Origin: Paenirhodobacter populi
Lineage (GTDB): Bacteria > Pseudomonadota > Alphaproteobacteria > Rhodobacterales > Rhodobacteraceae
Assembly (NCBI RefSeq): GCF_004022215.1
Contig: NZ_SAUZ01000019.1
Location: forward strand, 1-64,000
Length of the DNA stretch: 64,000 bases
Direction of reading: 5' to 3'
Shown here: positions 1 to 64,000 of the stretch, one piece after another
Layout of the letters: every line of letters begins with the position of its first letter
How positions within the stretch are numbered: the first letter of the stretch is position 1
Notes under the pieces: generated by a model
What the model was told of the DNA's origin: nothing
Database searches by the model: none
What the model saw: only the letters and a program-made list of their open reading frames with translations
Made by a program: the position numbers and the translations under genes

Positions 1-1
1 C

Positions 2-241
2 ACGAGCCCGACCACCCGCACGGAGGATATCGTCGAGGCCTTCGACCGCGCAAGCCGCGGCCTCGTCGCCGAAATGACCGCCTGGGGACTGGCCGCAATG
101 CAGATCAACACACAGAATTGTCGGCCCACGATGAAAGCCCGGCCCGACAAAGGCCGTGGCCCGATATCGTCGCGGATGAAGGTCTTCCGCGCAGCCGGCC
201 TGCCGCCGGGTTTCGCACGCCCGGCGGCGAACCGGACCTGA
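2..241 (+). CDS. C-terminal fragment of an unidentified protein, possibly an ABC transport auxiliary lipoprotein
   Basis: Open from the window edge to a TGA at 239-241. The first 30 or so codons (TSPTTRTEDIVEAFDRAS, then GLVAEMTAWGL) look like a genuine protein end, reminiscent of the last helix of PqiC-type auxiliary lipoproteins of MCE/Mla transporters. The following 50 codons are rich in R, P and K and look like read-through of non-coding sequence, so the natural stop may have been lost by mutation. The upstream part lies outside the window, so the family assignment is a guess. Confidence 0.35.
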   Translation, partial: TSPTTRTEDIVEAFDRASRGLVAEMTAWGLAAMQINTQNCRPTMKARPDKGRGPISSRMKVFRAAGLPPGFARPAANRT

Positions 242-731
242 CGTGAGTCCCTGTCGAAAACATCGGGAAAATCCCGCCTAGCCCCCGTTTGGGCCGACGG
301 GTGCCGAAATATGCTCTTTGCAGAGACGGATACGGAAGATGGTTTCCGATAATCGCTCCGCAACAGAATAGACAAGAATGACCAGTCCTTCTACCAAAGT
401 AGGCAAGTTATCTCCCCTCCTCCGGGGCGGGTCACGACACGCCCGGGGTAACATGCCGCGGCAGCACAGGATGAACACATGACGGTCGACCTGATCCAGA
501 CCTGTACGACATCGCAGCCCTGAAGGGCTGCTCCGTCCCGCCCGCCCGGCGCCCGTCCGGGTCCATCAAAGACGATGATGCCACAGGGACCGCGCATCCG
601 CCCGGCCCGAGGTGTCCGCACATCGCGGCGGGCGCATGATGTTGCGCACCCTGCCACCCGAACCCCCCCGTATCGGCAAAAGCTTCGCTGCGGCCGATGC
701 GCGATACAACTTGAACTGACAGGATTTCCTC
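242..731. other. 490-bp intergenic region, no gene recognised
   Basis: Short open frames on both strands here have no protein-like composition and no ribosome binding sites. The region must carry the promoter of the ABC transporter operon starting at 732, but I could not pick out convincing -35/-10 boxes. The last 15 bases before 732 contain a weak Shine-Dalgarno (AGGA at about 720). Confidence 0.5.
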
Positions 732-2372
732 ATGGCTGAACTCTTTTCCAAGGTCACCCTTTCCCGGCGCCGCCTGCTGGTCGCCTCGGCGGCCCTGACC
801 TTCACCACGCTCGGGATGACGGCCGGTCACGCGCAGGCCAGCGAAGAGGACGGGGGGGACATCGTCTTCCTCATCGACTCGCTGGGGGATACCTGGATCC
901 CGAACAACAGCGCGATTTCCAGCTTTCAGGGCCATATCTGGGGCCATGTGACCGACAAGCTCGTCTATGTCGATGCCGAAGGCAAGGCGAGCCCGTGGCT
1001 TGCCGAAAGCTGGGAACAGAACGACGACGCGACCGAATTCACGCTCCACCTCAAGAGCGGCGTGACCTTTTCCGACGGGGCGCCGCTGGATGCGGCGGCG
1101 GTCATCGCCAATCTCGACATCTGGTATGCCGGCCGCACGGGCGAGGGCATCAACCCGATCGGCCTGTTCCCCAAGACCTATGACCGGGCCGAGGCGGTGG
1201 ATGCGGCGACCGTGAAGGTCTACTTCAAGGCGCCGACGCTCGGCTTCATTCCGACGCTCGGCTATCACGGGTCGATCCTCATTTCGCCCAACAGCATCGC
1301 GCAGCCCGCCTCGGATCAGGCGGATCTCGGCAAGACCGCGGGCAGCGGCCCCTATCTGGTCGAGGCGTGGAAAGAGGGCGATTTCGTCCGGCTGGTCAAG
1401 CGCGCGGATTACAACTGGGGTCCGCCCGCGGTGGGCCACACGGGGCCGGCCTTCCTCGATTCCATCACCTACAAGCTGGTGCCCGAGCCGTCGCTGCGGG
1501 TCGCCTCGGTCCAGTCGGGTCAGGCGGACGTGGCCTACAACGCCTCGCCCCAGGAACTGGAATCGCTTGGCGAAGAGGGCTTCACCGTCGCCACGCCGCG
1601 CTATCTGGGCTTCGTGAACGGCTGGGCGATCAACACGCAGGTCGCGCCGTTCGACGATGTGAAGGTCCGGCAGGCGCTTCAGGCCGGCATCGACCGGCAG
1701 GAGATCATCGACACCGTCTACACGCCCGACTGGCTGCTGGCGACCTCGTTCATCCAGAGCAACGTGCCCGGCGCGACCGATCACGGCGACCTGCTGGCCT
1801 ATGATCCCGACAGGGCCGAGAAGCTTCTGGACGAGGCGGGCTGGGTCAAGGGGGCCGACGGCATCCGCGCCAAGGACGGCACCCAACTGACGCTGATCGT
1901 GCATTCCAACCCCTATCTGGCCACCTCGAAGTCGGTCGACGAACTGATCGCCCAGCAGCTTGGCAAGATCGGCTGGAAGGTCGTCATCCGCGCCTTCGAC
2001 GTGGTGACCTTCGGCGAAAAGGTCCGTTACGCCAGCCCCACCGTTCCGGCCTATGAGGTGACGCGCAGCTTCATCGACGCGGGCACCGTGGCCAGCATCC
2101 TCACCGATGCCAACAAGGGCGAGAACTGGTTCGGTCTGGGTGAGAGCGACGCCAAGCTGAACGATCTGCGCGACAAAATCGCCAGCGCCGGTTCCGTGGA
2201 GATCCGCGATCCGCTGCTGGACGAGCTGCAGGCCTATGTCCTCGATCAGGGCTATTTCATCCCGCGCACGCAGATCGTCCAGCGCATCTACGTGCAGGCG
2301 CCGGAGCTGAAGGGCGAGGTCTACAACGGCGTCGCCTACGCCAGCTACTACACCGCCAGAAAAAGCAAGTAA
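732..2372 (+). CDS. ABC transporter periplasmic substrate-binding protein, family 5 (peptide/opine/nickel type), Tat-exported
   Basis: 546 residues, the usual size for SBP_bac_5 proteins. The N-terminus has a twin-arginine signal (SRRRLLVASAA at residues 11-21) with a probable cleavage after AQA near residue 36, so it would be folded in the cytoplasm and exported by Tat. The mature part begins with the family pattern of a lid domain that places the ligand near DVAYNAS and LQAGIDRQEI-type segments. It is the first gene of an operon with two permeases, a double ATPase and a flavin monooxygenase. The ligand cannot be read from sequence. The monooxygenase partner suggests a small organic compound that is oxidised after uptake rather than a nutrient peptide. 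Confidence 0.9.
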   Translation: MAELFSKVTLSRRRLLVASAALTFTTLGMTAGHAQASEEDGGDIVFLIDSLGDTWIPNNSAISSFQGHIWGHVTDKLVYVDAEGKASPWLAESWEQNDDATEFTLHLKSGVTFSDGAPLDAAAVIANLDIWYAGRTGEGINPIGLFPKTYDRAEAVDAATVKVYFKAPTLGFIPTLGYHGSILISPNSIAQPASDQADLGKTAGSGPYLVEAWKEGDFVRLVKRADYNWGPPAVGHTGPAFLDSITYKLVPEPSLRVASVQSGQADVAYNASPQELESLGEEGFTVATPRYLGFVNGWAINTQVAPFDDVKVRQALQAGIDRQEIIDTVYTPDWLLATSFIQSNVPGATDHGDLLAYDPDRAEKLLDEAGWVKGADGIRAKDGTQLTLIVHSNPYLATSKSVDELIAQQLGKIGWKVVIRAFDVVTFGEKVRYASPTVPAYEVTRSFIDAGTVASILTDANKGENWFGLGESDAKLNDLRDKIASAGSVEIRDPLLDELQAYVLDQGYFIPRTQIVQRIYVQAPELKGEVYNGVAYASYYTARKSK

Positions 2373-2390
2373 CGCAAGGGGGTGACCGGG

Positions 2391-3401
2391 ATGAGAAATG
2401 CCTATCTGGTCTATGCCGCGAAACGTATCGTTCAGGCTGTCGTGGTCATCCTGCTGACCTATGTCTTCACCTTCATCGTCGTCAGCATCCTGCCGGGCGA
2501 TCCGGTCACCAACGTCCTGCGCAACCCGCAGAACGGCTTCTCCGAGGAGGAGATACAGGCGATCATCGCCGCGCAGGGGCTGGACCGGCCGATCCCGGTG
2601 CAGCTGTGGGACGCGCTCTCGGGCTTCGTGACCGGCGATCTGGGGCTGTCGATGCGCTCCGGCCGGCCGGTGGCGACCATGATCGCCGAGGTTCTACCCT
2701 CGACGCTGATCCTCGCCTCGATGACGCTGGCCTTTTCGCTGATCATCGCGGGGCTGATCGGTTACGGCAGTCAGGCCCTGCCCAGAAAATACGGGCAGGG
2801 GATCGTGCGGGGGATTCCGTCGCTGTTCCTGTCGGTGCCGAATTTCGTGATCGGCCTGCTGCTGATCCATATCTTCGGCTTTCAGTTCGGCCTGTTCCGG
2901 GTGATCGACCCGAACAGCTTCTGGGCGACGTTCTTCGCCTCCGTGACGCTGGCCACCCCGATCTCCGCGCAGATCGCCGAGGTGCTTGTCGCCAACCTCG
3001 ACAACGAATCCCGGCAGGAATACGCTGCCGTCGCCCGCGCGCGCGGATTGCGGCAGGTGCGGCTGTTCTTCCTCCACCTTCTGAAGCCCTCGTCGCTGCC
3101 GGTCGTCACCGTCATCGCGCTGATGGTGGGCGAGGTTCTGGGCAATGCGCTCATCACCGAGACGGTCTTCGGCCGCACCGGCATCGGCAGTCTGGTGCAG
3201 CGCTCCGTCTCGACGCAGGATCTGCCGGTGCTTCAGGCGATCGTCTCGCTCGCGGCGGTGGTCTTCGTGGTGGTCAACCTGATCGCCGATCTCGTCTATC
3301 CGCTGCTCGATCCGCGGGTGAAGCTGGTGGGCGCGGTTCGGCGTCCGACCACCGCGGACGAGGGTTCAGCCAACATTCCTTCGCGTGTGGTGACCGAATG
3401 A
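2391..3401 (+). CDS. ABC transporter permease, DppB/GsiC type
   Basis: 336 residues with six predicted membrane segments. It begins with the typical DppB start (YAAKRIVQAVVVILLTYVFTF), followed by the SILPGDPV loop. The EAA cytoplasmic loop is visible as EYAAVARARGL around residue 210. I chose ATG 2391, not GTG 2382, because the purine-rich AAGGGG at 2376-2381 sits about 9 bp before 2391 but directly abuts 2382. It begins 18 bp after the binding-protein gene and overlaps the next permease gene by 4 bp (ATGA), so the two permeases are translationally coupled. Confidence 0.92.
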   Translation: MRNAYLVYAAKRIVQAVVVILLTYVFTFIVVSILPGDPVTNVLRNPQNGFSEEEIQAIIAAQGLDRPIPVQLWDALSGFVTGDLGLSMRSGRPVATMIAEVLPSTLILASMTLAFSLIIAGLIGYGSQALPRKYGQGIVRGIPSLFLSVPNFVIGLLLIHIFGFQFGLFRVIDPNSFWATFFASVTLATPISAQIAEVLVANLDNESRQEYAAVARARGLRQVRLFFLHLLKPSSLPVVTVIALMVGEVLGNALITETVFGRTGIGSLVQRSVSTQDLPVLQAIVSLAAVVFVVVNLIADLVYPLLDPRVKLVGAVRRPTTADEGSANIPSRVVTE

Positions 3402-4240
3402 CATTCTCCCTCAATCCCCTTGCCGCGCGCATCAGGACGGCACGCTGGTCCGAGACCTTTCCCCCGGCCGTCCTCCTGTCCTTCCTGATCGTCGCGCTGG
3501 TGCTGGCATGGGCGGTCGCGCCGGGCCTCTTCACCAGCCACAATCCCGCCAGCGGCGTCCCCGCCGACAAGCTGCTGGGCCCGAGCGCCGCGCATTGGTT
3601 CGGCACCGACCATCTGGGGCGCGATCTTTACGCCCGCGTCGTCTATGGCACCGCTTCCTCGGTCACCAGCGCCTTCATCGCCGTGGTCATCGGCCTTGTG
3701 GTGGGCGGTCTGATGGGCCTTCTGGCCGGGTTTCTGGGCGGATGGGTGGATGTCGTGCTCGCCCGGCTGGTCGATGTGCTGCTGGCGATCCCCAACTTCC
3801 TGCTGGCGGTGATCGTCGTCACCGCGCTTGGCTTCAACACCACCAATGCCGCGATCGCCACCGGCGTTTCGGCGGTGGCCGTCTTTGCCCGGGTGATGCG
3901 GTCCGAGGTGATCAAGACCCGGCAGGCGGCCTTTGTCGAGGCGTCGTTCCTGCTCGGCGGATCGCGCTGGCACATCCTGTTGCGGCATGTGCTGCCGAAT
4001 GCCTCGCGCTCGGTGCTGCCGCTGGCGGTGCTGCGGTTCGGCCTGTCCATTCTGGTGATCGCCAGCCTCGCCTTCCTCGGCTATGGCGATCCGCCGCCCG
4101 CTTCCGACTGGGGTCTGCTGATCTCGATCGGCAAGGATTACCTCAAGTGGCCCTGGCTGGTCTATGCCCCCGCCTTCGTCACGATCGCGACCGTTCTTTC
4201 CGTGAACAGGATCAGCAGATGGCTTCGCAAGACAAACTGA
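3398..4240 (+). CDS. ABC transporter permease, DppC type
   Basis: 280 residues. The sequence contains the DppC hallmark HWFGTDHLGRDLYARVVYGT near residue 66 and an EAA loop (FVEASFLLGGS) near residue 185, with about five to six membrane segments. It starts at the ATG in the ATGA overlap with the DppB-type gene, and its last 22 bp overlap the start of the ATPase gene. It should pair with the DppB-type protein to form the membrane channel of the importer. Confidence 0.92.
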   Translation: MTFSLNPLAARIRTARWSETFPPAVLLSFLIVALVLAWAVAPGLFTSHNPASGVPADKLLGPSAAHWFGTDHLGRDLYARVVYGTASSVTSAFIAVVIGLVVGGLMGLLAGFLGGWVDVVLARLVDVLLAIPNFLLAVIVVTALGFNTTNAAIATGVSAVAVFARVMRSEVIKTRQAAFVEASFLLGGSRWHILLRHVLPNASRSVLPLAVLRFGLSILVIASLAFLGYGDPPPASDWGLLISIGKDYLKWPWLVYAPAFVTIATVLSVNRISRWLRKTN

Positions 4241-5922
4241 CCCCCCCGCTCACCCGCATCGTGACCGCCCCGCGCCGGGCCGGCCCCCTCCTGCGCGTCG
4301 AGGATCTGTCCGTCTCCTACGGCCCGCAAGAGGTCGTGACCGGCGTCGGCTTTGAACTGGGCCGCGGCGAAAGCCTCGCGCTCATCGGCGAATCCGGTTC
4401 CGGCAAATCGACCATCGCCCGGTCGGTGCTGCGGCTGCTGCCCGGCAACGCCCGGGCCACCGGCCGGATCACCTTTGACGGGCAGGAAATCCTTGCCCTG
4501 CCGGAGCGCCGCTTCCGGCCGCTGCGCGGGCGCGGGATCGGTTTCGTGCCGCAGGATCCGGGCAATGCGCTCAATCCGGTGCGCACGATCGGCGCGCAGG
4601 CGCAGGAGGCGGCGGCCCTGCTCGACGAACCCGACAAGGCCATCCGCAAGGAGTTGATCCTTGAAACCTTCGCGCAGGTCGGGCTCGACAATCCCGGGCG
4701 GGCCTATGAGTCCTATCCGCATCAGCTCTCGGGCGGGATGCTGCAACGGGTGCTGATCGGCCTTGCGGTGCTGCCGCGCCCGGCGCTGCTGGTTGCGGAT
4801 GAACCCACCTCGGCGCTGGATGTGACGATCCAGAAGCGCATCCTCGAACTGCTGTCGCGGTTGCAGCAGGATCTGGACATCAGCCTGCTGCTCATCACTC
4901 ATGACCTCGCGGTTGCTGCCGAGCGGACCGATGCGCTGGTGGTGCTCAAGGGCGGGTCGGTGCAGGAGGCGGGCAGCACGGCGGCGGTGTTCTCCGCGCC
5001 CTCCTCGGCCTATGCGCGCAAGCTGCGCGCCGATGTCCCGGCGCTGAACCCGGACCGTTACGCCGCGCTGCGCGATCCGGGCTTTGCCCGTCTGGCGGAT
5101 GGAAAGGCGAAGATCGCCGTCAGCGGCGTGACCAAGACCTTTTCGGTCGACGGCAAGGTGCTGAAGGCGGTAGACGATGTGTCCTTCGCCGTTCCCGCCG
5201 GCACCACCCATGCGCTGGTGGGGGAATCCGGCTCGGGCAAGACCACGACGATCCGACTGCTGCTGGGCCTCGACCAGCCCGACCACGGGGATATCACCGT
5301 CGCGGGCACGCCGCTGGCTGGCCGTTCGCAACAGGCGCTGCATGCGGTCTGGCGGCATCTTCAGTTGGTCTACCAGAACCCGTTCACCTCGCTCGACCCG
5401 ACATGGAAGGTCGAACATCTGGTGCGCGAGCCGCTGGACCGCTTCCGCATCGGAACGCCCAAGGAGCGGGGCGAGCAGGTCCGCGAGGCGCTGGCCAGCG
5501 TCGGTCTGGGCGAGCAGTTCCTGTCGCGCAGGCCCACGGCGCTTTCGGGCGGACAGCGGCAGCGCGTGGCGATCGCCCGGGCGCTGGTGCTGAAGCCCGA
5601 CGTGATCGTTCTGGACGAGCCGACCTCGGCCCTCGATGTCAGCGTGCAGGCCGATATCGTCGAGGTGCTGCTGTCGCTGCAGGCGAAGCTCGGCCTGACC
5701 TATGTCTTCGTGTCGCATGACCTCGCGCTGGTGCGGCAGATCGCGCATACGGTTTCGGTGATGCATCGCGGGCGCATCGTCGAACACGGCACGGTGGGCG
5801 AGATCTTCGACAATCCCCGGCAGCCCTACACCCGGTCCCTGCTGAAATCGATCCCGTCGGGGATCGAGGGCGGCACCCACCGCAACCCGCACGCCTTTCC
5901 CCTCAAGGAACAGATCGCATGA
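4219..5922 (+). CDS. Fused double ATPase of the ABC importer (DppD-DppF fusion)
   Basis: 567 residues with two complete nucleotide-binding domains. Domain 1 has Walker A GESGSGKST near residue 55, signature LSGGMLQRV and Walker B LLVADEPTSALD. Domain 2 has Walker A GESGSGKTT near residue 335, signature LSGGQRQRVAIAR and Walker B VIVLDEPTSALD. Family members often occur as separate D and F subunits; a tandem fusion such as this is common for glutathione- and opine-type importers. Each domain keeps all catalytic motifs, so both sites should be active. It starts inside the DppC gene (22-bp overlap) and overlaps the following monooxygenase gene by 4 bp (ATGA). Confidence 0.94.
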   Translation: MASQDKLTPPLTRIVTAPRRAGPLLRVEDLSVSYGPQEVVTGVGFELGRGESLALIGESGSGKSTIARSVLRLLPGNARATGRITFDGQEILALPERRFRPLRGRGIGFVPQDPGNALNPVRTIGAQAQEAAALLDEPDKAIRKELILETFAQVGLDNPGRAYESYPHQLSGGMLQRVLIGLAVLPRPALLVADEPTSALDVTIQKRILELLSRLQQDLDISLLLITHDLAVAAERTDALVVLKGGSVQEAGSTAAVFSAPSSAYARKLRADVPALNPDRYAALRDPGFARLADGKAKIAVSGVTKTFSVDGKVLKAVDDVSFAVPAGTTHALVGESGSGKTTTIRLLLGLDQPDHGDITVAGTPLAGRSQQALHAVWRHLQLVYQNPFTSLDPTWKVEHLVREPLDRFRIGTPKERGEQVREALASVGLGEQFLSRRPTALSGGQRQRVAIARALVLKPDVIVLDEPTSALDVSVQADIVEVLLSLQAKLGLTYVFVSHDLALVRQIAHTVSVMHRGRIVEHGTVGEIFDNPRQPYTRSLLKSIPSGIEGGTHRNPHAFPLKEQIA

Positions 5923-7010
5923 CCATCACCGTTCCCGCGAAAAACCCGCCCGTGTCGTTCCGGCCCAAGCGGCGGCTTGGCTTCAACACCCGCGTGTCGT
6001 TCAACGATGCCGACGGCCCGGCGCAGGGGTTGCGTGACGGGATCGAATTGTTCAGGGCGGCGGAGGAGCTTGGCTATCAGTCCGGCTGGGCCTATCAGCG
6101 GCATTTCGACCACTACCTGTCTTCGCCTCTGCCGTTCTTTGCCGCGGCGGGCCAGCACACGCGGCGGATCACGCTGGGATCGGCGGTCATCCCGATGCGC
6201 TATCAGGACCCGATCCTGCTGGCCGAGGCAGCGGGCACCACCGATCTGCTGATCGGCGGGCGTCTGGAACTGGCGATCGCCACCGGCAACAACGCGGCCT
6301 TCGACGCGGTGTTCGGCGCCGTCGATACCGATGCGCGGACCGAGGCGAAGCGCCGGCAGGCGCGCTTCCTTGCCGCCATCGCGGGTGAGGTGCTCTATAC
6401 CGTCGACGGCCCCGGCCAAGGCGCGCCCGAGGGCACCGAACTGCGCGTGACGCCGCACAGCCCGACATTGCGCAACCGCATCCGGCAGGGGTCGGCAAGC
6501 CTTGCCTCGGCGATACAGGCGGCCGAGCTTGGCATCGGGCTGATCTCCGGCACCGTGCAGCACGACCACGACGAAGGGGAAAGCTTCGGCGCCTATCAGG
6601 CCCGCTGCATCGCGGCGTACCGCACCACCTGGCGCGAGACATGGGGAACCGAGCCGCCCCCCGTCGCCGTCGCGGCCTCGATCCTCGTTGGCACCACCGA
6701 TGAGCTGCGGGCGAAATATGCGGCCTACGACCATGAGCGCCGCACCCAGGGCATCGCCGCCTCCCGCCCCGCGGGCGCGCTTGCGCCGACCGCGCGCACG
6801 ACCCAGCCGCCGGGCAGCCAGATCTCGCCGGTCTTCCACGGCACGCCCGATCAGGTGCGCGAGGCGATCTTCAGCGATCCGGGCCTTGCGGCGGCGGATG
6901 AGCTTGTGCTGTTCCTGCCGCCCGCCTTCGGCCTGGCCGAGAATATTCGGCTGCTGGCCGATCTGGCGGAAACCGTTGCCCCGGATCTGGGCTGGTCGCC
7001 GGCGGGGTGA
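5919..7010 (+). CDS. LLM-class flavin-dependent oxidoreductase (luciferase-like monooxygenase)
   Basis: 363 residues with a bacterial-luciferase-like TIM barrel. Recognisable pieces are an early GYQSGWAYQRHFDHYLSS segment, the ITLGSAVIPMRYQDPILLAEAAGTTD strand-helix region in two parts, and GGRLELAIATGNN. Such enzymes use reduced FMN to oxygenate sulfonates, thioethers, amines or polyaminocarboxylates. Being the last gene of the importer operon (ATGA overlap), it probably acts in the cytoplasm on the imported compound. A flavin reductase partner is not encoded nearby. Substrate unknown. Confidence 0.85.
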   Translation: MTITVPAKNPPVSFRPKRRLGFNTRVSFNDADGPAQGLRDGIELFRAAEELGYQSGWAYQRHFDHYLSSPLPFFAAAGQHTRRITLGSAVIPMRYQDPILLAEAAGTTDLLIGGRLELAIATGNNAAFDAVFGAVDTDARTEAKRRQARFLAAIAGEVLYTVDGPGQGAPEGTELRVTPHSPTLRNRIRQGSASLASAIQAAELGIGLISGTVQHDHDEGESFGAYQARCIAAYRTTWRETWGTEPPPVAVAASILVGTTDELRAKYAAYDHERRTQGIAASRPAGALAPTARTTQPPGSQISPVFHGTPDQVREAIFSDPGLAAADELVLFLPPAFGLAENIRLLADLAETVAPDLGWSPAG

Positions 7011-7066
7011 TCCGGCATCCGCATGGCATATGTTCAAACCGAAACCTCGCGCGCGCGGAGAGGGAG

Positions 7067-7130
7067 GCAGGGGGCCAGCCCCCTCGCGCGTTCCGCGCTC
7101 ACCCCCGGGATATTTCTGGAAACACGATGG
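7067..7130 (+). repeat. Dispersed intergenic repeat, copy 1
   Basis: One of 12 copies of a two-hairpin element: a GGGGG/CCCCC hairpin, a short variable hairpin (here GCGCG-TTC-CGCGC), then CACCCCCGGGATATTT and a GGAAA tail. It lies after the monooxygenase gene, GC hairpin first, as an intrinsic-terminator-like element would. Confidence 0.85.
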
Positions 7131-7289
7131 GGAGAAGGAGCGTCCGGGGTGGTTCTGGAAGGCGCTCTTATGTATAAACGGTCGCTGACAATGGAATGAG
7201 GTCCGGATCCTGTCGCATATTCCTCCAGAGGTTGAATCAGAGGTCGCAGCTTTGCGGGCCCGTCACGCGACCCTGATGGGCGGTGCGCG

Positions 7290-9629
7290 ATGAATGACGC
7301 GCCCTTCCGGTTCCACAGCAGCCATTGGGGGGCGTTCCGGGCGCGCGCGCAGGGCGCGGGGCTGGAGATACGGCCGCTCGACAGCGATCCCGATCCCTCG
7401 CCGATCATCCACAATCTTGCCACGGCGCTGAACCATCCTGCGCGGCTCGGCCGGCCGCTCGTGCGGCGGGGCTGGCTTGCGGATGGCCCCGGCCCCGACG
7501 ACAGGCGCGGCCGCGATACCTATGTCGAGATGGACTGGGATCGGGCGCTGGATCTTGCGGCGGGTGAGCTTGCGCGTCTGGGCGCCGGTGCTCTGCCCGA
7601 GACGGGGCCGATGCCGGGCGCGCATGTCTTTGGCGGGTCCTATGGTTGGTCCTCGGCCGGGCGGTTCCATCATGCGCAGGGGCTGCTGCACCGCTTCCTG
7701 AATTCGGTTTTCGGGGGCTATGTCTCCTCGGTGAACACCTATTCCTCGGCGGCGGGCGAGGTGGTGATGGAAATCGTCTATGGCGCCGCCTCGCTGATGA
7801 CGAAGGATGCGCCCTATTGGGACGAGATCGCAGAGCATTCGGACATGGTGCTGGCCTTCGGCGGCCTGCCCCTGAGGCCGATGCAGGTGGCGCCCGGCGG
7901 TGCCAGCGCGCATGTCGCCCGCGCGGCGATGGAACGCGCGGCCCGGCGCGGATGCCGCTTCGTCTGCGTCAGCCCGCTGTCCGACGATCTGCCCGACCTG
8001 CCCGGCGCGCGCTGGATCGCGCCGCGCCCGGCCACGGATGTGGCGCTGATGCTGGGCATGGCCTGGCATCTGGAAGAGCAGGATCTGGTCAACCGCGACT
8101 ATCTGGCCCGCTACACCAGCGGCTATGACCGCTTCCTGCCCTATCTGAAGGGCGAAACCGACGGCATCCCCAAGACCCCGTCATGGGCCGCGGCGATCAC
8201 GGGCATTCCGGCGGCGACGATCCGGGAACTGGCGGCGCAGGCGGCGGCGGGGCGCACCCATGTCAGCGTGACCTATTCCCTGCAACGCGCCGAGAATGGC
8301 GAACAGCCGATCTGGATGGCGCTGGTGCTGGCCTCGATGCTGGGGCAGGGGAAGCTGAAGGGCGCGGGCTTCACCTATTCGCTGGGGTCGATGGGGGATC
8401 GCGGGCGCCGCCCGCTTGCCGTGCCGTTGCCAAGGCTGCCGCAGGGGCGCAACCGCGTGCCCGACTTCATCCCCGTCGCGCGGATTTCCGAGCTGCTGCT
8501 GCATCCCGGCAAGGCCTATACCTACAAGGGCGAAACGCGCCATTACGCCGATATCCGCCTTGTCTACTGGGCCGGCGGCAATCCGTTCCACCACCATCAG
8601 GACCTGCAGCGCCTGACGCGGGCCTTTGCCCGGCCGGATACGATCATCGTGCATGACAGCGTGGGCACGGCGACGGCCGCCCATGCCGATATCATCTTCC
8701 CCGCGACGCTGACCGCCGAACGCGAAGACATCGGCGCGGCGGGCAACGACCCGCTGATGATCCCGATGCAGCGCCTCGCGCCGCCGTTCGGCGAAGCGCG
8801 GGACGATTACGACATCTTCGCCGCGCTCGCCCGCCGACTGGGCTGCGGTGAAGGATATACCGAGGGGCTCGACGCCCGCGGCTGGCAGGAACGGATCTAT
8901 CAGCGCACGCGGGAGGCGCTGGCCCGCATGGGTCTGCCCGCGCCCGACTTCGCGGATTTCATGCGCGGCGGCCCGGTCGCCCTGCCGCTGTCCGACACGC
9001 CATCCCGCATGGACCGCTTTCACGCGGCCCCCGAAGGCAGCGCCCTGCCCACCGAAAGCGGCCGGATCGAGATCTTCTGCCCCCGCATCGCCCGCGCGGG
9101 CCTGCCCGGCCATCCGGTATGGATGGAGCCCGAGGAATGGCTGGGCGGCGCGCTGACCGACCGCTTCCCGTTCCAGCTTGTCGCGAACCAGCCGCAGGGC
9201 AAGCTGCACAGCCAGCTCGACTTCGGTGCGGTCAGCATGCAGACCAAGCGCCGTGGGCGCGAGGTGGCGCGGATGAACCCCACTGATGCCCTGCGGCTGG
9301 GGCTGGCCGGGGGCGATACGATCCTGCTGCGCAACGACCGGGGCGGCGCACTGGCCGTGCTGGAGCTGTCGCCCCGCGTCCGCGAACGGGTGATCCAGCT
9401 CTCGACCGGCGCGTGGTATGCGCCCCGCCGCCTGACACCCCCCGGCGAAAGCCGCGAGATGACGATCTGCGTGAACGGCAACCCGAACATCCTGACATCG
9501 GATCGCGGCGCCTCGATCCTCAGTCAGGGCTGCGCCGGACAGTTGACGCTGGTCGATGTAACGAAATGGACGGGGGAGGCGCCGGACCCGGTGCCGCATC
9601 GCGACATTCTGCCCCGGATGCCCGGTTAG
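7290..9629 (+). CDS. Molybdopterin-dependent sulfoxide/N-oxide reductase, BisC-like
   Basis: 779 residues, typical of cytoplasmic biotin sulfoxide reductase (BisC) and close to TorA/DorA. It begins directly with the catalytic domain: there is no Tat signal and no N-terminal iron-sulfur cysteine cluster, as in BisC. The molybdenum-binding region GGSYGWSSAGRFHHAQ near residue 115 has the serine expected as Mo ligand in the DMSO reductase family. YWAGGNPFHHHQD and the HDSVGTATAAHADIIFPAT stretch are cofactor-domain motifs, and the C-terminal domain includes QPQGKLHSQLD. Likely substrates are biotin or methionine sulfoxide. It is separated from the importer operon by a repeat element and 279 bp. 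mog and moaA, needed for its cofactor, lie elsewhere in the window. Confidence 0.88.
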   Translation: MNDAPFRFHSSHWGAFRARAQGAGLEIRPLDSDPDPSPIIHNLATALNHPARLGRPLVRRGWLADGPGPDDRRGRDTYVEMDWDRALDLAAGELARLGAGALPETGPMPGAHVFGGSYGWSSAGRFHHAQGLLHRFLNSVFGGYVSSVNTYSSAAGEVVMEIVYGAASLMTKDAPYWDEIAEHSDMVLAFGGLPLRPMQVAPGGASAHVARAAMERAARRGCRFVCVSPLSDDLPDLPGARWIAPRPATDVALMLGMAWHLEEQDLVNRDYLARYTSGYDRFLPYLKGETDGIPKTPSWAAAITGIPAATIRELAAQAAAGRTHVSVTYSLQRAENGEQPIWMALVLASMLGQGKLKGAGFTYSLGSMGDRGRRPLAVPLPRLPQGRNRVPDFIPVARISELLLHPGKAYTYKGETRHYADIRLVYWAGGNPFHHHQDLQRLTRAFARPDTIIVHDSVGTATAAHADIIFPATLTAEREDIGAAGNDPLMIPMQRLAPPFGEARDDYDIFAALARRLGCGEGYTEGLDARGWQERIYQRTREALARMGLPAPDFADFMRGGPVALPLSDTPSRMDRFHAAPEGSALPTESGRIEIFCPRIARAGLPGHPVWMEPEEWLGGALTDRFPFQLVANQPQGKLHSQLDFGAVSMQTKRRGREVARMNPTDALRLGLAGGDTILLRNDRGGALAVLELSPRVRERVIQLSTGAWYAPRRLTPPGESREMTICVNGNPNILTSDRGASILSQGCAGQLTLVDVTKWTGEAPDPVPHRDILPRMPG

Positions 9630-9660
9630 GCGCCCCGGAAACCGCCCGCGCGCCCCCTCC

Positions 9661-9725
9661 CATTCATCTTTCCAAAAATATCCCGGGGGTGAGGGCCAAA
9701 GGCCCGAGGGGGCAGCGCCCCCTGC
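9661..9725 (-). repeat. Dispersed intergenic repeat, copy 2
   Basis: Inverse orientation: TCTTTCC, AAATATCCCGGGGGTGA, variable hairpin GGGCC-AAA-GGCCC, then GGGGGCAGCGCCCCC. Read on the minus strand it follows the broken hydroxyproline dehydratase gene, whose reading frame runs into it. Confidence 0.85.
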
Positions 9726-9736
9726 GCCGCGATCTC

Positions 9737-10130
9737 CTAACGCGCGCCCCCATGTGTCCGAAAGCCGGTATCCCCCGGGCCAGGGATCGGCGGGGTCGAG
9801 CATGTGCTGATGCGTCCCGGTGATCCAGCCGCGGCCCGAAATCTCGGGCAGGATCGCGGGAAGGCCGCCCATCTGCGTCTCACCCAGAATGCGGCCGGTG
9901 AAGGTCGAGTCGATCAGCGAAACGGCCGTCAGCCTGTCGCCCTCGCGCATCAGCCCGCGCCGGTGCAGCACCGCCATCCGCGCCGAAAGCGCCGTGCCGT
10001 CGCGGGCGATCCAGCGCGACTGTTCCCAGATCGTCGCGCCGGGGGGCGGGGCGACGCCGCCGACGATCACATCGCCGACCTCGCCTTCGGCATGGGCGGA
10101 AATCACATGGATGGTCTTGCTGGAACGCAT
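9737..10130 (-). pseudogene. trans-3-hydroxy-L-proline dehydratase, internally deleted remnant
   Basis: Proline-racemase superfamily. The first 46 residues match the N-terminus of the family (MRSSKTIHVISAHAEGEVGD, then GGVAPPPGATIWEQS). After IARDGT the frame jumps straight to the C-terminal region SARMAVLHRRG, FTGRILGETQMGG and GYRLSDTW. Roughly 200 residues of the normal 330-340, including the SxxxCG active-site region, are missing, in frame, with the junction near 9990-9998. At the 3' end the normal stop also seems lost: removing one G from a G5 run would give a TAG at 9739-9737, whereas the present frame reads into the repeat. The protein cannot be catalytic. It sits 7 bp after the aconitase-X dehydratase gene, as last gene of the hydroxyproline operon. 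Confidence 0.8.
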
Positions 10131-10137
10131 GGGAACC

Positions 10138-11823
10138 TCAGGTCAGCCAGTCGGGGAGGGAAGGGGCAAGGCCGGTGCACGCCGCCGCGACGCAGGCGCG
10201 CAGGCTGCCGAAGCGGACGGCGCGGCCACTCAGCCCCGGGGCGTAATGGGCATATTTGCCGGAATTGGTCATCAGCACCCGCGCGGAGGGCGGAAACACG
10301 GGTTCCGAGATCGAGCACCAGCACAGGTCCGGCACGGTGCGGATGCCGAAGGTCGCGAAACGGTCCAGCAGCCCCTCGGCCCGCGCGGCCCGGAGCACGT
10401 CGCGACTAAGCGTGACGATCACCGCGACCCGATCCGCGCGGCGCCCGGTCAGCAGCCCGGCCAGCGCCCGGCATTCGGTCAGGGAAAAATGCGGGCTGCC
10501 GAAGGCCACGAGGTCGATGGTCTCGGGCGCCCGGTTGAAGTCCTGCCAGACCTGCGCGAAATCGGCGCGGGTCAGGTCCACCCGAGACGCGCCCGGAAGC
10601 GGGGGCAGATGCGCCTCGGGCGTGTGGCCGGCGACATGCAGCATCGGCGCGGCGGAGGTGGTGCCGAAGGCCGCGCAAAGCGCCTTGAGGTCATCGCGGC
10701 TGGCGGGCAGGGCCTCAAGCCCCGTGATCAGCGGCACCACATCGGGCGCGTGCAGCCCGGCCAGATAGCCGAGTATCGGCCAGAAGGCATCATCCGCGCC
10801 CTTGGGCGGGGTGACATGCAGCACCTTGCCCGCCCGGCGCTGATCCGCCAGATAGACCCCGGACCGCGGCGCCCGCCCCGTCATGGCGATGCACAGGTCC
10901 AGAAAATCCGGGTGCTTGACCGTCCGCGCGCCCAGCACCGAATTGGCGAAGATCACCGCATTCGATTCCGCCCAGCCGACCGCCTCGTCCGCGCCGGGGG
11001 CGGTGTCCAGCAGGTAGGGTGCGCAGGTGAAGCTGGGGGCGGCGCCCATCTCGACATAGGCATCGGCGAGCCGGGCGGCGGCCGCGCCGAACGCCGCCGC
11101 GACGCCCTGCGCCCGCCAATGCGCGTGATCGACGGAAATCGCGTTCATCGTCGTCGGCACCCGGACCCGCGCGCCCTTGGCCAGCATCATCTCGGCGAAA
11201 CTCAGGTTCGCGGGGCTGGCGTAGATGCAGCCGTCGATATGCGCCTGCGTCACGTCGATCAGTTCGGGCGCGCCCTGCTGCGCCGCCATGGCGATCAGGA
11301 TTTCCATGGCAAGGCGCGCGGCCTCGCCCCCCGCGCCGTCGCGCAGCGCCCGGTCGTGGTCGGACAGCGCCAGATCGGACCGGGGCAGCGGCGACAGCGG
11401 GATGGACAGCGCCCCGATCCGCAGCCCGTCCTCCGTGACCTCCAGCCGGTCCGCACGCATCGCGGCGGCAAAGGCCGCCTCGTTCAGCCGGACCACCGCG
11501 ATCCCGCGCCCGAACAGCAGCCCCGAGACGAGCGCGCCAAGCGTCAGCACATCCTCGCCCTCGCGGAAGATCAGCGCAGCGGGCGCGCGCCCGTTCAGCG
11601 CCAGATCCAGCAGCACGCCCGAGCCGGAACAGGAGCCGCGGCTGGTCGGCATGACCAGCACCCGGCCGCGAATATCCTCGCCCGCCCAGGGGTGATGCGC
11701 GTCGATCACGCGCGCCGTGGCGGGATCGACGCCGCCCCAGAAGCTCAGCCCCTGATCCGCCGCCAGAACGCGCCCCTCGGCGGGGCCCGTGACGATGAAG
11801 CGGCCGGCGGGCGCGAGCGTCAT
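10138..11823 (-). CDS. lhpI: Aconitase X-type cis-3-hydroxy-L-proline dehydratase (fused small and large parts)
   Basis: 561 residues. The N-terminal about 130 residues are the swivel (small) domain with [14 protein letters not shown] near residues 60-73. The rest is the catalytic aconitase-X part with [44 protein letters not shown] and [19 protein letters not shown]-type motifs. Aconitase X proteins with this fused architecture are known to dehydrate cis-3-hydroxy-L-proline to pyrroline-2-carboxylate through an iron-sulfur centre. The start overlaps the epimerase gene by 4 bp (ATGA). Its neighbours, all of hydroxyproline breakdown, support this assignment over a mevalonate-type role. Confidence 0.85.
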
Positions 11824-12821
11824 TTCACCACGAAGCCATGCGCGAAGGGGTCGCGGTCGTCGATCATGATGGTGTTGATCCCGGTCTGCCGCGCCCAGCC
11901 GGCGACCGAGGGGATGATCGCCGCGCGGTCGCCCACGGTGGTTTCGGCCTCGACCCGTCCCTTGAAGATCGAGCCGATGATCGATTCATGCCAGAATTCA
12001 TCGCCGACCTTCAGCCTGCCCTTGGCCGCAAGCTGCGCGATCCGGGCCGAGGTGCCGGTGCCGCAGGGGCTGCGGTCGATCGCCTTGTCGCCATACAGAA
12101 CGGCGTTGCGGGCATGCGCGCCGGGCTGCGTCGGCCTGCCGGTCCACTGGATATGATGGACGCCGTTGATTTCCGGATAGAGCGGATGAACGAATTCGTA
12201 TTTCGCCGCGATCGCGTCGCGCAGGCGGTTGCCGTATTCGATCAGCTCGGACGCCGTGTAATCCGCCATGTCGCGGTAGTTCGGCTGTTCCTCGACGATG
12301 GCGTAGAAATTGCCGCCATAGGCCACGTCAAAGACGATCTCGCCCAGCCCCTCGACCACGCAGCTCAGCCCCTCGGCCATCAGGAAGGAGGGGACATTGG
12401 TCAGCCGCACCTCCTCGACGAAGCGGCCGTCCTGAACGTAGTCGATGTCGACCTTGCCGGCCGGCACCTCGATCGACAGGCGGCCGGGTTCGCGCGGGGT
12501 GATGAGGCCGTTCTCGATCCCCATGGTGATGGTGCCGATGGTGCCGTGGCCGCACATCGGCAGGCAGCCCGAGGTTTCGATGAACAGCACGGCCACCTCG
12601 CAATCCGGCCGGGTGGGCGGATAGAGGATGGTGCCCGACATCATGTCATGGCCGCGCGGCTCGAACATCAGGCCGGTGCGGATCCAGTCGAAGTCGCGCA
12701 GGAAATGGGCGCGCTTCTCGATCATGTTGGCGCCTTCGAGGCGCGGACCGCCGCCTGAAACCAGCCGGACGGGATTGCCACAGGTGTGGCCGTCGATGCA
12801 GCTGAAAGTATGCACAGCCAT
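11820..12821 (-). CDS. lhpA: 4-hydroxyproline 2-epimerase
   Basis: 333 residues, proline racemase family. Both catalytic cysteines are present: Cys90 in [13 protein letters not shown] and the second near residue 253 in [12 protein letters not shown]. These two cysteines distinguish true epimerases/racemases from the dehydratase branch, where one is replaced. The enzyme would convert trans-4-hydroxy-L-proline to cis-4-hydroxy-D-proline, the substrate of the FAD enzyme encoded 30 bp upstream. Starts at the ATG at 12821. Confidence 0.92.
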
Positions 12822-12851
12822 TGTCGGAACCTCCGCGGGCGCAGGCCCGCA

Positions 12852-14084
12852 TCAAAAGCGTTGGGGAGAGAAGGGGGTGATGTCAATCGGGGGGCGCACC
12901 CCCGCAAGCAGGTCGGCCACGATCCGCGCCGTGCCCACTGATTGCGTCAGGCCCAGATGGCCGTGGCCGAAGGCATGGATCACGTTGCGGCTGACGCGGG
13001 AGGGGCCAAGCGCCGGAAGGCTGTCGGGCAGCGAGGGGCGGAACCCCATCCATTGCACACCGCCCGTGGTCCTCAGCCCCGGCAGGAAGGCGGCGGCCTT
13101 GCGCAGCATCGCCTCAGACCGTCTGAAGTTCGGCGGCAGGTTCAGCCCGCCAAGCTCGACCGCGCCGCCGACGCGCAGCCCCGTGGACAGGCTGCTGACG
13201 ACGAAGCCATGACCGCCGAAGGTGACCTGACAGCGCAGGTCGAAGGCGTCAGGGGGCAGGGTGGTATTGTAGCCGCGCTCGGTCTCCAGGGGGATCTTCT
13301 CGCCGATGGTGCGGGCGATCCGGTGGGAAAAGGCGCCCGCCGCGATCACCACTTTGTCGGCGCGGAAGGGGCGGTCGGCCAGCACCTCGACCCCGCTGTC
13401 CGAGGGGCGCAGGGCGATGACCTCGCCCCGTTCGATCACCCCGCCGCGGGCGCGGAAATGATCGGCGAGCGCGAGGGTATAGAGCTTCGGATCGGCGATG
13501 GAATACCAGCCGGGGGTGAAGGTGCCATGGGTGAAGCGGGGCGCGAGGCCGGGCTGCACCTCGGGCATCTCCGCCGCCGTGAGATGGCGGAACGCGATCC
13601 CGTGGCGGGCGCGCGCCTCCCACCCCGGCAGGGATTTGCGGAACTGCGCCTCGCCCTCATAGACCTCAAGATTGCCGTTCTTGCGCAGCATCGGCAGGGT
13701 GCCGGTGGCGGTCAGGAAACCCTCAAGCACGGCCTTCGACAGATCCATTATCGCCGTCTGCGCGGCGACCGAGGCCGCGACGCGATCCGGCGCGCAGGCG
13801 CGGGTGAAACGCAGGAGCCACGGCAGGATGCGCAGCGCATAGGCAGGCGGCAGCGACAAGGGCCCCAAAGGGTCCATCAGCCATCGCGGCGCCTTGAGGA
13901 AGATCCGCGGCGAGGCCAGCGGAAAGATGTCGGTGAAGGCGAAGGCCCCGGCATTCCCGGCCGAGGCCCCGGCGGCGGGGCCTTCGCGGTCGATCACGGT
14001 GACCCGCATCCCGCGCGCCTGCGCCGCGATCGCCGCCGACAGCCCGACGACCCCTGCGCCAACAACGATGACAGAGTTTTGCAT
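12852..14084 (-). CDS. lhpB: FAD-dependent D-hydroxyproline dehydrogenase (DadA/DAO family)
   Basis: 410 residues. The N-terminus is a Rossmann dinucleotide fold (VIVVGAGVVGLSAAIAAQARG). A DadA-like GNAGAFAFTDIFPLASP follows, and near the C-terminus are WMGFRPSLPDSLPALGPS and HAFGHGHLGLTQS, which close the FAD site. It would oxidise cis-4-hydroxy-D-proline to 1-pyrroline-4-hydroxy-2-carboxylate, passing electrons to the respiratory chain. The start overlaps the stop of the broken ATPase gene by 1 bp (TGATG). The family alone does not fix the substrate; the epimerase next door does. Confidence 0.85.
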   Translation of the reverse strand: MQNSVIVVGAGVVGLSAAIAAQARGMRVTVIDREGPAAGASAGNAGAFAFTDIFPLASPRIFLKAPRWLMDPLGPLSLPPAYALRILPWLLRFTRACAPDRVAASVAAQTAIMDLSKAVLEGFLTATGTLPMLRKNGNLEVYEGEAQFRKSLPGWEARARHGIAFRHLTAAEMPEVQPGLAPRFTHGTFTPGWYSIADPKLYTLALADHFRARGGVIERGEVIALRPSDSGVEVLADRPFRADKVVIAAGAFSHRIARTIGEKIPLETERGYNTTLPPDAFDLRCQVTFGGHGFVVSSLSTGLRVGGAVELGGLNLPPNFRRSEAMLRKAAAFLPGLRTTGGVQWMGFRPSLPDSLPALGPSRVSRNVIHAFGHGHLGLTQSVGTARIVADLLAGVRPPIDITPFSPQRF

Positions 14085-14524
14085 CAACGCACGCTCGCCA
14101 GGAATTTCCGCGTTTCGGGGTGTTGTGGGGCCGAAAAGATCGGCCCGGGCGTGCCGATTTCGGCCATCACCCCCTTGTCGAAGAAGGCGACCCGGTCCGA
14201 CCCGTCACGGGCGAAGGCCATTTCATGGGTCACGCGGATCATCGTCATGCCTTCCTCGGCCAGCATCTTGAGGGTGTCCAGCACCTCGCCCACCAGTTGC
14301 GGATCGAGGGCCGAAGCCACCTCGTCGAACAGCATGTATTCGGGCGACATGGCAAGGGCGCGGGCGATGGCCATGCGCTGCTGCTGCCCGCCCGACAGGC
14401 GCGAAGGACAGGCCGACAGCTTGTCGCCCAGCCCGACATGCTTCAGGTTCTGCACGGTCAGGTCGATGCCTTTCAGCGCTTCGAGCTGGCCGAAGGATTT
14501 GCGGACATTCTCGATCTCAATCAT
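14084..14524 (-). pseudogene. Polar amino-acid ABC transporter ATPase, internally deleted (no Walker A)
   Basis: 146 residues where the family has about 240. MIEIENVRKSFGQLEALKGID begins normally, but after LTVQ (near 14450) it jumps to LKHVGLGDKLSACPSRLSGGQQQR. The Walker A, Q-loop and about 90 residues between are absent in frame. The signature, Walker B (YMLFDEVASALDPQ) and H-loop (VTHEMAFARD) remain, and T-to-V in the usual TSALD suggests relaxed constraint. It cannot bind ATP normally. It overlaps the end of the permease remnant by 8 bp. Confidence 0.85.
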
Positions 14525-14774
14525 TGGACCACCGTTTTTCGAGATACCCACCGAAACGGGCGATGGGGAAGGAGATGATGAAGTGGAAGGCGCCGCAGAT
14601 CATCGGCAGGAAGAGCGGCTGCTGCAGGCGGGTGATGAGGATCTGGGTGGATTTCAGCAGTTCCGTCACCTGCACGACGTAGACCGGCGCGGAATCCTTC
14701 ATCACGCCAATCGCGAGCCCGATCCATGACGGCAGGGCGACCCGCGTGGCCAGCGGCAGGACGATATAGGTCAT
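14517..14774 (-). pseudogene. Polar amino-acid ABC transporter permease, C-terminal remnant
   Basis: Only the last 85 or so residues of a HisM/GlnP-type permease survive (RVALPSWIGLAI, VYVVQVTELLKSTQILI, SFPIARFGGYLEKRW). The N-terminal two thirds are gone, and what precedes the homology is AT-rich leader-like DNA rather than coding sequence. The missing stretch would also have held the binding-protein gene, since none is present nearby. One deletion joining the operon's control region to the permease tail explains this arrangement. Confidence 0.8.
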
Positions 14775-14859
14775 GTCCTGGCAATTTCTCCGCTGTTGGA
14801 TTTTGGTTCCTTGGTCAACTATGTGGCTGCTGCATCTGTCGCGCAATATAAAACACAAT

Positions 14860-14869
14860 AAGTATACAA
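14860..14869. promoter_or_regulatory. Candidate GntR operator upstream of the hydroxyproline operon
   Basis: AAGTATACAA here reads TTGTATACTT on the minus strand, inside an AT-rich island (about 14845-14870) unlike its surroundings. It resembles TTGTCGACAA at 16145-16154 and TTGCATACAT at 16978-16987, each upstream of a gene of this locus, giving a shared pattern TTGYNNACWW. Confidence 0.5.
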
Positions 14870-14885
14870 AATGTCCGGCGCGGCA

Positions 14886-14950
14886 GAAGGGGGCGCTGCC
14901 CCCGTCGCCGTACCGGCGACTCCCCCGGGATATTTATGGAAAAACGACGG
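14886..14950 (+). repeat. Dispersed intergenic repeat, copy 3
   Basis: GGGGGCGCTGCCCCC hairpin, variable hairpin GTCGCCG-TAC-CGGCGAC, then CTCCCCCGGGATATTTATGGAAAAACG. Forms an inverted pair with the copy at 14967-15031, tails facing each other. Confidence 0.85.
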
Positions 14951-14966
14951 CAGATCCGTTTTGCTC

Positions 14967-15031
14967 CATCGTCTTTCCTCAAATATCCCGGGGGTGAATT
15001 TGCCGACAGGCAAAGAGGGGGCGGCGCCCAC
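14967..15031 (-). repeat. Dispersed intergenic repeat, copy 4
   Basis: TCTTTCCTCAAATATCCCGGGGGTGA, written in two parts, precedes variable hairpin TTTGCC-GACA-GGCAAA and a GC hairpin. In minus-strand direction it lies just after the deaminase gene, in terminator position. Confidence 0.8.
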
Positions 15032-15093
15032 TTTCCGCCCTGCCAGAGGCACGACGCGAAAGGTTCCGGCCGTCGGCGCCGTCCCGCGCCGGA

Positions 15094-16056
15094 TCAGGCG
15101 GCGTATGTCTGCACCGCACCGGGCAGTTTGCTCCAGTCGGCATACCATGTCTCGAACAGCGCCAGTTGACGGGTCACGTAGCCCTTCTGGCTTTCGGTCA
15201 GCGCGTCGGTTTCGTTGAAGTGCAGCGCATATTCCGCCTCCCCCTTCAGCACGAGCATGTATTTGAAGAACAGCACCAGATCCGGGCCTTCGTCGAACGA
15301 GGAAAGCACCGCCAGCGCGGATTCGAGTTCCAGCGCGCGGGCGCGGGCCTCGGCGTCGCCCCTGGCGGCGGCTTCGCACAGGCGGACCAGATGCAGCACC
15401 TCTTTCGGCAGCACGTTGCCGATGCCGGTGATCGCGCCCGCCGCGCCGCAGTTGACGAAGCCGTGGAAGACGGCGGTATCGACGCCGATCATCAGCGTCA
15501 CGTCATCATCGCGCGAGGTGATGTTTTCCGCCGCATAACGCATGTCGGCCGGGCCGCCGAATTCCTTGAAGCCGATCAGGTTCGGATGTTCGGCGCGCAG
15601 CGCAAAGAACAGGTCGGCGCGGGTGGCGAAGCCGTAATAGGGGCTGTTGTAGATCACCGCCGGCAGGTCGGGCGCCGCCGACAGGATGGCCTTGAAATGG
15701 TCCTTCTGCGCCGGGATGACCGAACCGCGCGACAACACCCGCGGGATCACCATCAGCCCCTTGGCCCCCACCTTCCGGGCATGCGCGGCATGGGCCACGG
15801 CGGTCCGGGTGTTGACGGCGCCGGTGCCGACGATCACCGGGATCCCGGCCCTGGCCAGACGTTCGACGCCTTCCATCCGCTCGGCATCGGTCAAAAGCGG
15901 CCAGTCCCCCATCGAGCCGCAATAGACCACGGCGGACATGCCCGCAGCGATCATCTGTTCGGCCTTGCGCACCAGCGCATCGTAATCCGGGGTGCGGTCC
16001 GCCCGGCAGGGCGTCATCAGGGCAGGAATGGTCCCGGTGAAGATCGTCGAATCCAT
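15094..16056 (-). CDS. lhpC: 1-pyrroline-4-hydroxy-2-carboxylate deaminase (DHDPS/NAL superfamily)
   Basis: 320 residues, a DapA-like TIM barrel. The Schiff-base lysine is Lys164 in LIGFKEFGG and the catalytic tyrosine Tyr136 in VIYNSPYYG. The family GGTGE loop is changed to GSMGDWPLL, so it is not dihydrodipicolinate synthase. With the epimerase and FAD dehydrogenase it completes the conversion of hydroxyproline to 2-oxoglutarate semialdehyde. The start at 16056 has a good AGGAG 9 bp upstream; the longer frame to 16125 lacks one. It is transcribed separately from the main operon, with its own operator-like site at 16145-16154. Confidence 0.85.
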   Translation of the reverse strand: MDSTIFTGTIPALMTPCRADRTPDYDALVRKAEQMIAAGMSAVVYCGSMGDWPLLTDAERMEGVERLARAGIPVIVGTGAVNTRTAVAHAAHARKVGAKGLMVIPRVLSRGSVIPAQKDHFKAILSAAPDLPAVIYNSPYYGFATRADLFFALRAEHPNLIGFKEFGGPADMRYAAENITSRDDDVTLMIGVDTAVFHGFVNCGAAGAITGIGNVLPKEVLHLVRLCEAAARGDAEARARALELESALAVLSSFDEGPDLVLFFKYMLVLKGEAEYALHFNETDALTESQKGYVTRQLALFETWYADWSKLPGAVQTYAA

Positions 16057-16144
16057 CTGAAACTCCTCGTGTCGGGCAGGCAGCCGGAATCGGGCGGCTC
16101 CGCGCTGCGGTTGGCATGCGTCCATAATATCTTTTGTATTTTAC

Positions 16145-16154
16145 TTGTCGACAA
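16145..16154. promoter_or_regulatory. Perfect palindrome TTGTCGACAA, candidate GntR operator of the deaminase gene
   Basis: A 10-bp perfect inverted repeat about 90 bp before the deaminase start, next to AT-rich sequence (TAATATCTTTTGTATTTTAC) likely to contain its promoter. It matches the pattern upstream of the permease remnant and the regulator gene. Confidence 0.5.
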
Positions 16155-16239
16155 AATTTCCGCGCAATCGACATCATTTTCCGGGCCGCGCCTGCAGCAT
16201 GAAACACGGGACGCGGGCGTTCGCCGGAAGAAACGGGGA

Positions 16240-16953
16240 TCAGAGGGCGATCGGGTGGCGCCTGTCACGCGAGATCATCTTCTGGATCTGCGCCACGATC
16301 TGATCGGCGTGCTGCTGACCCAGTCGGTCGCACAGGTCAATGTCGCGCGCCTCGATCGCGGCGATCATCTGGTTGTGCTCCTCGACATATTCATGCGGCA
16401 GGCGATCGTCGTAGGATTGGTAATAGATGCGCAGAAGGCGGCGTCCCTCGTCTAGCAGGCGGCAGAACAGGCTGGTGTAATAGGGGTTGCGGCCCGCCTC
16501 GGCGATGGCGGCATGCAGGTCGCGGTTCGTCGCGATCATCGCCAGCGCGTCCTGCGCCGCGACGGCCTTGGAGAACGCCGCCTGATGCGCCTTGATGGCG
16601 ATCAGATCGGCGGCAACATGGTTTTCGGCGGCCAGCCGCGTGGTAACGCGATACATCAGGGTCAGCGCATCGAAGAAGGTGTGCAGGTTCAGGAAATCGA
16701 TGTTCGACACGATGGTCGAGCGGTTCGGCAGGGTGGAAACGAGCCCCTCGCTCGCCAGTCGCACCAACGCCTCGCGGATCGGGGTGCGCGACATCTTCAG
16801 CCGTTCCGACAGCTGGATCTCGTCGATCGGGCTGCCGGGCGGCAGGGTCAGGTCCAGGATCTCGTCGCGCAGCACGTCATAGACATATTTGACGCCCGAA
16901 CCGCGCTTGCGTTCGACTGCCACCGTTTCGAGTTTCTTCGCGTTTCCGGTCAT
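16240..16953 (-). CDS. GntR-family regulator (FadR/FCD type) of the hydroxyproline locus
   Basis: 237 residues. A winged helix-turn-helix fills residues 20-80 (YVYDVLRDEILDLTLPPGSP, then LSERLKMSRTPIREALVRLASEGL). It is followed by an all-helical FCD effector domain with the metal/ligand pattern of NRDLHAAIAEAGRNPYY and EEHNQMIAAIEARD. I chose ATG 16953, preceded by AAGGGTGGGG; ATG 16968 is possible. A site resembling the other operators (16978-16987) lies 25 bp upstream, suggesting autoregulation. The effector is presumably hydroxyproline or a pathway intermediate. Confidence 0.85.
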   Translation of the reverse strand: MTGNAKKLETVAVERKRGSGVKYVYDVLRDEILDLTLPPGSPIDEIQLSERLKMSRTPIREALVRLASEGLVSTLPNRSTIVSNIDFLNLHTFFDALTLMYRVTTRLAAENHVAADLIAIKAHQAAFSKAVAAQDALAMIATNRDLHAAIAEAGRNPYYTSLFCRLLDEGRRLLRIYYQSYDDRLPHEYVEEHNQMIAAIEARDIDLCDRLGQQHADQIVAQIQKMISRDRRHPIAL

Positions 16954-16977
16954 GACCCCACCCTTCATGTCCACCAG

Positions 16978-16987
16978 TTGCATACAT
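16978..16987. promoter_or_regulatory. Candidate operator TTGCATACAT upstream of the GntR gene
   Basis: Imperfect match to the TTGTATACTT and TTGTCGACAA sites of the same locus, 25 bp before the regulator start codon. Confidence 0.4.
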
Positions 16988-17040
16988 GAATTGTGCTGAC
17001 AAGAAGGGCGAGAGATCGGTCGCGCCGTCCGGTACCATGG

Positions 17041-17063
17041 AAAAAGCGGGCCGAAGCCCGCTT
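17041..17063 (-). terminator. Intrinsic terminator after infB
   Basis: GCGGGC-CGAA-GCCCGC hairpin; on the minus strand it is followed by TTTTT. It lies 140 bp after the infB stop and would end the rimP-nusA-ylxR-infB transcript before the GntR gene. Confidence 0.7.
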
Positions 17064-17100
17064 TCCGCATCCGCTGTACCTTGAAGAGAGCCGCATCCCC

Positions 17101-17165
17101 TTCATTCTTCCATAAATATCCCGGGGGTGAATGCCCGAAGGGCAGAGGGGGCGGCGCCCCCTGCG
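17101..17165 (-). repeat. Dispersed intergenic repeat, copy 5
   Basis: CATAAATATCCCGGGGGTGA, variable hairpin TGCCC-GAA-GGGCA, then AGGGGGCGGCGCCCCCT. Read on the minus strand it follows infB with the GC hairpin first. Confidence 0.85.
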
Positions 17166-17205
17166 ACCCATCGGCATCCGCCCGATCCCGGTTTGAAGCA
17201 CGCCT

Positions 17206-19734
17206 TTACAGCGTGCGTTCGACTTCCTCACGCTCGAAGATCTCGATGACATCGCCGGGGCGGATGTCGTCGTAGTTCTCGAAGGCCATGCCGCATTCCT
17301 GACCGGACTGCACTTCCTTGACCTCGTCCTTGAAGCGCTTCAGCGTCTTCAGCGTGCCTTCGTGGACCACCACGTTGTCGCGCAGCAGGCGCACGCCGGC
17401 CGAGCGGCGGGCGACGCCTTCGGTGACCAGACAGCCCGCGACCTTGCCGACGCCGGAAACCTTGAAGACTTCCTTGATCTCGGCATAGCCGATGAAGTTC
17501 TCGCGCACTTCGTTCTTGAGCAGACCCGAGGCAGCCGCGCGGATGTCATCCACCAGATCGTAGATGATCGAGTAGTAGCGGATCTCGACCCCCTTCTGAT
17601 GCGCCGAGGCGCGTGCCGGGGCATTGGCGCGGACGTTGAAGCCGATAACCGGTGCGCCCGACGCTTCTGCCAAACCGACGTCGCTTTCGGTGATCGCGCC
17701 GACGCCGTAATGGATGACGCGCACCCGCACTTCGTCGTTGCCGATCTTTTCCAACGCCTGAACGATCGCTTCGGCCGAACCCTGCACGTCCGCCTTCACG
17801 ACGAGATGCAGTTCGGCGACCTTTTCATCGGCCTTGGCCTTGGCCATAAGCTGTTCCAGCGTCGTCGCGGCACCGGCAGCGGCGCGTTTGTCCTTGGCCG
17901 CATGTTCGCGGTAGGCGGTGATCTCGCGGGCCTGCGCCTCGGTTTCGACGACGTTCAGGACGTCGCCGGCCTCCGGCGTGCCGCCGATGCCCAGAACCTC
18001 GACCGGAACCGAGGGCGCGGCTTCATCGACGCGCTCGCCCTTGTCGTTGATCAGCGCGCGCACCTTGCCCCACTGCTCGCCGACGACGAAGATGTCGCCT
18101 TTGCGCAGCGTGCCGTTCTGCACCAGAACGGTGGCGACCGGGCCGCGGCCCACGTCGAGCTTGGCCTCGATCACCGCACCGAGCGCCGCCCGGTTCGGGT
18201 TGGCGCGCAGTTCGAGGATCTCGGCTTGCAGCGCGATCGCTTCGAGCAGCGTGTCGAGGCCCTGACCGGTCTTGGCCGAAACCTCGACGGTCTGCACGTC
18301 GCCGCCCATTTCCTCGACCACGACTTCATGCTGAAGCAGGTCGGTGCGGACCTTCTGTGCATTGGCGGAAGGCTTGTCGATCTTGTTGATGGCGACGATC
18401 ATCGGCACCTTGGCGGCCTTGGCGTGGTTGATCGCCTCGATCGTCTGGGGCATGACCGCGTCATCCGCCGCCACGACCAGAACGACGATATCCGTCACCT
18501 GCGCGCCACGGGCCCGCATCGAGGTGAAGGCCGCGTGGCCGGGCGTGTCGAGGAAGGTCAGCACCGCCCCCGATTCCGTCGTCACCTGATAGGCGCCGAT
18601 ATGCTGGGTGATGCCGCCGGCCTCGCCCGAAACCACGTTCGCATGCCGGATCGCATCCAGAAGCGAGGTCTTGCCGTGGTCGACGTGGCCCATGATCGTG
18701 ATGATCGGCGGGCGCGGCTGAAGATTCTCGGCGCTGTCCTGAACCTGATCGATGACCTGTTCGACGTCGGAATCCGAAACGCGCACCGCGCGATGACCGA
18801 ATTCCTCGATCACCAGTTCGGCGGTGTCTGCGTCAACGGGTTGGTTCGCGGTGACCATCATGCCCATTTTCATCAGCGACTTGATGACGTCGGCGACCCG
18901 CTCCTTCATCCGGTTCGCCAGTTCCGACACCACGATGGTTTCCGGAAGCTGCACGTCGCGCGCCTGCTTTTCGGCCTTCTGGCCGTAGCCCATCGCCTTC
19001 TGGCGGGCCTTTTCCTGCTTGCGCTTCATCGCGGCGAGCGAACGCTGACGCCCGCCTTCGCCCTCGATGTCGCTCAGGCTGAGCTTGCCGGCGCGGCGGC
19101 CTTCGTCGCCGCCCTTGCCCTTGCGGCTGTCATTGCCACGGTCGCCGCCGCGATCATCACGGTCGCGGTCGGTCTTGCGCGGGCCGACGGTCGACACGCC
19201 CTTGGTCGCGGCGCGTGCCTCGACGGCCTCCGCGGCCGCCGGATCGGCGGGCTGCACGGATTTCGCCGCGGGTTTGGCGCGGACCTCTTCTTTTTTCTTC
19301 TCGCGCAGCTCGGCCTCGCGGGCCTTGCGCGCGTCTTCCTCCGCCTTCAGGCGCAGGGCTTCCTCGCGTTCGCGTTCCTCACGCTCCTTCGCCTCGATCT
19401 CGGCGCGGCGACGTTCGCGTTCTTCCTCGCGGGCCTTTTCATCGGCCACGCGCTGCGCGGCCTCTTCGACCTCACGCACCTTCGCGGCGCGCAGAGCGGC
19501 CAGGCGGCGCTCCATCTCGGCGTCGGAAATCCCTGCCGGGCGGCGCGACGGATCGCCCAGCCCGGAATGCCCCGGCTTGCCTCCGGCCTGGGCACCGGGT
19601 TTCGGCACCACGACCTTCTTGCGTTTCGTCTCGACCACGACGTTCTTCGTCCGCCCGTGGCTGAAGCTTTGCTTCACCGAACCGGGGCGCGCGCCGCCAA
19701 GGCCAAGAGGTTTTTTGCCGTCCGTATCGTTCAT
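17206..19734 (-). CDS. infB: Translation initiation factor IF-2
   Basis: 842 residues. The N-terminal about 330 residues are a charged, low-complexity alphaproteobacterial extension rich in E, R and K coiled-coil. The GTPase domain follows, with G1 [10 protein letters not shown]3 DTPGHAAF and G4 NKID, then domains II-IV including the fMet-tRNA-binding C-terminus. It brings initiator tRNA to the 30S subunit. I chose the ATG at 19734 (MNDTDGKKP), which overlaps the YlxR gene stop by 4 bp; the open frame further upstream has no family similarity. Last gene of the rimP-nusA-ylxR-infB operon. Confidence 0.98.
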
Positions 19735-20356
19735 GCCGTCTTCGTATCCTTCAAGGCGGTCTTTCCGCCGTCCTGCTTGCGCAAGCCCGCAAGCCTTGCC
19801 GCTTCCGTAATCACGCGTGGGGTGAGTCCGCCCGCCGCAAGCGCGCCGTGTATCGCATGATCGCGACCGAAAGCCAAACCTAATTCCGCAGAGGTCAGAC
19901 AGCCGAACCAGCGTCCGCCCGGAGGGGTCCACAATTTCCCCTTCCCCCGGTCGGAGCCGTCTGACGCCTGCAACAGGACCTTGGCCCTGCCTTCAGCCAG
20001 CCAGCTCTTGACCTTTTCAAAGCCGACAACAGCGTTGCCGGCCTTCCGTGCCAGAGAGATAAGCTCCACGACGCGATGTGCAAGCCCTTCCTCGACCAGA
20101 TCGGCGAGGTTTTCGGGCGCTTTCGCCGGAGCCTTGGCCCCGCGGGCGAACATCCCCTTGGCAACGGCCTTGTCGATCAGGTCACGGTCCGCCGTGACCC
20201 AGATCCCCCGACCCGGCAGTTTCTCGGCCAGATCGGGGTAGATCATCCCGTCGGGGCCGAGCACGAATCGCACGAGCCCGGCCTTCGGCCCCACATCGCC
20301 CGTGACGATGCAGCGCCGTTCCGGCTCCTCGTTCGTATTTTCCCGGCCCCCGCGGC

Positions 20357-20360
<4 letters not shown>
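19731..20360 (-). CDS. YlxR (RnpM)-L7Ae-like fusion, RNA-binding protein
   Basis: 209 residues. Residues 10-90 are the YlxR domain ([31 protein letters not shown]). Residues 95-190 resemble an L7Ae/YlxQ ribosomal-type domain ([21 protein letters not shown]). In firmicutes these are two genes; the fusion is the usual alphaproteobacterial form. YlxR proteins bind RNase P RNA in Bacillus; the role here is inferred only. It overlaps nusA and infB by 4 bp each. Confidence 0.88.
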
Positions 20361-21967
<1,607 letters not shown>

Positions 21968-21970
21968 GTC

Positions 21971-22579
21971 TCAGTTCTCCTCGTCGGGGGACGTGTCTTC
22001 TTCGATTTCGTCGAAGGCGGTCTCATCGACCGTCTCGGTGGCCTTCTTCTGGCGCAGCATCTCGGCGATCAGCTCATCGGTCAGGATCAGCTTGGCATCG
22101 GCCAGCCAGTCGAACTTCAGCCCGATGGTCACCGTCTCGCCACCCTGCTCGATCTCGATCAGCACCTCGTCGCCTTCGGTGCCGCGCAGCATGCCCTTGA
22201 AGCGGCGCTGGCCGTCGATCTGTTCGGTGGTCTCGATCCGCGCCTCGTAATCCGCCCAGATGTCGAAATCCTTCAGCCGGGTCAGCGGCCGGTCGATCCC
22301 GGGGGAGGACACCTCGAGCGTATATTTGTCCTCGATCGGATCGTCGACGTCCAGCACGGCCGAGACGGCGGTCGAGATCGCCGCGCAATCCTCGACGTCG
22401 ATGCCGCCTTCGGGCTTGTCCGCCATGATCTGCAACAGGGGATGCCGCCCGCCCTGCATGCGCAGGCGGACGAGTTCATATCCCATCCCCTCGATCACGG
22501 GGGCGACGATCTCTGCCAGTCGGCGGTCGATCCCGGTCTTGGCGATCAGGTTCGGGGTAGAGGTGGGCAGGTCGGTCAT
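21971..22579 (-). CDS. rimP: Ribosome maturation factor RimP
   Basis: 202 residues. Matches RimP throughout: [20 protein letters not shown], the [15 protein letters not shown] helix and the ring-closing [16 protein letters not shown]. The C-terminal SH3-like domain is followed by an acidic tail. It assists 30S assembly. The start at 22579 is where similarity begins; the frame continues upstream without family match. First gene of the nusA-infB operon. No initiator tRNA gene precedes it, unlike in enterobacteria. Confidence 0.95.
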
Positions 22580-22598
22580 GTCCGATCCTTCAGATAAC

Positions 22599-22622
22599 AA
22601 AAAACGGGCCGAAGCGGCCCGT
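22599..22622 (-). terminator. Intrinsic terminator after terC
   Basis: ACGGGCC-GAAGC-GGCCCGT hairpin followed on the minus strand by TTTTTTG, about 90 bp beyond the terC stop and just before rimP. Confidence 0.75.
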
Positions 22623-22709
22623 CGATATTTCCCGGTGGGCGCCGGGTTTGGACCCCGACACGCCGCTGTTGAAGGCCATATAGTCGAAACATCGCGACTC
22701 TGCAAGCCT

Positions 22710-23696
22710 TCACCTCGGGGCAGCTTCCCCGGTCCCTTTCTGCGTCCGCAGGAGCGAGGTGACGATCCCCGCGCCGAGGATGGCGAAGGTGATGCCCAGC
22801 GACCAGACGGGGGGAAACTTCTCCCACCCCAGCAGATCGGCGATGAACATCTTCGACCCGATGAAGATCAGCAGCACCGACAGCGCGTATTTCAGATAGG
22901 CGAAGCGGTGCAGCACGGCCGACAGCGCGAAATACAGCGCCCGCAGACCCAGAACCGCGAAGATGTTCGAGGTATAGACGATGAACGGATCCGTGGTGAT
23001 GGTGAACACCGCCGGCACCGAATCCACCGCAAAGATCACGTCGGCGAATTCGATCATCACCAGCGCCATCAGCAGGGGCGTCGCATGCCGCACCAGCCGG
23101 CCCGAGGCATCCGGCAGCTTCAGCGTGAAGGCGTGCCCCTCGATCCGGTCGGTAACGCGGAAGAAGCGGCGGAACAGCCGCAGGACCGGGTTCTTCGACA
23201 GGTCGGGCTCCTTTTCCTCCTTCGTGAACAGCATCCTGATGCCGGTCAGGATCAGGAAGACCGCGAAGAGATACAGCACCCAGTGATATTGCGCGACGAT
23301 CGTGGCGCCGAGCCCGATCATGATCCCGCGCAGCACGATCACCCCAAGGATGCCCCAGAACAGCACCCGGTGCTGATATTTGCGCGGGATGGCGAAGAAG
23401 CCGAAGATCAGCGCGATAACGAAGATATTATCCAGCGCCAGCGTCTTTTCGACGACGAAGGCGGTCAGATACTGCGCCGTCGCCTCGCCCCCCATCTGCC
23501 ACCAGACGAAGCCCGAGAAGCCGAGGCCGAGCGCGATATACAGCGCCGACATCTTCAGGCTCTCGGTCACGCCGATCTCGTGATCCTCCCGGTTGAGGAT
23601 GCCCAGATCCAGCACCAGCAGGCCAAGGACCAGACCAAGGAAGACGAGCCACATCCACACGGGCGTGCCCAGAAAAAGTATTGTGAGAAATTCCAC
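22710..23696 (-). CDS. TerC-family integral membrane protein (putative metal exporter)
   Basis: 328 residues with about nine membrane segments. It has the TerC patterns: acidic residues in [15 protein letters not shown] and [19 protein letters not shown], both inside membrane segments and required for transport in characterised homologues. TerC proteins such as Alx export manganese. I chose GTG 23696 because AGAGG lies 5 bp before it; TTG 23714 has no such site. The same AGAGG is one arm of a hairpin in the leader (23700-23728), so translation may be regulated. Confidence 0.9.
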
Positions 23697-23840
23697 CGCG
23701 ACCTCTTGTTGCAACGCGCCGAGAGGTCAGCCAGTGCCGGGCAGACATCGAGCGCACTCGATGCGGTCCGACATCACGTTCACGAAACGTCAGAGGGGCC
23801 CGGCCCGCCCGTAACAGGTGGGGGCGGCGCGGAGCATTTC
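23697..23840 (-). promoter_or_regulatory. terC leader with Shine-Dalgarno-sequestering hairpin; possible manganese riboswitch
   Basis: On the minus strand GACCTCT (23728-23722) can pair with AGAGGTC (23706-23700), which contains the terC ribosome binding site. Upstream the leader has further stem-forming stretches (CATCGAG/CTCGATG at about 23750-23766). TerC genes are frequent targets of the yybP-ykoY manganese riboswitch, but the GGGGAGUAG core is not evident to me, so only the hairpin is firm. Confidence 0.4.
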
Positions 23841-23929
23841 AAGGGCGGCGGGGCATTCGTATATCGGCGGGGCGGCGGCTGCGTTCTTGCGGGCATGGCC
23901 ACCAGCGCCTGGAAGACCGCAGGGGGAAA

Positions 23930-23991
23930 AGGGGGCCAGCCCCCTCGCGCGTTCCGCGCTCACCCCCGGGATATTTATGGAAACACGATGG
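23930..23991 (+). repeat. Dispersed intergenic repeat, copy 6
   Basis: Nearly identical to copy 1: GC hairpin, GCGCG-TTC-CGCGC hairpin, CACCCCCGGGATATTTATGGAAACACG. It forms an inverted pair with the copy at 24066-24130. The 150 bp around the pair hold no gene. Confidence 0.85.
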
Positions 23992-24065
23992 CAAAAGAGC
24001 CTTTCCGGGAGCTTTGAACCGCACTTTTGAAGCGGGTCCATAACCGCCGGAGCACCCTTTTGCCC

Positions 24066-24130
24066 GTCGTGTTTCCATAAATATCCCGGGGGTGAATTGG
24101 CCGAAGGCCAAGAGGGGGCTGGCCCCCTGC
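24066..24130 (-). repeat. Dispersed intergenic repeat, copy 7
   Basis: CGTGTTTCCATAAATATCCC begins the copy; variable hairpin TTGGCC-GAA-GGCCAA, then AGGGGGCTGGCCCCCT. In minus orientation it lies 115 bp after pip. Confidence 0.85.
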
Positions 24131-24245
24131 CAACCTCCGGGTTTGCGCGGCTTCGGTTTTGAAGCGCCCCCGGCGCATCCTGTCCATCGCACCGTCCAGT
24201 TCGGCGGAGACGGCGGGTTCGCTCGGGGCATGGCCCGAAGGCCCC

Positions 24246-25214
24246 CTAGCGCATCCTGTCCATCGCGCCCACCAGCGCGGCGGAGATGGCGGGTTCGCTC
24301 AGCGCATGGCCCGAGGCGGCGATGAAGCGCAGATCGGCGCGTTTCCAGCCCTGTGCCAGCTTCCATGCGGCGATCGGCGGGCAGATCATGTCCATCCGCC
24401 CCTGCACGATGGTTGCGGGGATATGCTCGATCCGGGCCCGGTCGCGCAGGATCTGATCGTCCACCTCAAGGAACGCTCCGTGGGAGAAATAGTGGTTTTC
24501 GAGGCGGGAAAAGGCGCGGGCATAATCCGCCGGCGCCTCGCCCGGGAAACCGTCGTAATCAACCGAGGCGAGCGCGTTTTCCCACAGGGCCCATCGCCGG
24601 CCAAAGCGGATTTCCGTCTGGTAATCGCCAGAGAACAGCCGCCGGTGATAGGCGGCGATCAGGTCGGTGCGTTCATTCTCGGGGATCGGGCGGGTGAAAT
24701 CCTCCCACAGGTCGGGGAAGAACTGCCCCGCGCCGCCACCGTAGAACCAGCGCAATTCGGCCTGCGTCGCCAGGAACACACCGCGCAGCACCAGAGCATC
24801 GACCCGCTCGGGATGCGTCTCGGCATAGAGCAGCGCCAGCGTCGCCCCCCAACTGCCACCGAACAGGATCCAGTTCGGGATGCCCAGCTCGCGCCGGATC
24901 CGTTCCATATCGGCGACAAGGTCCCAGCTGGTGTTCGCCTCGACCGAGGCATGCGGCCGCGAATGGCCGCAGCCGCGCTGGTCGAACAGGATCACGCGGT
25001 AATGCGCCGGGTCGAAGAAGCGCCGCATCGCCGGGTTCGATCCGCCGCCCGGCCCGCCGTGGCAGACGATGACGGGTCGCCCCTGCGGATGGCCGGATTG
25101 CTCGACATAGATCCGGTGGCCGTCGCCCACATCCAGAAAGCGCTGGTCGAAGGGTTCGACCGGCGGATAAAGAAAGGCGCTGGCCGTGCGCTTTTGCCCT
25201 GCGTTTCTGTCCAT
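24246..25214 (-). CDS. pip: Proline iminopeptidase
   Basis: 322 residues, alpha/beta hydrolase family S33. It has the oxyanion HGGPGGG, the DQRGCGHS motif and the nucleophile elbow [10 protein letters not shown]; the aspartate (GRMDMICPP) and histidine (ASGHALSEP) complete the triad. It cleaves N-terminal proline from peptides in the cytoplasm. Start chosen at ATG 25214, where family similarity begins. No clear Shine-Dalgarno precedes it, and a TATATAG element lies just upstream, so it may be leaderless or have a very short leader. Divergent from ubiG. Confidence 0.95.
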
Positions 25215-25288
25215 GGGGGGACTATATAGCGTCGAAACGCAACCTGCCACGGGTAGCTTGCACCGAACCGCCCTTACCGGAGGCCCGC

Positions 25289-26029
25289 ATGGAAACCACG
25301 ACAACGATCGACCCCGCAGAGGTGGCGAAGTTCGAGGCGATGGCCGCCGAATGGTGGGACCCGGCGGGCAAGTTCAAGCCGCTGCACATGCTCAACCCCT
25401 GCCGGCTGGACTATATCACCGCGCAGATCGCGGCGCAGTTCGGGCGCGACCTGAAGGCGCCGGCCCCTTTCGCGGGGCTGCGCATCCTCGACATCGGCTG
25501 CGGCGGCGGGCTCCTGTCCGAACCGATGGCGCGGCTTGGGGCCGAGGTGGTGGGCGCCGACGCGGCAGAGCGCAACATCCCGGTGGCAAGGCTCCATGCC
25601 GAGCAATCCGGCCTGACCATCGACTACCGCCATTGCGCCGCCGAGGATCTGGCCGCGACGGGGGAACGGTTCGACGTGGTGCTGGCGATGGAGATCATCG
25701 AGCATGTCTCGGACCCGCAGGGCTTCACCGATACCTGCGCGGCGCTGCTGAAATCCGGCGGGCTGATGATCTGCTCGACGCTGAACCGCAATCCGAAAAG
25801 CTGGCTGATGGCGATCGTCGGGGCCGAACGGATCATGCGCTGGCTGCCGGTGGGCACGCATGACTGGACGAAATTCATCACGCCGGATGAGCTGTTCGGG
25901 CTGATCCGCAAGGCCGGGCTCGACCCGGTGGACCGCAAGGGCATGGTGTTCAACCCGGTGACCTGGGGCTGGAAGCTGTCGGACCGGGATCTGTCGGTGA
26001 ATTATGTCACGGCCAGCGTGAAACGATGA
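25289..26029 (+). CDS. ubiG: Ubiquinone biosynthesis O-methyltransferase UbiG
   Basis: 246 residues. The UbiG N-terminal signature [23 protein letters not shown] is present in two recognisable parts, followed by SAM-binding motif [19 protein letters not shown] and MEIIEHV. Methylates two hydroxyls of the ubiquinone head group. The start has GGAGG 8 bp upstream. It overlaps the following DUF488 gene by 4 bp. Confidence 0.96.
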
Positions 26030-26394
26030 TCATCCATCTGAAACGTGCCTATGAACCGGCCCTGCCCGGGGATGGGGTGCGTGTCCTTGTCGACCGGCTC
26101 TGGCCGCGCGGCATCAGCAAGGAGGCGGCGCAGCTCGACGACTGGATGAAGGACGTGGCGCCCAGCACCGATCTGCGCAAATGGTTCGGCCATGATCCAG
26201 CGAAATGGCCGGAGTTCCAGCACCGCTATCGGGAGGAGCTTGCATCGCGGGGCGCGGATCTGGACCGCCTGCGTGATCTGGCGCGCAGGGGAACGCTGAC
26301 CCTGATCTATGCCGCGCATGACGAGGCGCATAACGATGCCGTCGTTCTGCGCGATGTTCTGCTGGGTGTCAGGCCTTCGGGCGGAAGGCCGTGA
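26026..26394 (+). CDS. DUF488 family protein
   Basis: 122 residues with the conserved core [21 protein letters not shown] and RWFGHDP-like [13 protein letters not shown], then [15 protein letters not shown] near the C-terminus. Function not known; some relatives are linked to uric acid or DNA-modification contexts. Translationally coupled to ubiG (ATGA), and its last 26 bp overlap the end of the convergent mog gene. Confidence 0.88.
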
Positions 26395-26889
26395 TTTTCG
26401 CGGGATCCGTCTCGATCCGGCCGGCGCCGATCAGGTCGAGGCAATAGGGCACGGCGGCGAAGACCGCGTTCAGGCAGGTGGCGATGGCCGCGGGCTTGCC
26501 GGGCAGGGTGATGATCAGGCTCTGCCCCGCGATCCCCGCCGTCTGGCGCGAGAGGATGGCGGTGGGCACCTCGGCGAGCGAGGCGCGGCGCATTTCCTCG
26601 CCGAAGCCCGCCAGTTCCTTTTCGATCACATCGGCCACGCCCTCGGGCGTTTCGTCGCGCGGCGCGGGGCCGGTGCCGCCGGTGACAAGGATCAGGCCCG
26701 CCTTTTCCGCGACAAGGACGCGCAGCATCTGCGCCACGCTGGCGCGGCCGTCCGGGATGATGTGGCGGGTGACGGTCAGCGGCGTGGTGACCACGCCGCG
26801 CAACCAGAATTCGCAGCCCGGGCCGCCCTTGTCCTCGTATTCCCCGGCGAAGGCGCGGTCGGATACGGTGACGATGGCGGCCCGCACCG

Positions 26890-26893
<4 letters not shown>
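26369..26893 (-). CDS. mog: Molybdopterin adenylyltransferase (Mog/MoaB family)
   Basis: 174 residues. Shows the MoCF-binding fold: [20 protein letters not shown] at the start, [19 protein letters not shown] in the middle and [11 protein letters not shown]. The TGGTG and LPGKP motifs bind molybdopterin. It activates molybdopterin by adenylation for metal insertion, needed by the BisC-like enzyme at 7290. It overlaps argG by 4 bp, an unusual operon partner, and overlaps the DUF488 gene tail to tail. Confidence 0.9.
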
Positions 26894-28116
<1,223 letters not shown>

Positions 28117-28268
28117 GGAGTGTCTCCGGGAAATGGGCATCTGGCGCGGGATAGAGCGTTTTCGCCTGCATCTCAAGGGCCGCGATGCCCCCGGCGGGGG
28201 CGGAATTGTGCCGGATACAAAGCGAATCCCCTTGCCTCGCGCCGCAAGCCGCGCCATCACCCGAAATC

Positions 28269-29516
28269 ATGACCCAGTTCGCCCTTTCCGCCCTTGCCGC
28301 CACCCGTGCCCTGCGTTCGCTGTTCGAGCCGACGCCCCTGCAGCGCAACGAGTTCCTGTCGAAGCGCTACGGCGCGGATATCTGGCTGAAGCGCGAGGAT
28401 CTGACCCCGGTGCGCAGCTACAAGCTGCGCGGCGCCTTCACCGCGATGCGCAAGCAGATCGAGGCGGATCCCGAGGCGGGCCATTTCGTCTGCGCCTCGG
28501 CGGGCAATCACGCGCAGGGCATGGCCTTTGCCTGCCGGCATTTCGGCGTGAAGGGCACGATCTTCATGCCGGTGACGACGCCGCAGCAGAAGATCGACAA
28601 GACCCGCACCTTCGGCGGCGACAAGGTCGAGATCGTGTTGACCGGCGACTATTTCGACCAGACGCTGGCGGCCTCCAAGACCTATTGCAGCGAGGCCGGG
28701 GCGCATTTCCTGGCGCCTTTCGACGACGAGGACGTGATTGAGGGGCAGGCCTCGGTGGCGGTCGAGATCCTCGACCAGCTCGGTTCGGCGCCCGATCTGG
28801 TGGTGATTCCGGTGGGCGGCGGCGGGCTCGCCTCGGGTGTCACCGGCTATCTGCGCGCGACGGCGCCCGAAACCGGCTTCCGCTTCGTCGAGCCGCAGGG
28901 CGGCGCCAGCCTGACCGCCGCGATCGACGCGGGCGGGCCGGTGACGATCGCCAAGGTCAACAGCTTCGTCGACGGGGCGGCGGTGGCGCGGATCGGCGAT
29001 CTGCCCTTTGCCGCGCTCGACTGGGTGACGCCCGAACAGATCCTGCGCGCGCCCGAGGACCGGGTCTGCGTCACCATGATCCAGATGCTGAACGTCGAGG
29101 GGATCGTGCTCGAACCCGCGGGCGCGCTGTCGATCGACGTTCTGCCGGAACTGGGCGCCGATATCCGCGGCAAGACGGTGGTCTGCATCGTCTCGGGCGG
29201 CAATTTCGATTTCGAGCGCCTGCCCGAGGTGCGCGAACGCGCGCAACGGTTCTCGGGCATGAAGAAATATTTCATCCTGCGTCTGCCGCAGCGCCCCGGC
29301 GCCCTGCGCGAATTCCTGCAGATGCTGGGGCCGGAGGATGACGTCGCCCGGTTCGAGTATCTTAAGAAATCGGCGCGCAACTTCGGCTCCGTCCTGATCG
29401 GGATCGAGACCAAACGCCCCGAGGCCTTCGCCGAGCTGTTCCAGAAGCTCGACGCGGGCGGGTTCAGCTACCGCGACATCACGGAAGATGAAACCCTGGC
29501 GGAATTCCTGATCTGA
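28269..29516 (+). CDS. ilvA: Threonine ammonia-lyase, biosynthetic (threonine dehydratase)
   Basis: 415 residues. A PLP-dependent core with the Schiff-base lysine in VRSYKLRGA near residue 57 and the SAGNHAQG and GGGGLASG phosphate loops. A single ACT-like regulatory domain follows (ILRLPQRPGALREFLQML). The short one-ACT form is shared with many alphaproteobacteria and firmicutes. It makes 2-oxobutyrate for isoleucine synthesis and is likely inhibited by isoleucine. Its last 38 bp overlap the convergent Hpt gene. Confidence 0.95.
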   Translation: MTQFALSALAATRALRSLFEPTPLQRNEFLSKRYGADIWLKREDLTPVRSYKLRGAFTAMRKQIEADPEAGHFVCASAGNHAQGMAFACRHFGVKGTIFMPVTTPQQKIDKTRTFGGDKVEIVLTGDYFDQTLAASKTYCSEAGAHFLAPFDDEDVIEGQASVAVEILDQLGSAPDLVVIPVGGGGLASGVTGYLRATAPETGFRFVEPQGGASLTAAIDAGGPVTIAKVNSFVDGAAVARIGDLPFAALDWVTPEQILRAPEDRVCVTMIQMLNVEGIVLEPAGALSIDVLPELGADIRGKTVVCIVSGGNFDFERLPEVRERAQRFSGMKKYFILRLPQRPGALREFLQMLGPEDDVARFEYLKKSARNFGSVLIGIETKRPEAFAELFQKLDAGGFSYRDITEDETLAEFLI

Positions 29517-29844
29517 CGGGTTCCCCCGCCGGAACCGCGCGCAGGTAATGCCCGACGCGGGCGAGGAATTCGTTGCGGGACTGCACGAACGTGTCCTGCA
29601 ACATGGCGCGGCGCATCCGGGCATCGGGGGCGTCGGCGTCGCGGCACAGCCCGGCCAGACCGACGAAGCCCAGATTCAGCGCCGAGCCCTTGAGGAAATG
29701 CAGCTCCTCGCTGCTCAGCGGGCCGGGGGTGATGGGGTTCAGGACATCCTCGACCTCCGACAGGAACAGCATCACGACTTCGGCGAAATCGGCGGTGCCG
29801 ATATCCGCGTGCAGATCCTCGACCATCTTCCAGTCGATCAGCAT
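29479..29844 (-). CDS. Histidine phosphotransfer (Hpt) domain protein
   Basis: 121 residues. The phospho-accepting site is His49 in ELHFLKGSALNLGF, the HxxKGxxxxxG pattern of Hpt domains. An acidic helix precedes it, and the rest is helical. ATG 29844 is preceded by GAGAGG 8 bp away. It is a single-domain phosphorelay protein. The nearest candidate partner is the response regulator/PP2C protein encoded divergently at 30205, but a hybrid kinase is not in the window. The gene overlaps the end of ilvA on the opposite strand. Confidence 0.8.
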   Translation of the reverse strand: MLIDWKMVEDLHADIGTADFAEVVMLFLSEVEDVLNPITPGPLSSEELHFLKGSALNLGFVGLAGLCRDADAPDARMRRAMLQDTFVQSRNEFLARVGHYLRAVPAGEPVRSGIPPGFHLP

Positions 29845-29940
29845 CCCGTTCCACCTCTCGTTACCCGCGGGCGACTGTGCTCTGCCAAGATTGCGCATTG
29901 CTTAATCCACGCAGGAAAACCGTCGAAACGGCTTCTGGCC

Positions 29941-30127
29941 TTCGTTTTTCCATAAATATCCCGGGGAATGAGGCGGATCAGGCAGCCTTCCTGTGGAAGG
30001 ATGCCCCGCCGAATGCGGATCAGGCAGCCTTCCTGTGGAAGGATGCCCCGCCGAATGCGGATCAGGCAGCCTTCCTGTGGAAGGATGCCCCGCCGAATGC
30101 GAACGCGCGAGGGGGCTGGCCCCCTCG
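29941..30127 (-). repeat. Dispersed intergenic repeat, copy 8, expanded by a tandem repeat
   Basis: Begins as the other copies (TTTTTCCATAAATATCCCGG) and ends with the usual AGGGGGCTGGCCCCCT, but the variable hairpin is replaced or interrupted by three 42-bp units. Confidence 0.8.
29973..30098. repeat. Perfect tandem repeat, 3 x 42 bp
   Basis: Units start at 29973, 30015 and 30057 and appear identical. Each contains a hairpin CCTTCC-TGT-GGAAGG. The period is a multiple of 3, so all frames stay open, but no ribosome binding site or protein-like context exists. Confidence 0.95.
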
Positions 30128-30204
30128 CTCCCCCTCCGCTCCAAATCCATTCACCGGATCTTAAACCCTCGTGCCCAATATCCGCCGCGGGTCGTGGGTG
30201 CGGT

Positions 30205-31482
30205 ATGGTAATGATGTCTCAGGCAATGCGCGCGGTGGAGGGAACGGCAACCGATGCGCTGAAGGTGCTGGTGGTGGATGACAGCCGCATGCAGCGCCGC
30301 ATCCTGTCGGCGCAGCTTTCCCGCGCCGGCTATGAGGTGATCGAGGCCGCCTCGGCCGAAGAGGCGCTGCGCATCTGCGCGGCGCAGGAACCCGACATCA
30401 TCCTGTCGGACTGGCTGATGCCGGGAATGTCGGGGATCGATTTCTGCCGCGTGTTCCGGCGGATGGAACGGTCCGCCTATGGCTACTTCATCCTGCTGAC
30501 ATCGAAGACCGAAAAGACCGATATCACGCTCGGCCTCGAAAGCGGGGCGGATGACTTTCTGGCGAAACCGACCAGCGCGGATGAATTGCGCGCCCGGCTG
30601 ACGGCGGGCGAACGCATCCTGCGGATGGAACGGCAGCTCAAGGAAAAGAACCAGATGATCAGTTCGGCGCTGGCCGAATTGCAGGGGCTTTACGATTCGG
30701 TCGACCGCGACCTGATCGAGGCGCGCAAGCTGCAACAAAGCCTCGTGCGGGAACGGTTCCGCTCTTTCGGCAGCGCGCAGGTGTCGCTGCTGCTGCGGCC
30801 ATCGGGGCATGTGGGGGGCGATCTGGTCGGCTTCTTTCCGATCAACGCGCGCCGGGTCGGGCTTTACGGGATCGACGTGGCGGGGCACGGGATCGCCTCG
30901 GCGCTGATGACGGCGCGGATCTCGGGCTATCTGTCCGGCGTCTCGCCCGATCAGAACGTCGCGATGATCCAGACGGAGCTGGGCCTCTATGACGCGCTGC
31001 CCCCGGCCGAGCTTGCCGCCACCCTGAACCGCATCGTGCCGCGGGAAATCCGCACCGACAGCTATTTCACCCTGATCTATGCCGATGTGGATCTGGTTTC
31101 GGGTGAGGTGGCGATGGTGCAGGCGGGCCATCCGATGCCCGCCGTGCTGCGCCGCGACGGCCGGGTGGAATACCTCGGCTCCGGCGGGCTGCCGATCGGG
31201 CTGATCGAGAATGCGCATTACGACACGATCACCACGCGGCTCCTGCCGGGGGACCGGCTGTTCCTCGGATCCGATGGCATCACCGAGGCCGCCAGCCCGG
31301 ACGGCAGCTTTCTGGGGGATGAGGGGCTGAAACGCATCCTTCAGGCCGAAAGCCATCTGCGCGGGCCGGCCTTTCTCGACGCGGTGCAGGGCGATCTGGT
31401 GGCCTATGCCGAAGCCGCGCTGGCCGATGATGTCTCGGCGGTGTTCTTTGAATTCGACGGGCCGAAGCGGAATGCCGACTGA
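30205..31482 (+). CDS. Response regulator with PP2C-type phosphatase output (RsbU-like)
   Basis: 425 residues. The receiver domain spans residues 18-135, with acidic pair D25/D26, phospho-acceptor D69 (IILSDWLMPGMSG) and K121 (FLAKP). A coiled linker (about 140-180) leads to a SpoIIE/PP2C phosphatase domain with GGDLVGFF, GIDVAGHGIASALM and GSDGITEA metal-binding motifs. Such proteins dephosphorylate an anti-sigma-factor antagonist; no such partner is encoded in the window. Start uncertain: ATG 30205, 30211 and 30214 are in frame and none has a strong ribosome binding site. The Hpt gene is divergent, 360 bp away across the repeat. Confidence 0.9.
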   Translation: MVMMSQAMRAVEGTATDALKVLVVDDSRMQRRILSAQLSRAGYEVIEAASAEEALRICAAQEPDIILSDWLMPGMSGIDFCRVFRRMERSAYGYFILLTSKTEKTDITLGLESGADDFLAKPTSADELRARLTAGERILRMERQLKEKNQMISSALAELQGLYDSVDRDLIEARKLQQSLVRERFRSFGSAQVSLLLRPSGHVGGDLVGFFPINARRVGLYGIDVAGHGIASALMTARISGYLSGVSPDQNVAMIQTELGLYDALPPAELAATLNRIVPREIRTDSYFTLIYADVDLVSGEVAMVQAGHPMPAVLRRDGRVEYLGSGGLPIGLIENAHYDTITTRLLPGDRLFLGSDGITEAASPDGSFLGDEGLKRILQAESHLRGPAFLDAVQGDLVAYAEAALADDVSAVFFEFDGPKRNAD

Positions 31483-31486
31483 GGCG

Positions 31487-31936
31487 CTACAGCAGGCCCA
31501 GATCCCGCAATGCCCCGGCCATGAAATGCCGGTCGCCCTGATTCGCCAAAAGCTCCACCGCCGCCGCCGGTTCCGCCCAGATCGCCCGATGGCCGGGCTC
31601 CGACGGCGCGCCGTAGCGCAGGATCGGACGCGCCAGCCAGACGCTGCACAGCTTTTCCGCCCAGAGGTCGTATTCCGGCATGTAGGTGAACCGCCGGTAG
31701 ACGCCCAGACGGCGCGGAGGCGAGATACTCCAGCCGGTTTCCTCGAAGGCCTCGCGGTGCAGCGCGGCGATCGGACCTTCGCCCGGATCGATGCCGCCGC
31801 CCGGCAGCTGGTATTCCGGAATCGGTTCCGCCTGATGGGTCAGCAGGACGGCTCCGTCGCGCAGCAGCACCGCATAGGCACCGGGCCGGCGCCGGTATGT
31901 CTGTCCCTTCACCAGCGCCTCGCCGAATCGTCTCAT
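31487..31936 (-). CDS. Nudix hydrolase
   Basis: 149 residues with a Nudix box GGGIDPGEGPIAALHREAFEETGW, in which REAFEETGW supplies the metal-binding glutamates. MRRFGEALVKGQTYRRRPGA opens the domain. Substrate unknown; similar proteins act on nucleoside or sugar diphosphates. The open frame extends upstream, but similarity starts at ATG 31936. Convergent with the PP2C regulator, 4 bp apart. Confidence 0.85.
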   Translation of the reverse strand: MRRFGEALVKGQTYRRRPGAYAVLLRDGAVLLTHQAEPIPEYQLPGGGIDPGEGPIAALHREAFEETGWSISPPRRLGVYRRFTYMPEYDLWAEKLCSVWLARPILRYGAPSEPGHRAIWAEPAAAVELLANQGDRHFMAGALRDLGLL

Positions 31937-32024
31937 CTTGCCTGCCCCCTTGGGTGAACGGTTGCCGCCCCTATATAGGCACGGTATGCCAGCCTGAAGG
32001 CTGAACGAAACCCCCGGGAAAACG

Positions 32025-33050
32025 ATGACCATTCTTTCGCAAATCGCATGGGACGATACAGTCCTTCCGTTTCAGCTTGACCGTTCGGATGTCCGCGGCC
32101 GCATCGCGCGGCTTGACGGCGTTCTGGAACAGGTCCTTGAACAACACGCCTATCCGCCTGTCGTCGAGGCGCTGGTGGCCGAGGCCGCCCTGCTGACCGC
32201 GCTGATCGGTCAGGCGATCAAACTGCGCTGGAAGCTGTCCCTGCAGATCCGCGGCAACGGGCCGATCCGGCTGATCGCTACCGACTATTTCAGCCCCTCG
32301 GCCGATGGCGAGCCCGCGCGCGTCCGGGGCTATGCCTCGTATGATGCCGACCGGCTCGACCCCGACGCGACGCCCTTTTCGCAGATCGGCGAGGGGTATT
32401 TCGCCATCCTGATCGATCAGGGCGAGGGCGCCCCCTATCAGGGGATCACGCCGCTGGACGGCGGCTCGCTTTCGGCCTGTGCGGAAACCTATTTCGCCCA
32501 GTCGGAACAATTGCCAACGCGGTTCGAGCTGGCCTATGCCCGCTCGGTCCTGCCGGGGCAGGGGGAGCATTGGCGCGCGGGCGGCGTGATGTTGCAGATG
32601 ATGCCCGAAATGCCCGGCGTCGCGCGCGAAGGCTCGGGCGAGGGTGGCCTCTTGCGCCACACCGACATCCTTGCCGGCGAGGAGGATGAAAACTGGGTCC
32701 GCGCCAATGTGCTGCTGGATACCGTCGAGGATATCGAGCTGATCGGCCCAAGCGTCGAGCTGACCAGCCTGCTCGTCCGCCTGTTCCATGAGGAAGCCCC
32801 CCGCGTCTACGATCCGCAGCGGGTGGAATTCGGCTGCACCTGTTCCGAGGACCGCGTCCGCGACAGCCTTGCGATCTATTCGGCCAAGGATATCGCGACG
32901 ATGACCACGGACGAGGGCCTCGTCACCGCCGATTGCCAGTTCTGCGGGGCGCATTACCGCTTCGATCCCGCGTCGCTCGGCTTCGAGGCGACGGTGAACC
33001 CGGATGGCACCCCGCGCGACAAGGGGGAGGAGACGCGGCCGAATGACTGA
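32025..33050 (+). CDS. hslO: Redox-regulated chaperone Hsp33
   Basis: 341 residues. The N-terminal domain carries the Hsp33 pattern LLTALIGQAIKLRWKLSLQ and GYASYD. The zinc redox switch near the C-terminus has CxC (FGCTCSED) and CxxC (CQFCGAHY). Oxidation of these cysteines releases zinc and activates holdase function under oxidative stress. Overlaps the next Nudix gene by 8 bp. Confidence 0.94.
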   Translation: MTILSQIAWDDTVLPFQLDRSDVRGRIARLDGVLEQVLEQHAYPPVVEALVAEAALLTALIGQAIKLRWKLSLQIRGNGPIRLIATDYFSPSADGEPARVRGYASYDADRLDPDATPFSQIGEGYFAILIDQGEGAPYQGITPLDGGSLSACAETYFAQSEQLPTRFELAYARSVLPGQGEHWRAGGVMLQMMPEMPGVAREGSGEGGLLRHTDILAGEEDENWVRANVLLDTVEDIELIGPSVELTSLLVRLFHEEAPRVYDPQRVEFGCTCSEDRVRDSLAIYSAKDIATMTTDEGLVTADCQFCGAHYRFDPASLGFEATVNPDGTPRDKGEETRPND

Positions 33051-33645
33051 TCCCTTCGCCCCGGTTCTGGCTGCCCTGGCCCGGCCGGGGCGGCCTTCGT
33101 CGGATTACGATCTGAATCCGGGGTTCAGCGCGCCGGAGAACGTCCGGCTGCGGCCCGCGGCGGTGCTGCTGGCCTTTCAGGACGGTCCCGGCGGGCTGCG
33201 GCTGCATCTGACCAAGCGCAGCTCGCAGCTGCGCCACCATCCCGGGCAGATCGCCCTGCCGGGGGGGAAGGTCGAAAGCGGCGATCCCGACCTGATCTGC
33301 ACCGCCCTGCGCGAGGCGCAGGAGGAAATCGGCCTCGCCCCCGAGAATGTCGAGGTTCTGGGGATGCTCGCGCCGCATGAAACGGTGACGGGTTTTCAGG
33401 TGACCCCGGTCGTCGCCCGGCTGCGCGGGCCTTTCGCCCCCCGCCCCGATCCGGGTGAGGTGGAAGAGGTCTTCACCGTCCCCTTCGCCCATGTCGCCGA
33501 TCCCCTCAGTTACCGGATCGAGAAACGCCGCTGGCGCGGCACCTGGCGCAGCTATCACGTCGCGCCCTACGGGCCCTATTACATCTGGGGCGCGACGGCG
33601 CGCATCCTGCGGGCCTTTTGCGACCGGGCCACGCCATGCGGATAA
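33043..33645 (+). CDS. CoA pyrophosphatase-type Nudix hydrolase
   Basis: 200 residues. The Nudix box GGKVESGDPDLICTALREAQ continues into EEIGL, and it is preceded by LTKRSSQLRHHPGQIALPGG, the upstream element characteristic of the CoA/acyl-CoA pyrophosphatase subfamily (NudL/YeaB). ATG 33043 lies within the end of hslO, and the end overlaps cca by 10 bp, so the three genes form a tight unit. Confidence 0.9.
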   Translation: MTDPFAPVLAALARPGRPSSDYDLNPGFSAPENVRLRPAAVLLAFQDGPGGLRLHLTKRSSQLRHHPGQIALPGGKVESGDPDLICTALREAQEEIGLAPENVEVLGMLAPHETVTGFQVTPVVARLRGPFAPRPDPGEVEEVFTVPFAHVADPLSYRIEKRRWRGTWRSYHVAPYGPYYIWGATARILRAFCDRATPCG

Positions 33646-34781
33646 CGGGCGACTGGATCCGGGCGGATCACGTTCAGCAGGTGCTGGGGATGATCGAGGC
33701 GGGCGGGTATCAGGCGCTGCTGGTCGGCGGCTGCGTGCGCAATGACCTGATCGGCGCGCCGGTTTCCGACATGGACATGGCGACGGATGCGCTGCCCGAA
33801 GAGGTCATGGATCTCGCCCGATCCGCGGGGCTGCGCGCGATCGGCACGGGGATCGAGCATGGCACCGTCACCGTCATGGCGGGCGGCAAGACGCATGAGA
33901 TCACCACCTTCCGCCGCGATGTGACGACGAATGGCCGCCACGCCACCGTCGCCTTTTCCGCGCGGATCGAGGAAGACGCGGCCCGCCGCGACTTCACCGT
34001 CAATGCGCTTTACGCGCGGCGGGACGGCACGGTGCTGGATCCGCTCGGCACCGGGCTCACCGATCTGGCGCTGCGCCGGGTGCGTTTCGTCGGCGATCCC
34101 GAACGCCGCATCCGCGAGGATTACCTGCGCATCCTGCGCTTCTTCCGGTTCACCGCGCTCTATGGCGACCCGGAGCGCGGGCTGGATGCCGATGGCCTCG
34201 CCGCCTGCGCCGCTCTGGCCGATGGGGTGGACAGCCTGTCGCGCGAAAGGATCGGCCATGAAATGCGCCGTCTGCTGGCCGCGCCCGATCCCGCGCCGGT
34301 GATGGCGGCGATGCAGGCCAGCGGCGTGCTGGCCCATGTGCTGCCCGGTGCGGATGTCTCGGCGCTGGCCCCGCTGATCCATCTGGAAGGGGAGGCCGCG
34401 CCCGATTTCCTGCGCCGTCTGGCCGTGCTCGGGGCAGAGGATGCCGCATCGCGGCTGCGCCTGTCGCGGGCCGAGGCGCGCCGCCTCGACCTTCTCCGCC
34501 GTGCGGCGCTCGAAGGCGCGGAAGCGGCGGTCCTTGGCTATCGCCTCGGCGCGCGGGACGCGGGCGATGCGCTCCTCGTGCGTGCCGCGCTGATGGGGCA
34601 GCCACCTGCGCCGGACTGGTGCGCGCGGATCGCCTTTGGCGCGGCGCAGCGCTTTCCGGTCCGGGCCGCCGATCTGGCGCCGCACTACAGCGGCGCGGCC
34701 CTCGGCGCCCGGTTGCGAGAGCTGGAAGACCGCTGGATCGCCTCCGGCTTTGCGCTGGATCGCAAGGCTTTGCTGGCCTGA
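33636..34781 (+). CDS. cca: CCA tRNA nucleotidyltransferase (class II)
   Basis: 381 residues. The nucleotidyltransferase head has LLVGGCVRNDLIG and the metal-binding DMDMATDA; the FTVNALY and RIREDYLRILRFFRFTA motifs follow. The C-terminal part is the helical RNA-binding region. It adds or repairs the 3' CCA of tRNA; the two tRNA genes in the window already encode CCA, so repair is the likely main role. The paralogous poly(A) polymerase is the alternative, but the length and absence of a basic tail favour Cca. Confidence 0.9.
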   Translation: MRITGDWIRADHVQQVLGMIEAGGYQALLVGGCVRNDLIGAPVSDMDMATDALPEEVMDLARSAGLRAIGTGIEHGTVTVMAGGKTHEITTFRRDVTTNGRHATVAFSARIEEDAARRDFTVNALYARRDGTVLDPLGTGLTDLALRRVRFVGDPERRIREDYLRILRFFRFTALYGDPERGLDADGLAACAALADGVDSLSRERIGHEMRRLLAAPDPAPVMAAMQASGVLAHVLPGADVSALAPLIHLEGEAAPDFLRRLAVLGAEDAASRLRLSRAEARRLDLLRRAALEGAEAAVLGYRLGARDAGDALLVRAALMGQPPAPDWCARIAFGAAQRFPVRAADLAPHYSGAALGARLRELEDRWIASGFALDRKALLA

Positions 34782-34821
34782 TCCCCGTCCCGCCCCTATA
34801 TCGTGGGTCAAGAGGTGCATG

Positions 34822-36639
34822 ATGATCGACAGTTTCCGGCCCGCCGACGGGCCTCCGCCCCAGCGTCTGGGGGCATTCTTCCGCTGGTGCCTGACCGGGG
34901 CCTGGCCTGCGCTGTGGCTGGCGGGGCTTCTGTCGGCTGCCGCGGGCAGCATGGAGGTCGTCTCCGCCTGGCTCCTGGGCAAAGTGATCGACGGGGTGCT
35001 CGCCTCGGGGCCCGGGGAGGTGTTTTCGGAAAACGGCGGCATCATCCTCGCCTTCGCGGTGTTCTACCTGCTGATCCGGCCGGGCATCTTCGGGCTGTCC
35101 TCGGCGGCGTCGAACCTGCTGATCAATCCGAATGTCATGCCTCTCGTCCTGTCGCGGCTGCATCGCTGGACGATGGGACAGGCGGTGACCTTCTTCGACA
35201 ACGACTTCGCCGGGCGCATCGCGCAAAAGCAGATGCAGACGGCGCGGGCGGTGACGGATACCGCCTCGGAAACGATCAACACGGGGATGTTCGCGCTGGC
35301 CTCGGTCATCGGGTCGGTGGCGCTGCTCTTGGGCGTCGATGTGTGGAGCGCGCTGGGCCTGACGCTGTGGCTGCTGGTCTACATGTGGGTCATCCGCGCC
35401 TTCCTGCCGAAGGTGCGGGCGCGATCCTCGGCCCGGGCGGCGGCGCGCGCGACGGTGACGGGGCAGGTCGTGGATACGATCACCAACATCAAGACGGTGA
35501 AGCTGTTCGCCCATGCGGATCACGAAGACCGCGCCGCGCTGGGCGCGATGGGGGAATTCCGCGAAAAGGCGCATGATTTCGGCGTCACCTCGACCTGGTA
35601 TCGACTGGCGCAGATGGCCCTGTCGGGCGTGCTGCCGGTGATGCTGGTGGGGGGCGCGGTGCTGATGTGGCAGGCGGGCGCCGCGACGGCGGGCGATATC
35701 GCCGCCTCGGGCGCCATCGCCATGCGCATCGCGCAGATGTCGGGCTGGGTCAGCATGTCGCTGATGCAGATCTGGGGATCGGTGGGCGAGGTCGAGGATG
35801 GGATGAAAACGCTCACCCCCGCCCATGAACTGAACGATGCGCCGGATGCCGAAGTGCTGGGCCGGGTCGAGGGGGATATCGGCTTCGACCATGTGACCTT
35901 CGCCTACGGGCGGCAGGCGGGCGGGCTCGACGACATCACCTTGCATATCCGGCCGGGCGAAAGGATCGGCATCGTCGGCGCCTCGGGTGCGGGGAAATCG
36001 ACGCTGGTGGCGCTGCTGCTGCGGCTTTACGACACCGAAAAGGGCGCGGTGACCATCGACTGTCACGACGTGCGATCCGTCACGCAGGAAAGCCTGCGCC
36101 GCCAGATCGGCATGGTCACGCAGGAAACCGCGATGTTCAACCGCTCGGCGCGGGAGAATATCCTCTATGGCCGCCCGGATGCCACCGAAGAGGAAATGAT
36201 CGCCGCCGCCCAGGCCGCCGAGGCGCATGACTTCATCCTCGGTCTTGTCGATTTCAAAGGCAACCGGGGCTATGAGGCGACACTGGGCGAACGGGGGGTG
36301 AAGCTGTCCGGCGGCCAGCGGCAGCGGATCGCGCTCGCGCGCGCCTTCCTGAAGAACGCGCCGATCCTCGTGCTGGACGAGGCGACCTCGGCGCTCGACA
36401 GCGAGGTGGAGGCGCAGATCCAGGACGCCCTCCTGCGGGTGATGGAGGGCAAGACCGTGCTGGCCATCGCGCACCGGCTTTCGACCATCGCCGAGATGGA
36501 CCGGATCGTCGTGATGGACCGCGGCCGGATCGTCGAACAGGGCAGCCATGCCGAGCTTCTGGCCGGGCGCGGGCTCTATGCCCGCTACTGGGAACGGCAG
36601 TCGGGCGGCTTCCTTGGCACCGAGGAAGCGGCGGAATAG
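34822..36639 (+). CDS. ABC exporter, fused membrane and ATPase domains (MsbA/lipid-drug type)
   Basis: 605 residues. Residues 1-330 are a six-helix type I exporter domain (GAWPALWLAGLLSAAAGSMEV and on). Residues 360-590 are the ATPase with Walker A GASGAGKST, Q-loop, signature LSGGQRQRIALARAFL, Walker B LVLDEATSALDSE and H-loop AHRLSTIAEMD. It works as a homodimer or with a half-transporter elsewhere. I chose ATG 34822, which has AGAGG 6 bp upstream; ATG 34819 is also in frame. Substrate not inferable. It lies 40 bp after cca and is followed by two repeat copies. Confidence 0.92.
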   Translation: MIDSFRPADGPPPQRLGAFFRWCLTGAWPALWLAGLLSAAAGSMEVVSAWLLGKVIDGVLASGPGEVFSENGGIILAFAVFYLLIRPGIFGLSSAASNLLINPNVMPLVLSRLHRWTMGQAVTFFDNDFAGRIAQKQMQTARAVTDTASETINTGMFALASVIGSVALLLGVDVWSALGLTLWLLVYMWVIRAFLPKVRARSSARAAARATVTGQVVDTITNIKTVKLFAHADHEDRAALGAMGEFREKAHDFGVTSTWYRLAQMALSGVLPVMLVGGAVLMWQAGAATAGDIAASGAIAMRIAQMSGWVSMSLMQIWGSVGEVEDGMKTLTPAHELNDAPDAEVLGRVEGDIGFDHVTFAYGRQAGGLDDITLHIRPGERIGIVGASGAGKSTLVALLLRLYDTEKGAVTIDCHDVRSVTQESLRRQIGMVTQETAMFNRSARENILYGRPDATEEEMIAAAQAAEAHDFILGLVDFKGNRGYEATLGERGVKLSGGQRQRIALARAFLKNAPILVLDEATSALDSEVEAQIQDALLRVMEGKTVLAIAHRLSTIAEMDRIVVMDRGRIVEQGSHAELLAGRGLYARYWERQSGGFLGTEEAAE

Positions 36640-36703
36640 CTGGCCCCGGCGCGCGCACTTTGCTAAGAGCACATCCCGAATCCACCCAAAGGAACCGCTT
36701 TCC

Positions 36704-36768
36704 CATCATCTTTCCAGAAATATCCCGGGGGTGAGCGCGGCACGCGCGAGGGGGCTGGCCCCCTCTGC
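36704..36768 (-). repeat. Dispersed intergenic repeat, copy 9
   Basis: ATCTTTCCAGAAATATCCCG opens the copy; variable hairpin GCGCG-GCA-CGCGC, then AGGGGGCTGGCCCCCT. Inverted pair with the copy at 36832, here with GC hairpins facing each other. Confidence 0.85.
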
Positions 36769-36831
36769 CGACCGCGACGAAGCGATACCCGTTTCGTCAT
36801 GCGGAAATCGCTGTCACGGGCGGATAGGGCG

Positions 36832-36893
36832 CAAGGGGGCCAGCCCCCTCGGCCTTCGGCCTCACCCCCGGGATATTTCTGGAAAGATGAATG
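36832..36893 (+). repeat. Dispersed intergenic repeat, copy 10
   Basis: AGGGGGCCAGCCCCCT, variable hairpin GGCC-TTC-GGCC, then CACCCCCGGGATATTTCTGG and AAAGATGAA. Ends about 60 bp before the RNA methyltransferase start. The region 36640-36953 holds no gene other than this repeat pair. Confidence 0.85.
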
Positions 36894-36953
36894 GGAGGTG
36901 ATCCGTTCCGGCGCGGATTGCGCCACCGTGGACCCGCCGCCGAAGGAGCTGCC

Positions 36954-38186
36954 ATGACCACCCTGCCTCTGACGATCGAGCGTCTGTCGCTGCATGCCGA
37001 TGGCGTCGCGTGCGGGCCGGACGGGGTGATCCATGTGGCGATGGCGCTGCCGGGTGAGGTGGTCGAGGGTGACGTTGTTGACGGGCGCATCGCCGCGCCG
37101 AAGATCCTCACCGCCTCGCCCGACCGGGTGCGGGCGCCGTGCCCGCATTACCGGGCTTGCGGGGGCTGCGTTCTGCAACACGGTTCGGACGCTTTCGCGG
37201 CGGGATGGAAGGCCGATGTGGTGCGGCAGGCGCTGGCGCAGCGGGGGATCGCGGCGGAGATCGCGGCTGTCGAGACCTCGCCCCTGCGCAGCCGCCGCCG
37301 GGCGACCTTCGCGGGGCGGCGTACGAAAAAGGGCACGCTGGTCGGGTTCCATGCCCGCGCTTCGGATACGCTGGTCGAGGTGCCGGGGTGCCTGATCCTG
37401 CGGCCCGAGCTTCTGTCGGCGGTGCCGGCGCTGCGCGAGGCGACCGCGCTTGGCGCGTCGCGCAAGGGCGAGGTGGGCTTTGCCCTGACGCTCTCGGGCT
37501 CCGGCATCGAGGTCGCGGCCAAGGGCGGCAAGGAGATGGACCCGCCGCTGTTCGAGACGCTGGCCGGTTTGGCGCGCCGTCACGATCTGGTGCGGCTGAG
37601 TTGGAATGGCGAAACCGTCGCCGCGCGGCGCCCGGCGGAGCAGAGCTTTGGCCGCGCCCGGGTCACGCCGCCGCCCGGCGCATTCCTGCAGGCGACAGCG
37701 GAGGGGGAGGCGGCGCTCGTCGCCTTTGTCCGCCGCGCGGTGGGCGACGCCGCGCGGGTGGCGGATCTGTTCGCGGGGTGCGGCACCTTTGCCCTGCCGC
37801 TGGCCGAACGGGCCGAGGTCCATGCCGTCGAGGGGTTCGCGCCGATGCTTGAGGCACTCGACCGCGGCTGGCGCGAGTCGCAGGGGCTGAAACGGGTGAC
37901 GCATGAGGCGCGCGATCTGTTCCGCCGCCCGCTGCTGCCCGATGAGATCGACCGCCATGACGCAATCGTGATCGACCCGCCGCGCGCCGGGGCCGAGGCG
38001 CAGGTGCGCGAGATCGCGGCCTCGCACTGCGCCCGTCTTGCCTATGTTTCGTGCAATCCCGTCACCTTTGCCCGAGATGCGCGCCTTCTGACCGATGCGG
38101 GCTTCCGGCTGGAGCCGCTGATCGTCGTCGATCAGTTCCGCTGGTCCGATCACGTCGAGCTTGCGGCTTTGTTCCTGCGCGATTAA
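36954..38186 (+). CDS. 23S rRNA (uracil-5)-methyltransferase, RumA/RlmCD type
   Basis: 410 residues. An N-terminal TRAM-like part is followed by a 4Fe-4S cysteine motif CPHYRACGGCVLQH near residue 62. The SAM domain has VADLFAGCGTFALPLAERA, and the catalytic cysteine lies in VSCNPVTFARD near residue 365. The IDPPRAGAEAQV motif is also conserved. It methylates uracil in 23S rRNA; which position (747 or 1939) cannot be told from sequence. ATG 36954 is preceded by AAGGAG. Confidence 0.92.
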   Translation: MTTLPLTIERLSLHADGVACGPDGVIHVAMALPGEVVEGDVVDGRIAAPKILTASPDRVRAPCPHYRACGGCVLQHGSDAFAAGWKADVVRQALAQRGIAAEIAAVETSPLRSRRRATFAGRRTKKGTLVGFHARASDTLVEVPGCLILRPELLSAVPALREATALGASRKGEVGFALTLSGSGIEVAAKGGKEMDPPLFETLAGLARRHDLVRLSWNGETVAARRPAEQSFGRARVTPPPGAFLQATAEGEAALVAFVRRAVGDAARVADLFAGCGTFALPLAERAEVHAVEGFAPMLEALDRGWRESQGLKRVTHEARDLFRRPLLPDEIDRHDAIVIDPPRAGAEAQVREIAASHCARLAYVSCNPVTFARDARLLTDAGFRLEPLIVVDQFRWSDHVELAALFLRD

Positions 38187-38252
38187 CGGCTTCGCCATGG
38201 AATCGGGTTCTGCTAGAGTTCCAAAAAACGGGCAGTGGACATCAGGTAAATC

Positions 38253-38762
38253 ATGCAGCGGCGAACGCTCATTTCGGGGCTTTCGAGCCTCGCCCTTCTT
38301 GCGGCTTGCGGCGATTCCATGCCGCATTCGAAATTCAAGATCTATACCGGCGCGCCGGTGACGCAGATTCAGGTCTTCAAGGGCAAGCGTCGGATGTATC
38401 TGTTGTCGGGCAGCACCGTGCTGAAGGAATACAAGTTCGCCCTTGGCGGCAACCCGATCGGGCCGAAGCGGTTCGAGGGGGACGGCAAGACGCCAGAGGG
38501 GCTGTATTACATCGACCGGCGCAATCCGAATTCATCCTATCACCTGTCTCTGGGGATTTCCTATCCGAACCCGCAGGACATCGCCTATGCGGAATCGATG
38601 GGCCGCAGGCCGGGGGGCGACATCTTCGTCCATGGTCGCGCGGGCAAGAACAAGGGCCGCGGCAAGGACTGGACCGCCGGCTGCATCGCCGTTACCGACA
38701 AGGAGATCGAGGAAATCTATTCCATGGTCGCCACCGGCACGCCGATCTGGATCTTCCCGTAA
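38253..38762 (+). CDS. L,D-transpeptidase family lipoprotein (YkuD domain)
   Basis: 169 residues. A lipoprotein signal ends in the lipobox LAAC, with Cys19 as lipidation site. The YkuD domain follows, with HGRAGKNKGRGKDWTAGCIAV supplying the catalytic His and Cys of the HxnG...S/TxGC motif. It would act in the periplasm, making or attaching 3-3 peptidoglycan crosslinks. The short size leaves no room for a peptidoglycan-binding domain. Confidence 0.9.
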   Translation: MQRRTLISGLSSLALLAACGDSMPHSKFKIYTGAPVTQIQVFKGKRRMYLLSGSTVLKEYKFALGGNPIGPKRFEGDGKTPEGLYYIDRRNPNSSYHLSLGISYPNPQDIAYAESMGRRPGGDIFVHGRAGKNKGRGKDWTAGCIAVTDKEIEEIYSMVATGTPIWIFP

Positions 38763-38795
38763 GGGCGCGTGCCAGCGGTTTCCGCGCCCGCCCAT

Positions 38796-38824
38796 TGACA
38801 CAAGGGCGGGGCCGCACTACCTGT
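38796..38824 (+). promoter_or_regulatory. ssrA: Putative promoter of the tmRNA gene
   Basis: TTGACA at 38796-38801, then 16-17 bp, then CTACCT/TACCTG, a pattern like stable-RNA promoters of alphaproteobacteria. Transcription would begin near 38831. Confidence 0.6.
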
Positions 38825-39146
38825 CAGATGTTCCTCGGAACTATGGACATAAACGGGGATCACAATAGCTTTTCTGGACTCGGCTGCGAAGCCGACACCT
38901 CCACCAAATCTTCCCTTCATTGGGGGCGCATGGGGGTGAAATAGGATCGACAGGAAGTGAAAAGGTCTTACTTTGTCCCGGTGAGCTACCACCGTTATCG
39001 GTGCAAGCATGATAGTTGCCAATGACAACCGTGCTCCGGTGGCGCTGGCTGCGTAAGCAGTTCGCAAAACCAAAACTTAAGTCCTGAGGCCTAGCAGCTT
39101 CAGGCGGGGCCCGCAGGAGCCTGGCAACAGAATCCTGCACCTTCCC
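38825..39146 (+). ncRNA. ssrA: Circularly permuted tmRNA (two-piece)
   Basis: The acceptor piece comes first and ends in CACCTCC-A-CCA at 38906. After a spacer of about 25 nt (38907-38931) the coding piece starts with GGGGGTG at 38932. These seven bases pair with CACCTCC to form the acceptor stem. GAAATAGGATCGACAGG, split here as a D-loop-like segment, follows. The tag frame at 39018-39056 reads ANDNRAPVALAA then TAA. Downstream pseudoknot-type helices (CCTGA/TCAGG, GCAGGA/TCCTGC) end near 39143. The RNA frees stalled ribosomes and tags the product for proteolysis. The exact 5' end of the acceptor piece and the processing sites are estimated. Confidence 0.95.
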
Positions 39147-39150
39147 CTTT

Positions 39151-39630
39151 TCAGCTTTCGGCGATCAGTGGCGCGACCATGCCGGCGGTGGCCTGCACCG
39201 CGTCTTGCGGCGCCAGCACCACCATCATCCCGCGCTTGCCGCCGTTGATGACGACCGTCTCATGGACCATCGTGGTTTCCTCGAAGGCGACCGGCGCGCG
39301 GGAGCGTTGTCCAAAGGGGCTGATGCCGCCCTTGTGGTAGCCGGTCAGGCGCTCGGCCTTGGCGGTGTCCATCATCTGCGCGGATTTTCCACCGAAGGCA
39401 TGGGCGACCTTCTTCATCGACAGCGAGTGGTCCGACTGGATCACGCAGCAGGCAGGCTTGCCGTCGACCTCGACCATCAGGGTTTTCAGCACCGTGTCCG
39501 GGTCGGCGCCGATCGCCTCGGCGGCATGGAGGGCGATATTGCTCTGCCCGCCGACGAAATCGTATTCGCGGGTGGCAAAGGTCACGCCGGCCTTGGTCAG
39601 CATCTGGGTGGCGGGGGTTTTGGTGCTCAT
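39151..39630 (-). CDS. ybaK: Cys-tRNA(Pro) deacylase YbaK
   Basis: 159 residues, of normal length. The YbaK/ProX core is present: TFATREYDFVGG, the VLKTLMVEVDGKPACCVI strand pair, and GYHKGGISPFGQ around the active-site loop. It hydrolyses mischarged Cys-tRNA(Pro). Start ATG 39630 overlaps the stop of the DUF4186 gene by 4 bp. It runs toward the tmRNA gene, ending only a few bases from it. Confidence 0.93.
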   Translation of the reverse strand: MSTKTPATQMLTKAGVTFATREYDFVGGQSNIALHAAEAIGADPDTVLKTLMVEVDGKPACCVIQSDHSLSMKKVAHAFGGKSAQMMDTAKAERLTGYHKGGISPFGQRSRAPVAFEETTMVHETVVINGGKRGMMVVLAPQDAVQATAGMVAPLIAES

Positions 39631-39998
39631 CTGTCGTCCCGTTTCCTGTAACCCATCTCGCGGTCGATCCATGCGAGGATGACCGCCACGATCTGCGCCT
39701 GCTCCGCCTCCGTCAAGGCGCGGCCGGCGGGCAGACCGTGCCATTTCGCCAGACAGCCGCGGCAGCAGGTGCCCGTCGCGTGCTGCGCGATGAAGACGGG
39801 ATGGCCGCGCATCGGCGTCTGCTTGCCATCGTTCGCCGGGGCCTCGGGCGCGAGCCGGGTGGCGATGAAATCCTGCGCATGGCGAGCGATGGTGCTGCGC
39901 CCCTTCTGGTCAGCATAATCCCGTTCGCGCGCGCCGAGGTGAAAGCGGGAGCGGAATTTCGACCGGGCGAGGCGCTCGAAAAGGTCACTTTCCGTCAT
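39627..39998 (-). CDS. DUF4186 family protein
   Basis: 123 residues. Matches a conserved family of unknown function: FRSRFHLGARERDYADQKG, ARHAQDFIATRLAP, and a C-terminal CCRGCLAKWHGLPAGR. The closely spaced cysteines and histidines suggest a metal site. It is in a three-gene minus-strand run with ybaK and the IMPACT-family gene, whose ends overlap it by 4 and 14 bp. Confidence 0.8.
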   Translation of the reverse strand: MTESDLFERLARSKFRSRFHLGARERDYADQKGRSTIARHAQDFIATRLAPEAPANDGKQTPMRGHPVFIAQHATGTCCRGCLAKWHGLPAGRALTEAEQAQIVAVILAWIDREMGYRKRDDR

Positions 39999-40347
39999 GG
40001 GCCAGATCCTCCAGATAGATCCGCACGGCCTCCTGCACGTGGCGAAAGCGGTCGCCGCCCAGATGCTTGCCGCCGAACCAGCGGGTGACGACGATCAGAT
40101 GGTCGCGCAGGTTTTCGCGTTCCAGCATCCGCAGGATCACCATGCCCGCGCCCGCCTCGCCGTCGTCGTTCTTCACCGGGCCGTCGGCGCCGATGAAGCC
40201 CCAGGTGTTATGCGTGGCCTTGGCGAATTTCTTCACCTTTTTCAGTTCGGCCACAAGGGCGCGGGCCTCTGCCTCGCTCCGGCAGGGGCCGCCCGCGACG
40301 GCGTATTTCGAGCCGCGGTCCGAGATGATGTTGTCCAGCACGCGCAT
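39985..40347 (-). CDS. IMPACT/YigZ N-terminal domain protein
   Basis: 120 residues. The UPF0029 fold is recognisable from SKYAVAGGPCRSEAEA, THNTWGFIG, DDGEAGAGM and VVTRWFGGKHLGGDR. Family members are associated with translation control or stress in eukaryotes; the bacterial role is unclear. Only the N-terminal domain is present, without the C-terminal YigZ part. Overlaps the DUF4186 gene by 14 bp. Confidence 0.85.
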   Translation of the reverse strand: MRVLDNIISDRGSKYAVAGGPCRSEAEARALVAELKKVKKFAKATHNTWGFIGADGPVKNDDGEAGAGMVILRMLERENLRDHLIVVTRWFGGKHLGGDRFRHVQEAVRIYLEDLAHDGK

Positions 40348-40386
40348 GATCCGGGGTTAGGACGCGCGGGGCCGCTGCGCAAGCCG

Positions 40387-41688
40387 TCAGTGGCCGACGC
40401 CGCGCCGGATGCGCCGGATCATCAGCCAGACCGCCAGCACGACGACGGGTGTGGCCACGGCCAGCGTCACCTCTTTCGACCAGCCGGCCTGTTCCGCCAG
40501 CGGATGCGCCAGATAGGCCACAAGGCTGACGGCATAATAGCTGATCGCCACGACCGACAGCCCCTCGACCGTGTTTTGCAGCCGCAGCTGCAGGTCGGAC
40601 CGGCGGTCCATGTTTTCCAGTATCTTCTGGTTCTGCGCCTGCCGCGCTACCTCCACCCGCGTGCGCAGCAGTTCGGCGGTGCGTGAGGCGCGTTCGAGCA
40701 TCGCGTTCAACCGCACCTCGGCCGACTGGACGGTGCGCATCGCGGGATCGTAGCGGCGCAGCATGAATTCGGAAAACTTCTGCCGGCCTTCAAAGCGGCT
40801 TTCGCGCAGCACCTCGACCCGTTCGCGGACGATGGCGGCATAGGCATGGGTCGCGCCGAAGCGGAACGATACGCCGACCGCCAGCCCCTCAAGATCCGCC
40901 GCGACGGCGAGCAGGCGTTGCAGCGTCTCCTCGGCCGAATGGCCGTCATCGCCCATGCCCCGCACCAGCGCGGACAGTTCCGGGTCCAGCGCGTTCAGTC
41001 GCGCCGTCAGTTCCCGCGCGAGGCCAAGGCCCAGCATCGACATGGCGCGATACGTCTCCATCTCGCACAGGCGCTGCACCACACGGCCGATGCGGGCGGG
41101 GCCGGTGCCGGGGCGGGCGAAGACGGCGAAGCGCATCTGGCCGTTCGGGTCGATGCGGAAATCGGTGGCGACCACGACGTTTTCATCCAGCACCCAGGCG
41201 CAGACGAGGCTTTCGGGCACGAACCAGCCATCGATCAGCGGCAGGATGTCATCCGGATCCTCGGGCAGGGTGTCGATGCGGATATGCACCGCCGCGATCC
41301 GCCGCCCCGGCGCGGCGCCAAGCCAGTCGGCGGGGAACACCTCGGTCTCCGCCGGGTCGAAGGCGCGTTCGGCCATCATCGGCGATTGCGCGAAGTAGGT
41401 CACGAATTCGGTGTGGCTTTCCCATGTCAGCGTGTAGCGGCCCAGCACGCCCGCGTAATGCGTCGCATCGACGGCGGGCAGCGCCGCGCCGTTGCGCGCC
41501 AGCAGATCGCACAGATGGGCGTGATCCTTGCGGCGGTCGCGGTTGGCCGCATCCACCGTTTCCTTGATCGCCAGATAGACCACATGGGCCGGCGCGTCGA
41601 ACGAGGGGAAGGGCCGGGCGTGAAGCTCGTTCACCAGGGTATAGCGCAGCGGATGGTCTTCGATCTGGGGCATGGCTGTCTCTGTCAT
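40387..41688 (-). CDS. DUF3422 family membrane protein
   Basis: 433 residues. The start HPLRYTLVNELHARPFPSF is the conserved family beginning. The middle is helical and soluble, with a coiled-coil stretch near residues 320-370. Two C-terminal membrane segments (LSVVAISYYAVSLVAYLA and VTLAVATPVVVLAVWLM) end the protein, similar in outline to CorA-like transporters, though no GMN motif is present. Function unknown. An alternative start is the internal MPQIEDH. Confidence 0.85.
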   Translation of the reverse strand: MTETAMPQIEDHPLRYTLVNELHARPFPSFDAPAHVVYLAIKETVDAANRDRRKDHAHLCDLLARNGAALPAVDATHYAGVLGRYTLTWESHTEFVTYFAQSPMMAERAFDPAETEVFPADWLGAAPGRRIAAVHIRIDTLPEDPDDILPLIDGWFVPESLVCAWVLDENVVVATDFRIDPNGQMRFAVFARPGTGPARIGRVVQRLCEMETYRAMSMLGLGLARELTARLNALDPELSALVRGMGDDGHSAEETLQRLLAVAADLEGLAVGVSFRFGATHAYAAIVRERVEVLRESRFEGRQKFSEFMLRRYDPAMRTVQSAEVRLNAMLERASRTAELLRTRVEVARQAQNQKILENMDRRSDLQLRLQNTVEGLSVVAISYYAVSLVAYLAHPLAEQAGWSKEVTLAVATPVVVLAVWLMIRRIRRGVGH

Positions 41689-41765
41689 TCCGTCTGTCGG
41701 CCGGATGATGATGGCGGGTTATGAACAAAATGACAGCGGGCTTTGTCCGGAACCGCCTGCCGGGT

Positions 41766-41796
41766 AGAAAAAGGGCCCCGCACCGGCGGGGCCCCC
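41766..41796 (-). terminator. Intrinsic terminator after pntAB
   Basis: GGGGCCCCGC-CGGT-GCGGGGCCC on the minus strand, then TTTTTC. It is about 20 bp after the pntB stop. Confidence 0.85.
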
Positions 41797-41814
41797 TGAT
41801 CGTCGCGGCTGTTC

Positions 41815-43278
41815 TCAGCTCCGCAGGAGCTGCAGCAGGTTCTCGACGCTCTTTTTCGCATCGCCAAAGAACATGCGCGTGTTCTCCTTGTAGAACAGCG
41901 GGTTCTCGATCCCCGAATAGCCGGTGCCGGAGCCGCGCTTCAGCACGATCACATGCTTGGCCTTCCAGACTTCCAGAACCGGCATCCCGGCGATCGGGCT
42001 GTTCGGATCGTCCTCCGCCGCGGGGTTCACGATGTCGTTCGAGCCGATGACGATCGCTACGTCGGTATTGGGGAAGTCGCCGTTGATCTCGTCCATTTCC
42101 AGAACGATGTCGTAGGGCACCTTCGCCTCGGCCAGAAGCACGTTCATGTGGCCCGGCAGACGGCCCGCGACCGGGTGGATCGCGAAGCGGACTTCCTTGC
42201 CCTTGCCGCGCAGCAGCGAGGTCAGTTCCGACACCGCGCCCTGCGCCTGCGCCACCGCCATGCCGTAGCCCGGCACGATGATGATGCTGTGCGCCTCGGA
42301 CAGCATGTCGGCCACGCCCTGCGCGTCGATCGGGACCTGTTCGCCCTCGACCGCCATCGCCGGGCCCTTGGCCCCGCCGAAGCCGCCAAGGATGACCGAG
42401 ATGAACGAGCGGTTCATCGCCTTGCACATGATGTAGCTCAGGATCGCGCCCGAGGAACCGACCAGCGCGCCGGTGATGATCAGCAGGTCATTGCCGAGCG
42501 AGAAGCCGATCGCCGCCGCGGCCCACCCCGAATAGGAGTTGAGCATCGACACGACCACCGGCATGTCGGCGCCGCCGATGCCCATGATCAGGTGATAGCC
42601 GATGAACAGCGCGAAGATCGACATCAGCAGAACCGCCCACATCCCCGCGCCGTTCATGTAGGCGACGAGCAGCGCGAACGAGGCGATCGCCGCGCCGGCG
42701 TTCAGGAAATGCCCGCCCGGCAGCTTCTTCGCCTTGCCGTCGACCTTGCCCGCAAGCTTGCCGAAGGCGACGACCGATCCGGTGAAGGTCACCGCACCGA
42801 TGAACACGCCGAGGAAGGATTCGACCTTGAGGATCGTCACCTCGGTCAGCGTCTTGCTGGCGACGATCTGGGCAAAGCCGGAAAGCCCGTCATAGGCCGC
42901 TGGCAGCACGCCCGTCGCCGCATGTTCCTGAATGATCGGCATCATCTGGTTCAGCACGATATCCGAGTTGAGCCCGATGAACACCGCCGCGAGGCCGACG
43001 AAGCTGTGCAGCGCCGCGACGAGCTGCGGCATCGAGGTCATCTCGACCGTCTTCGCCACATACCAGCCAAGGGAACCGCCGACGATGATCGCGATACCGA
43101 TCAGCGGGTAATACCCCACGCCGTCGCCCAGAATGGTCGCGACAACGGCAAGAGCCATGCCCGCGATGCCGTACCAGACGGCGCGCTTGGCGCTTTCCTG
43201 CCCGGCGAGCCCGCCGAGGCAGAGGATGAACAGAATGGCAGCGGCGATATAGGCCGCTGAGATCAGTGCGAAATCCAT
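41815..43278 (-). CDS. pntB: NAD(P) transhydrogenase subunit beta
   Basis: 487 residues. About nine membrane segments in the N-terminal 270 residues, followed by the NADP-binding domain III with [33 protein letters not shown] and [16 protein letters not shown]. Together with PntA it couples hydride transfer from NADH to NADP+ to proton flow. Follows pntA after 12 bp. Confidence 0.97.
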
Positions 43279-43290
43279 GTCCGCCCCTCC

Positions 43291-44880
43291 TTACGATCTC
43301 TGGAACATCGCGAGCATGCGCCGCGTCACGAGGAACCCGCCCACGATGTTGATCGAGGCGATGAGGATCGCCAGCACCGACAGCAGGATGATGACGAAAC
43401 CGCCGAAGCCGGTGCCGCCCGCGCCGATCTGCAACAGCGAGCCGAGGATGATGATCCCCGACACCGCGTTGGTCACCGACATCAGCGGCGTGTGCAGGCT
43501 GGGCGAGACGCCCCAGATCACCTGGAAGCCGACGAAGCAGGCCAGCGCGAAGACGACGAGGTGGGACATGAAGCTCGCCGGTGCGAAAAGCCCGATGGCG
43601 AACAGCACCACGGCCCCCACGACGAGGAGCGACACCTGCCGGACCGTCGCCTTGCGGTAGGCGGCCTTTTCGGCGGCCTTCTTTTCCTCGGGCGTCAGTT
43701 CCTTGGGCTTTTCCTTCGGCTTCTGCGCCGCGATCGCCTGGATCTTCAGCGGCGGCGGCGGGAAGGTGATGGTGCCTTCATGCGTGACCGTCGCGGTGCG
43801 GATCACGTCATCTTCCATGTTGTAGTTGATGACGCCGTCCTTGGCCGGGGTCAGGTCGCCGACCATCTGCCGCACGTTGGTCGAGTAAAGCTGCGAGGCC
43901 TGCGTGGCCATCCGGCTGGGCAGGTCGGTGTAGCCGATGATCGTCACGCCGTTGTCGGTGACGATCTTCTGGTCCTTCACCGTCAGTTCGCAGTTGCCAC
44001 CGCGTTCCGCCGCAAGGTCGACGATGACCGAGCCGCGCTTCATCGACTCGACCATGTCCTTGGTCCACAGCACCGGGGCGTCGCGGCCCGGGATCAGCGC
44101 GGTGGAAATGACGATATCCATGTCGGGCGCAAGCTCGCGGAACTTCTTGAGCTGCGCTTCACGGAACTCGGGGCTCGACGGCGTGGCATAGCCGCCCGTC
44201 GCCGCGCCGTCCTGCTGTTCGCCGGCGAAGTCCAGATAGACGAATTCCGCACCCATCGAGGTGATCTGTTCCGCCACTTCGGGACGGACGTCGAAGGCGT
44301 AGGTGATCGCGCCGAGCGAGGTCGAGGCCCCGATCGCCGCCAGACCCGCGACGCCCGCGCCGATGACCAGCACCTTGGCGGGCGGAACCTTGCCCGCCGC
44401 CGTCACCTGCCCGGTGAAGAAGCGGCCGAAGTTGTTCGCCGCCTCGATCACCGCGCGGTAGCCGCCGATGTTCGCCATCGAGGACAGCGCGTCCATCTTT
44501 TGCGCGCGCGAGATGCGCGGCACCATGTCCATGGCGATGACGTTCGCGCCGGTCTTCTGCGCCTCTTCCAGCAGCTCCTTGTTCTGCGCCGGATAGAAGA
44601 AGGAGATCAGCGTCTGCCCCTTCTTCAGCCAGGCGACCTCCGCCTCGGTCGGCGGGCGCACCTTGACGACGAAATCGACCGCCTCGAACAGGGCCTGCGC
44701 CCCCTCGATCACGGTGACGCCCGCCTTCTGATAGGCGTCGTCGGTAAACCCGGCCAACATGCCGGCGCCGGACTGGATGAAACAGGTATGCCCAAGCTTT
44801 TGCAACTGGACTGCGGAGTCGGGCGTCAGCGCGACACGCGCCTCGCCTTCATAAATCTCTTTTGGTGCACCGATTTTCAA
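43291..44880 (-). CDS. pntA: NAD(P) transhydrogenase subunit alpha
   Basis: 529 residues. Begins with the domain I signature [20 protein letters not shown] and has the NAD-binding [22 protein letters not shown]. Four membrane segments follow a charged linker of K, E and P near residue 390. Some Rhodospirillales split this subunit into PntAA and PntAB; here it is a single chain. Confidence 0.97.
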
Positions 44881-45173
44881 TGTCGACCCCCTTTATCAGG
44901 CTGCCCGAAACGGACGCTTCATGGCTAAGTCCGGCCAAAGCGCGGATCCGGCCCGTTTACTTACCACCCGGAAATAATCCATCTCAAGCGCCAGATCGGC
45001 GGATCGACGTGGAAAGGGCCCGAAAACAGCCCCTTTTCCGAATGTATACTTGTGAATACCGCACTGTGCCGATTTAATCTGTTCTGTCAAACAGTTAGCG
45101 TCAATGCTTTCGCTGCGGCGCAGCATCGCGGCGCAAGCGACATTTCGTCTCAGGCCCGCGTGCGCCGGGGATC
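44881..45173. other. 293-bp intergenic region containing the pntAB promoter
   Basis: Lower GC than its neighbours, which fits a promoter region for pntA on the minus strand. No protein-like open frame or RNA gene was recognised. Confidence 0.45.
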
Positions 45174-45605
45174 TTATCCGGCGAACAGGGCAACTTCGGG
45201 CAGATCGGTCAGGGAGGGCGTCAGCAGCCGCATCGTCGCCAGCGACATCTGCGCGTCATTGCCGCCGGAGGGCATCGGCAGCAGATCCACCTGAACCGAG
45301 GCGCCGGACCGCTTGTTCACCACCCGCCCCTTGACCGCGCGCGTGACCAAGGGCGTGCGGACCCAGAAACCGCCAAGCGTCGGATCGCCGAGGCTGGCCA
45401 CCGAGTTGCCAAGTTCCGATTCCCCCGCGCGGGGGTGCAGGGCGGCGGCCAATGACATTTGCGCGACGCCCTCGGGGGCGCGAAAGGCGCTGGCGTCGGG
45501 GTCCGATGCCGGGGCGGCCCGCGTCAATCCGCAGCCCGACAGGCCCGCGCCCGCGACCGCCATGATGCAAACCCCCGTCCCGGCCCGTAACCCGCTGATC
45601 CGCAT
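45174..45605 (-). CDS. Putative lipoprotein of unknown function
   Basis: 143 residues. A signal peptide with lipobox LSGC (Cys near residue 25) predicts an outer- or inner-membrane lipoprotein. The mature part has FWVRTPLVTRAVKGRVV and ends in SLTDLPEVALFAG. Similar small lipoproteins occur in Rhodobacteraceae, sometimes annotated by error as sugar dehydratases. No catalytic motif seen. Divergent from moaA. Confidence 0.7.
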   Translation of the reverse strand: MRISGLRAGTGVCIMAVAGAGLSGCGLTRAAPASDPDASAFRAPEGVAQMSLAAALHPRAGESELGNSVASLGDPTLGGFWVRTPLVTRAVKGRVVNKRSGASVQVDLLPMPSGGNDAQMSLATMRLLTPSLTDLPEVALFAG

Positions 45606-45772
45606 TCCGTTTGATCCCGCCCCATTTCAGGCCCCTGCGCCGCGGCGCGACGGGCTGCCCCTTGATAATTCACCGTAGGGCAGGGGCGGCGCGGTCGCAA
45701 GCGGCCTGCGAAAGCCGCCGGAGGAATCGGCTGCCTCTTGCCCCGGAGCCCCGGCTGCCCTAGCTGTTGAGG

Positions 45773-46780
45773 ATGGAAAATGCGCCTCTCACAGATCCCT
45801 TTTCCCGCGCGATCAGCTATCTGCGGGTGTCTGTCACCGACAGGTGCGATTTCCGCTGCGTCTACTGCATGGCCGAGCATATGCAGTTCCTGCCGAAACG
45901 GGATCTGCTGTCGCTTGAGGAACTCGACCGGCTCTGTTCCTCGTTCATCGCGCTTGGGGTGCGCAAGCTGCGCGTCACCGGGGGGGAACCGCTGGTGCGG
46001 CGCGACATCATGACCTTTTTCCGCGCCATGGCGCGCCATCTGGACAGTGGCGCCTTGTCCGAGCTGACGGTGACCACCAACGGCTCGCAGCTTGCCCGCT
46101 TCGCGGCGGATCTGGCGGCGGTGGGGGTGCGGCGGATCAACGTTTCGCTCGACACGCTGGACGCCGACAAATTCGCCCGCGTCACCCGCTGGGGTCGGCT
46201 CGCGCAGGTGATGGAGGGGATCGCCGCCGCAAAGCGCGCGGGGCTGCGGGTCAAGATCAACACCGTCGCGCTGAAGGGCTTCAACGAGGATGAACTCTTC
46301 CGCCTGACCGACTGGTGCGCGGCCGAAGGCCATGACCTCACCTTCATCGAGGTGATGCCGATGGGCGAGATGGAAGAGGCCGAGCGGCTTGGCCAATACT
46401 GGGCGCTGACCGATCTGCGCGCCCGTCTGGCGGAACGCCATACCCTGCTCGACCTGACCGAACGCTCGGGCGGGCCGGCGCGCTATGTGCGGATCTTGGA
46501 AACCGGGCAGAAGATCGGTTTCATCACGCCGCTGAGCCATAATTTCTGCGAAAGCTGCAACCGCGTGCGGGTGACCTGCACCGGGGAGCTTTACATGTGC
46601 CTCGGACAGGAGGATCGTGCCGACCTGCGCGCGGTGCTGCGCGCCTCGCCCGAGGATGCACCCCTGCATGACGCGATCCGCGAGGCCATCGCACGCAAGC
46701 CGAAAGGCCACGATTTCGACTATTCCCGCGCCCATGTCTCGGGTCAGATGAGCCGCGCCATGAGCCATACCGGCGGCTGA
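45773..46780 (+). CDS. moaA: GTP 3',8-cyclase (molybdenum cofactor biosynthesis)
   Basis: 335 residues. The radical-SAM cluster site CDFRCVYC is near residue 26, and the C-terminal second cluster has [11 protein letters not shown] plus a later Cys in LYMCLGQ. The chain ends in Gly-Gly, required for activity in MoaA. It performs the first step of molybdopterin synthesis. ATG 45773 chosen over TTG 45767; neither has a strong Shine-Dalgarno at proper distance. Functionally linked to mog and the BisC-like enzyme, though not adjacent. Confidence 0.95.
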
Positions 46781-46864
46781 TCTGAATCATGGAGCCGCGG
46801 CCGGGAATGTCGCATTATGACTGGGATGGGGGCCGGACCGGCACCCGAATGACGGGAGATCGCC

Positions 46865-47272
46865 ATGTATAAGAATATTCTTGTTCCGCTCGCCTTTGAC
46901 GAGGAACACAAACCCGATGCCGCGATGAACGCGGTGCGGGCGCTTGCCTCGGAAGGGGCGAAGGTCACGCTTGTCCATGTGATGGCGGATGTGCCGGGCT
47001 ATGCGATGTCCTACATGCCGCCCGGCTATACGGATGAGCTGAAAACGACGCTGCAATCCTCGCTCGACAGTCTGGCGAAGGATTTCGGCGGCGCCGCCAC
47101 GATCCTGACCGAGGGCAGCCCGGCGAACGAAATCCTCCGCATCGCGGATGAGAACGGCGTGGATTGCGTCGTCATCGCCTCGCACCGGCCGGGGTTCGGG
47201 GATTATCTGATCGGCTCGACCGCCGCGCGCGTCGTGCGCCACGCGCATTGTTCGGTGCTGGTGCTGCGCTGA
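46865..47272 (+). CDS. Universal stress protein, UspA family
   Basis: 135 residues, a single Usp domain. ILVPLAFDEEHKPDAAMNAV opens it, and the ATP-binding signature G-x2-G-x9-GS is partly represented by HRPGFGDYLIGSTAARVVRH. Start ATG 46865 has GGGAGA 7 bp upstream. Usually induced by stress or stationary phase; no operon partner. Confidence 0.93.
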   Translation: MYKNILVPLAFDEEHKPDAAMNAVRALASEGAKVTLVHVMADVPGYAMSYMPPGYTDELKTTLQSSLDSLAKDFGGAATILTEGSPANEILRIADENGVDCVVIASHRPGFGDYLIGSTAARVVRHAHCSVLVLR

Positions 47273-47290
47273 ATTTTCCGGCCCGGCCCG

Positions 47291-48634
47291 TCAAAAGGTC
47301 GGGCCGAGTTCCATCTTAGACCCGTCGGTGAACCGCGACAGGCGGAAGCGCGTCAGGTCGTGCCCCGGCGCGCGGCCAAGCATCAGATCCGCCATCACCC
47401 GGCCGATCCCCGGCCCGATGCCGAAGCCATGCCCCGACAGGCCGGTGGCGACGAAGAACCCCCCGATCGCGGTTTCATCCAGCACCGGCACCGTATCGGG
47501 CATGACGTCGATCATCCCCGCCCAGCTGCGTTGCAGCTTCGGCAGGCCGATCTGCGGGAAGGCCCGGGCGAAGGCCTGCCGCACCGATTCCAGATATTTT
47601 ATGTTCGGCGCGGGATCGAGGATGCGCATCGCCTCGAACGGGCCGGGCTGGTCGGCATCCCAGTGGCGCGGCGTGGTCCAGCCGTCCGGATAGCCCGGCT
47701 CCGGCGCGCGTGGACGCAGCGCGGTCTTCAACAGGTCGCGGCGCATCTGCGGGATGTAGAAGCGGAAATGGCGGAAGGCGTCGGGGCCGATGAACAGGTC
47801 ATGCTCGGCCCCCGGCGCGAGCGTGTAGCCGCCATCGAGCCGCCGCCGCCACGCGAAATCGTCATCCACGCCCGAGGGGCCGAGCACGTTTTCCGGTAAA
47901 GGCGCCGTCTGCGCGACAGAGGCCCGGACCGACAGCTGCGGCAGATCCACCCCCTGCGCCCGCGCGAACAGCGAAGACCATGCCCCGCCCGCCAGCAGCA
48001 CCTGCGGCGTCTTGATCCGCCCCGTTTCCGTGACGACGCCCGTCAGCCGGCCGCCTTCCAGATCCAGCGCCCGGACGGCGCAATTCTCGATGATCTCGAC
48101 CCCCGCGCCCACGGCCAGATGCGCCAGCATCTTCACCGCGACCCAGGGCTCGGCCCGCCCGTCCGATGGGGTGATCAGCCCGCAGGCCCAGTTGGCGCTG
48201 TTCGGTATCATCCCGGCGATCTGCGATTTCGTCAGCACCCGGCTTTCCAACCCATGCTCCGCCGCGATCCTGACCCAGTTCTCATAGCCCGCCACTGCCT
48301 CGGGCCGGTCGCTCAGATAGGTCACCCCGCAGCGGTTGAACCCCAGTTCCGGGCCAAGCTGCGCGGCGAAGCCTTCCCACAGGCGGACGGCCTCCATCGT
48401 GATGGGCAGCTCCGCGGGGTCGCGGCCCTGCTGGCGGATCCAGCCCCAGTTGCGGCTGGACTGTTCCCCCGCGACCCGTCCCTTTTCGCACAGCACCACG
48501 CGCTGGCCGGCCTTGGCGAGGAAGTAGGCGGTCATGATCCCCGCCACGCCGCCGCCGATGACGACCGCATCCGCCTGCGCCGGGGGCGGGCCGGGATAGA
48601 TGACGCGGTCCGCAAGTGAGATGACGAAGCTCAT
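47291..48634 (-). CDS. FAD-dependent amine/amino-acid oxidoreductase (DadA-like)
   Basis: 447 residues. The FAD-binding Rossmann motif ADAVVIGGGVAGIMTAYFLAKAG is unusually placed at residue 22 after a short leader. EQSSRNWGWIRQQGRDPAELP is typical for a subgroup of D-amino-acid dehydrogenase/glycine oxidase-like proteins, and GFFVATGLSGHGFGIGPGIGR closes the FAD site. No partner enzyme nearby gives the substrate. Distinct from the hydroxyproline enzyme at 12852. Confidence 0.85.
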   Translation of the reverse strand: MSFVISLADRVIYPGPPPAQADAVVIGGGVAGIMTAYFLAKAGQRVVLCEKGRVAGEQSSRNWGWIRQQGRDPAELPITMEAVRLWEGFAAQLGPELGFNRCGVTYLSDRPEAVAGYENWVRIAAEHGLESRVLTKSQIAGMIPNSANWACGLITPSDGRAEPWVAVKMLAHLAVGAGVEIIENCAVRALDLEGGRLTGVVTETGRIKTPQVLLAGGAWSSLFARAQGVDLPQLSVRASVAQTAPLPENVLGPSGVDDDFAWRRRLDGGYTLAPGAEHDLFIGPDAFRHFRFYIPQMRRDLLKTALRPRAPEPGYPDGWTTPRHWDADQPGPFEAMRILDPAPNIKYLESVRQAFARAFPQIGLPKLQRSWAGMIDVMPDTVPVLDETAIGGFFVATGLSGHGFGIGPGIGRVMADLMLGRAPGHDLTRFRLSRFTDGSKMELGPTF

Positions 48635-48856
48635 CGTTGCGCTCCGCCGCGAGGATGGCGCGCGCGCGTTGCGCGCAGGGAAGGTTCGTGTGCAGTGCGA
48701 AGGTCTGTCATGGGGTCTTTCCGCGAATTCCGGCGCAGCTTGCGCCCGATTGCGGCGAGGTCAAGGCCCGTTGCGGATCGTGCCGCCCGCAGGATCGCGA
48801 AATCGACTCATTCCCGCTTGCATTCCACGTCCCCAGCCGCTAAATCGCACCCGGAT

Positions 48857-48933
48857 GCCGCCTTAGCTCAGCTGGTTAGAGCACCAGATTGTGGATCTGG
48901 GGGTCTCCCGTTCGAACCGGGAAGGCGGTACCA
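48857..48933 (+). tRNA. tRNA-His (GTG)
   Basis: 77 nt with encoded CCA. Anticodon loop TTGTGGA within stem CAGAT/ATCTG. T arm TTCGAAC between CCCG/CGGG. Acceptor GCCGCCT/AGGCGGT gives a G1-U72 wobble, with A73 as discriminator. Position -1 is T, so the usual extra G-1 is not encoded, as in many alphaproteobacteria. Its 3' 46 bases serve as the attachment site of the adjacent element. Confidence 0.97.
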
Positions 48934-48935
48934 CT
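48888..48935. other. attL core (within tRNA-His)
   Basis: 48 bp identical to 60544-60591; starts ATTGTGGATC and ends GTACCACT. The flanks differ on both sides of the copies. Confidence 0.95.
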
Positions 48936-48951
48936 TACCATCTTGTTATCC

Positions 48952-50106
48952 CTATCCTTTTTCTTTCCTGCCATTGCTGGCCTGTGCCGTGGTTTGCATC
49001 CGGTTTGCAAAAGCCGTTTCCGGTGCGTTCTCAAAGCGCAGAATCGCGGCCTTCGCGATCGCCTCGGTAGAGGCGAGATAGTGCCGCAAAATCCGGGTCG
49101 CGCTTTCCAGCGTATGACCGGTGATCGCGCAGATCTGCGGTATCTCGCATCCAGCCTCTGCCAGCAGCGTGACAGCGGTTCCGCGGAGGTCGTGAAAATG
49201 CAGGAAGCCCTGCTTTTCTTCCTTGGTCAGTTCCTCGAAAGGGCGGGGATAAAAGCACGCGGTCTCCATGTGCTTTCGCCATGCCTTCCCGAGCTCCTTA
49301 TCGTTGCGCTCGGTATGCCACGGGCGGCCGTCGGCGCGAGTCAGAATGAACGGCCCTTGCCGCGCCATACCGTCCAGCATCCGTTTCAAGGCGGCGGAGA
49401 CGGGCACCGGCACCTTTCTCTTGCCCTTTGACTGGACAAGCCGGATCACCGCCCCGTCATAGTCCTGCCAGCGCAGGCGGATCAGGTCGCCATATCGCTG
49501 CCCGGTGTGGATCGCGAGAATCAGCGCCTGTTGCAGTTCAAGCGGCGCGACGGCCATGAATTTCGCAATGTCGGCTTCGGTCCAGATCATTTCCGACCTG
49601 TCTGAGACATAGGCGCGCTCGAAGCCTTCCAGCGGGTTCCGCATGATCTGTCCACGCCGTTTTGCTTCATTGAGCACCGCGCAGAAAACTGTCATGCGGT
49701 TGTCTGCCTCGCGCGGCCGGTCCAAGGCGATTTCCTCGTGATAGTCGATGAACAGCGCGTTCACCTTCGGGCTTTCCAAGGCCTTGATGGGTAGGGTGCC
49801 AAAGCGCGCTTCGATCACCGTCAGAAGCCGAAGGTATTCCTTCATGGTCGAAGGCGCTTTCGGGCGTCCCTTCTTGGTATGGGTGAATTTGCGGCCGGTG
49901 GTATAGTCGCGGATCAGCGCGGCAATGGTGCCGGTATCGCGGGCCGGGATCTTCTCGGCTTCCAGCCAAGCGGCCAGAAACTCGGGGCTGCCCGGCTCCC
50001 CCGGAAGCAAGGTGCCGGTCGCCCGGTGATAGCGATACACCTTCACCTTGCCGCCCGAGAGCCGCTTACGAACCGTGTTAACGCCCTTGATTGTCACCCT
50101 AGCCAT
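48952..50106 (-). CDS. int: Tyrosine site-specific integrase
   Basis: 384 residues. N-terminal arm-binding and core-binding domains, then a catalytic domain with Arg204 (HTGQRYGD), Lys near 229, His305/Arg308 (HFHDLRGT), His331 (ITGHTLES) and nucleophile Tyr343 (RHYLAS). All catalytic residues are present, so it should be active. The stop lies 16 bp from the attL core, the standard placement next to a tRNA target. Overlaps the 61-residue gene by 8 bp. The last of a four-gene minus-strand operon (79 aa, 48 aa, 61 aa, int). Confidence 0.97.
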   Translation of the reverse strand: MARVTIKGVNTVRKRLSGGKVKVYRYHRATGTLLPGEPGSPEFLAAWLEAEKIPARDTGTIAALIRDYTTGRKFTHTKKGRPKAPSTMKEYLRLLTVIEARFGTLPIKALESPKVNALFIDYHEEIALDRPREADNRMTVFCAVLNEAKRRGQIMRNPLEGFERAYVSDRSEMIWTEADIAKFMAVAPLELQQALILAIHTGQRYGDLIRLRWQDYDGAVIRLVQSKGKRKVPVPVSAALKRMLDGMARQGPFILTRADGRPWHTERNDKELGKAWRKHMETACFYPRPFEELTKEEKQGFLHFHDLRGTAVTLLAEAGCEIPQICAITGHTLESATRILRHYLASTEAIAKAAILRFENAPETAFANRMQTTAQASNGRKEKG

Positions 50107-50284
50107 TGCGTTTCATCCAGCTTTCCAAGGCAGCGTCAGCGCTGTCGGCCTTTGCCACCTGCGTCTGGACATGAATGCTGCCATCCGGAGCGATCACAAT
50201 GCCGGTGACGGGCAGGCCCATGTCTTGGGTCGCCTTCACCAGCCGCTTGAGATCAGGAACACGGAAGGGCAGCGGGGTTGCCAT
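50099..50284 (-). CDS. Small hypothetical protein (61 aa)
   Basis: Reads MATPLPFRVPDLKRLVKATQ, then GIVIAPDGSIHVQT near residue 30. Many phages and islands carry a short protein like this directly before the integrase. Its role is unknown; an excisionase-like function is possible but it lacks a clear helix-turn-helix. Overlaps int by 8 bp and starts 1 bp after the preceding stop. Confidence 0.7.
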   Translation of the reverse strand: MATPLPFRVPDLKRLVKATQDMGLPVTGIVIAPDGSIHVQTQVAKADSADAALESWMKRNG

Positions 50285-50285
50285 G

Positions 50286-50432
50286 TCAGGCCTCCGCCTC
50301 TTGCGCCATGTGCTGGCGAAGGATCGCGACGATTTCGCCGCCCTGCGAACGGATGTTCTTCACGGCCTGCATAGCCAGCCATTCCTTTACGTCTGCAGGA
50401 ATGACCAGTTTGAACTGGACTGCGTTATTCAC
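50286..50432 (-). CDS. Small ribbon-helix-helix-like protein (48 aa)
   Basis: GTG start at 50432 with GGGAGGG 8 bp upstream, stop at 50286. Product begins MNNAVQFKLVIPADVKEWLA and continues AVKNIRSQGGEIVAILRQHM. The FKLVIPADVKEWL / QGGEIVAILRQ layout matches Arc/MetJ ribbon-helix-helix repressors (beta strand, then two helices). It overlaps the preceding 79-residue gene by 8 bp and is followed after 1 bp by the 61-residue gene. Probably a DNA-binding regulator of the integration module. Confidence 0.7.
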   Translation of the reverse strand: MNNAVQFKLVIPADVKEWLAMQAVKNIRSQGGEIVAILRQHMAQEAEA

Positions 50433-50664
50433 CGTTGCCCTCCCTCGCCATATTTTTTCCAATTTTTTCCAAGGCTTTCAGCACCGGATTTCCCGCCAGA
50501 TCCGGTGGGAGCTTCACTTCTCGCTCTCTCAGCACTGCGAGAATGATCATTGTCTCGCGCTGAATGAGATCAATCGTCGCAGCCGCCTCGCTAAACACGT
50601 CTTTGATTTGGGCATCTGTCAGGCTTCGGGCCGCGTTCAAGGTCAGTTTGTTGTCAGGTTTCAT
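50425..50664 (-). CDS. Hypothetical protein (79 aa) of the element
   Basis: MKPDNKLTLNAARSLTDAQI begins it; the rest is helical (ATIDLIQRETMIILAVLRERE). ATG 50664 has GAGGAA upstream. First gene of the integrase operon, transcribed from the operator-rich region at 50691-50750. No family recognised. Confidence 0.65.
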   Translation of the reverse strand: MKPDNKLTLNAARSLTDAQIKDVFSEAAATIDLIQRETMIILAVLREREVKLPPDLAGNPVLKALEKIGKNMAREGNGE

Positions 50665-50690
50665 GGTTGGTTCCTCTTTCGCATAAGACC

Positions 50691-50750
50691 TGTCCGAATG
50701 ATGTCCTTTGGACTCTATTGAGTCAATCGCAATTTTATGTCCAATGGACA
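50691..50750. promoter_or_regulatory. Divergent control region with TGTCC/GGACA operators
   Basis: Contains TGTCC (50691), TGTCC-TTT-GGAC (50702-50713), GACTC-TATT-GAGTC (50711-50724) and the perfect palindrome TGTCCA-A-TGGACA (50738-50750). On the minus strand TTGACT (50726-50721), 17 bp, CATCAT (50703-50698) is a good promoter for the integrase operon, with an operator over its -10. The Arc-type repressor is encoded immediately on the other side. Confidence 0.65.
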
Positions 50751-50754
50751 CACT

Positions 50755-51117
50755 ATGTCTGAAATCGAGAAGCGCACCCTTTCCGACAAGTTCATGCTCC
50801 GGCTCCCTGATGGGATGCGGGACCGGATCAAGGCGGCCTCAGAAGCGAACAACCGATCCATGAACGCGGAGATCGTCGCGATTCTGGAAGAGAAGTTCCC
50901 GCCGCCGAATCCACCTAGCATTGACGAAATCTTAGGCCATGCCGCGCTTCTCGACCTATTCAATACCTTGCCAGAAGATCGCCCCGCGAAGGTGCTGGCA
51001 CTGAACGAGCGGCTTGCCGAGGCCGGAACAGTCGAACGGCTGACCCTGCGCAAAGGCAAAATCAAGACCGTAAGAATAGGCGAGCTCTGGGGCCCCGACA
51101 TGGCGATAGAGCCCTAG
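50755..51117 (+). CDS. Arc-family ribbon-helix-helix DNA-binding protein
   Basis: 120 residues. Residues 5-45 (EKRTLSDKFMLRLPDGMRDR, AASEANNRSMNAEIVAILEE) match the Arc repressor fold. A C-terminal extension of about 70 residues is unassigned. ATG 50755 is preferred over ATG 50737, which would lie inside the TGTCCAATGGACA operator. It is the only rightward gene at this end and its stop overlaps that of the convergent DUF2190 gene. A likely repressor of the divergent integrase operon and of itself. Confidence 0.85.
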   Translation: MSEIEKRTLSDKFMLRLPDGMRDRIKAASEANNRSMNAEIVAILEEKFPPPNPPSIDEILGHAALLDLFNTLPEDRPAKVLALNERLAEAGTVERLTLRKGKIKTVRIGELWGPDMAIEP

Positions 51118-51434
51118 CCCACCTTGACTTGAATGACGCTGGCGCTCGCCACTGCGGGTTCGGTCGCCACGCCGATCAGGGCGTTTCCGGTTGCCGTGGC
51201 CGTGGCGCGCTTAGTGGTCGCGTTCCAATACACCGCATCGCCGATCGCAAAAACGTCGTTTGCGGTCTTGTTGATCCAGAACACGCCGCGCGTGACCAGA
51301 ACAACCCGATCGCCTGCGGTTGCGTCAGCCGAGGCCACGCCCACGAGCTTGCCGGCCACAACCACGTCGCCGGCCTTGGCATCAAAATCCACGGGCAGAT
51401 AAAGGGAGTCGCCCGAATAGAGGTAGTTTTTCAT
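51114..51434 (-). CDS. DUF2190 family capsid cement/decoration protein
   Basis: 106 residues. NYLYSGDSLYLPVDFDAKAG, VGVASADATAGDRV and VYWNATTKRAT are the small beta-barrel pattern of DUF2190 proteins, which decorate phage heads. ATG 51434 has AAGGGA 8 bp upstream. Last gene of the morphogenesis operon, directly after the gpW-like gene. Confidence 0.85.
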   Translation of the reverse strand: MKNYLYSGDSLYLPVDFDAKAGDVVVAGKLVGVASADATAGDRVVLVTRGVFWINKTANDVFAIGDAVYWNATTKRATATATGNALIGVATEPAVASASVIQVKVG

Positions 51435-51436
51435 CT

Positions 51437-51652
51437 TCAAAATCCCTTGTTGGTGGAGAACCGAACGCTGCCGGGGCGCGCGGAGGCGGCCGCGGCGATG
51501 CGTCGCTCGAGGTCAGTGATAGCCGCCGCCAGTTCCGCTCCGGTCATGTATTCGACCTTGCGGCCATCGGAGAAGGTCACGGAGCGGGTGCCCGAGGCGC
51601 GGGCGCGCAGCAGCGCGTCCCGCATGGAGATCAGTTCTTCGGCAGAAGGCAT
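51437..51652 (-). CDS. gpW-like head-tail joining protein
   Basis: 71 residues. SAEELISMRDALLRARASGT, then VTFSDGRKVEYMTGAELAAA and a final helix resemble lambda gpW, which plugs the portal after packaging. In lambda-like phages this gene usually sits between terminase and portal; here it follows the capsid gene. ATG 51652 is preferred to ATG 51685, which overlaps the capsid gene. Confidence 0.8.
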   Translation of the reverse strand: MPSAEELISMRDALLRARASGTRSVTFSDGRKVEYMTGAELAAAITDLERRIAAAASARPGSVRFSTNKGF

Positions 51653-51656
51653 GGCC

Positions 51657-53531
51657 TCAGTCTTCCGTGCCGGCGAGAAGGCCAAAGATCATATCGCTGT
51701 CAGAAACAGGCAACTCGGTCGGGCTGATGATCAGCCGATGCCAGCCGCGCCAATCCACCCAGCCGGCGCCGAAATCGAGGCGGACCTTGGTCTGCACCCC
51801 GTCGATCTCGAAGCCGGTGCGGGTCTCGATCTGCGGGCCGGGGGCGCCCTCGAGGTAGGAATATTCCAGCCCTTCGACCTTGCTGGGGTCCGCCGCGAAA
51901 TACCACGCATTGCTCGGCAGGCGGGGGTCCACCAGAAGTTTCAAGTCGGCCGGGAAGGCATTCGGGGCGCCGTAGAGGCTACCGCGCAGGTTGGAGATCA
52001 TGCGCTCGAAGATATTCTCGAAGAGCGGATGCACCAGAACATAGCTCGGAGCCGCATCGATGAACTGCCCGCCCGGCCCCTTGCGCAGACGCATGGCGGT
52101 GCGGATCGCCGCGAGTGCGGTGAACGCCAGATTCTTCACGGTCGTGTCAGCCGAACCGGCGGTGATGGCATTGGCGATCACCTGCCAAAGGTCATCATCG
52201 GTATCGGCATTGTTCCGAGTCGCGTCGAACACCGGCATCCCGTCCGCCATTGCCGGGTTGCTGGAAACCATATTGGCAAGGTAGGCGTTCTCGAAGTCCC
52301 GCGCGGCCTCCCCCATCAACTTCGGCAGCGCGGAAAAGGCGCCGAGGTCATCGTTCACCAGCGCCTGACGCGAAATCCCGAAGATGCGGCCGAAGGTCTG
52401 GGCAGCGTATTTCTCGCCGGTTTCCGTCATGGTGCCGTGCGGGAACTCGCCAGCCTCGGGCACATGGATCAGGTTCGGCGCGGAGCCCAGCCCGACCTTG
52501 GATTTCGGCCGGAAATCGCGCACCGTGCTTTGCCGCGCGGCCTGGCGCACCCCGGCCGGGCCGGACTGATAAGACTGGCGAAGATTGCGCCCCACGGCAT
52601 CGCCCAGGATCAGGCCAAAGTCGCCGTTCACGTGCAACGCGCGGGTGATGATGCCTTCCGCCGCAAGGCCGGTCAGGCTGACACCCGATCGACGCAACGA
52701 ATCTCGGGCCAGGTCGATGAAGCTGGCATAGGCGAACTGCCGCGATTCGGGCGAGAGCTGATGTTCGGGATGCGAGCGGGCGAACAAAGCCTCGCCGGCG
52801 CGGGTGGCGATCACCGCTGGGTCGTCATGGCTGAACCCGACATGGGCGCGGGTGGTGCGCACATTCTGTTCCGCGCCGCGCTGGCGCATTGCCTCGAAGG
52901 CCGCGGCGCGGGCGGCCTCGACCGTGGTTTCGGCGTCGATCTGAGCATCGGTCCAAGCCTGATCGAGGCTGGCCGTCGCCGCGATGCTGCGGATTTCCGC
53001 GTTGATCTGGGCGCGCGTCATGGTGCCCGCATCATGGTTTTCCTGGGTTTCCGGCATGGGAATGTCCTCGCTCCTGAAGCCCGCTGCCGGATCTGCCGGC
53101 ACAGGCACGATTGAAATTTCAATGGGTTGCCACTTGGCTGCGGTGCGGATGCGATCCTTGCCACGGCGGGTTTCCGTCCAGGTCTCGACGCTGTAGCCGA
53201 TCGACAGGCCGCGCAGGGTGCCGTCCGCGATATCCGCCAGCACCGCCCTTGCGGCGTCATTTGAGCGGAAGCGCAGGCGGACCCAGAGCCCCTCTGGCCG
53301 GACCTCGGCCGCGTCAACGACGCCCAGTTGATCTTTGGTCGAGCTTGCGCGGTGCGCGTCCAGAACCGGAGCGCCGATCAAGCGGGACAGGTCAGCGCCG
53401 GCCAGGTCCAGGCGCTCGGTGAAGCCGCTGCGGCGCACCTCGGCCCCCGTGCTGGCGATCGCCTCAACGGTGCGGGCTTCCAGGTTGACGCTTGAAACGG
53501 CAGGCGCGGCGGCGCGCAGATGCAGGGTCAT
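51657..53531 (-). CDS. Fused prohead protease-major capsid protein
   Basis: 624 residues. Residues 15-150 are an HK97-type (U35) prohead protease with His60 (LDAHRASS) and Ser110 (GLSIGYS). A linker near residues 155-190 (VPVPADPAAGFRSED) leads to an HK97-fold major capsid protein. Its recognisable parts are GEFPHGTMTETGEKYAAQTF, ISRQALVNDDLGAF and DPRLPSNAWYFAADP. Fusion makes scaffold/protease and shell stoichiometric before self-cleavage. Overlaps the portal gene by 4 bp. Confidence 0.93.
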   Translation of the reverse strand: MTLHLRAAAPAVSSVNLEARTVEAIASTGAEVRRSGFTERLDLAGADLSRLIGAPVLDAHRASSTKDQLGVVDAAEVRPEGLWVRLRFRSNDAARAVLADIADGTLRGLSIGYSVETWTETRRGKDRIRTAAKWQPIEISIVPVPADPAAGFRSEDIPMPETQENHDAGTMTRAQINAEIRSIAATASLDQAWTDAQIDAETTVEAARAAAFEAMRQRGAEQNVRTTRAHVGFSHDDPAVIATRAGEALFARSHPEHQLSPESRQFAYASFIDLARDSLRRSGVSLTGLAAEGIITRALHVNGDFGLILGDAVGRNLRQSYQSGPAGVRQAARQSTVRDFRPKSKVGLGSAPNLIHVPEAGEFPHGTMTETGEKYAAQTFGRIFGISRQALVNDDLGAFSALPKLMGEAARDFENAYLANMVSSNPAMADGMPVFDATRNNADTDDDLWQVIANAITAGSADTTVKNLAFTALAAIRTAMRLRKGPGGQFIDAAPSYVLVHPLFENIFERMISNLRGSLYGAPNAFPADLKLLVDPRLPSNAWYFAADPSKVEGLEYSYLEGAPGPQIETRTGFEIDGVQTKVRLDFGAGWVDWRGWHRLIISPTELPVSDSDMIFGLLAGTED

Positions 53532-54835
53532 GGCTTCGGCTCCTGTTGCTGGCGCTCACGGTCGCGGGCGCGCTCCTCGTCCAGCTCGTCGATGTCTCGG
53601 CCGCGGGCGGCGACAGACTCTTCCCGGCTCTTTAGCCCCGCGCCGATCGCTGCAATCTCGGCCTCGACCTCGTTGCGAGGATCGACCCACTGCCAGCCGG
53701 GCGGCACGAACCGCACGGCCTTGTATTGCTCGGCCTGCTCGCGCTGAAAATCGCCCGCCAAGGCACGGACCTCGATCCAGCGCCGCCAGAGTGGCAGCAG
53801 AAATTGCGCCTCGATCAGGCTGCGTTGCAGCGCCTCACACCGCCGGCGGACTTCCAGGATACCGACTCTGGCCGATGAATAGTTAGTCTGCGACAGGTCG
53901 CCGCTCAGCATCTCGGCGGTTAACCCGGTTCCGGCTGCGATTTCGCGATCTTGGGTGCGCAGAAACTCAATGGCCTGTTGCAGTCCCTGACCGGGAGTCG
54001 AGAACGTGACATCAGCGCCAGGCGGCAACACCCGCATCGCACCAGGTTCGAGCGAAACGTTCAGCGCCCCGGCGGCGCCGTCACCATCGAACCCCGCCGA
54101 TCCGCCTTCGGGGTCGCGGATGAAGCCAGTGATCAGCGACTGCACTTTCAGCGCCATCAACATGGCGTCGGAAGCCTCGTCCCGATCGCGGAGCTTCAAC
54201 AGAACGGGCGACAGCCACGACAGGCCGCGCACCTGCCCCGGAAACTGCGTGTCATAGACATGCAGAATGTCCGATGCCGGCACCCGCACCGGCGCGCCAT
54301 AGAAGCCAAAGGGCTGGTCGGGCGCATCGCGCAGAACATGATACGCGATCGGCTCGTCGTTCGGGTCCAGTTCCACCCCCGCCACGATCCGGCGCCCGGC
54401 GCCCAGGTCTCGGGTCAGGCTCGGATCGATCTGGTCGGCGGACAGCAATCTGACGCGAAACGTGCCGTCCGCTGCGACAAAGGTCTGCACGAAAGCCTCG
54501 CCATCGCGCACGAGACCGCGGGCCAGCGGCAGCATAAGCGGCCGAAAAAGCGCCTCGAACCCCTCGGCCAGAGATCGGCGGATTTCCGGGTCGGGATACT
54601 GCGGCCGGGCTTGCCAGCCCTTGCCGCCCACCAGGTTGGATGCCCAGACCTCGACAATCCGTTGCCCATAGGGCGTGTTCGCATAAACGCCCGATGCCCG
54701 CGCCTTGGCCGGGCCGCGCGCGCCAAGGGTCTGCGAAGCGGGCGCGGTCAGGGCAGATGCACCTTCCCATCTCCGGCCGCCCGCGCCAGCCTCGACGCCC
54801 ACAGATCGTTTGAAGATGCGCCCCCAAAAGCCCAT
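53528..54835 (-). CDS. Phage portal protein, lambda family
   Basis: 435 residues. Contains YANTPYGQRIVEVWASNLVGG near residue 50, VRLLSADQIDPSL and VPASDILHVYDTQFPGQVRG, typical of lambda gpB-like portals. It forms the dodecameric DNA entry channel. Overlaps the HTH gene stop by 1 bp (TGATG) and the protease-capsid gene by 4 bp. Confidence 0.95.
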   Translation of the reverse strand: MGFWGRIFKRSVGVEAGAGGRRWEGASALTAPASQTLGARGPAKARASGVYANTPYGQRIVEVWASNLVGGKGWQARPQYPDPEIRRSLAEGFEALFRPLMLPLARGLVRDGEAFVQTFVAADGTFRVRLLSADQIDPSLTRDLGAGRRIVAGVELDPNDEPIAYHVLRDAPDQPFGFYGAPVRVPASDILHVYDTQFPGQVRGLSWLSPVLLKLRDRDEASDAMLMALKVQSLITGFIRDPEGGSAGFDGDGAAGALNVSLEPGAMRVLPPGADVTFSTPGQGLQQAIEFLRTQDREIAAGTGLTAEMLSGDLSQTNYSSARVGILEVRRRCEALQRSLIEAQFLLPLWRRWIEVRALAGDFQREQAEQYKAVRFVPPGWQWVDPRNEVEAEIAAIGAGLKSREESVAARGRDIDELDEERARDRERQQQEPKP

Positions 54836-55296
54836 CAGAGCCCCCGAATGCGGCGAATCTGCATCTCGAAATCCGCCTTCGCAGCGGCATAAGCATCAGG
54901 GCCGCCATAGCCTGTTTCAGGATCGAGGGTTGCCGCAATATGGTGGCAAAACCAATCGGCCAGTTCGCGGCCGAAATCCTCAAGAGAAATCGCCTCAAGG
55001 CCCCCGATACCGGGCGGCGCGTGCAAAGGCGTCCCCTTCATAAAGGTCTCGAAAGCGTCTGCTCCATTCGCAAACGTCGCCGCCGTGATCGTGCTTGCTC
55101 CGGCCTCGATCAGCACTTTGGCAGCATATGCTTTCAGGCAGTCGCCGAAGCCCCATTCAGCGGTCTTGCCTTTCCCCGGCGCCTGATCAGGCAGCAGCCC
55201 GCCACGCTTGCGCCAAGTCTTGAAGGTTTCGAGCTTCACGCCCAGAAACGCGGCAAGGGCTTCGGTCGAAATTCTCTGTGTGCTGATCGTGCGCAT
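54835..55296 (-). CDS. MerR/excisionase-like helix-turn-helix protein
   Basis: 153 residues. Residues 5-60 (RISTEALAAFLGVKLETFKT, WRKRGGLLPDQ, then GFGDCLKAYAAKVLIEAG) look like a winged helix of the MerR/AlpA type. A helical tail ends in QIRRIRGL. ATG 55296 is the start; the frame continues upstream without a ribosome site. As first gene before portal and capsid, it may regulate the morphogenesis operon, perhaps through the inverted repeat over its own promoter. Confidence 0.65.
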   Translation of the reverse strand: MRTISTQRISTEALAAFLGVKLETFKTWRKRGGLLPDQAPGKGKTAEWGFGDCLKAYAAKVLIEAGASTITAATFANGADAFETFMKGTPLHAPPGIGGLEAISLEDFGRELADWFCHHIAATLDPETGYGGPDAYAAAKADFEMQIRRIRGL

Positions 55297-55324
55297 TGAC
55301 TGTCCGGAAAACGGGATAGAATCG

Positions 55325-55359
55325 AACCTTATTTGAGGTTCATCTGGGTTTTTTGTCAA
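55325..55359 (-). promoter_or_regulatory. Promoter of the HTH-portal-capsid operon with overlapping inverted repeat
   Basis: On the minus strand TTGACA (55359-55354), 17-bp spacer, TCAAAT (55336-55331). The inverted repeat AACCT-TATTTG-AGGTT (55325-55340) covers the -10 box, in position for repression. The 55360-55506 stretch beyond holds no gene. Confidence 0.65.
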
Positions 55360-55506
55360 TGCGGAGCCTTCCGCCCCGTGCCTTGCGAGGGCTGGTGCCT
55401 GCCGCGCGCATGGAAATATGCGCCGCAGGCTCTCGGGGTTAAGCAGCACTCGCCGAGTTGCTGGCGGCTTTCGGGTGAATCAAGTAAGCCCCGAGGCGAC
55501 GCAGCC

Positions 55507-56094
55507 TTATCCCGGATTCAGCTCACGCCAGAACACCGCGATCTTCTTGCGGAGGCAACTCGGGTCCGGTGTTTCACCGGTGTCCGATCGCCGCTCGAAC
55601 CAGCCAAGCATTTCGTCCACCAGATCCTTTTGGTGCTCCGGCAGGCCATGATTATGGATTCGCATGATCAGGGCAGAATAGAACCCATCCCAATCCCAAT
55701 TTGATTTCCCGCCGCGATAGTTCGGATTCCTCGGGACAAGCTCACACTCGATCTCGAACTTCTCGATCTCGCCGGCGGTGATCAGGATATCGCGCGCCTC
55801 AAGCACAATGGCTTCCTCGCGCGGAATGACTTTCCAGCCATCAGGCGATTCATCGGGCAGAAACATGCGGATTCGTGCCGGCCTAGCGATCGATCCGTCG
55901 CGGGGGAACAGATCGAAAACTTCCGAAGCCTGAATATGGGCAAGCCCGCAAAAATTGATCGCCTCGGAAAAAGGGATTCGGGCGGACAGCCTGATCCTGT
56001 CCATCATGGAAAATTCAATGATGTCCGCCGGCGCGCAGCGGAGGCGCGCAGCTATTTCAAAAACCGTGAACAGATATCTGCGGGGAAGCGTCAT
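55507..56094 (-). CDS. Hypothetical protein of the element (195 aa)
   Basis: Reads MTLPRRYLFTVFEIAARLRC, APADIIEFSMMDRIRLSARI, and further on IRMFLPDESPDGWKVIPREE. The N-terminal part resembles a helix-turn-helix that recognises target DNA, as in phage-encoded regulators, but no family is certain. Lower GC than its neighbours. Lies between terminase and the portal operon, where unrelated accessory genes are often inserted. ATG 56094 has TGAGG 9 bp upstream. Confidence 0.6.
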   Translation of the reverse strand: MTLPRRYLFTVFEIAARLRCAPADIIEFSMMDRIRLSARIPFSEAINFCGLAHIQASEVFDLFPRDGSIARPARIRMFLPDESPDGWKVIPREEAIVLEARDILITAGEIEKFEIECELVPRNPNYRGGKSNWDWDGFYSALIMRIHNHGLPEHQKDLVDEMLGWFERRSDTGETPDPSCLRKKIAVFWRELNPG

Positions 56095-56115
56095 AATGTT
56101 ATACCTCACAAAGGC

Positions 56116-57900
56116 TTAATTTCGTTTCATCCATGAAGACTGAAGAATTGGCGGCCTGACTTGCCCCGGAAGCGCGCCGACTGTCGCAAGATCGGATCGT
56201 CGCTGATCCGGGTTAATGTTCACCATCTGCCGGGCGGCGAAGGCGTAAACGGTGCAGTCCAGCGCCTCGGCGCGCTTGCCGGGGATGCGCTCGAAGTTCC
56301 GCACCGGCTGGCCTCGGGAATAGCGCACCACGGCGCGCTCCGACGCGACCTGTTCATACCATACGGCGGGCAGATCGGCTGAGAACCGCACGTGGCCCGC
56401 GCGCGGAAGGCGGGCGAAAAGCTGTATCTTCACCGTATCCACGCCGACAATCCAGAGCCGGGCGCCGGTCTTTGTCTTTGATCCGGCCCGTTCGATTACT
56501 GGCCTGTTTCCAGCTGCGCCCTTGATCGCAAAGATTTTTCGTGCGGTGCGGGGACGGCAGAAGGCCGTCACGGCGTTCATTGAGGTCCCGTCGCCCGCGT
56601 CGATCGCCGTGGCGTCGATCGCGATCTTGCCGCCAAGCGCATGCGGAAAGCGTTCGCGCAGGAGTATTTCCAATTCAGCCCATGTTTCATCGGCGTCGAA
56701 CGCGCCCCAGATCACCCTATGGGCGAGGATCAGCATGCCGCCCGCCTCGGTCCAGCCGACATAGGTCAACTCAAGCCGGTCGTGCTGCACGTCGCATCCC
56801 ACCGTCAGCGCCAGAACCTCGGCCGGAACCAATGTCAGCCCGAAGTCCTCGGCGCGCGCCGCCATGCCGCCTTCATCCAGTTCATCGCCCTCGGAGCGCC
56901 AGCCCTGCCCGAGGATCGTGTTGACGAAGGTTTGCAAGGTGGTCGGATCGTCCTTGGCCGACAGGAACTCGGTCGCCAGCTTGCCCCATGCGGCGTTCGC
57001 GTGAAGGCTGATCAGGGCGTTCATGCGGAAACCGGCGTGGCCCTGCACCTGCGGCGCCGTGGCGCGCCAGCGGCCTTCCTCGATCATCTGCGGCTTGTGG
57101 CGCTCCTCGATCTCCTCGGCGCAGTTCGGGCAGCGCCAGCACGCGGCCTCGGGTTGCCCCTCGGGCCATGTGATCTGATCCCAGGTGATTTCCTCGAAGA
57201 TCCCGCAGCAGGGGCACGGCACCTCAAATATGCGCTGATCGGATTGGGCATAGGCGCGCAGGACGTGGCTCGTCTCCTCATGCACCGGGGTCGAGCCGAG
57301 GACGATCTTGCGATCCGGGAAGGACAGGGTTCGGCGTTCGGCCAGCAGGATGGGCGAGCCTTCGGCGGTCGGGGCCATGCCATCCACCTCGTCCATCATC
57401 AGCATGCGGACATTGTGCCGGCGCAGGTTGCGCGGGGCCTTGGCAGCGACGACCTTGAGCGAGCCGCCGGGGAAGCGGCGCGACAGCAGCGTATTGCGGC
57501 CTGCCTCGTCCAGATCACCGGACAGGGCGCTGGCGACGGCGGGCGAGGCGCTGAAGATCGGCTCGATATCCGAAACCACATAGTCGCGGCAGTCGGATTC
57601 GGCGGGCAGCAGGCAGAGAATGGGCGCAGGATCGTTGGCAACGAAGCTCGCAATGGCCGAGGTCAACAGCGTGGTGAAGCCGACACGCACAGGCTTCACC
57701 AGCGTTACGCGCTCTATCAGCGGATCGCCGATCGCGTCGGCAATCTCGCGCTGGAACGGCCAGAGGCGCACCGGGCCGGGCTGGCTCGATACGCCCTCGG
57801 GCAGACAAACTTCGCGCTCTATCCAGTCGGAAAGGCGCAGACGCGGCGGCGGCATCAGGGCGCGCAGGGCCTCGGTCCGGATCTGGTCAATCGTCGGCAT
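56116..57900 (-). CDS. Terminase large subunit, lambda GpA family
   Basis: 594 residues. The ATPase shows the lambda-type Walker A variant VKPVRVGFTT near residue 70 and Walker B MLMMDEVDGM. A zinc-finger-like CPCCG...CWRCPNCAEEIEE follows near residue 250, and the nuclease end includes VGCDVQHDRLELTYVGW and DATAIDAGDGTSM. It cuts and pumps DNA into the capsid. ATG 57900 overlaps the small-subunit gene by 14 bp. The longer frame to 58089 has no homology. Confidence 0.95.
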   Translation of the reverse strand: MPTIDQIRTEALRALMPPPRLRLSDWIEREVCLPEGVSSQPGPVRLWPFQREIADAIGDPLIERVTLVKPVRVGFTTLLTSAIASFVANDPAPILCLLPAESDCRDYVVSDIEPIFSASPAVASALSGDLDEAGRNTLLSRRFPGGSLKVVAAKAPRNLRRHNVRMLMMDEVDGMAPTAEGSPILLAERRTLSFPDRKIVLGSTPVHEETSHVLRAYAQSDQRIFEVPCPCCGIFEEITWDQITWPEGQPEAACWRCPNCAEEIEERHKPQMIEEGRWRATAPQVQGHAGFRMNALISLHANAAWGKLATEFLSAKDDPTTLQTFVNTILGQGWRSEGDELDEGGMAARAEDFGLTLVPAEVLALTVGCDVQHDRLELTYVGWTEAGGMLILAHRVIWGAFDADETWAELEILLRERFPHALGGKIAIDATAIDAGDGTSMNAVTAFCRPRTARKIFAIKGAAGNRPVIERAGSKTKTGARLWIVGVDTVKIQLFARLPRAGHVRFSADLPAVWYEQVASERAVVRYSRGQPVRNFERIPGKRAEALDCTVYAFAARQMVNINPDQRRSDLATVGALPGQVRPPILQSSWMKRN

Positions 57901-58384
57901 GGGCAAGGTCCTCAAGAGCGGTGCGCAGTTCCCGGTCGATCGAGGCGACTTCGGAGGCATTGAGATGTGGCAAGGCGGAACGGATGCGGGATGGCACAGC
58001 GAGGACGCGGGATCGCACCTGTCGCAGCACCTCGGCCCATGCGCGGGTGACCTCCGAGGCGGAAACCATTTCGCCGCGAAGGGCCGCATTCTTCAATGCC
58101 TGGGCGTCGGCCTGTTCCTTGGCAAGGCGGGCGCGCTCCGCCGTCAGGCTTGCGGTATGTTCCTCGCCGCCCCGGCCCGAAGCAACACCCCGAAGATGCA
58201 TGACATAGGCAGAGATGGTCGCGCCGAGATCATAGGAATCATGGCCGAGGCGAACCGCAATGCCACGTTTCTTCAGGTCCGAAAGGGCGGCGGGAGATAT
58301 CGCTAAAAGTTCGCACATGTCAGGGCCGGAAATCCGGTGGGTGACCTCCCCGCCAAGCTCAAGTTCTGTTAATATTTTCAACAA
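57887..58384 (-). CDS. Terminase small subunit, Nu1-like
   Basis: 165 residues. Residues 18-60 (ISGPDMCELLAISPAALSDL, KKRGIAVRLGHDSYDL) form the winged helix that binds cos. The LRGVASGRGGEEHTASLTAE linker leads to a coiled-coil dimerisation helix and a GpA-binding tail. It selects the DNA to be packaged, so this element probably carries its own cos-type packaging specificity. Confidence 0.9.
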   Translation of the reverse strand: MLKILTELELGGEVTHRISGPDMCELLAISPAALSDLKKRGIAVRLGHDSYDLGATISAYVMHLRGVASGRGGEEHTASLTAERARLAKEQADAQALKNAALRGEMVSASEVTRAWAEVLRQVRSRVLAVPSRIRSALPHLNASEVASIDRELRTALEDLAHADD

Positions 58385-58478
58385 CTTGATTTAACCCCCT
58401 TACGGATTTCTGCATCGCCCGATATGCCGCGCCTCCGCGCCCCGCTACCATTTCAGTCGGGAAGGACCCGCCGGGCGC

Positions 58479-59135
58479 TCATCTCCACCGCGCCATGACC
58501 GCGCGAACCAGACGATCGCCGGCATCCCGCGTATCGCGAGCGAGGTCGATGCGCTTCTTCAGGCTGACTTGCGGCACAAGGAAGAATATGACCTCTGCCT
58601 TCTCGACAGTCTTCAACGCCTTGCGCCGTCTCCGCCGATCTGCCACGGCAGCGCCCTTCACGTTGATCCGCGCCTTGTCCAAGACCAGCCAGCTAGGCCC
58701 CGTGCGCCTCGGCACGAAACGGAGCTTGAGGCCCGTGCGCTTCTCCCAAAGCTGCGGCGTCATCCTCGCTCCGCGTGGGTTTCGGCCTGCCGCAGGGGTG
58801 GGGATCGCCAGGAACATGCCATGCTGCGATCGGATCAAGGCGCCCTTGTCAAAGGCATTTATCACATCGGCCGCACTGGCAGATTGCTTCCGGTTTGGCT
58901 GGGCATAGACCAGTGACGCCGCGGAAATGGAGTCGCCCTTATCCGGGAAATTGCGCTTGCGGATAGCCCGCGCTAGCCGATCGCCAAGACCCGCCGCAAC
59001 TATTTGTCCGCGCCACCGTTTCTGCACGTGCTCGGCGGTATCTTTCACACCGGCCGTAATCGCACGTTCCGCCAAGCGGATTTCGTCCTCCATGATCCCC
59101 GAAATGGAGGCGTCGAGCTCAAACTTGATCCGCAT
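58479..59135 (-). CDS. DUF6441-like, possible head-tail connector protein
   Basis: 218 residues. Resembles a phage family with KRWRGQIVAAGLGDRLARAI and HGMFLAIPTPAAGRNPRGAR and an overall HK97 gp10-like outline. Expected at the head-tail interface. Its place upstream of the terminase genes is unusual for such a protein. Start ATG 59135; another ATG upstream (59150s) is in frame. Confidence 0.6.
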   Translation of the reverse strand: MRIKFELDASISGIMEDEIRLAERAITAGVKDTAEHVQKRWRGQIVAAGLGDRLARAIRKRNFPDKGDSISAASLVYAQPNRKQSASAADVINAFDKGALIRSQHGMFLAIPTPAAGRNPRGARMTPQLWEKRTGLKLRFVPRRTGPSWLVLDKARINVKGAAVADRRRRRKALKTVEKAEVIFFLVPQVSLKKRIDLARDTRDAGDRLVRAVMARWR

Positions 59136-59379
59136 ATCTGTCCCCGATCTCATTTTCACTCGGGCGCAATGCCTCGGCAGCATCCATCAGCCGGTCAGCT
59201 GCGGCGGTGCTGGCGGAAGCGTGGTCGAGGTCGGTCAGTGCGGCGGGTTCGCTGGCTGCGTTCCTTGCCCTCTCGATATGCGCTTCGCTTTCAGCAATGC
59301 GCATTTCCGCTTGGGAAATGGCGGCGTCAAATGCCGCGTCCGAGGCTTTTTTCCAGCTTTTCTGTGCATCATTGCTCAT
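59119..59379 (-). CDS. Hypothetical coiled-coil protein (86 aa)
   Basis: MSNDAQKSWKKASDAAFDAA begins it, then an Ala/Glu-rich helix (SQAEMRIAESEAHIERARNA). Acidic and predicted almost entirely helical. Overlaps the DUF6441 gene by 17 bp. Could be a scaffold-like or size-determination factor, but nothing in the sequence proves it. Confidence 0.6.
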   Translation of the reverse strand: MSNDAQKSWKKASDAAFDAAISQAEMRIAESEAHIERARNAASEPAALTDLDHASASTAAADRLMDAAEALRPSENEIGDRYADQV

Positions 59380-59806
59380 ATCGAGTCCTATCCTATGTTG
59401 CGCCCCATCCGAATGGTGAGGGTCTGAGCGAAGGTCAGAAAGCGGGTTAAGCAGCGGGGTTGAAAACCCGCCTCCCGCCCTGACCTTCACGATCTTGCCT
59501 GCTCATCCGAACGGAGCCGGGCCGTCGCTTAGGCCAGACCTGCCTTTCCCTCGGCATGGTCCGCTCTCCCATGTTCGCTGGCGTGAGGGGGCCAGCGGGG
59601 CCTTGGGGCTTGGAGAGACCGGCATTGCCGGAATAGCTGCCCCTGCGGATTTTCACCGCGCCGACAGGGCTATCGCCCTGACTGCTCGCGCCTTGGCCCG
59701 TTCCATCGGTTGCGCTTTAGGCTTGGCGGCCCATGTAACCCGTGAACCCCACCGCCAGCCGATGCGACGCCCGCGCGCCGCAAGTTACTTGCACCCGTTC
59801 AGCGGA
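59380..59806. other. 427-bp gap with nested inverted repeats; candidate packaging or control site
   Basis: No convincing gene. It holds a nested repeat (GAAGGTCAG 59430-59438 with CTGACCTTC 59480-59488, and GCGGGTT 59442-59448 with AACCCGC 59465-59471) and a smaller hairpin CAGGGC-TATC-GCCCTG (59665-59680). A possible small open frame on the minus strand (59447-59656) is rich in R, P and G and not protein-like. Confidence 0.5.
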
Positions 59807-60046
59807 TCATGGCGTGTCCTCCGGGTCGATCGGGGACCATTCCTCGGCATCGCCGCCGCCCATCTCGGCCAGGGCGGCGCGCATCAGGAACTCTTGCTTG
59901 GGGGTCGGCATCCAGCCGGGGCGCTTACCCTGGCGAGCGATCGAGCATGCGAACTTCCGGCTCCATGCATCGCCCTCGGCCATCGCTCGCCTGACCACGG
60001 CCGGCCATTGCAAGGTGAGAATTTGATCGACCTCGACTTCGGTCAT
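59807..60046 (-). CDS. Hypothetical protein (79 aa) of the element
   Basis: MTEVEVDQILTLQWPAVVRR is the start, then AMAEGDAWSRKFACSIARQG and a C-terminal acidic tail. ATG 60046 overlaps the preceding gene by 4 bp. No family recognised. Confidence 0.6.
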   Translation of the reverse strand: MTEVEVDQILTLQWPAVVRRAMAEGDAWSRKFACSIARQGKRPGWMPTPKQEFLMRAALAEMGGGDAEEWSPIDPEDTP

Positions 60047-60408
60047 ATCGCGACCGAGCCAATATAATGAAAGAACCGCGCCTGATCTGCCGGGGCCATG
60101 GCCTCGAAAGCGGCAAGGGCATAAGCCTTGAGTTCTTCCGCGCTCGCCCACTGTGACCAATTCCGCGCATCATGCATTCCACCGAGGAATGCGGGCAGTG
60201 GATCGCCGGCCGCACCGATAACCGCGGCGGCGATACTTGTGGCCTCGCCGTGGTCAAGGGTCGCGAGGACGACAGCCGCCAGCGCGGCGCGTTCGCCCGC
60301 GCTCAGTCGTGCCGCAGCGATAAGGCCGAAGGCTTGCCATGCCTCAGATGTGCCCAGAATAAGGCTGTAGCCCAGCATCCGCGACATGCGCTTGTGTCGG
60401 GGGGCCAT
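60043..60408 (-). CDS. Hypothetical protein (121 aa) of the element
   Basis: MAPRHKRMSRMLGYSLILGT starts it; helical throughout (LSAGERAALAAVVLATLDHG, ADQARFFHYIGSV at the end). Coupled to the 79-residue gene by an ATGA overlap. The open frame continues upstream through the attachment site, which is accidental. No family recognised; the pair is at the attR end, where satellites often carry accessory (e.g. interference) genes. Confidence 0.6.
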   Translation of the reverse strand: MAPRHKRMSRMLGYSLILGTSEAWQAFGLIAAARLSAGERAALAAVVLATLDHGEATSIAAAVIGAAGDPLPAFLGGMHDARNWSQWASAEELKAYALAAFEAMAPADQARFFHYIGSVAI

Positions 60409-60543
60409 CGCGCGGGAAATGATGTTGCCCGATTTCCGGCGGCTGGTTTCGGTTTGCAGGCTATTTATAACCTGTTGATCCGAAAGCCCTTTGCTTTTCG
60501 TCGGTTTGCAGGAAATCCCTTGTTTTTCAATATCCTCGCAAAA

Positions 60544-60591
60544 ATTGTGGATCTGGGGGTCTCCCGTTCGAACCGGGAAGGCGGTACCACT
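60544..60591. other. attR core (tRNA-His 3' fragment)
   Basis: Second copy of the 48-bp core. Lacks the 5' half of the tRNA, so it is not a functional gene. Confidence 0.95.
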
Positions 60592-60729
60592 CTCCTGAAA
60601 CATGAGTTCACACCCTTATGGGTGTGCGGGTCGCGATCCGCGCCCGTTCGCGCGATCTTCCCCGGGATCTTCGGGTATTGTCGCGCCCGCTCGATGGAAT
60701 GCCTCAACCCCTCCGAGCCCCCGCTTTCC

Positions 60730-60798
60730 CTTCATTCTTCCATAAATATCCCGGGGGTGAATTTGCGCGTCAGCGCAAAGAGGGGGCTGGCCCCCTGC
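60730..60798 (-). repeat. Dispersed intergenic repeat, copy 11
   Basis: CATAAATATCCCGGGGGTGA, variable hairpin TTTGCGC-GTCA-GCGCAAA, then AGGGGGCTGGCCCCCT. Lies between attR and tRNA-Lys. The region 60592-60930 contains no gene otherwise. Confidence 0.85.
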
Positions 60799-60930
60799 CT
60801 CCCCTCCACCCGCGCGTCGATCCGGAGTCTGGAACGCCCCTTCAGCCGCTGCCAGCCGAATCCTCCGTCCCCCATGCGGAACGACTCGAAGCCGCCTCGG
60901 CGGCGAACATTTCCTGAATTTTGGAGAATT

Positions 60931-61005
<75 letters not shown>

Positions 61006-61095
61006 GACGCCCTTTTGTCAAAACTCGTTCCGGGTTGCAAGGGGCTGTCACAAGTTTTTCAGGAATCTTCTCGAACGGCCCTCCACAAACGAAAA

Positions 61096-61125
61096 GTGCC
61101 CACCCCGAGGGGTGAGCACCGATTT
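61096..61125 (-). terminator. Intrinsic terminator after the BI-1 gene
   Basis: GTGCTCACCCC-TCGG-GGTGGGCAC on the minus strand, followed by TTTTC; 28 bp beyond the stop. Confidence 0.8.
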
Positions 61126-61147
61126 CGTCGAATTGTCCGGACGTCGC

Positions 61148-61870
61148 TTAGCCGCGGCGGTCGCCCATGAACTGCAGCAGGAACATGAACAGGTTCAGGA
61201 AGTCCAGATACAGTTGCAGCGCGCCAAGGATCGCGGCCTTGCCGATGAAGTCATGCTCGGTCGCGGCGAGTTGCAGGTAGGTGTTCTTGATGTTCTGCGT
61301 ATCGTAGGCGGTCAGGCCCGCGAACAGCAGCACGCCGATCACCGAGATCGCGAATTGCAGCGCCGAGGAGGCGATAAAGATGTTTAGGATCGAGGCGACG
61401 ATCAGGCCGATCAGGCCCATCATCAGGAACGAACCCACCGGGCTCAGGTCGCGCTTGGTCGTGTAGCCGTAAAGCGACAGGCCGGCAAAGGCGATCGCGG
61501 TGACAAGGAAGGTCTGCGCGATGGAAATGCCGGTATAGGCGGCGAAAATGAAACTGATCGACAGGCCCATCAGGGCGGAATAGCCGAGGAAGACCATCTG
61601 CGCCGTCGCCGTCGACATGCGATTGATCATCGCGCTGAAGGCGAACACCACCGCGAGCGGCGCCAGCATGACGACCCATTTCAGGCCCGATCCCCAGATC
61701 GCCGCGATCAGCTGCGGGTTCGACCCCACGCCATAGGCCACCACGCCGGTGATCAGCATGGCCACGGACATCAGCCCGTAGACCTTGTTCATATGTGCCC
61801 GCAGACCCTCATCGATCTGCGTCGCGCGCGTTGTCGCGGAGCTGGCGCGCATCGTGTTGAAATCAGGCAT
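61148..61870 (-). CDS. Bax inhibitor-1/YccA family membrane protein
   Basis: 240 residues with seven membrane segments, from VYGLMSVAMLITGVVAYGVG to LYLDFLNLFMFLLQFMG. The C-terminal LQLYLDFLNLF motif is the family hallmark. Members modulate membrane protease FtsH or act as calcium leak channels. ATG 61870 chosen; the upstream frame extension has no similarity. Monocistronic, with its own terminator. Confidence 0.93.
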   Translation of the reverse strand: MPDFNTMRASSATTRATQIDEGLRAHMNKVYGLMSVAMLITGVVAYGVGSNPQLIAAIWGSGLKWVVMLAPLAVVFAFSAMINRMSTATAQMVFLGYSALMGLSISFIFAAYTGISIAQTFLVTAIAFAGLSLYGYTTKRDLSPVGSFLMMGLIGLIVASILNIFIASSALQFAISVIGVLLFAGLTAYDTQNIKNTYLQLAATEHDFIGKAAILGALQLYLDFLNLFMFLLQFMGDRRG

Positions 61871-62468
61871 CCTTATCTCCCTCGGGCCATGTGCGGCGCG
61901 GATCGCCGCTCTTTCCGCCATGATATCGGGAAAGCAGGGGGTGATTTCAAGCATGGCATGGGCGGGAATCTGCGTAAAATCGCCGCGATCACCCAAAAAA
62001 CGGCGGTCTGCCGTGTTTGGCTGCACAGATGTGTGGGCGGTGGCGGGCCTGCGAATCAGTCGGGCCTTCGTTCATGGGGCGATTCCGGTGCCCGGCGGCC
62101 CGCTTTGCATGCCGGATGGGCGCGATCCCGGGCGTTTTCATCACCGGGCCGGCCGCCACGTCCTTACCCCGGGGAAAACGGCGGGCAGGGGCGGCGGATT
62201 CTACACCCCATGCGTGTAAAATATCGGTTTTGAAGCACATTCGCAAAGACAGGCCCCGGCGGGCGGGTGGGAGCGGGCGCTCCTCCGGGGCGCCGATTCG
62301 CCTTTCGGCGGGGCGTGCGCCTTCCTCATTCGCGGATTTCCCCCCACGGAAACGGCGTATTTTTGCCGACGACCGACGATCCCTTCGTTCATGCAATGGC
62401 AAAGCTGTGTTACGCTGCCCTACGTATTTTGAATTGGTTGCCAGTATTTCGTGTTTAGGAAGGTGCAG
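61871..62468. other. 598-bp intergenic region, no gene recognised
   Basis: Divergent control region between the BI-1 gene and the XRE regulator. Open frames here have no protein-like composition. Several GC-rich inverted stretches (GGGCGCTCC, GCGCCC near 62272-62296) could form RNA structure, but none matches an RNA family I know. Confidence 0.45.
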
Positions 62469-62831
62469 ATGGTACATCCCGTTGACGCTCATGTGGGCAA
62501 GCGCATCCGGCATCGCCGCTGGATGACCGGCGTAACCCAGCAACAACTTGCCGATCGTGTCGGCATCAAATTCCAGCAGATCCAGAAGTATGAAACCGGC
62601 ATGAACCGGGTTTCCGCGTCCCGCCTGTGGGACATCGCGCATGCGCTTGGCGTGACCGTGTCCTTCTTCTTCGAGGGGTTCAACGAGGAAAACACCCATA
62701 GGGCGAATCTTTCGCGCGAGCTGGTCGGAGACAGCGAGGCTCTGGCGCTGGTGCGGTCCTATTACGCGATCCCCGCGCCGCAGCGCAGGCGGTTGTTCGA
62801 GCTGGCGAAGGTCCTGTCCGACGCGGCATGA
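62469..62831 (+). CDS. XRE-family helix-turn-helix regulator
   Basis: 120 residues. The HTH spans residues 10-65: VGKRIRHRRWMTGVTQQQLA, then GIKFQQIQKYETGMNRVSAS and HALGVTVSFFFEG. The C-terminal part (SRELVGDSEALALVRSYYAI) is a conserved tail in rhodobacterial and rhizobial relatives, some of which affect symbiosis or surface properties. ATG 62469 has AGGAAGG 7 bp upstream. Not part of the integrated element. Confidence 0.9.
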   Translation: MVHPVDAHVGKRIRHRRWMTGVTQQQLADRVGIKFQQIQKYETGMNRVSASRLWDIAHALGVTVSFFFEGFNEENTHRANLSRELVGDSEALALVRSYYAIPAPQRRRLFELAKVLSDAA

Positions 62832-62921
62832 CTTGGGCGGAGCCCTGCCTCTGGCCGATGCAGCCTTGACCGGGGCATCGGGCAGGGGCTACCGCTTTCG
62901 GGACTGACCCGGAGGCAAGGC

Positions 62922-63743
62922 ATGACCGTTTCCATCTCTCCCGCCGAACGCGAGGCGCTGATCGCTCTCGCCCAGGAGCTGGCCGATACGGCGCGGGTGG
63001 AAACCCTGCGCCATTTCCGCACCGCGGGCGGCCCGGAAACCAGCAACAAGCTGGCGGGCGGGTTCGACCCGGTGACCGTCGCGGATCGCGGCGCGGAAAA
63101 GGCGATGCGCGACCTGCTGGCAGAACGGCGCCCGCAGGATGGCATCTTCGGCGAGGAATATGGCGTGAAGCGCGGGGAAAGTGGCCTGACCTGGGTGCTG
63201 GACCCGATCGACGGCACGCGCGGCTACATGTCCGGCACGCCGACCTGGGGTGTGCTGATCTCCTTGTCCGAGGAACTGGCCGATGGCCCCGGCCGGCCGC
63301 TGATGGGTCTCGTCGATCAGCCCTATGTCGGAGAAAGGTTCCTTGGCGGCTTCGGCCGGTCCGAACTGTCCGGCCCACGCGGGGTGATGCCGCTGAGGGC
63401 CCGGCCGGCGCGGCCATTGTCCGAGGCGGTGCTGTTTTCCACCTTCCCCGAGGTCGGCACGGCCGAGGAGGGCGCGGCCTTCGCCCGGCTCTCGAAACAG
63501 GTGCGGCTGACGCGCTACGGGATGGATTGCTACGCCTATGCGCTGATCGCGGCGGGGCAGATCGACCTTGTGGTCGAGGCCGGCCTGCATCCCTATGACG
63601 TGGGCGGCCCGATCGCGGTGATCGAGGCGGCGGGCGGTATCGTCACCGACTGGACCGGTGGTCCCGCCTGGCGCGGTGGCCGGGTACTTGCCGCCGCCAA
63701 CCACGAGATCCACGCCGAGGCGATGAAGGTTCTGAACGGCTGA
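62922..63743 (+). CDS. hisN: Inositol monophosphatase family, histidinol-phosphatase type
   Basis: 273 residues. Metal-binding motifs are GEEYG (residues 72-76), DPIDGTRGYMSG (about 88-99) and the C-terminal YDVGGPIAVIEAAGG. FDPVTVADRGAEKAM near residue 45 is also conserved. GTRGYMSG and FDPVT favour the HisN branch that dephosphorylates histidinol phosphate, rather than true inositol monophosphatase. Monocistronic, followed by repeat copy 12. Confidence 0.85.
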   Translation: MTVSISPAEREALIALAQELADTARVETLRHFRTAGGPETSNKLAGGFDPVTVADRGAEKAMRDLLAERRPQDGIFGEEYGVKRGESGLTWVLDPIDGTRGYMSGTPTWGVLISLSEELADGPGRPLMGLVDQPYVGERFLGGFGRSELSGPRGVMPLRARPARPLSEAVLFSTFPEVGTAEEGAAFARLSKQVRLTRYGMDCYAYALIAAGQIDLVVEAGLHPYDVGGPIAVIEAAGGIVTDWTGGPAWRGGRVLAAANHEIHAEAMKVLNG

Positions 63744-63780
63744 GCCTGATTTCCGGGCGGAAGCTTTGGGCGGATAGCGG

Positions 63781-63845
63781 GCAGGGGGCCAGCCCCCTCG
63801 CGCGTTCCGCGCTCACCCCCGGGATATTTTCGGAAGGATGAATGG
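63781..63845 (+). repeat. Dispersed intergenic repeat, copy 12
   Basis: AGGGGGCCAGCCCCCT, variable hairpin GCGCG-TTC-CGCGC, then CACCCCCGGGATATTTTCGG and AAGGATGAA. Lies after hisN, GC hairpin first. Confidence 0.85.
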
Positions 63846-63890
63846 GAAAGGGGCGCGCGCGGTTTGGGCGCATCTCAGGGGAGGCCGGAG

Positions 63891-64000
63891 ATGCCGGAAA
63901 TACTGATTCGCGGGGCCGGGGTGGTCGTGACCATGGACGGGGCACGGCGCGAGCTTGCCGGGGCGGATGTGCTGATCCGTGACGGGCGGATCGCCGGGGT
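63891..64000 (+). CDS. Amidohydrolase (cytosine/guanine deaminase-like), N-terminal part
   Basis: First 36 residues, cut by the window end. MPEILIRGAGVVVTMDGARR and ADVLIRDGRIAGV are the N-terminal beta-sandwich pattern of the amidohydrolase family that includes guanine, 8-oxoguanine and hydroxyatrazine deaminases. GGGGAGG lies 9 bp upstream. The metal site is outside the window. Confidence 0.75.
   Translation, partial: MPEILIRGAGVVVTMDGARRELAGADVLIRDGRIAG

Follow-up and report, generated by a model that had tools for sequence, protein, structure and literature searches.

Packaging in the capsid-forming satellites known as cfPICIs is of the HK97 type, and an AlpA-type regulator together with a primase makes up the PICI set that is their hallmark. 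In published descriptions, cfPICIs encode their own terminase, portal, protease, capsid and connector genes and need a helper for their tails alone (PMC10690885, PMC11389934), and their packaging module includes an HNH endonuclease (PMC10690885). The PICMI model, as outlined in PMC10803314, treats int, AlpA and primase as mandatory. The Streptomyces satellites MulchRoom and MiniFlayer are described as having their own terminase, portal, capsid and adaptor and no primase homologue; an integrase is present in MulchRoom, whose tail is attributed to the helper (PMC10690885). Gammaproteobacterial PICIs are described as having their DNA packaged at a lambda-like cos by a lambda-type terminase (PMC9026076, PMC10690885). 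One account reports capsid-forming satellites to be widely distributed (PMC10690885); another places most of them in families of Gammaproteobacteria and of Gram-positive bacteria (PMC10803314).

In Paenirhodobacter populi, a 64-kb window (the whole stretch of DNA that was analysed) contains an 11.7-kb element that, judged from its sequence, is very probably an integrated capsid-forming phage satellite. Like the cfPICIs as described (e.g., EcCIEDL933), it is an integrated element with genes of its own for terminase, portal, protease, capsid and the head-tail connection; unlike cfPICIs, which are known here by description, it has a lambda/GpA-type terminase, a lambda-family portal, a fused protease-capsid gene and a lambda-like cos candidate. 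No HNH family, AlpA or primase was found among its scanned proteins with Pfam and PHROG profiles, and the lack of a recognised AlpA or primase distinguishes it from the published PICMI model. With MulchRoom and MiniFlayer, again compared by description, it shares its own terminase, portal, capsid and adaptor and the lack of a recognised primase, and with MulchRoom an integrase, whereas those satellites differ in direct terminal repeats, virulent helpers and other hosts. A lambda-type terminase and a cos (a candidate in the element) for satellite DNA recall the gammaproteobacterial cos PICIs, in which, according to the same accounts, the helper terminase is redirected, whereas the element encodes its own terminase and head. 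The best reading is a satellite lineage that appears cfPICI-like in its way of working, whether or not it descends from PICIs or cfPICIs.

The element is integrated at a tRNA-His gene (48857..48933, plus strand), which is intact at the element edge. Comparison of repeats identified two identical 48-bp direct copies, attL (48888..48935) and attR (60544..60591), with a spacing of 11656, which confirms the perfect att duplication in tRNA-His proposed in the initial annotation. The tyrosine integrase (48952..50106, minus strand; PF00589, 6.9e-13; phrog_1, 1.3e-37) contains TGQR, HDLR, GH and HY, which we take to be the catalytic-residue motifs, so that the claim of a complete catalytic set also holds on this assumption. 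An empty integration site was sought by synteny with Bax1, a neighbour gene of the element that 17 of 18 genus genomes possess. In the 10 stretches examined around it, tRNA-His was absent from all, and thus no empty site could be read there.

Next to the integrase lies a small regulatory region. A 61-aa gene overlapping the integrase (50099..50284, minus strand), whose cluster occurs in 8 of 32 delimited elements, may be excisionase-like by position, and is followed by an Arc-like ribbon-helix-helix protein (50286..50462, minus strand; PF03869, 3.8e-5) and a small protein (50425..50664, minus strand; longer start at 50751 possible) without a match in Pfam or PHROG profiles. A divergently oriented Arc-type repressor (50737..51117, plus strand; alternative start 50755) matches PF03869 at 8e-14, in agreement with the Arc-type regulators recognised earlier. 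Two controlled promoters had also been proposed. As consensus sites they were rejected, since the 2 promoter-like sites seen compare with 2.1 expected in shuffled sequence, which is the chance level. On the other hand, two TGTCC-N3-GGAC(A) palindromes 36 bp apart (50702..50750; at 50702 and 50738), with no further copy within the window, support a candidate operator pair.

The head and packaging genes, all on the minus strand, were borne out by profile matches as initially assigned. They comprise a Nu1-type terminase small subunit (TerS; 57887..58384; PF07471, 1.8e-7; phrog_57, 2.3e-28), a GpA-type terminase large subunit (TerL; 56116..58089, start perhaps 57900; PF05876, 5.9e-85; PF20454, 9.2e-85), a lambda-family portal (53528..54835; PF05136, 2.6e-71), a prohead protease fused to the major capsid protein (51657..53531; PF25209, 2.3e-49; PF04586, Peptidase_S78, 6e-10; phrog_4523) and a cement/decoration protein (51114..51440; PF09956, Phage_cement_2, 4.3e-23; phrog_122). 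The gene formerly called gpW-like encodes an 82-aa head-tail adaptor of the gpW type, Ad1 (51437..51685; phrog_2545, 2.5e-16; no Pfam match). Between TerL and portal lie a phage protein (55507..56109; phrog_13283, 5.3e-49) and, just before the portal, a probable helix-turn-helix regulator (54835..55296, longer start at 55449 possible) with weak PHROG matches to DNA-binding and TerS families (best E 0.011).

Upstream of TerS, a segment at 58426..58470 (minus strand) is a candidate lambda-type cos, a site that is new relative to the initial annotation. It consists of a cosQ-like GGGTCCTTCC, a 15-nt spacer and a cosN-like C+G-rich dyad; the GGGTCCTT that it contains is also present at the right end of lambda, and the cosQ- and cosN-like sequences are arranged in a layout that resembles the lambda ends. 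A cosB would be located between this segment and TerS. GGGTCCTT was detected upstream of TerL in 21 of 31 elements, compared with 0.25 expected, and ahead of TerS in 3 of 16 tailed-phage records; the motif was not found in the other 10 elements or in L211, the one complete relative from another alphaproteobacterial family.

The initial annotation had recognised no tail, lysis or replication genes, and one tail-side gene had been missed. The DUF6441 gene (58479..59183, minus strand, start perhaps 59135; PF20039, 3.4e-33) encodes a homologue of a gpZ-position minor tail or tail-completion protein, with 37% identity to the Rhodobacter siphophage "minor tail protein", whose gene adjoins the head-tail attachment gene. 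BLASTP gave no meaningful match between it and the minor tail protein of L101; FII homologues are present in L005 and L083. The predicted structure of the DUF6441 protein was set aside (mean pLDDT 49). As to other tail and lysis genes, a panel of 29 tail and lysis proteins from seven phages (tail tube, tape measure, baseplate, lysis) matched none of the 32 elements and 8 of 13 comparison contigs. Tail-gene absence is here judged by sequence similarity, with family profile matches taken from the best 25 families; the panel contained few lysis proteins and three unannotated LPPA33 proteins picked by position, and the neck genes FII and Z were compared separately. Tail or lysis genes in the unassigned frames had been named in advance as a refutation; the single tail-completion-like gene answers to this in part, and the satellite reading stands. 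As for a possible helper, the RcKvothe-type tail tube was not found in the host's own genome and is present in 5 of 18 genus genomes, and Baseplate_J was likewise not found in the own genome. The literature consulted on Paracoccus prophages and Roseobacter satellites contained nothing judged relevant.

The syntenic block recurs in other genomes. From 42 loci examined, 32 elements of the same build could be delimited, namely that of the window and 31 others of similar size and order (9.2-15.0 kb, median 11.7). Of the dropped loci, L007 lacked flanks, L040 showed no repeat and L042 was a tailed prophage; L076, L077, L078 and L082 were cut or without a usable repeat, L085 lay on the contig of L004, and L102 and L103 had no boundary. 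Among the 32, which include the near-copies L002/L081 and L096/L098 and two elements from one genome (L094/L095), capsid was present in 32, TerL in 31, portal in 30 and adaptor in 30, and the TerL-portal gap was 1.1-3.1 kb in all 30 measurable elements. Ten tRNA kinds serve for integration, with a tRNA at an edge in 27 of 32; repeats of at least 16 bp occur in 25 (24 of 31 without the window copy), and the ends of the remaining seven are provisional, given repeats of no more than 13-15 bp. A TerL match at E<=1e-100 was obtained in 29 of 394 sampled Rhodobacteraceae genomes. Moreover, an 11,498-bp metagenomic relative has 127-bp terminal repeats, from which it is probably a circle; no tRNA piece was recognised in it.

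The portal tree placed 31 elements and 10 unclassified rows opposite 16 tailed phages (SH-aLRT 97, quick method), elements and tailed phages were intermixed in the terminase tree, in which L039 and L101 have a TerL from another branch, and the elements did not form one clade in the capsid tree. An idea that no tailed-phage TerL exceeds 46% identity fitted the sampled genomes and was overturned by the viral contigs L166, L171 and L175 (34.6-39.3 kb), whose TerL reaches 67%; packaging is thus not a satellite-only lineage. Full-length relatives with the same head genes, named in advance as a possible refutation, thus exist in part, for the terminase, and leave the satellite reading in place: portal and capsid of these contigs are only 34-38% identical to the element proteins taken as queries, and their portal follows closely after TerL. 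These contigs and the RcKvothe group resemble the element in a protease-capsid fusion, a cement-position gene and a DUF6441-type minor tail protein, with a gpW-like gene in RcKvothe and the TerL clade and cos motif in L166/L171/L175. They differ in being a 41-kb tailed phage (RcKvothe) or contigs with tail genes (L166/L171/L175), in their distant portal and capsid, and in having no long regulator block from TerL to portal.

These comparisons bear on the other explanations of the locus. That phage homologues exist for the head genes, and that L166/L171/L175 have TerL, the cos motif and DUF6441 in common with the element, could suggest the remnant of a full-length prophage from which tail, lysis and replication genes were deleted. 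However, irregular loss around the head genes of a full-length relative is not what was observed: the order and similar size return in 31 other elements (repeats of at least 16 bp bound 24 of these), the portal side stands apart from all 16 phages, the phages sharing TerL have the divergent portals and capsids noted above, and the core reading frames of the element are open in the window. A decayed prophage is thus unlikely, and such a deletion remnant in particular highly improbable.

The element could instead be a virus that needs no helper, either tailless or bearing a short tail that escaped recognition. This would accommodate the primase-helicase genes of many members, the probably circular contig and a tail absence judged by similarity alone, but the neck-type genes (Ad1 and DUF6441, and FII homologues in L005 and L083) fit a tailed particle, the panel, which included few lysis proteins, gave no lysis match, and the largest predicted ORF of any element (787 aa) belongs to the primase/AAA_25 cluster; this explanation is very unlikely. 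Hardly any probability attaches to satellite heads that take their tail from the host gene transfer agent (GTA) rather than from a phage. The RcKvothe tail module has a protein annotated as GTA TIM-barrel-like, and neither of the two phage tail genes searched was found in the own genome; nevertheless, DUF6441 matches phage neck genes, and the terminase lineage and cos motif common to satellites and tailed phages indicate phage partners. The original suggestion, an integrated satellite that forms its own capsid and lacks a tail module, is well supported by the 31 like elements, the unmatched panel, the separate portal side and the relative with terminal repeats.

Helper, induction and transfer of the satellite can be proposed as follows. 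Arc-type repressors would keep the integrated element silent until infection by a tailed phage, when the integrase and the small excisionase-like protein would free it. Since no primase was recognised in the window copy, its DNA would be multiplied by helper or host enzymes, after which its own terminase would cut at cos and load its own head. Ad1 and the DUF6441 tail-completion protein would join this head to a siphovirus tail of the RcKvothe or L166-L175 type, and the particles, freed by helper lysis, would inject the satellite DNA into another cell. More tentatively, and with less than even probability, these elements might form a separate satellite lineage, with its centre in Rhodobacteraceae and an age equal to that of its separate portal branch, that swaps terminase and cos with siphophages and in which an exchangeable neck gene near TerS (DUF6441, another minor tail protein or FII) decides the fitting phage tail; if so, helper choice would come down to a swappable adaptor cassette. 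The elements make up a large Rhodobacteraceae group with a lambda-type head and a cos candidate, and one complete relative comes from a different alphaproteobacterial family. Through the separate portal branch, the shared cos and the neck genes that recur, both the choice of helper and the origin of the satellites become testable. Many 9-13-kb "proviruses" of viral databases may be satellites like the window element rather than fragments.

The left-end genes vary among the elements. The unusually small Arc-type regulatory module noted initially is not shared by the whole family: at the left end, 18 of 32 elements carry a gene from the primase/helicase or AAA_25 clusters. Primase-helicase genes in many relatives, and repressors of other types, are among the profile matches listed for the best 25 families; the profile scan covered all but six of 220 non-core reading frames (the six being L086:5178-5882, L096:2034-4073 and four of L098). 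In the window, a small protein (59119..59379, minus strand; longer start at 59490 possible) gave no convincing family in Pfam and PHROG searches, and a 79-aa protein (59807..60046, minus strand), with a cluster in 10 of 32 elements, had no phage-record match at E<=0.01. The adjacent 114-aa protein (60043..60387, minus strand) belongs to a cluster found in 11 of 32 elements; in L003, L043 and L087 its counterpart immediately precedes a protein of the AAA_25 cluster.

A perfect 48-bp direct repeat at tRNA-His (gene at 48857-48933), proposed in the initial annotation, was confirmed, its copies at 48888-48935 and 60544-60591 enclosing an element of 11,704 bp. Family matches inside the repeats identified Arc-type regulators and bore out the previously named integrase, Nu1-type small (TerS) and GpA-type large (TerL) terminase subunits, lambda-family portal, fused protease-capsid and cement (capsid decoration) proteins; the gpW-like gene corresponds to an 82-aa head-tail adaptor (Ad1, phrog_2545). 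Apart from one divergent Arc repressor, all family-matched genes are encoded on the minus strand, and the gene preceding the portal is a probable helix-turn-helix gene. Two controlled promoters had also been proposed: a scan gave no support (2 sites versus 2.1 expected), whereas the divergent region does contain a palindrome pair, TGTCC-N3-GGAC(A), with no further copy in the 64 kb, and a similar pair, likewise spaced 36 bp, occurs in the related locus L007. A tmRNA gene at 38815-39147 (ARAGORN) has no relation to the element.

The same block was found in other genomes. A capsid search matched six viral contigs, which are 11-14 kb long and include the window's own element, and four Rhodobacteraceae genome contigs, including Paracoccus chinensis, Histidinibacterium lentulum, and Mameliella alba. 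TerL (E<=1e-100) matched at least 29 of 394 family genomes (a lower bound, as at most 3 candidates were scored per genome), spread over 28 of 393 genera; these counts include the window's own. Among 42 loci examined, 32 elements were delimited, including the window's own, with a size of 9.2-15.0 kb (median 11.7); 25 have a repeat of at least 16 bp, and 27 have a tRNA at the edge (10 tRNA kinds). One other element (L038) lies at tRNA-His, and its integrase is 82% identical to the window's. The capsid cluster is present in all 32 elements, TerL in 31, portal and Ad1 in 30 each, TerS in 29, the main integrase cluster in 25, and cement in 22. TerL and portal are spaced 1.1-3.1 kb apart in all 30 measurable elements, and several, such as L002, have Arc homologues inside this gap. 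L081 (13.7 kb) and L090 (15.0 kb) bear IS21-type genes, as assigned by sequence. Moreover, a Paracoccus versutus replicon contains a 10.6-kb member at tRNA-Glu, and in one genome of another alphaproteobacterial family a member of 11.8 kb, flanked by a 49-bp repeat, is integrated at tRNA-Gly. A class-wide search (E<=1e-120) matched 4 of 385 genomes, two belonging to the window's own family; in the fourth match (L212), no boundary was found and the gene order differs.

Several loci showed individual features. L043:7586-16789 encodes a capsid, AAA_25, a ClpP-like protease, and an integrase, with no TerL or portal recognised, and the cargo at L092:8338-10029 is a probable GmrSD-type restriction protein (frame assigned by sequence). 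At L151:10865-11445, a second, different o186/o117 pair immediately follows the integrase, and this locus probably represents two satellites in tandem. An integrase before the left end is also found in L079, L081, L138, L156, and L161.

At E<=1e-3, none of the 32 elements was matched by any of 29 panel proteins drawn from seven phage records; the panel comprised tail proteins and a small number of lysis proteins, three of the 29 being picked by position, and no neck genes. The same panel matched 8 of 13 comparison contigs; the remaining five are L151 and L185 (bearing satellite-type elements), L177 (partial), and L103 and L180 (unclassified). A profile scan covered 214 of 220 non-core reading frames of at least 58 aa, 205 of them in four bulk sets; in these sets, the tail-side families among the 25 commonest of 81, 76, 29, and 31 families were DUF6441 (twice), Phage_attach (twice), and a "minor tail protein" of L101, and rare tail families could lie outside these 25. 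The initial statement that no tail gene is recognisable must be revised, as the gene at 58479-59183 encodes a DUF6441 protein, a homologue of a phage minor tail protein. Homologues occur in 15 phage records: the closest are hypothetical cyanophage proteins (45%), and 11 records are Rhodobacter capsulatus phages (36-37%), in which the gene is annotated as a minor tail protein and adjoins a "head-tail attachment protein". In RcKvothe, a 41-kb tailed Rhodobacter siphophage, one more minor tail gene separates the homologue from the tail tube, the position that gpZ occupies in lambda. By this homology, the window's element has a neck or tail-completion protein of its own, as would suit a head that docks onto a tail from elsewhere. 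The RcKvothe protein at the Z position was matched by the window, L005, L006, L007, and L009, and its attachment protein by L005, L009, and L083 (L006 and L009 being the elements of the window and L005, each from another collection). The L101 minor tail protein also sits shortly before TerS, as DUF6441 does, and BLASTP found no similarity between the two.

Capsid-forming phage-inducible chromosomal islands (cfPICIs) are described as widely distributed across Bacteria and as having their own genes for heads and for packaging, one of them for an HNH endonuclease, with a helper needed only for tails (PMC10690885). The window's element is predicted from its genes to work similarly; however, a search of it for HNH, AlpA, and primase genes gave none, and both its terminase and its portal are of the lambda type; it was not filed as a cfPICI. 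No report of capsid-forming satellites of Rhodobacteraceae was found among literature titles and abstract openings, and a term search of a meta-analysis of alphaproteobacterial phages (PMC10783043) did not return the word "satellite"; published cfPICI or SatelliteFinder lists may already include such elements.

A left-end gene of primase/helicase or AAA_25 clusters is present in 18 of the 32 elements (representatives tested: Prim-Pol/PriCT-2/AAA_25, VapE-type, D5-type, and AAA_25 alone), and winged-helix proteins take this place in four. Of the window's two small left-end proteins, one belongs to a cluster present in 11 of the 32 elements and the other to a cluster present in 10; searches with them gave one partial match, and none in phage records. 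The window's element may be replicated by helper or host enzymes.

A candidate packaging site (cos) was identified before TerS. In 12 aligned core elements, CGGGTCCTTC is invariant in otherwise poorly aligning surroundings and is followed after 14-17 nt by a partial, C+G-rich dyad. CGGGTCCTT has a single copy in the window, on the minus strand before TerS. Within a fixed 600 bp before TerL, GGGTCCTT was found in 21 of 31 elements, among them all 13 delimited elements of a 15-row TerL clade containing the window; 200 first-order resamplings gave 0.25 on average and at most 2 (kinship among elements still included). In phage lambda, GGGTCCTT begins 30 bases from the right-end terminus, and the letters of cosQ are GGGTCCT. 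In the literature, cosQ is a 7-bp site at which packaging terminates, and it is highly conserved (PMC4669245). Among viral contigs with enough upstream DNA, tailed ones included, CGGGTCCTT is present in 37 of 60 and absent in 23 (six more were too short); before TerS, it occurs in only three of 16 phage records, L166, L171, and L175 (tailed-phage contigs of 34.6-39.3 kb), and in two of three unclassified records. Upstream of TerS, the cosN-like dyads also come in two alternatives, AATTCG-centred ones and others, distinguishing L037, L038, L039, L075, L079, L084, and L101 from L002-L005 and L081; they do not strictly track the TerL tree and may mark packaging specificities.

In the portal tree (57 rows, quick method, SH-aLRT only), a branch with a support of 97 divides 16 phage rows from 31 elements and 10 unclassified rows. 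L166, L171, and L175 have RcKvothe-type tube and tape-measure genes, L173, L181, and L183 have contractile-tail baseplate genes, and L177 and L186 were classed as phages from contig or gene order alone. In the TerL tree (68 rows), by contrast with the portal tree, contigs of tailed phages nest within the elements, while L039 and L101 belong to a separate branch. This conflict implies different histories of portal and terminase, and terminases seem to have been exchanged between satellites and phages. The capsid tree (52 rows), with weak deep branches, requires two state changes for phages, and the elements do not form one clade. L180 and L182 (viral contigs of 18 and 30 kb) combine a satellite-type portal with a terminase after the head genes, and a minor tail homologue is present in L182 as well.

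L166, L171, and L175, whose terminases belong to the same lineage as those of the elements and which also have a DUF6441 homologue, are the best helper candidates. In the window's own genome, neither an RcKvothe-type tail tube (present in 5 of 18 genus genomes), nor Baseplate_J (control search positive in 3 of 14 genomes), nor a second DUF6441 gene was found, indicating that a helper of such types would come from outside. In addition, L176, a metagenomic contig of 11,498 bp with integrase, TerS, TerL, portal, capsid, and cement genes, and no panel tail gene or tRNA piece recognised, has 127-bp terminal direct repeats. L176 is likely a circular satellite genome, with a closed length of 11,371 bp, and assembly across tandem copies could also have produced the repeats; it alone has terminal repeats among 73 viral loci tested, some of them partial.
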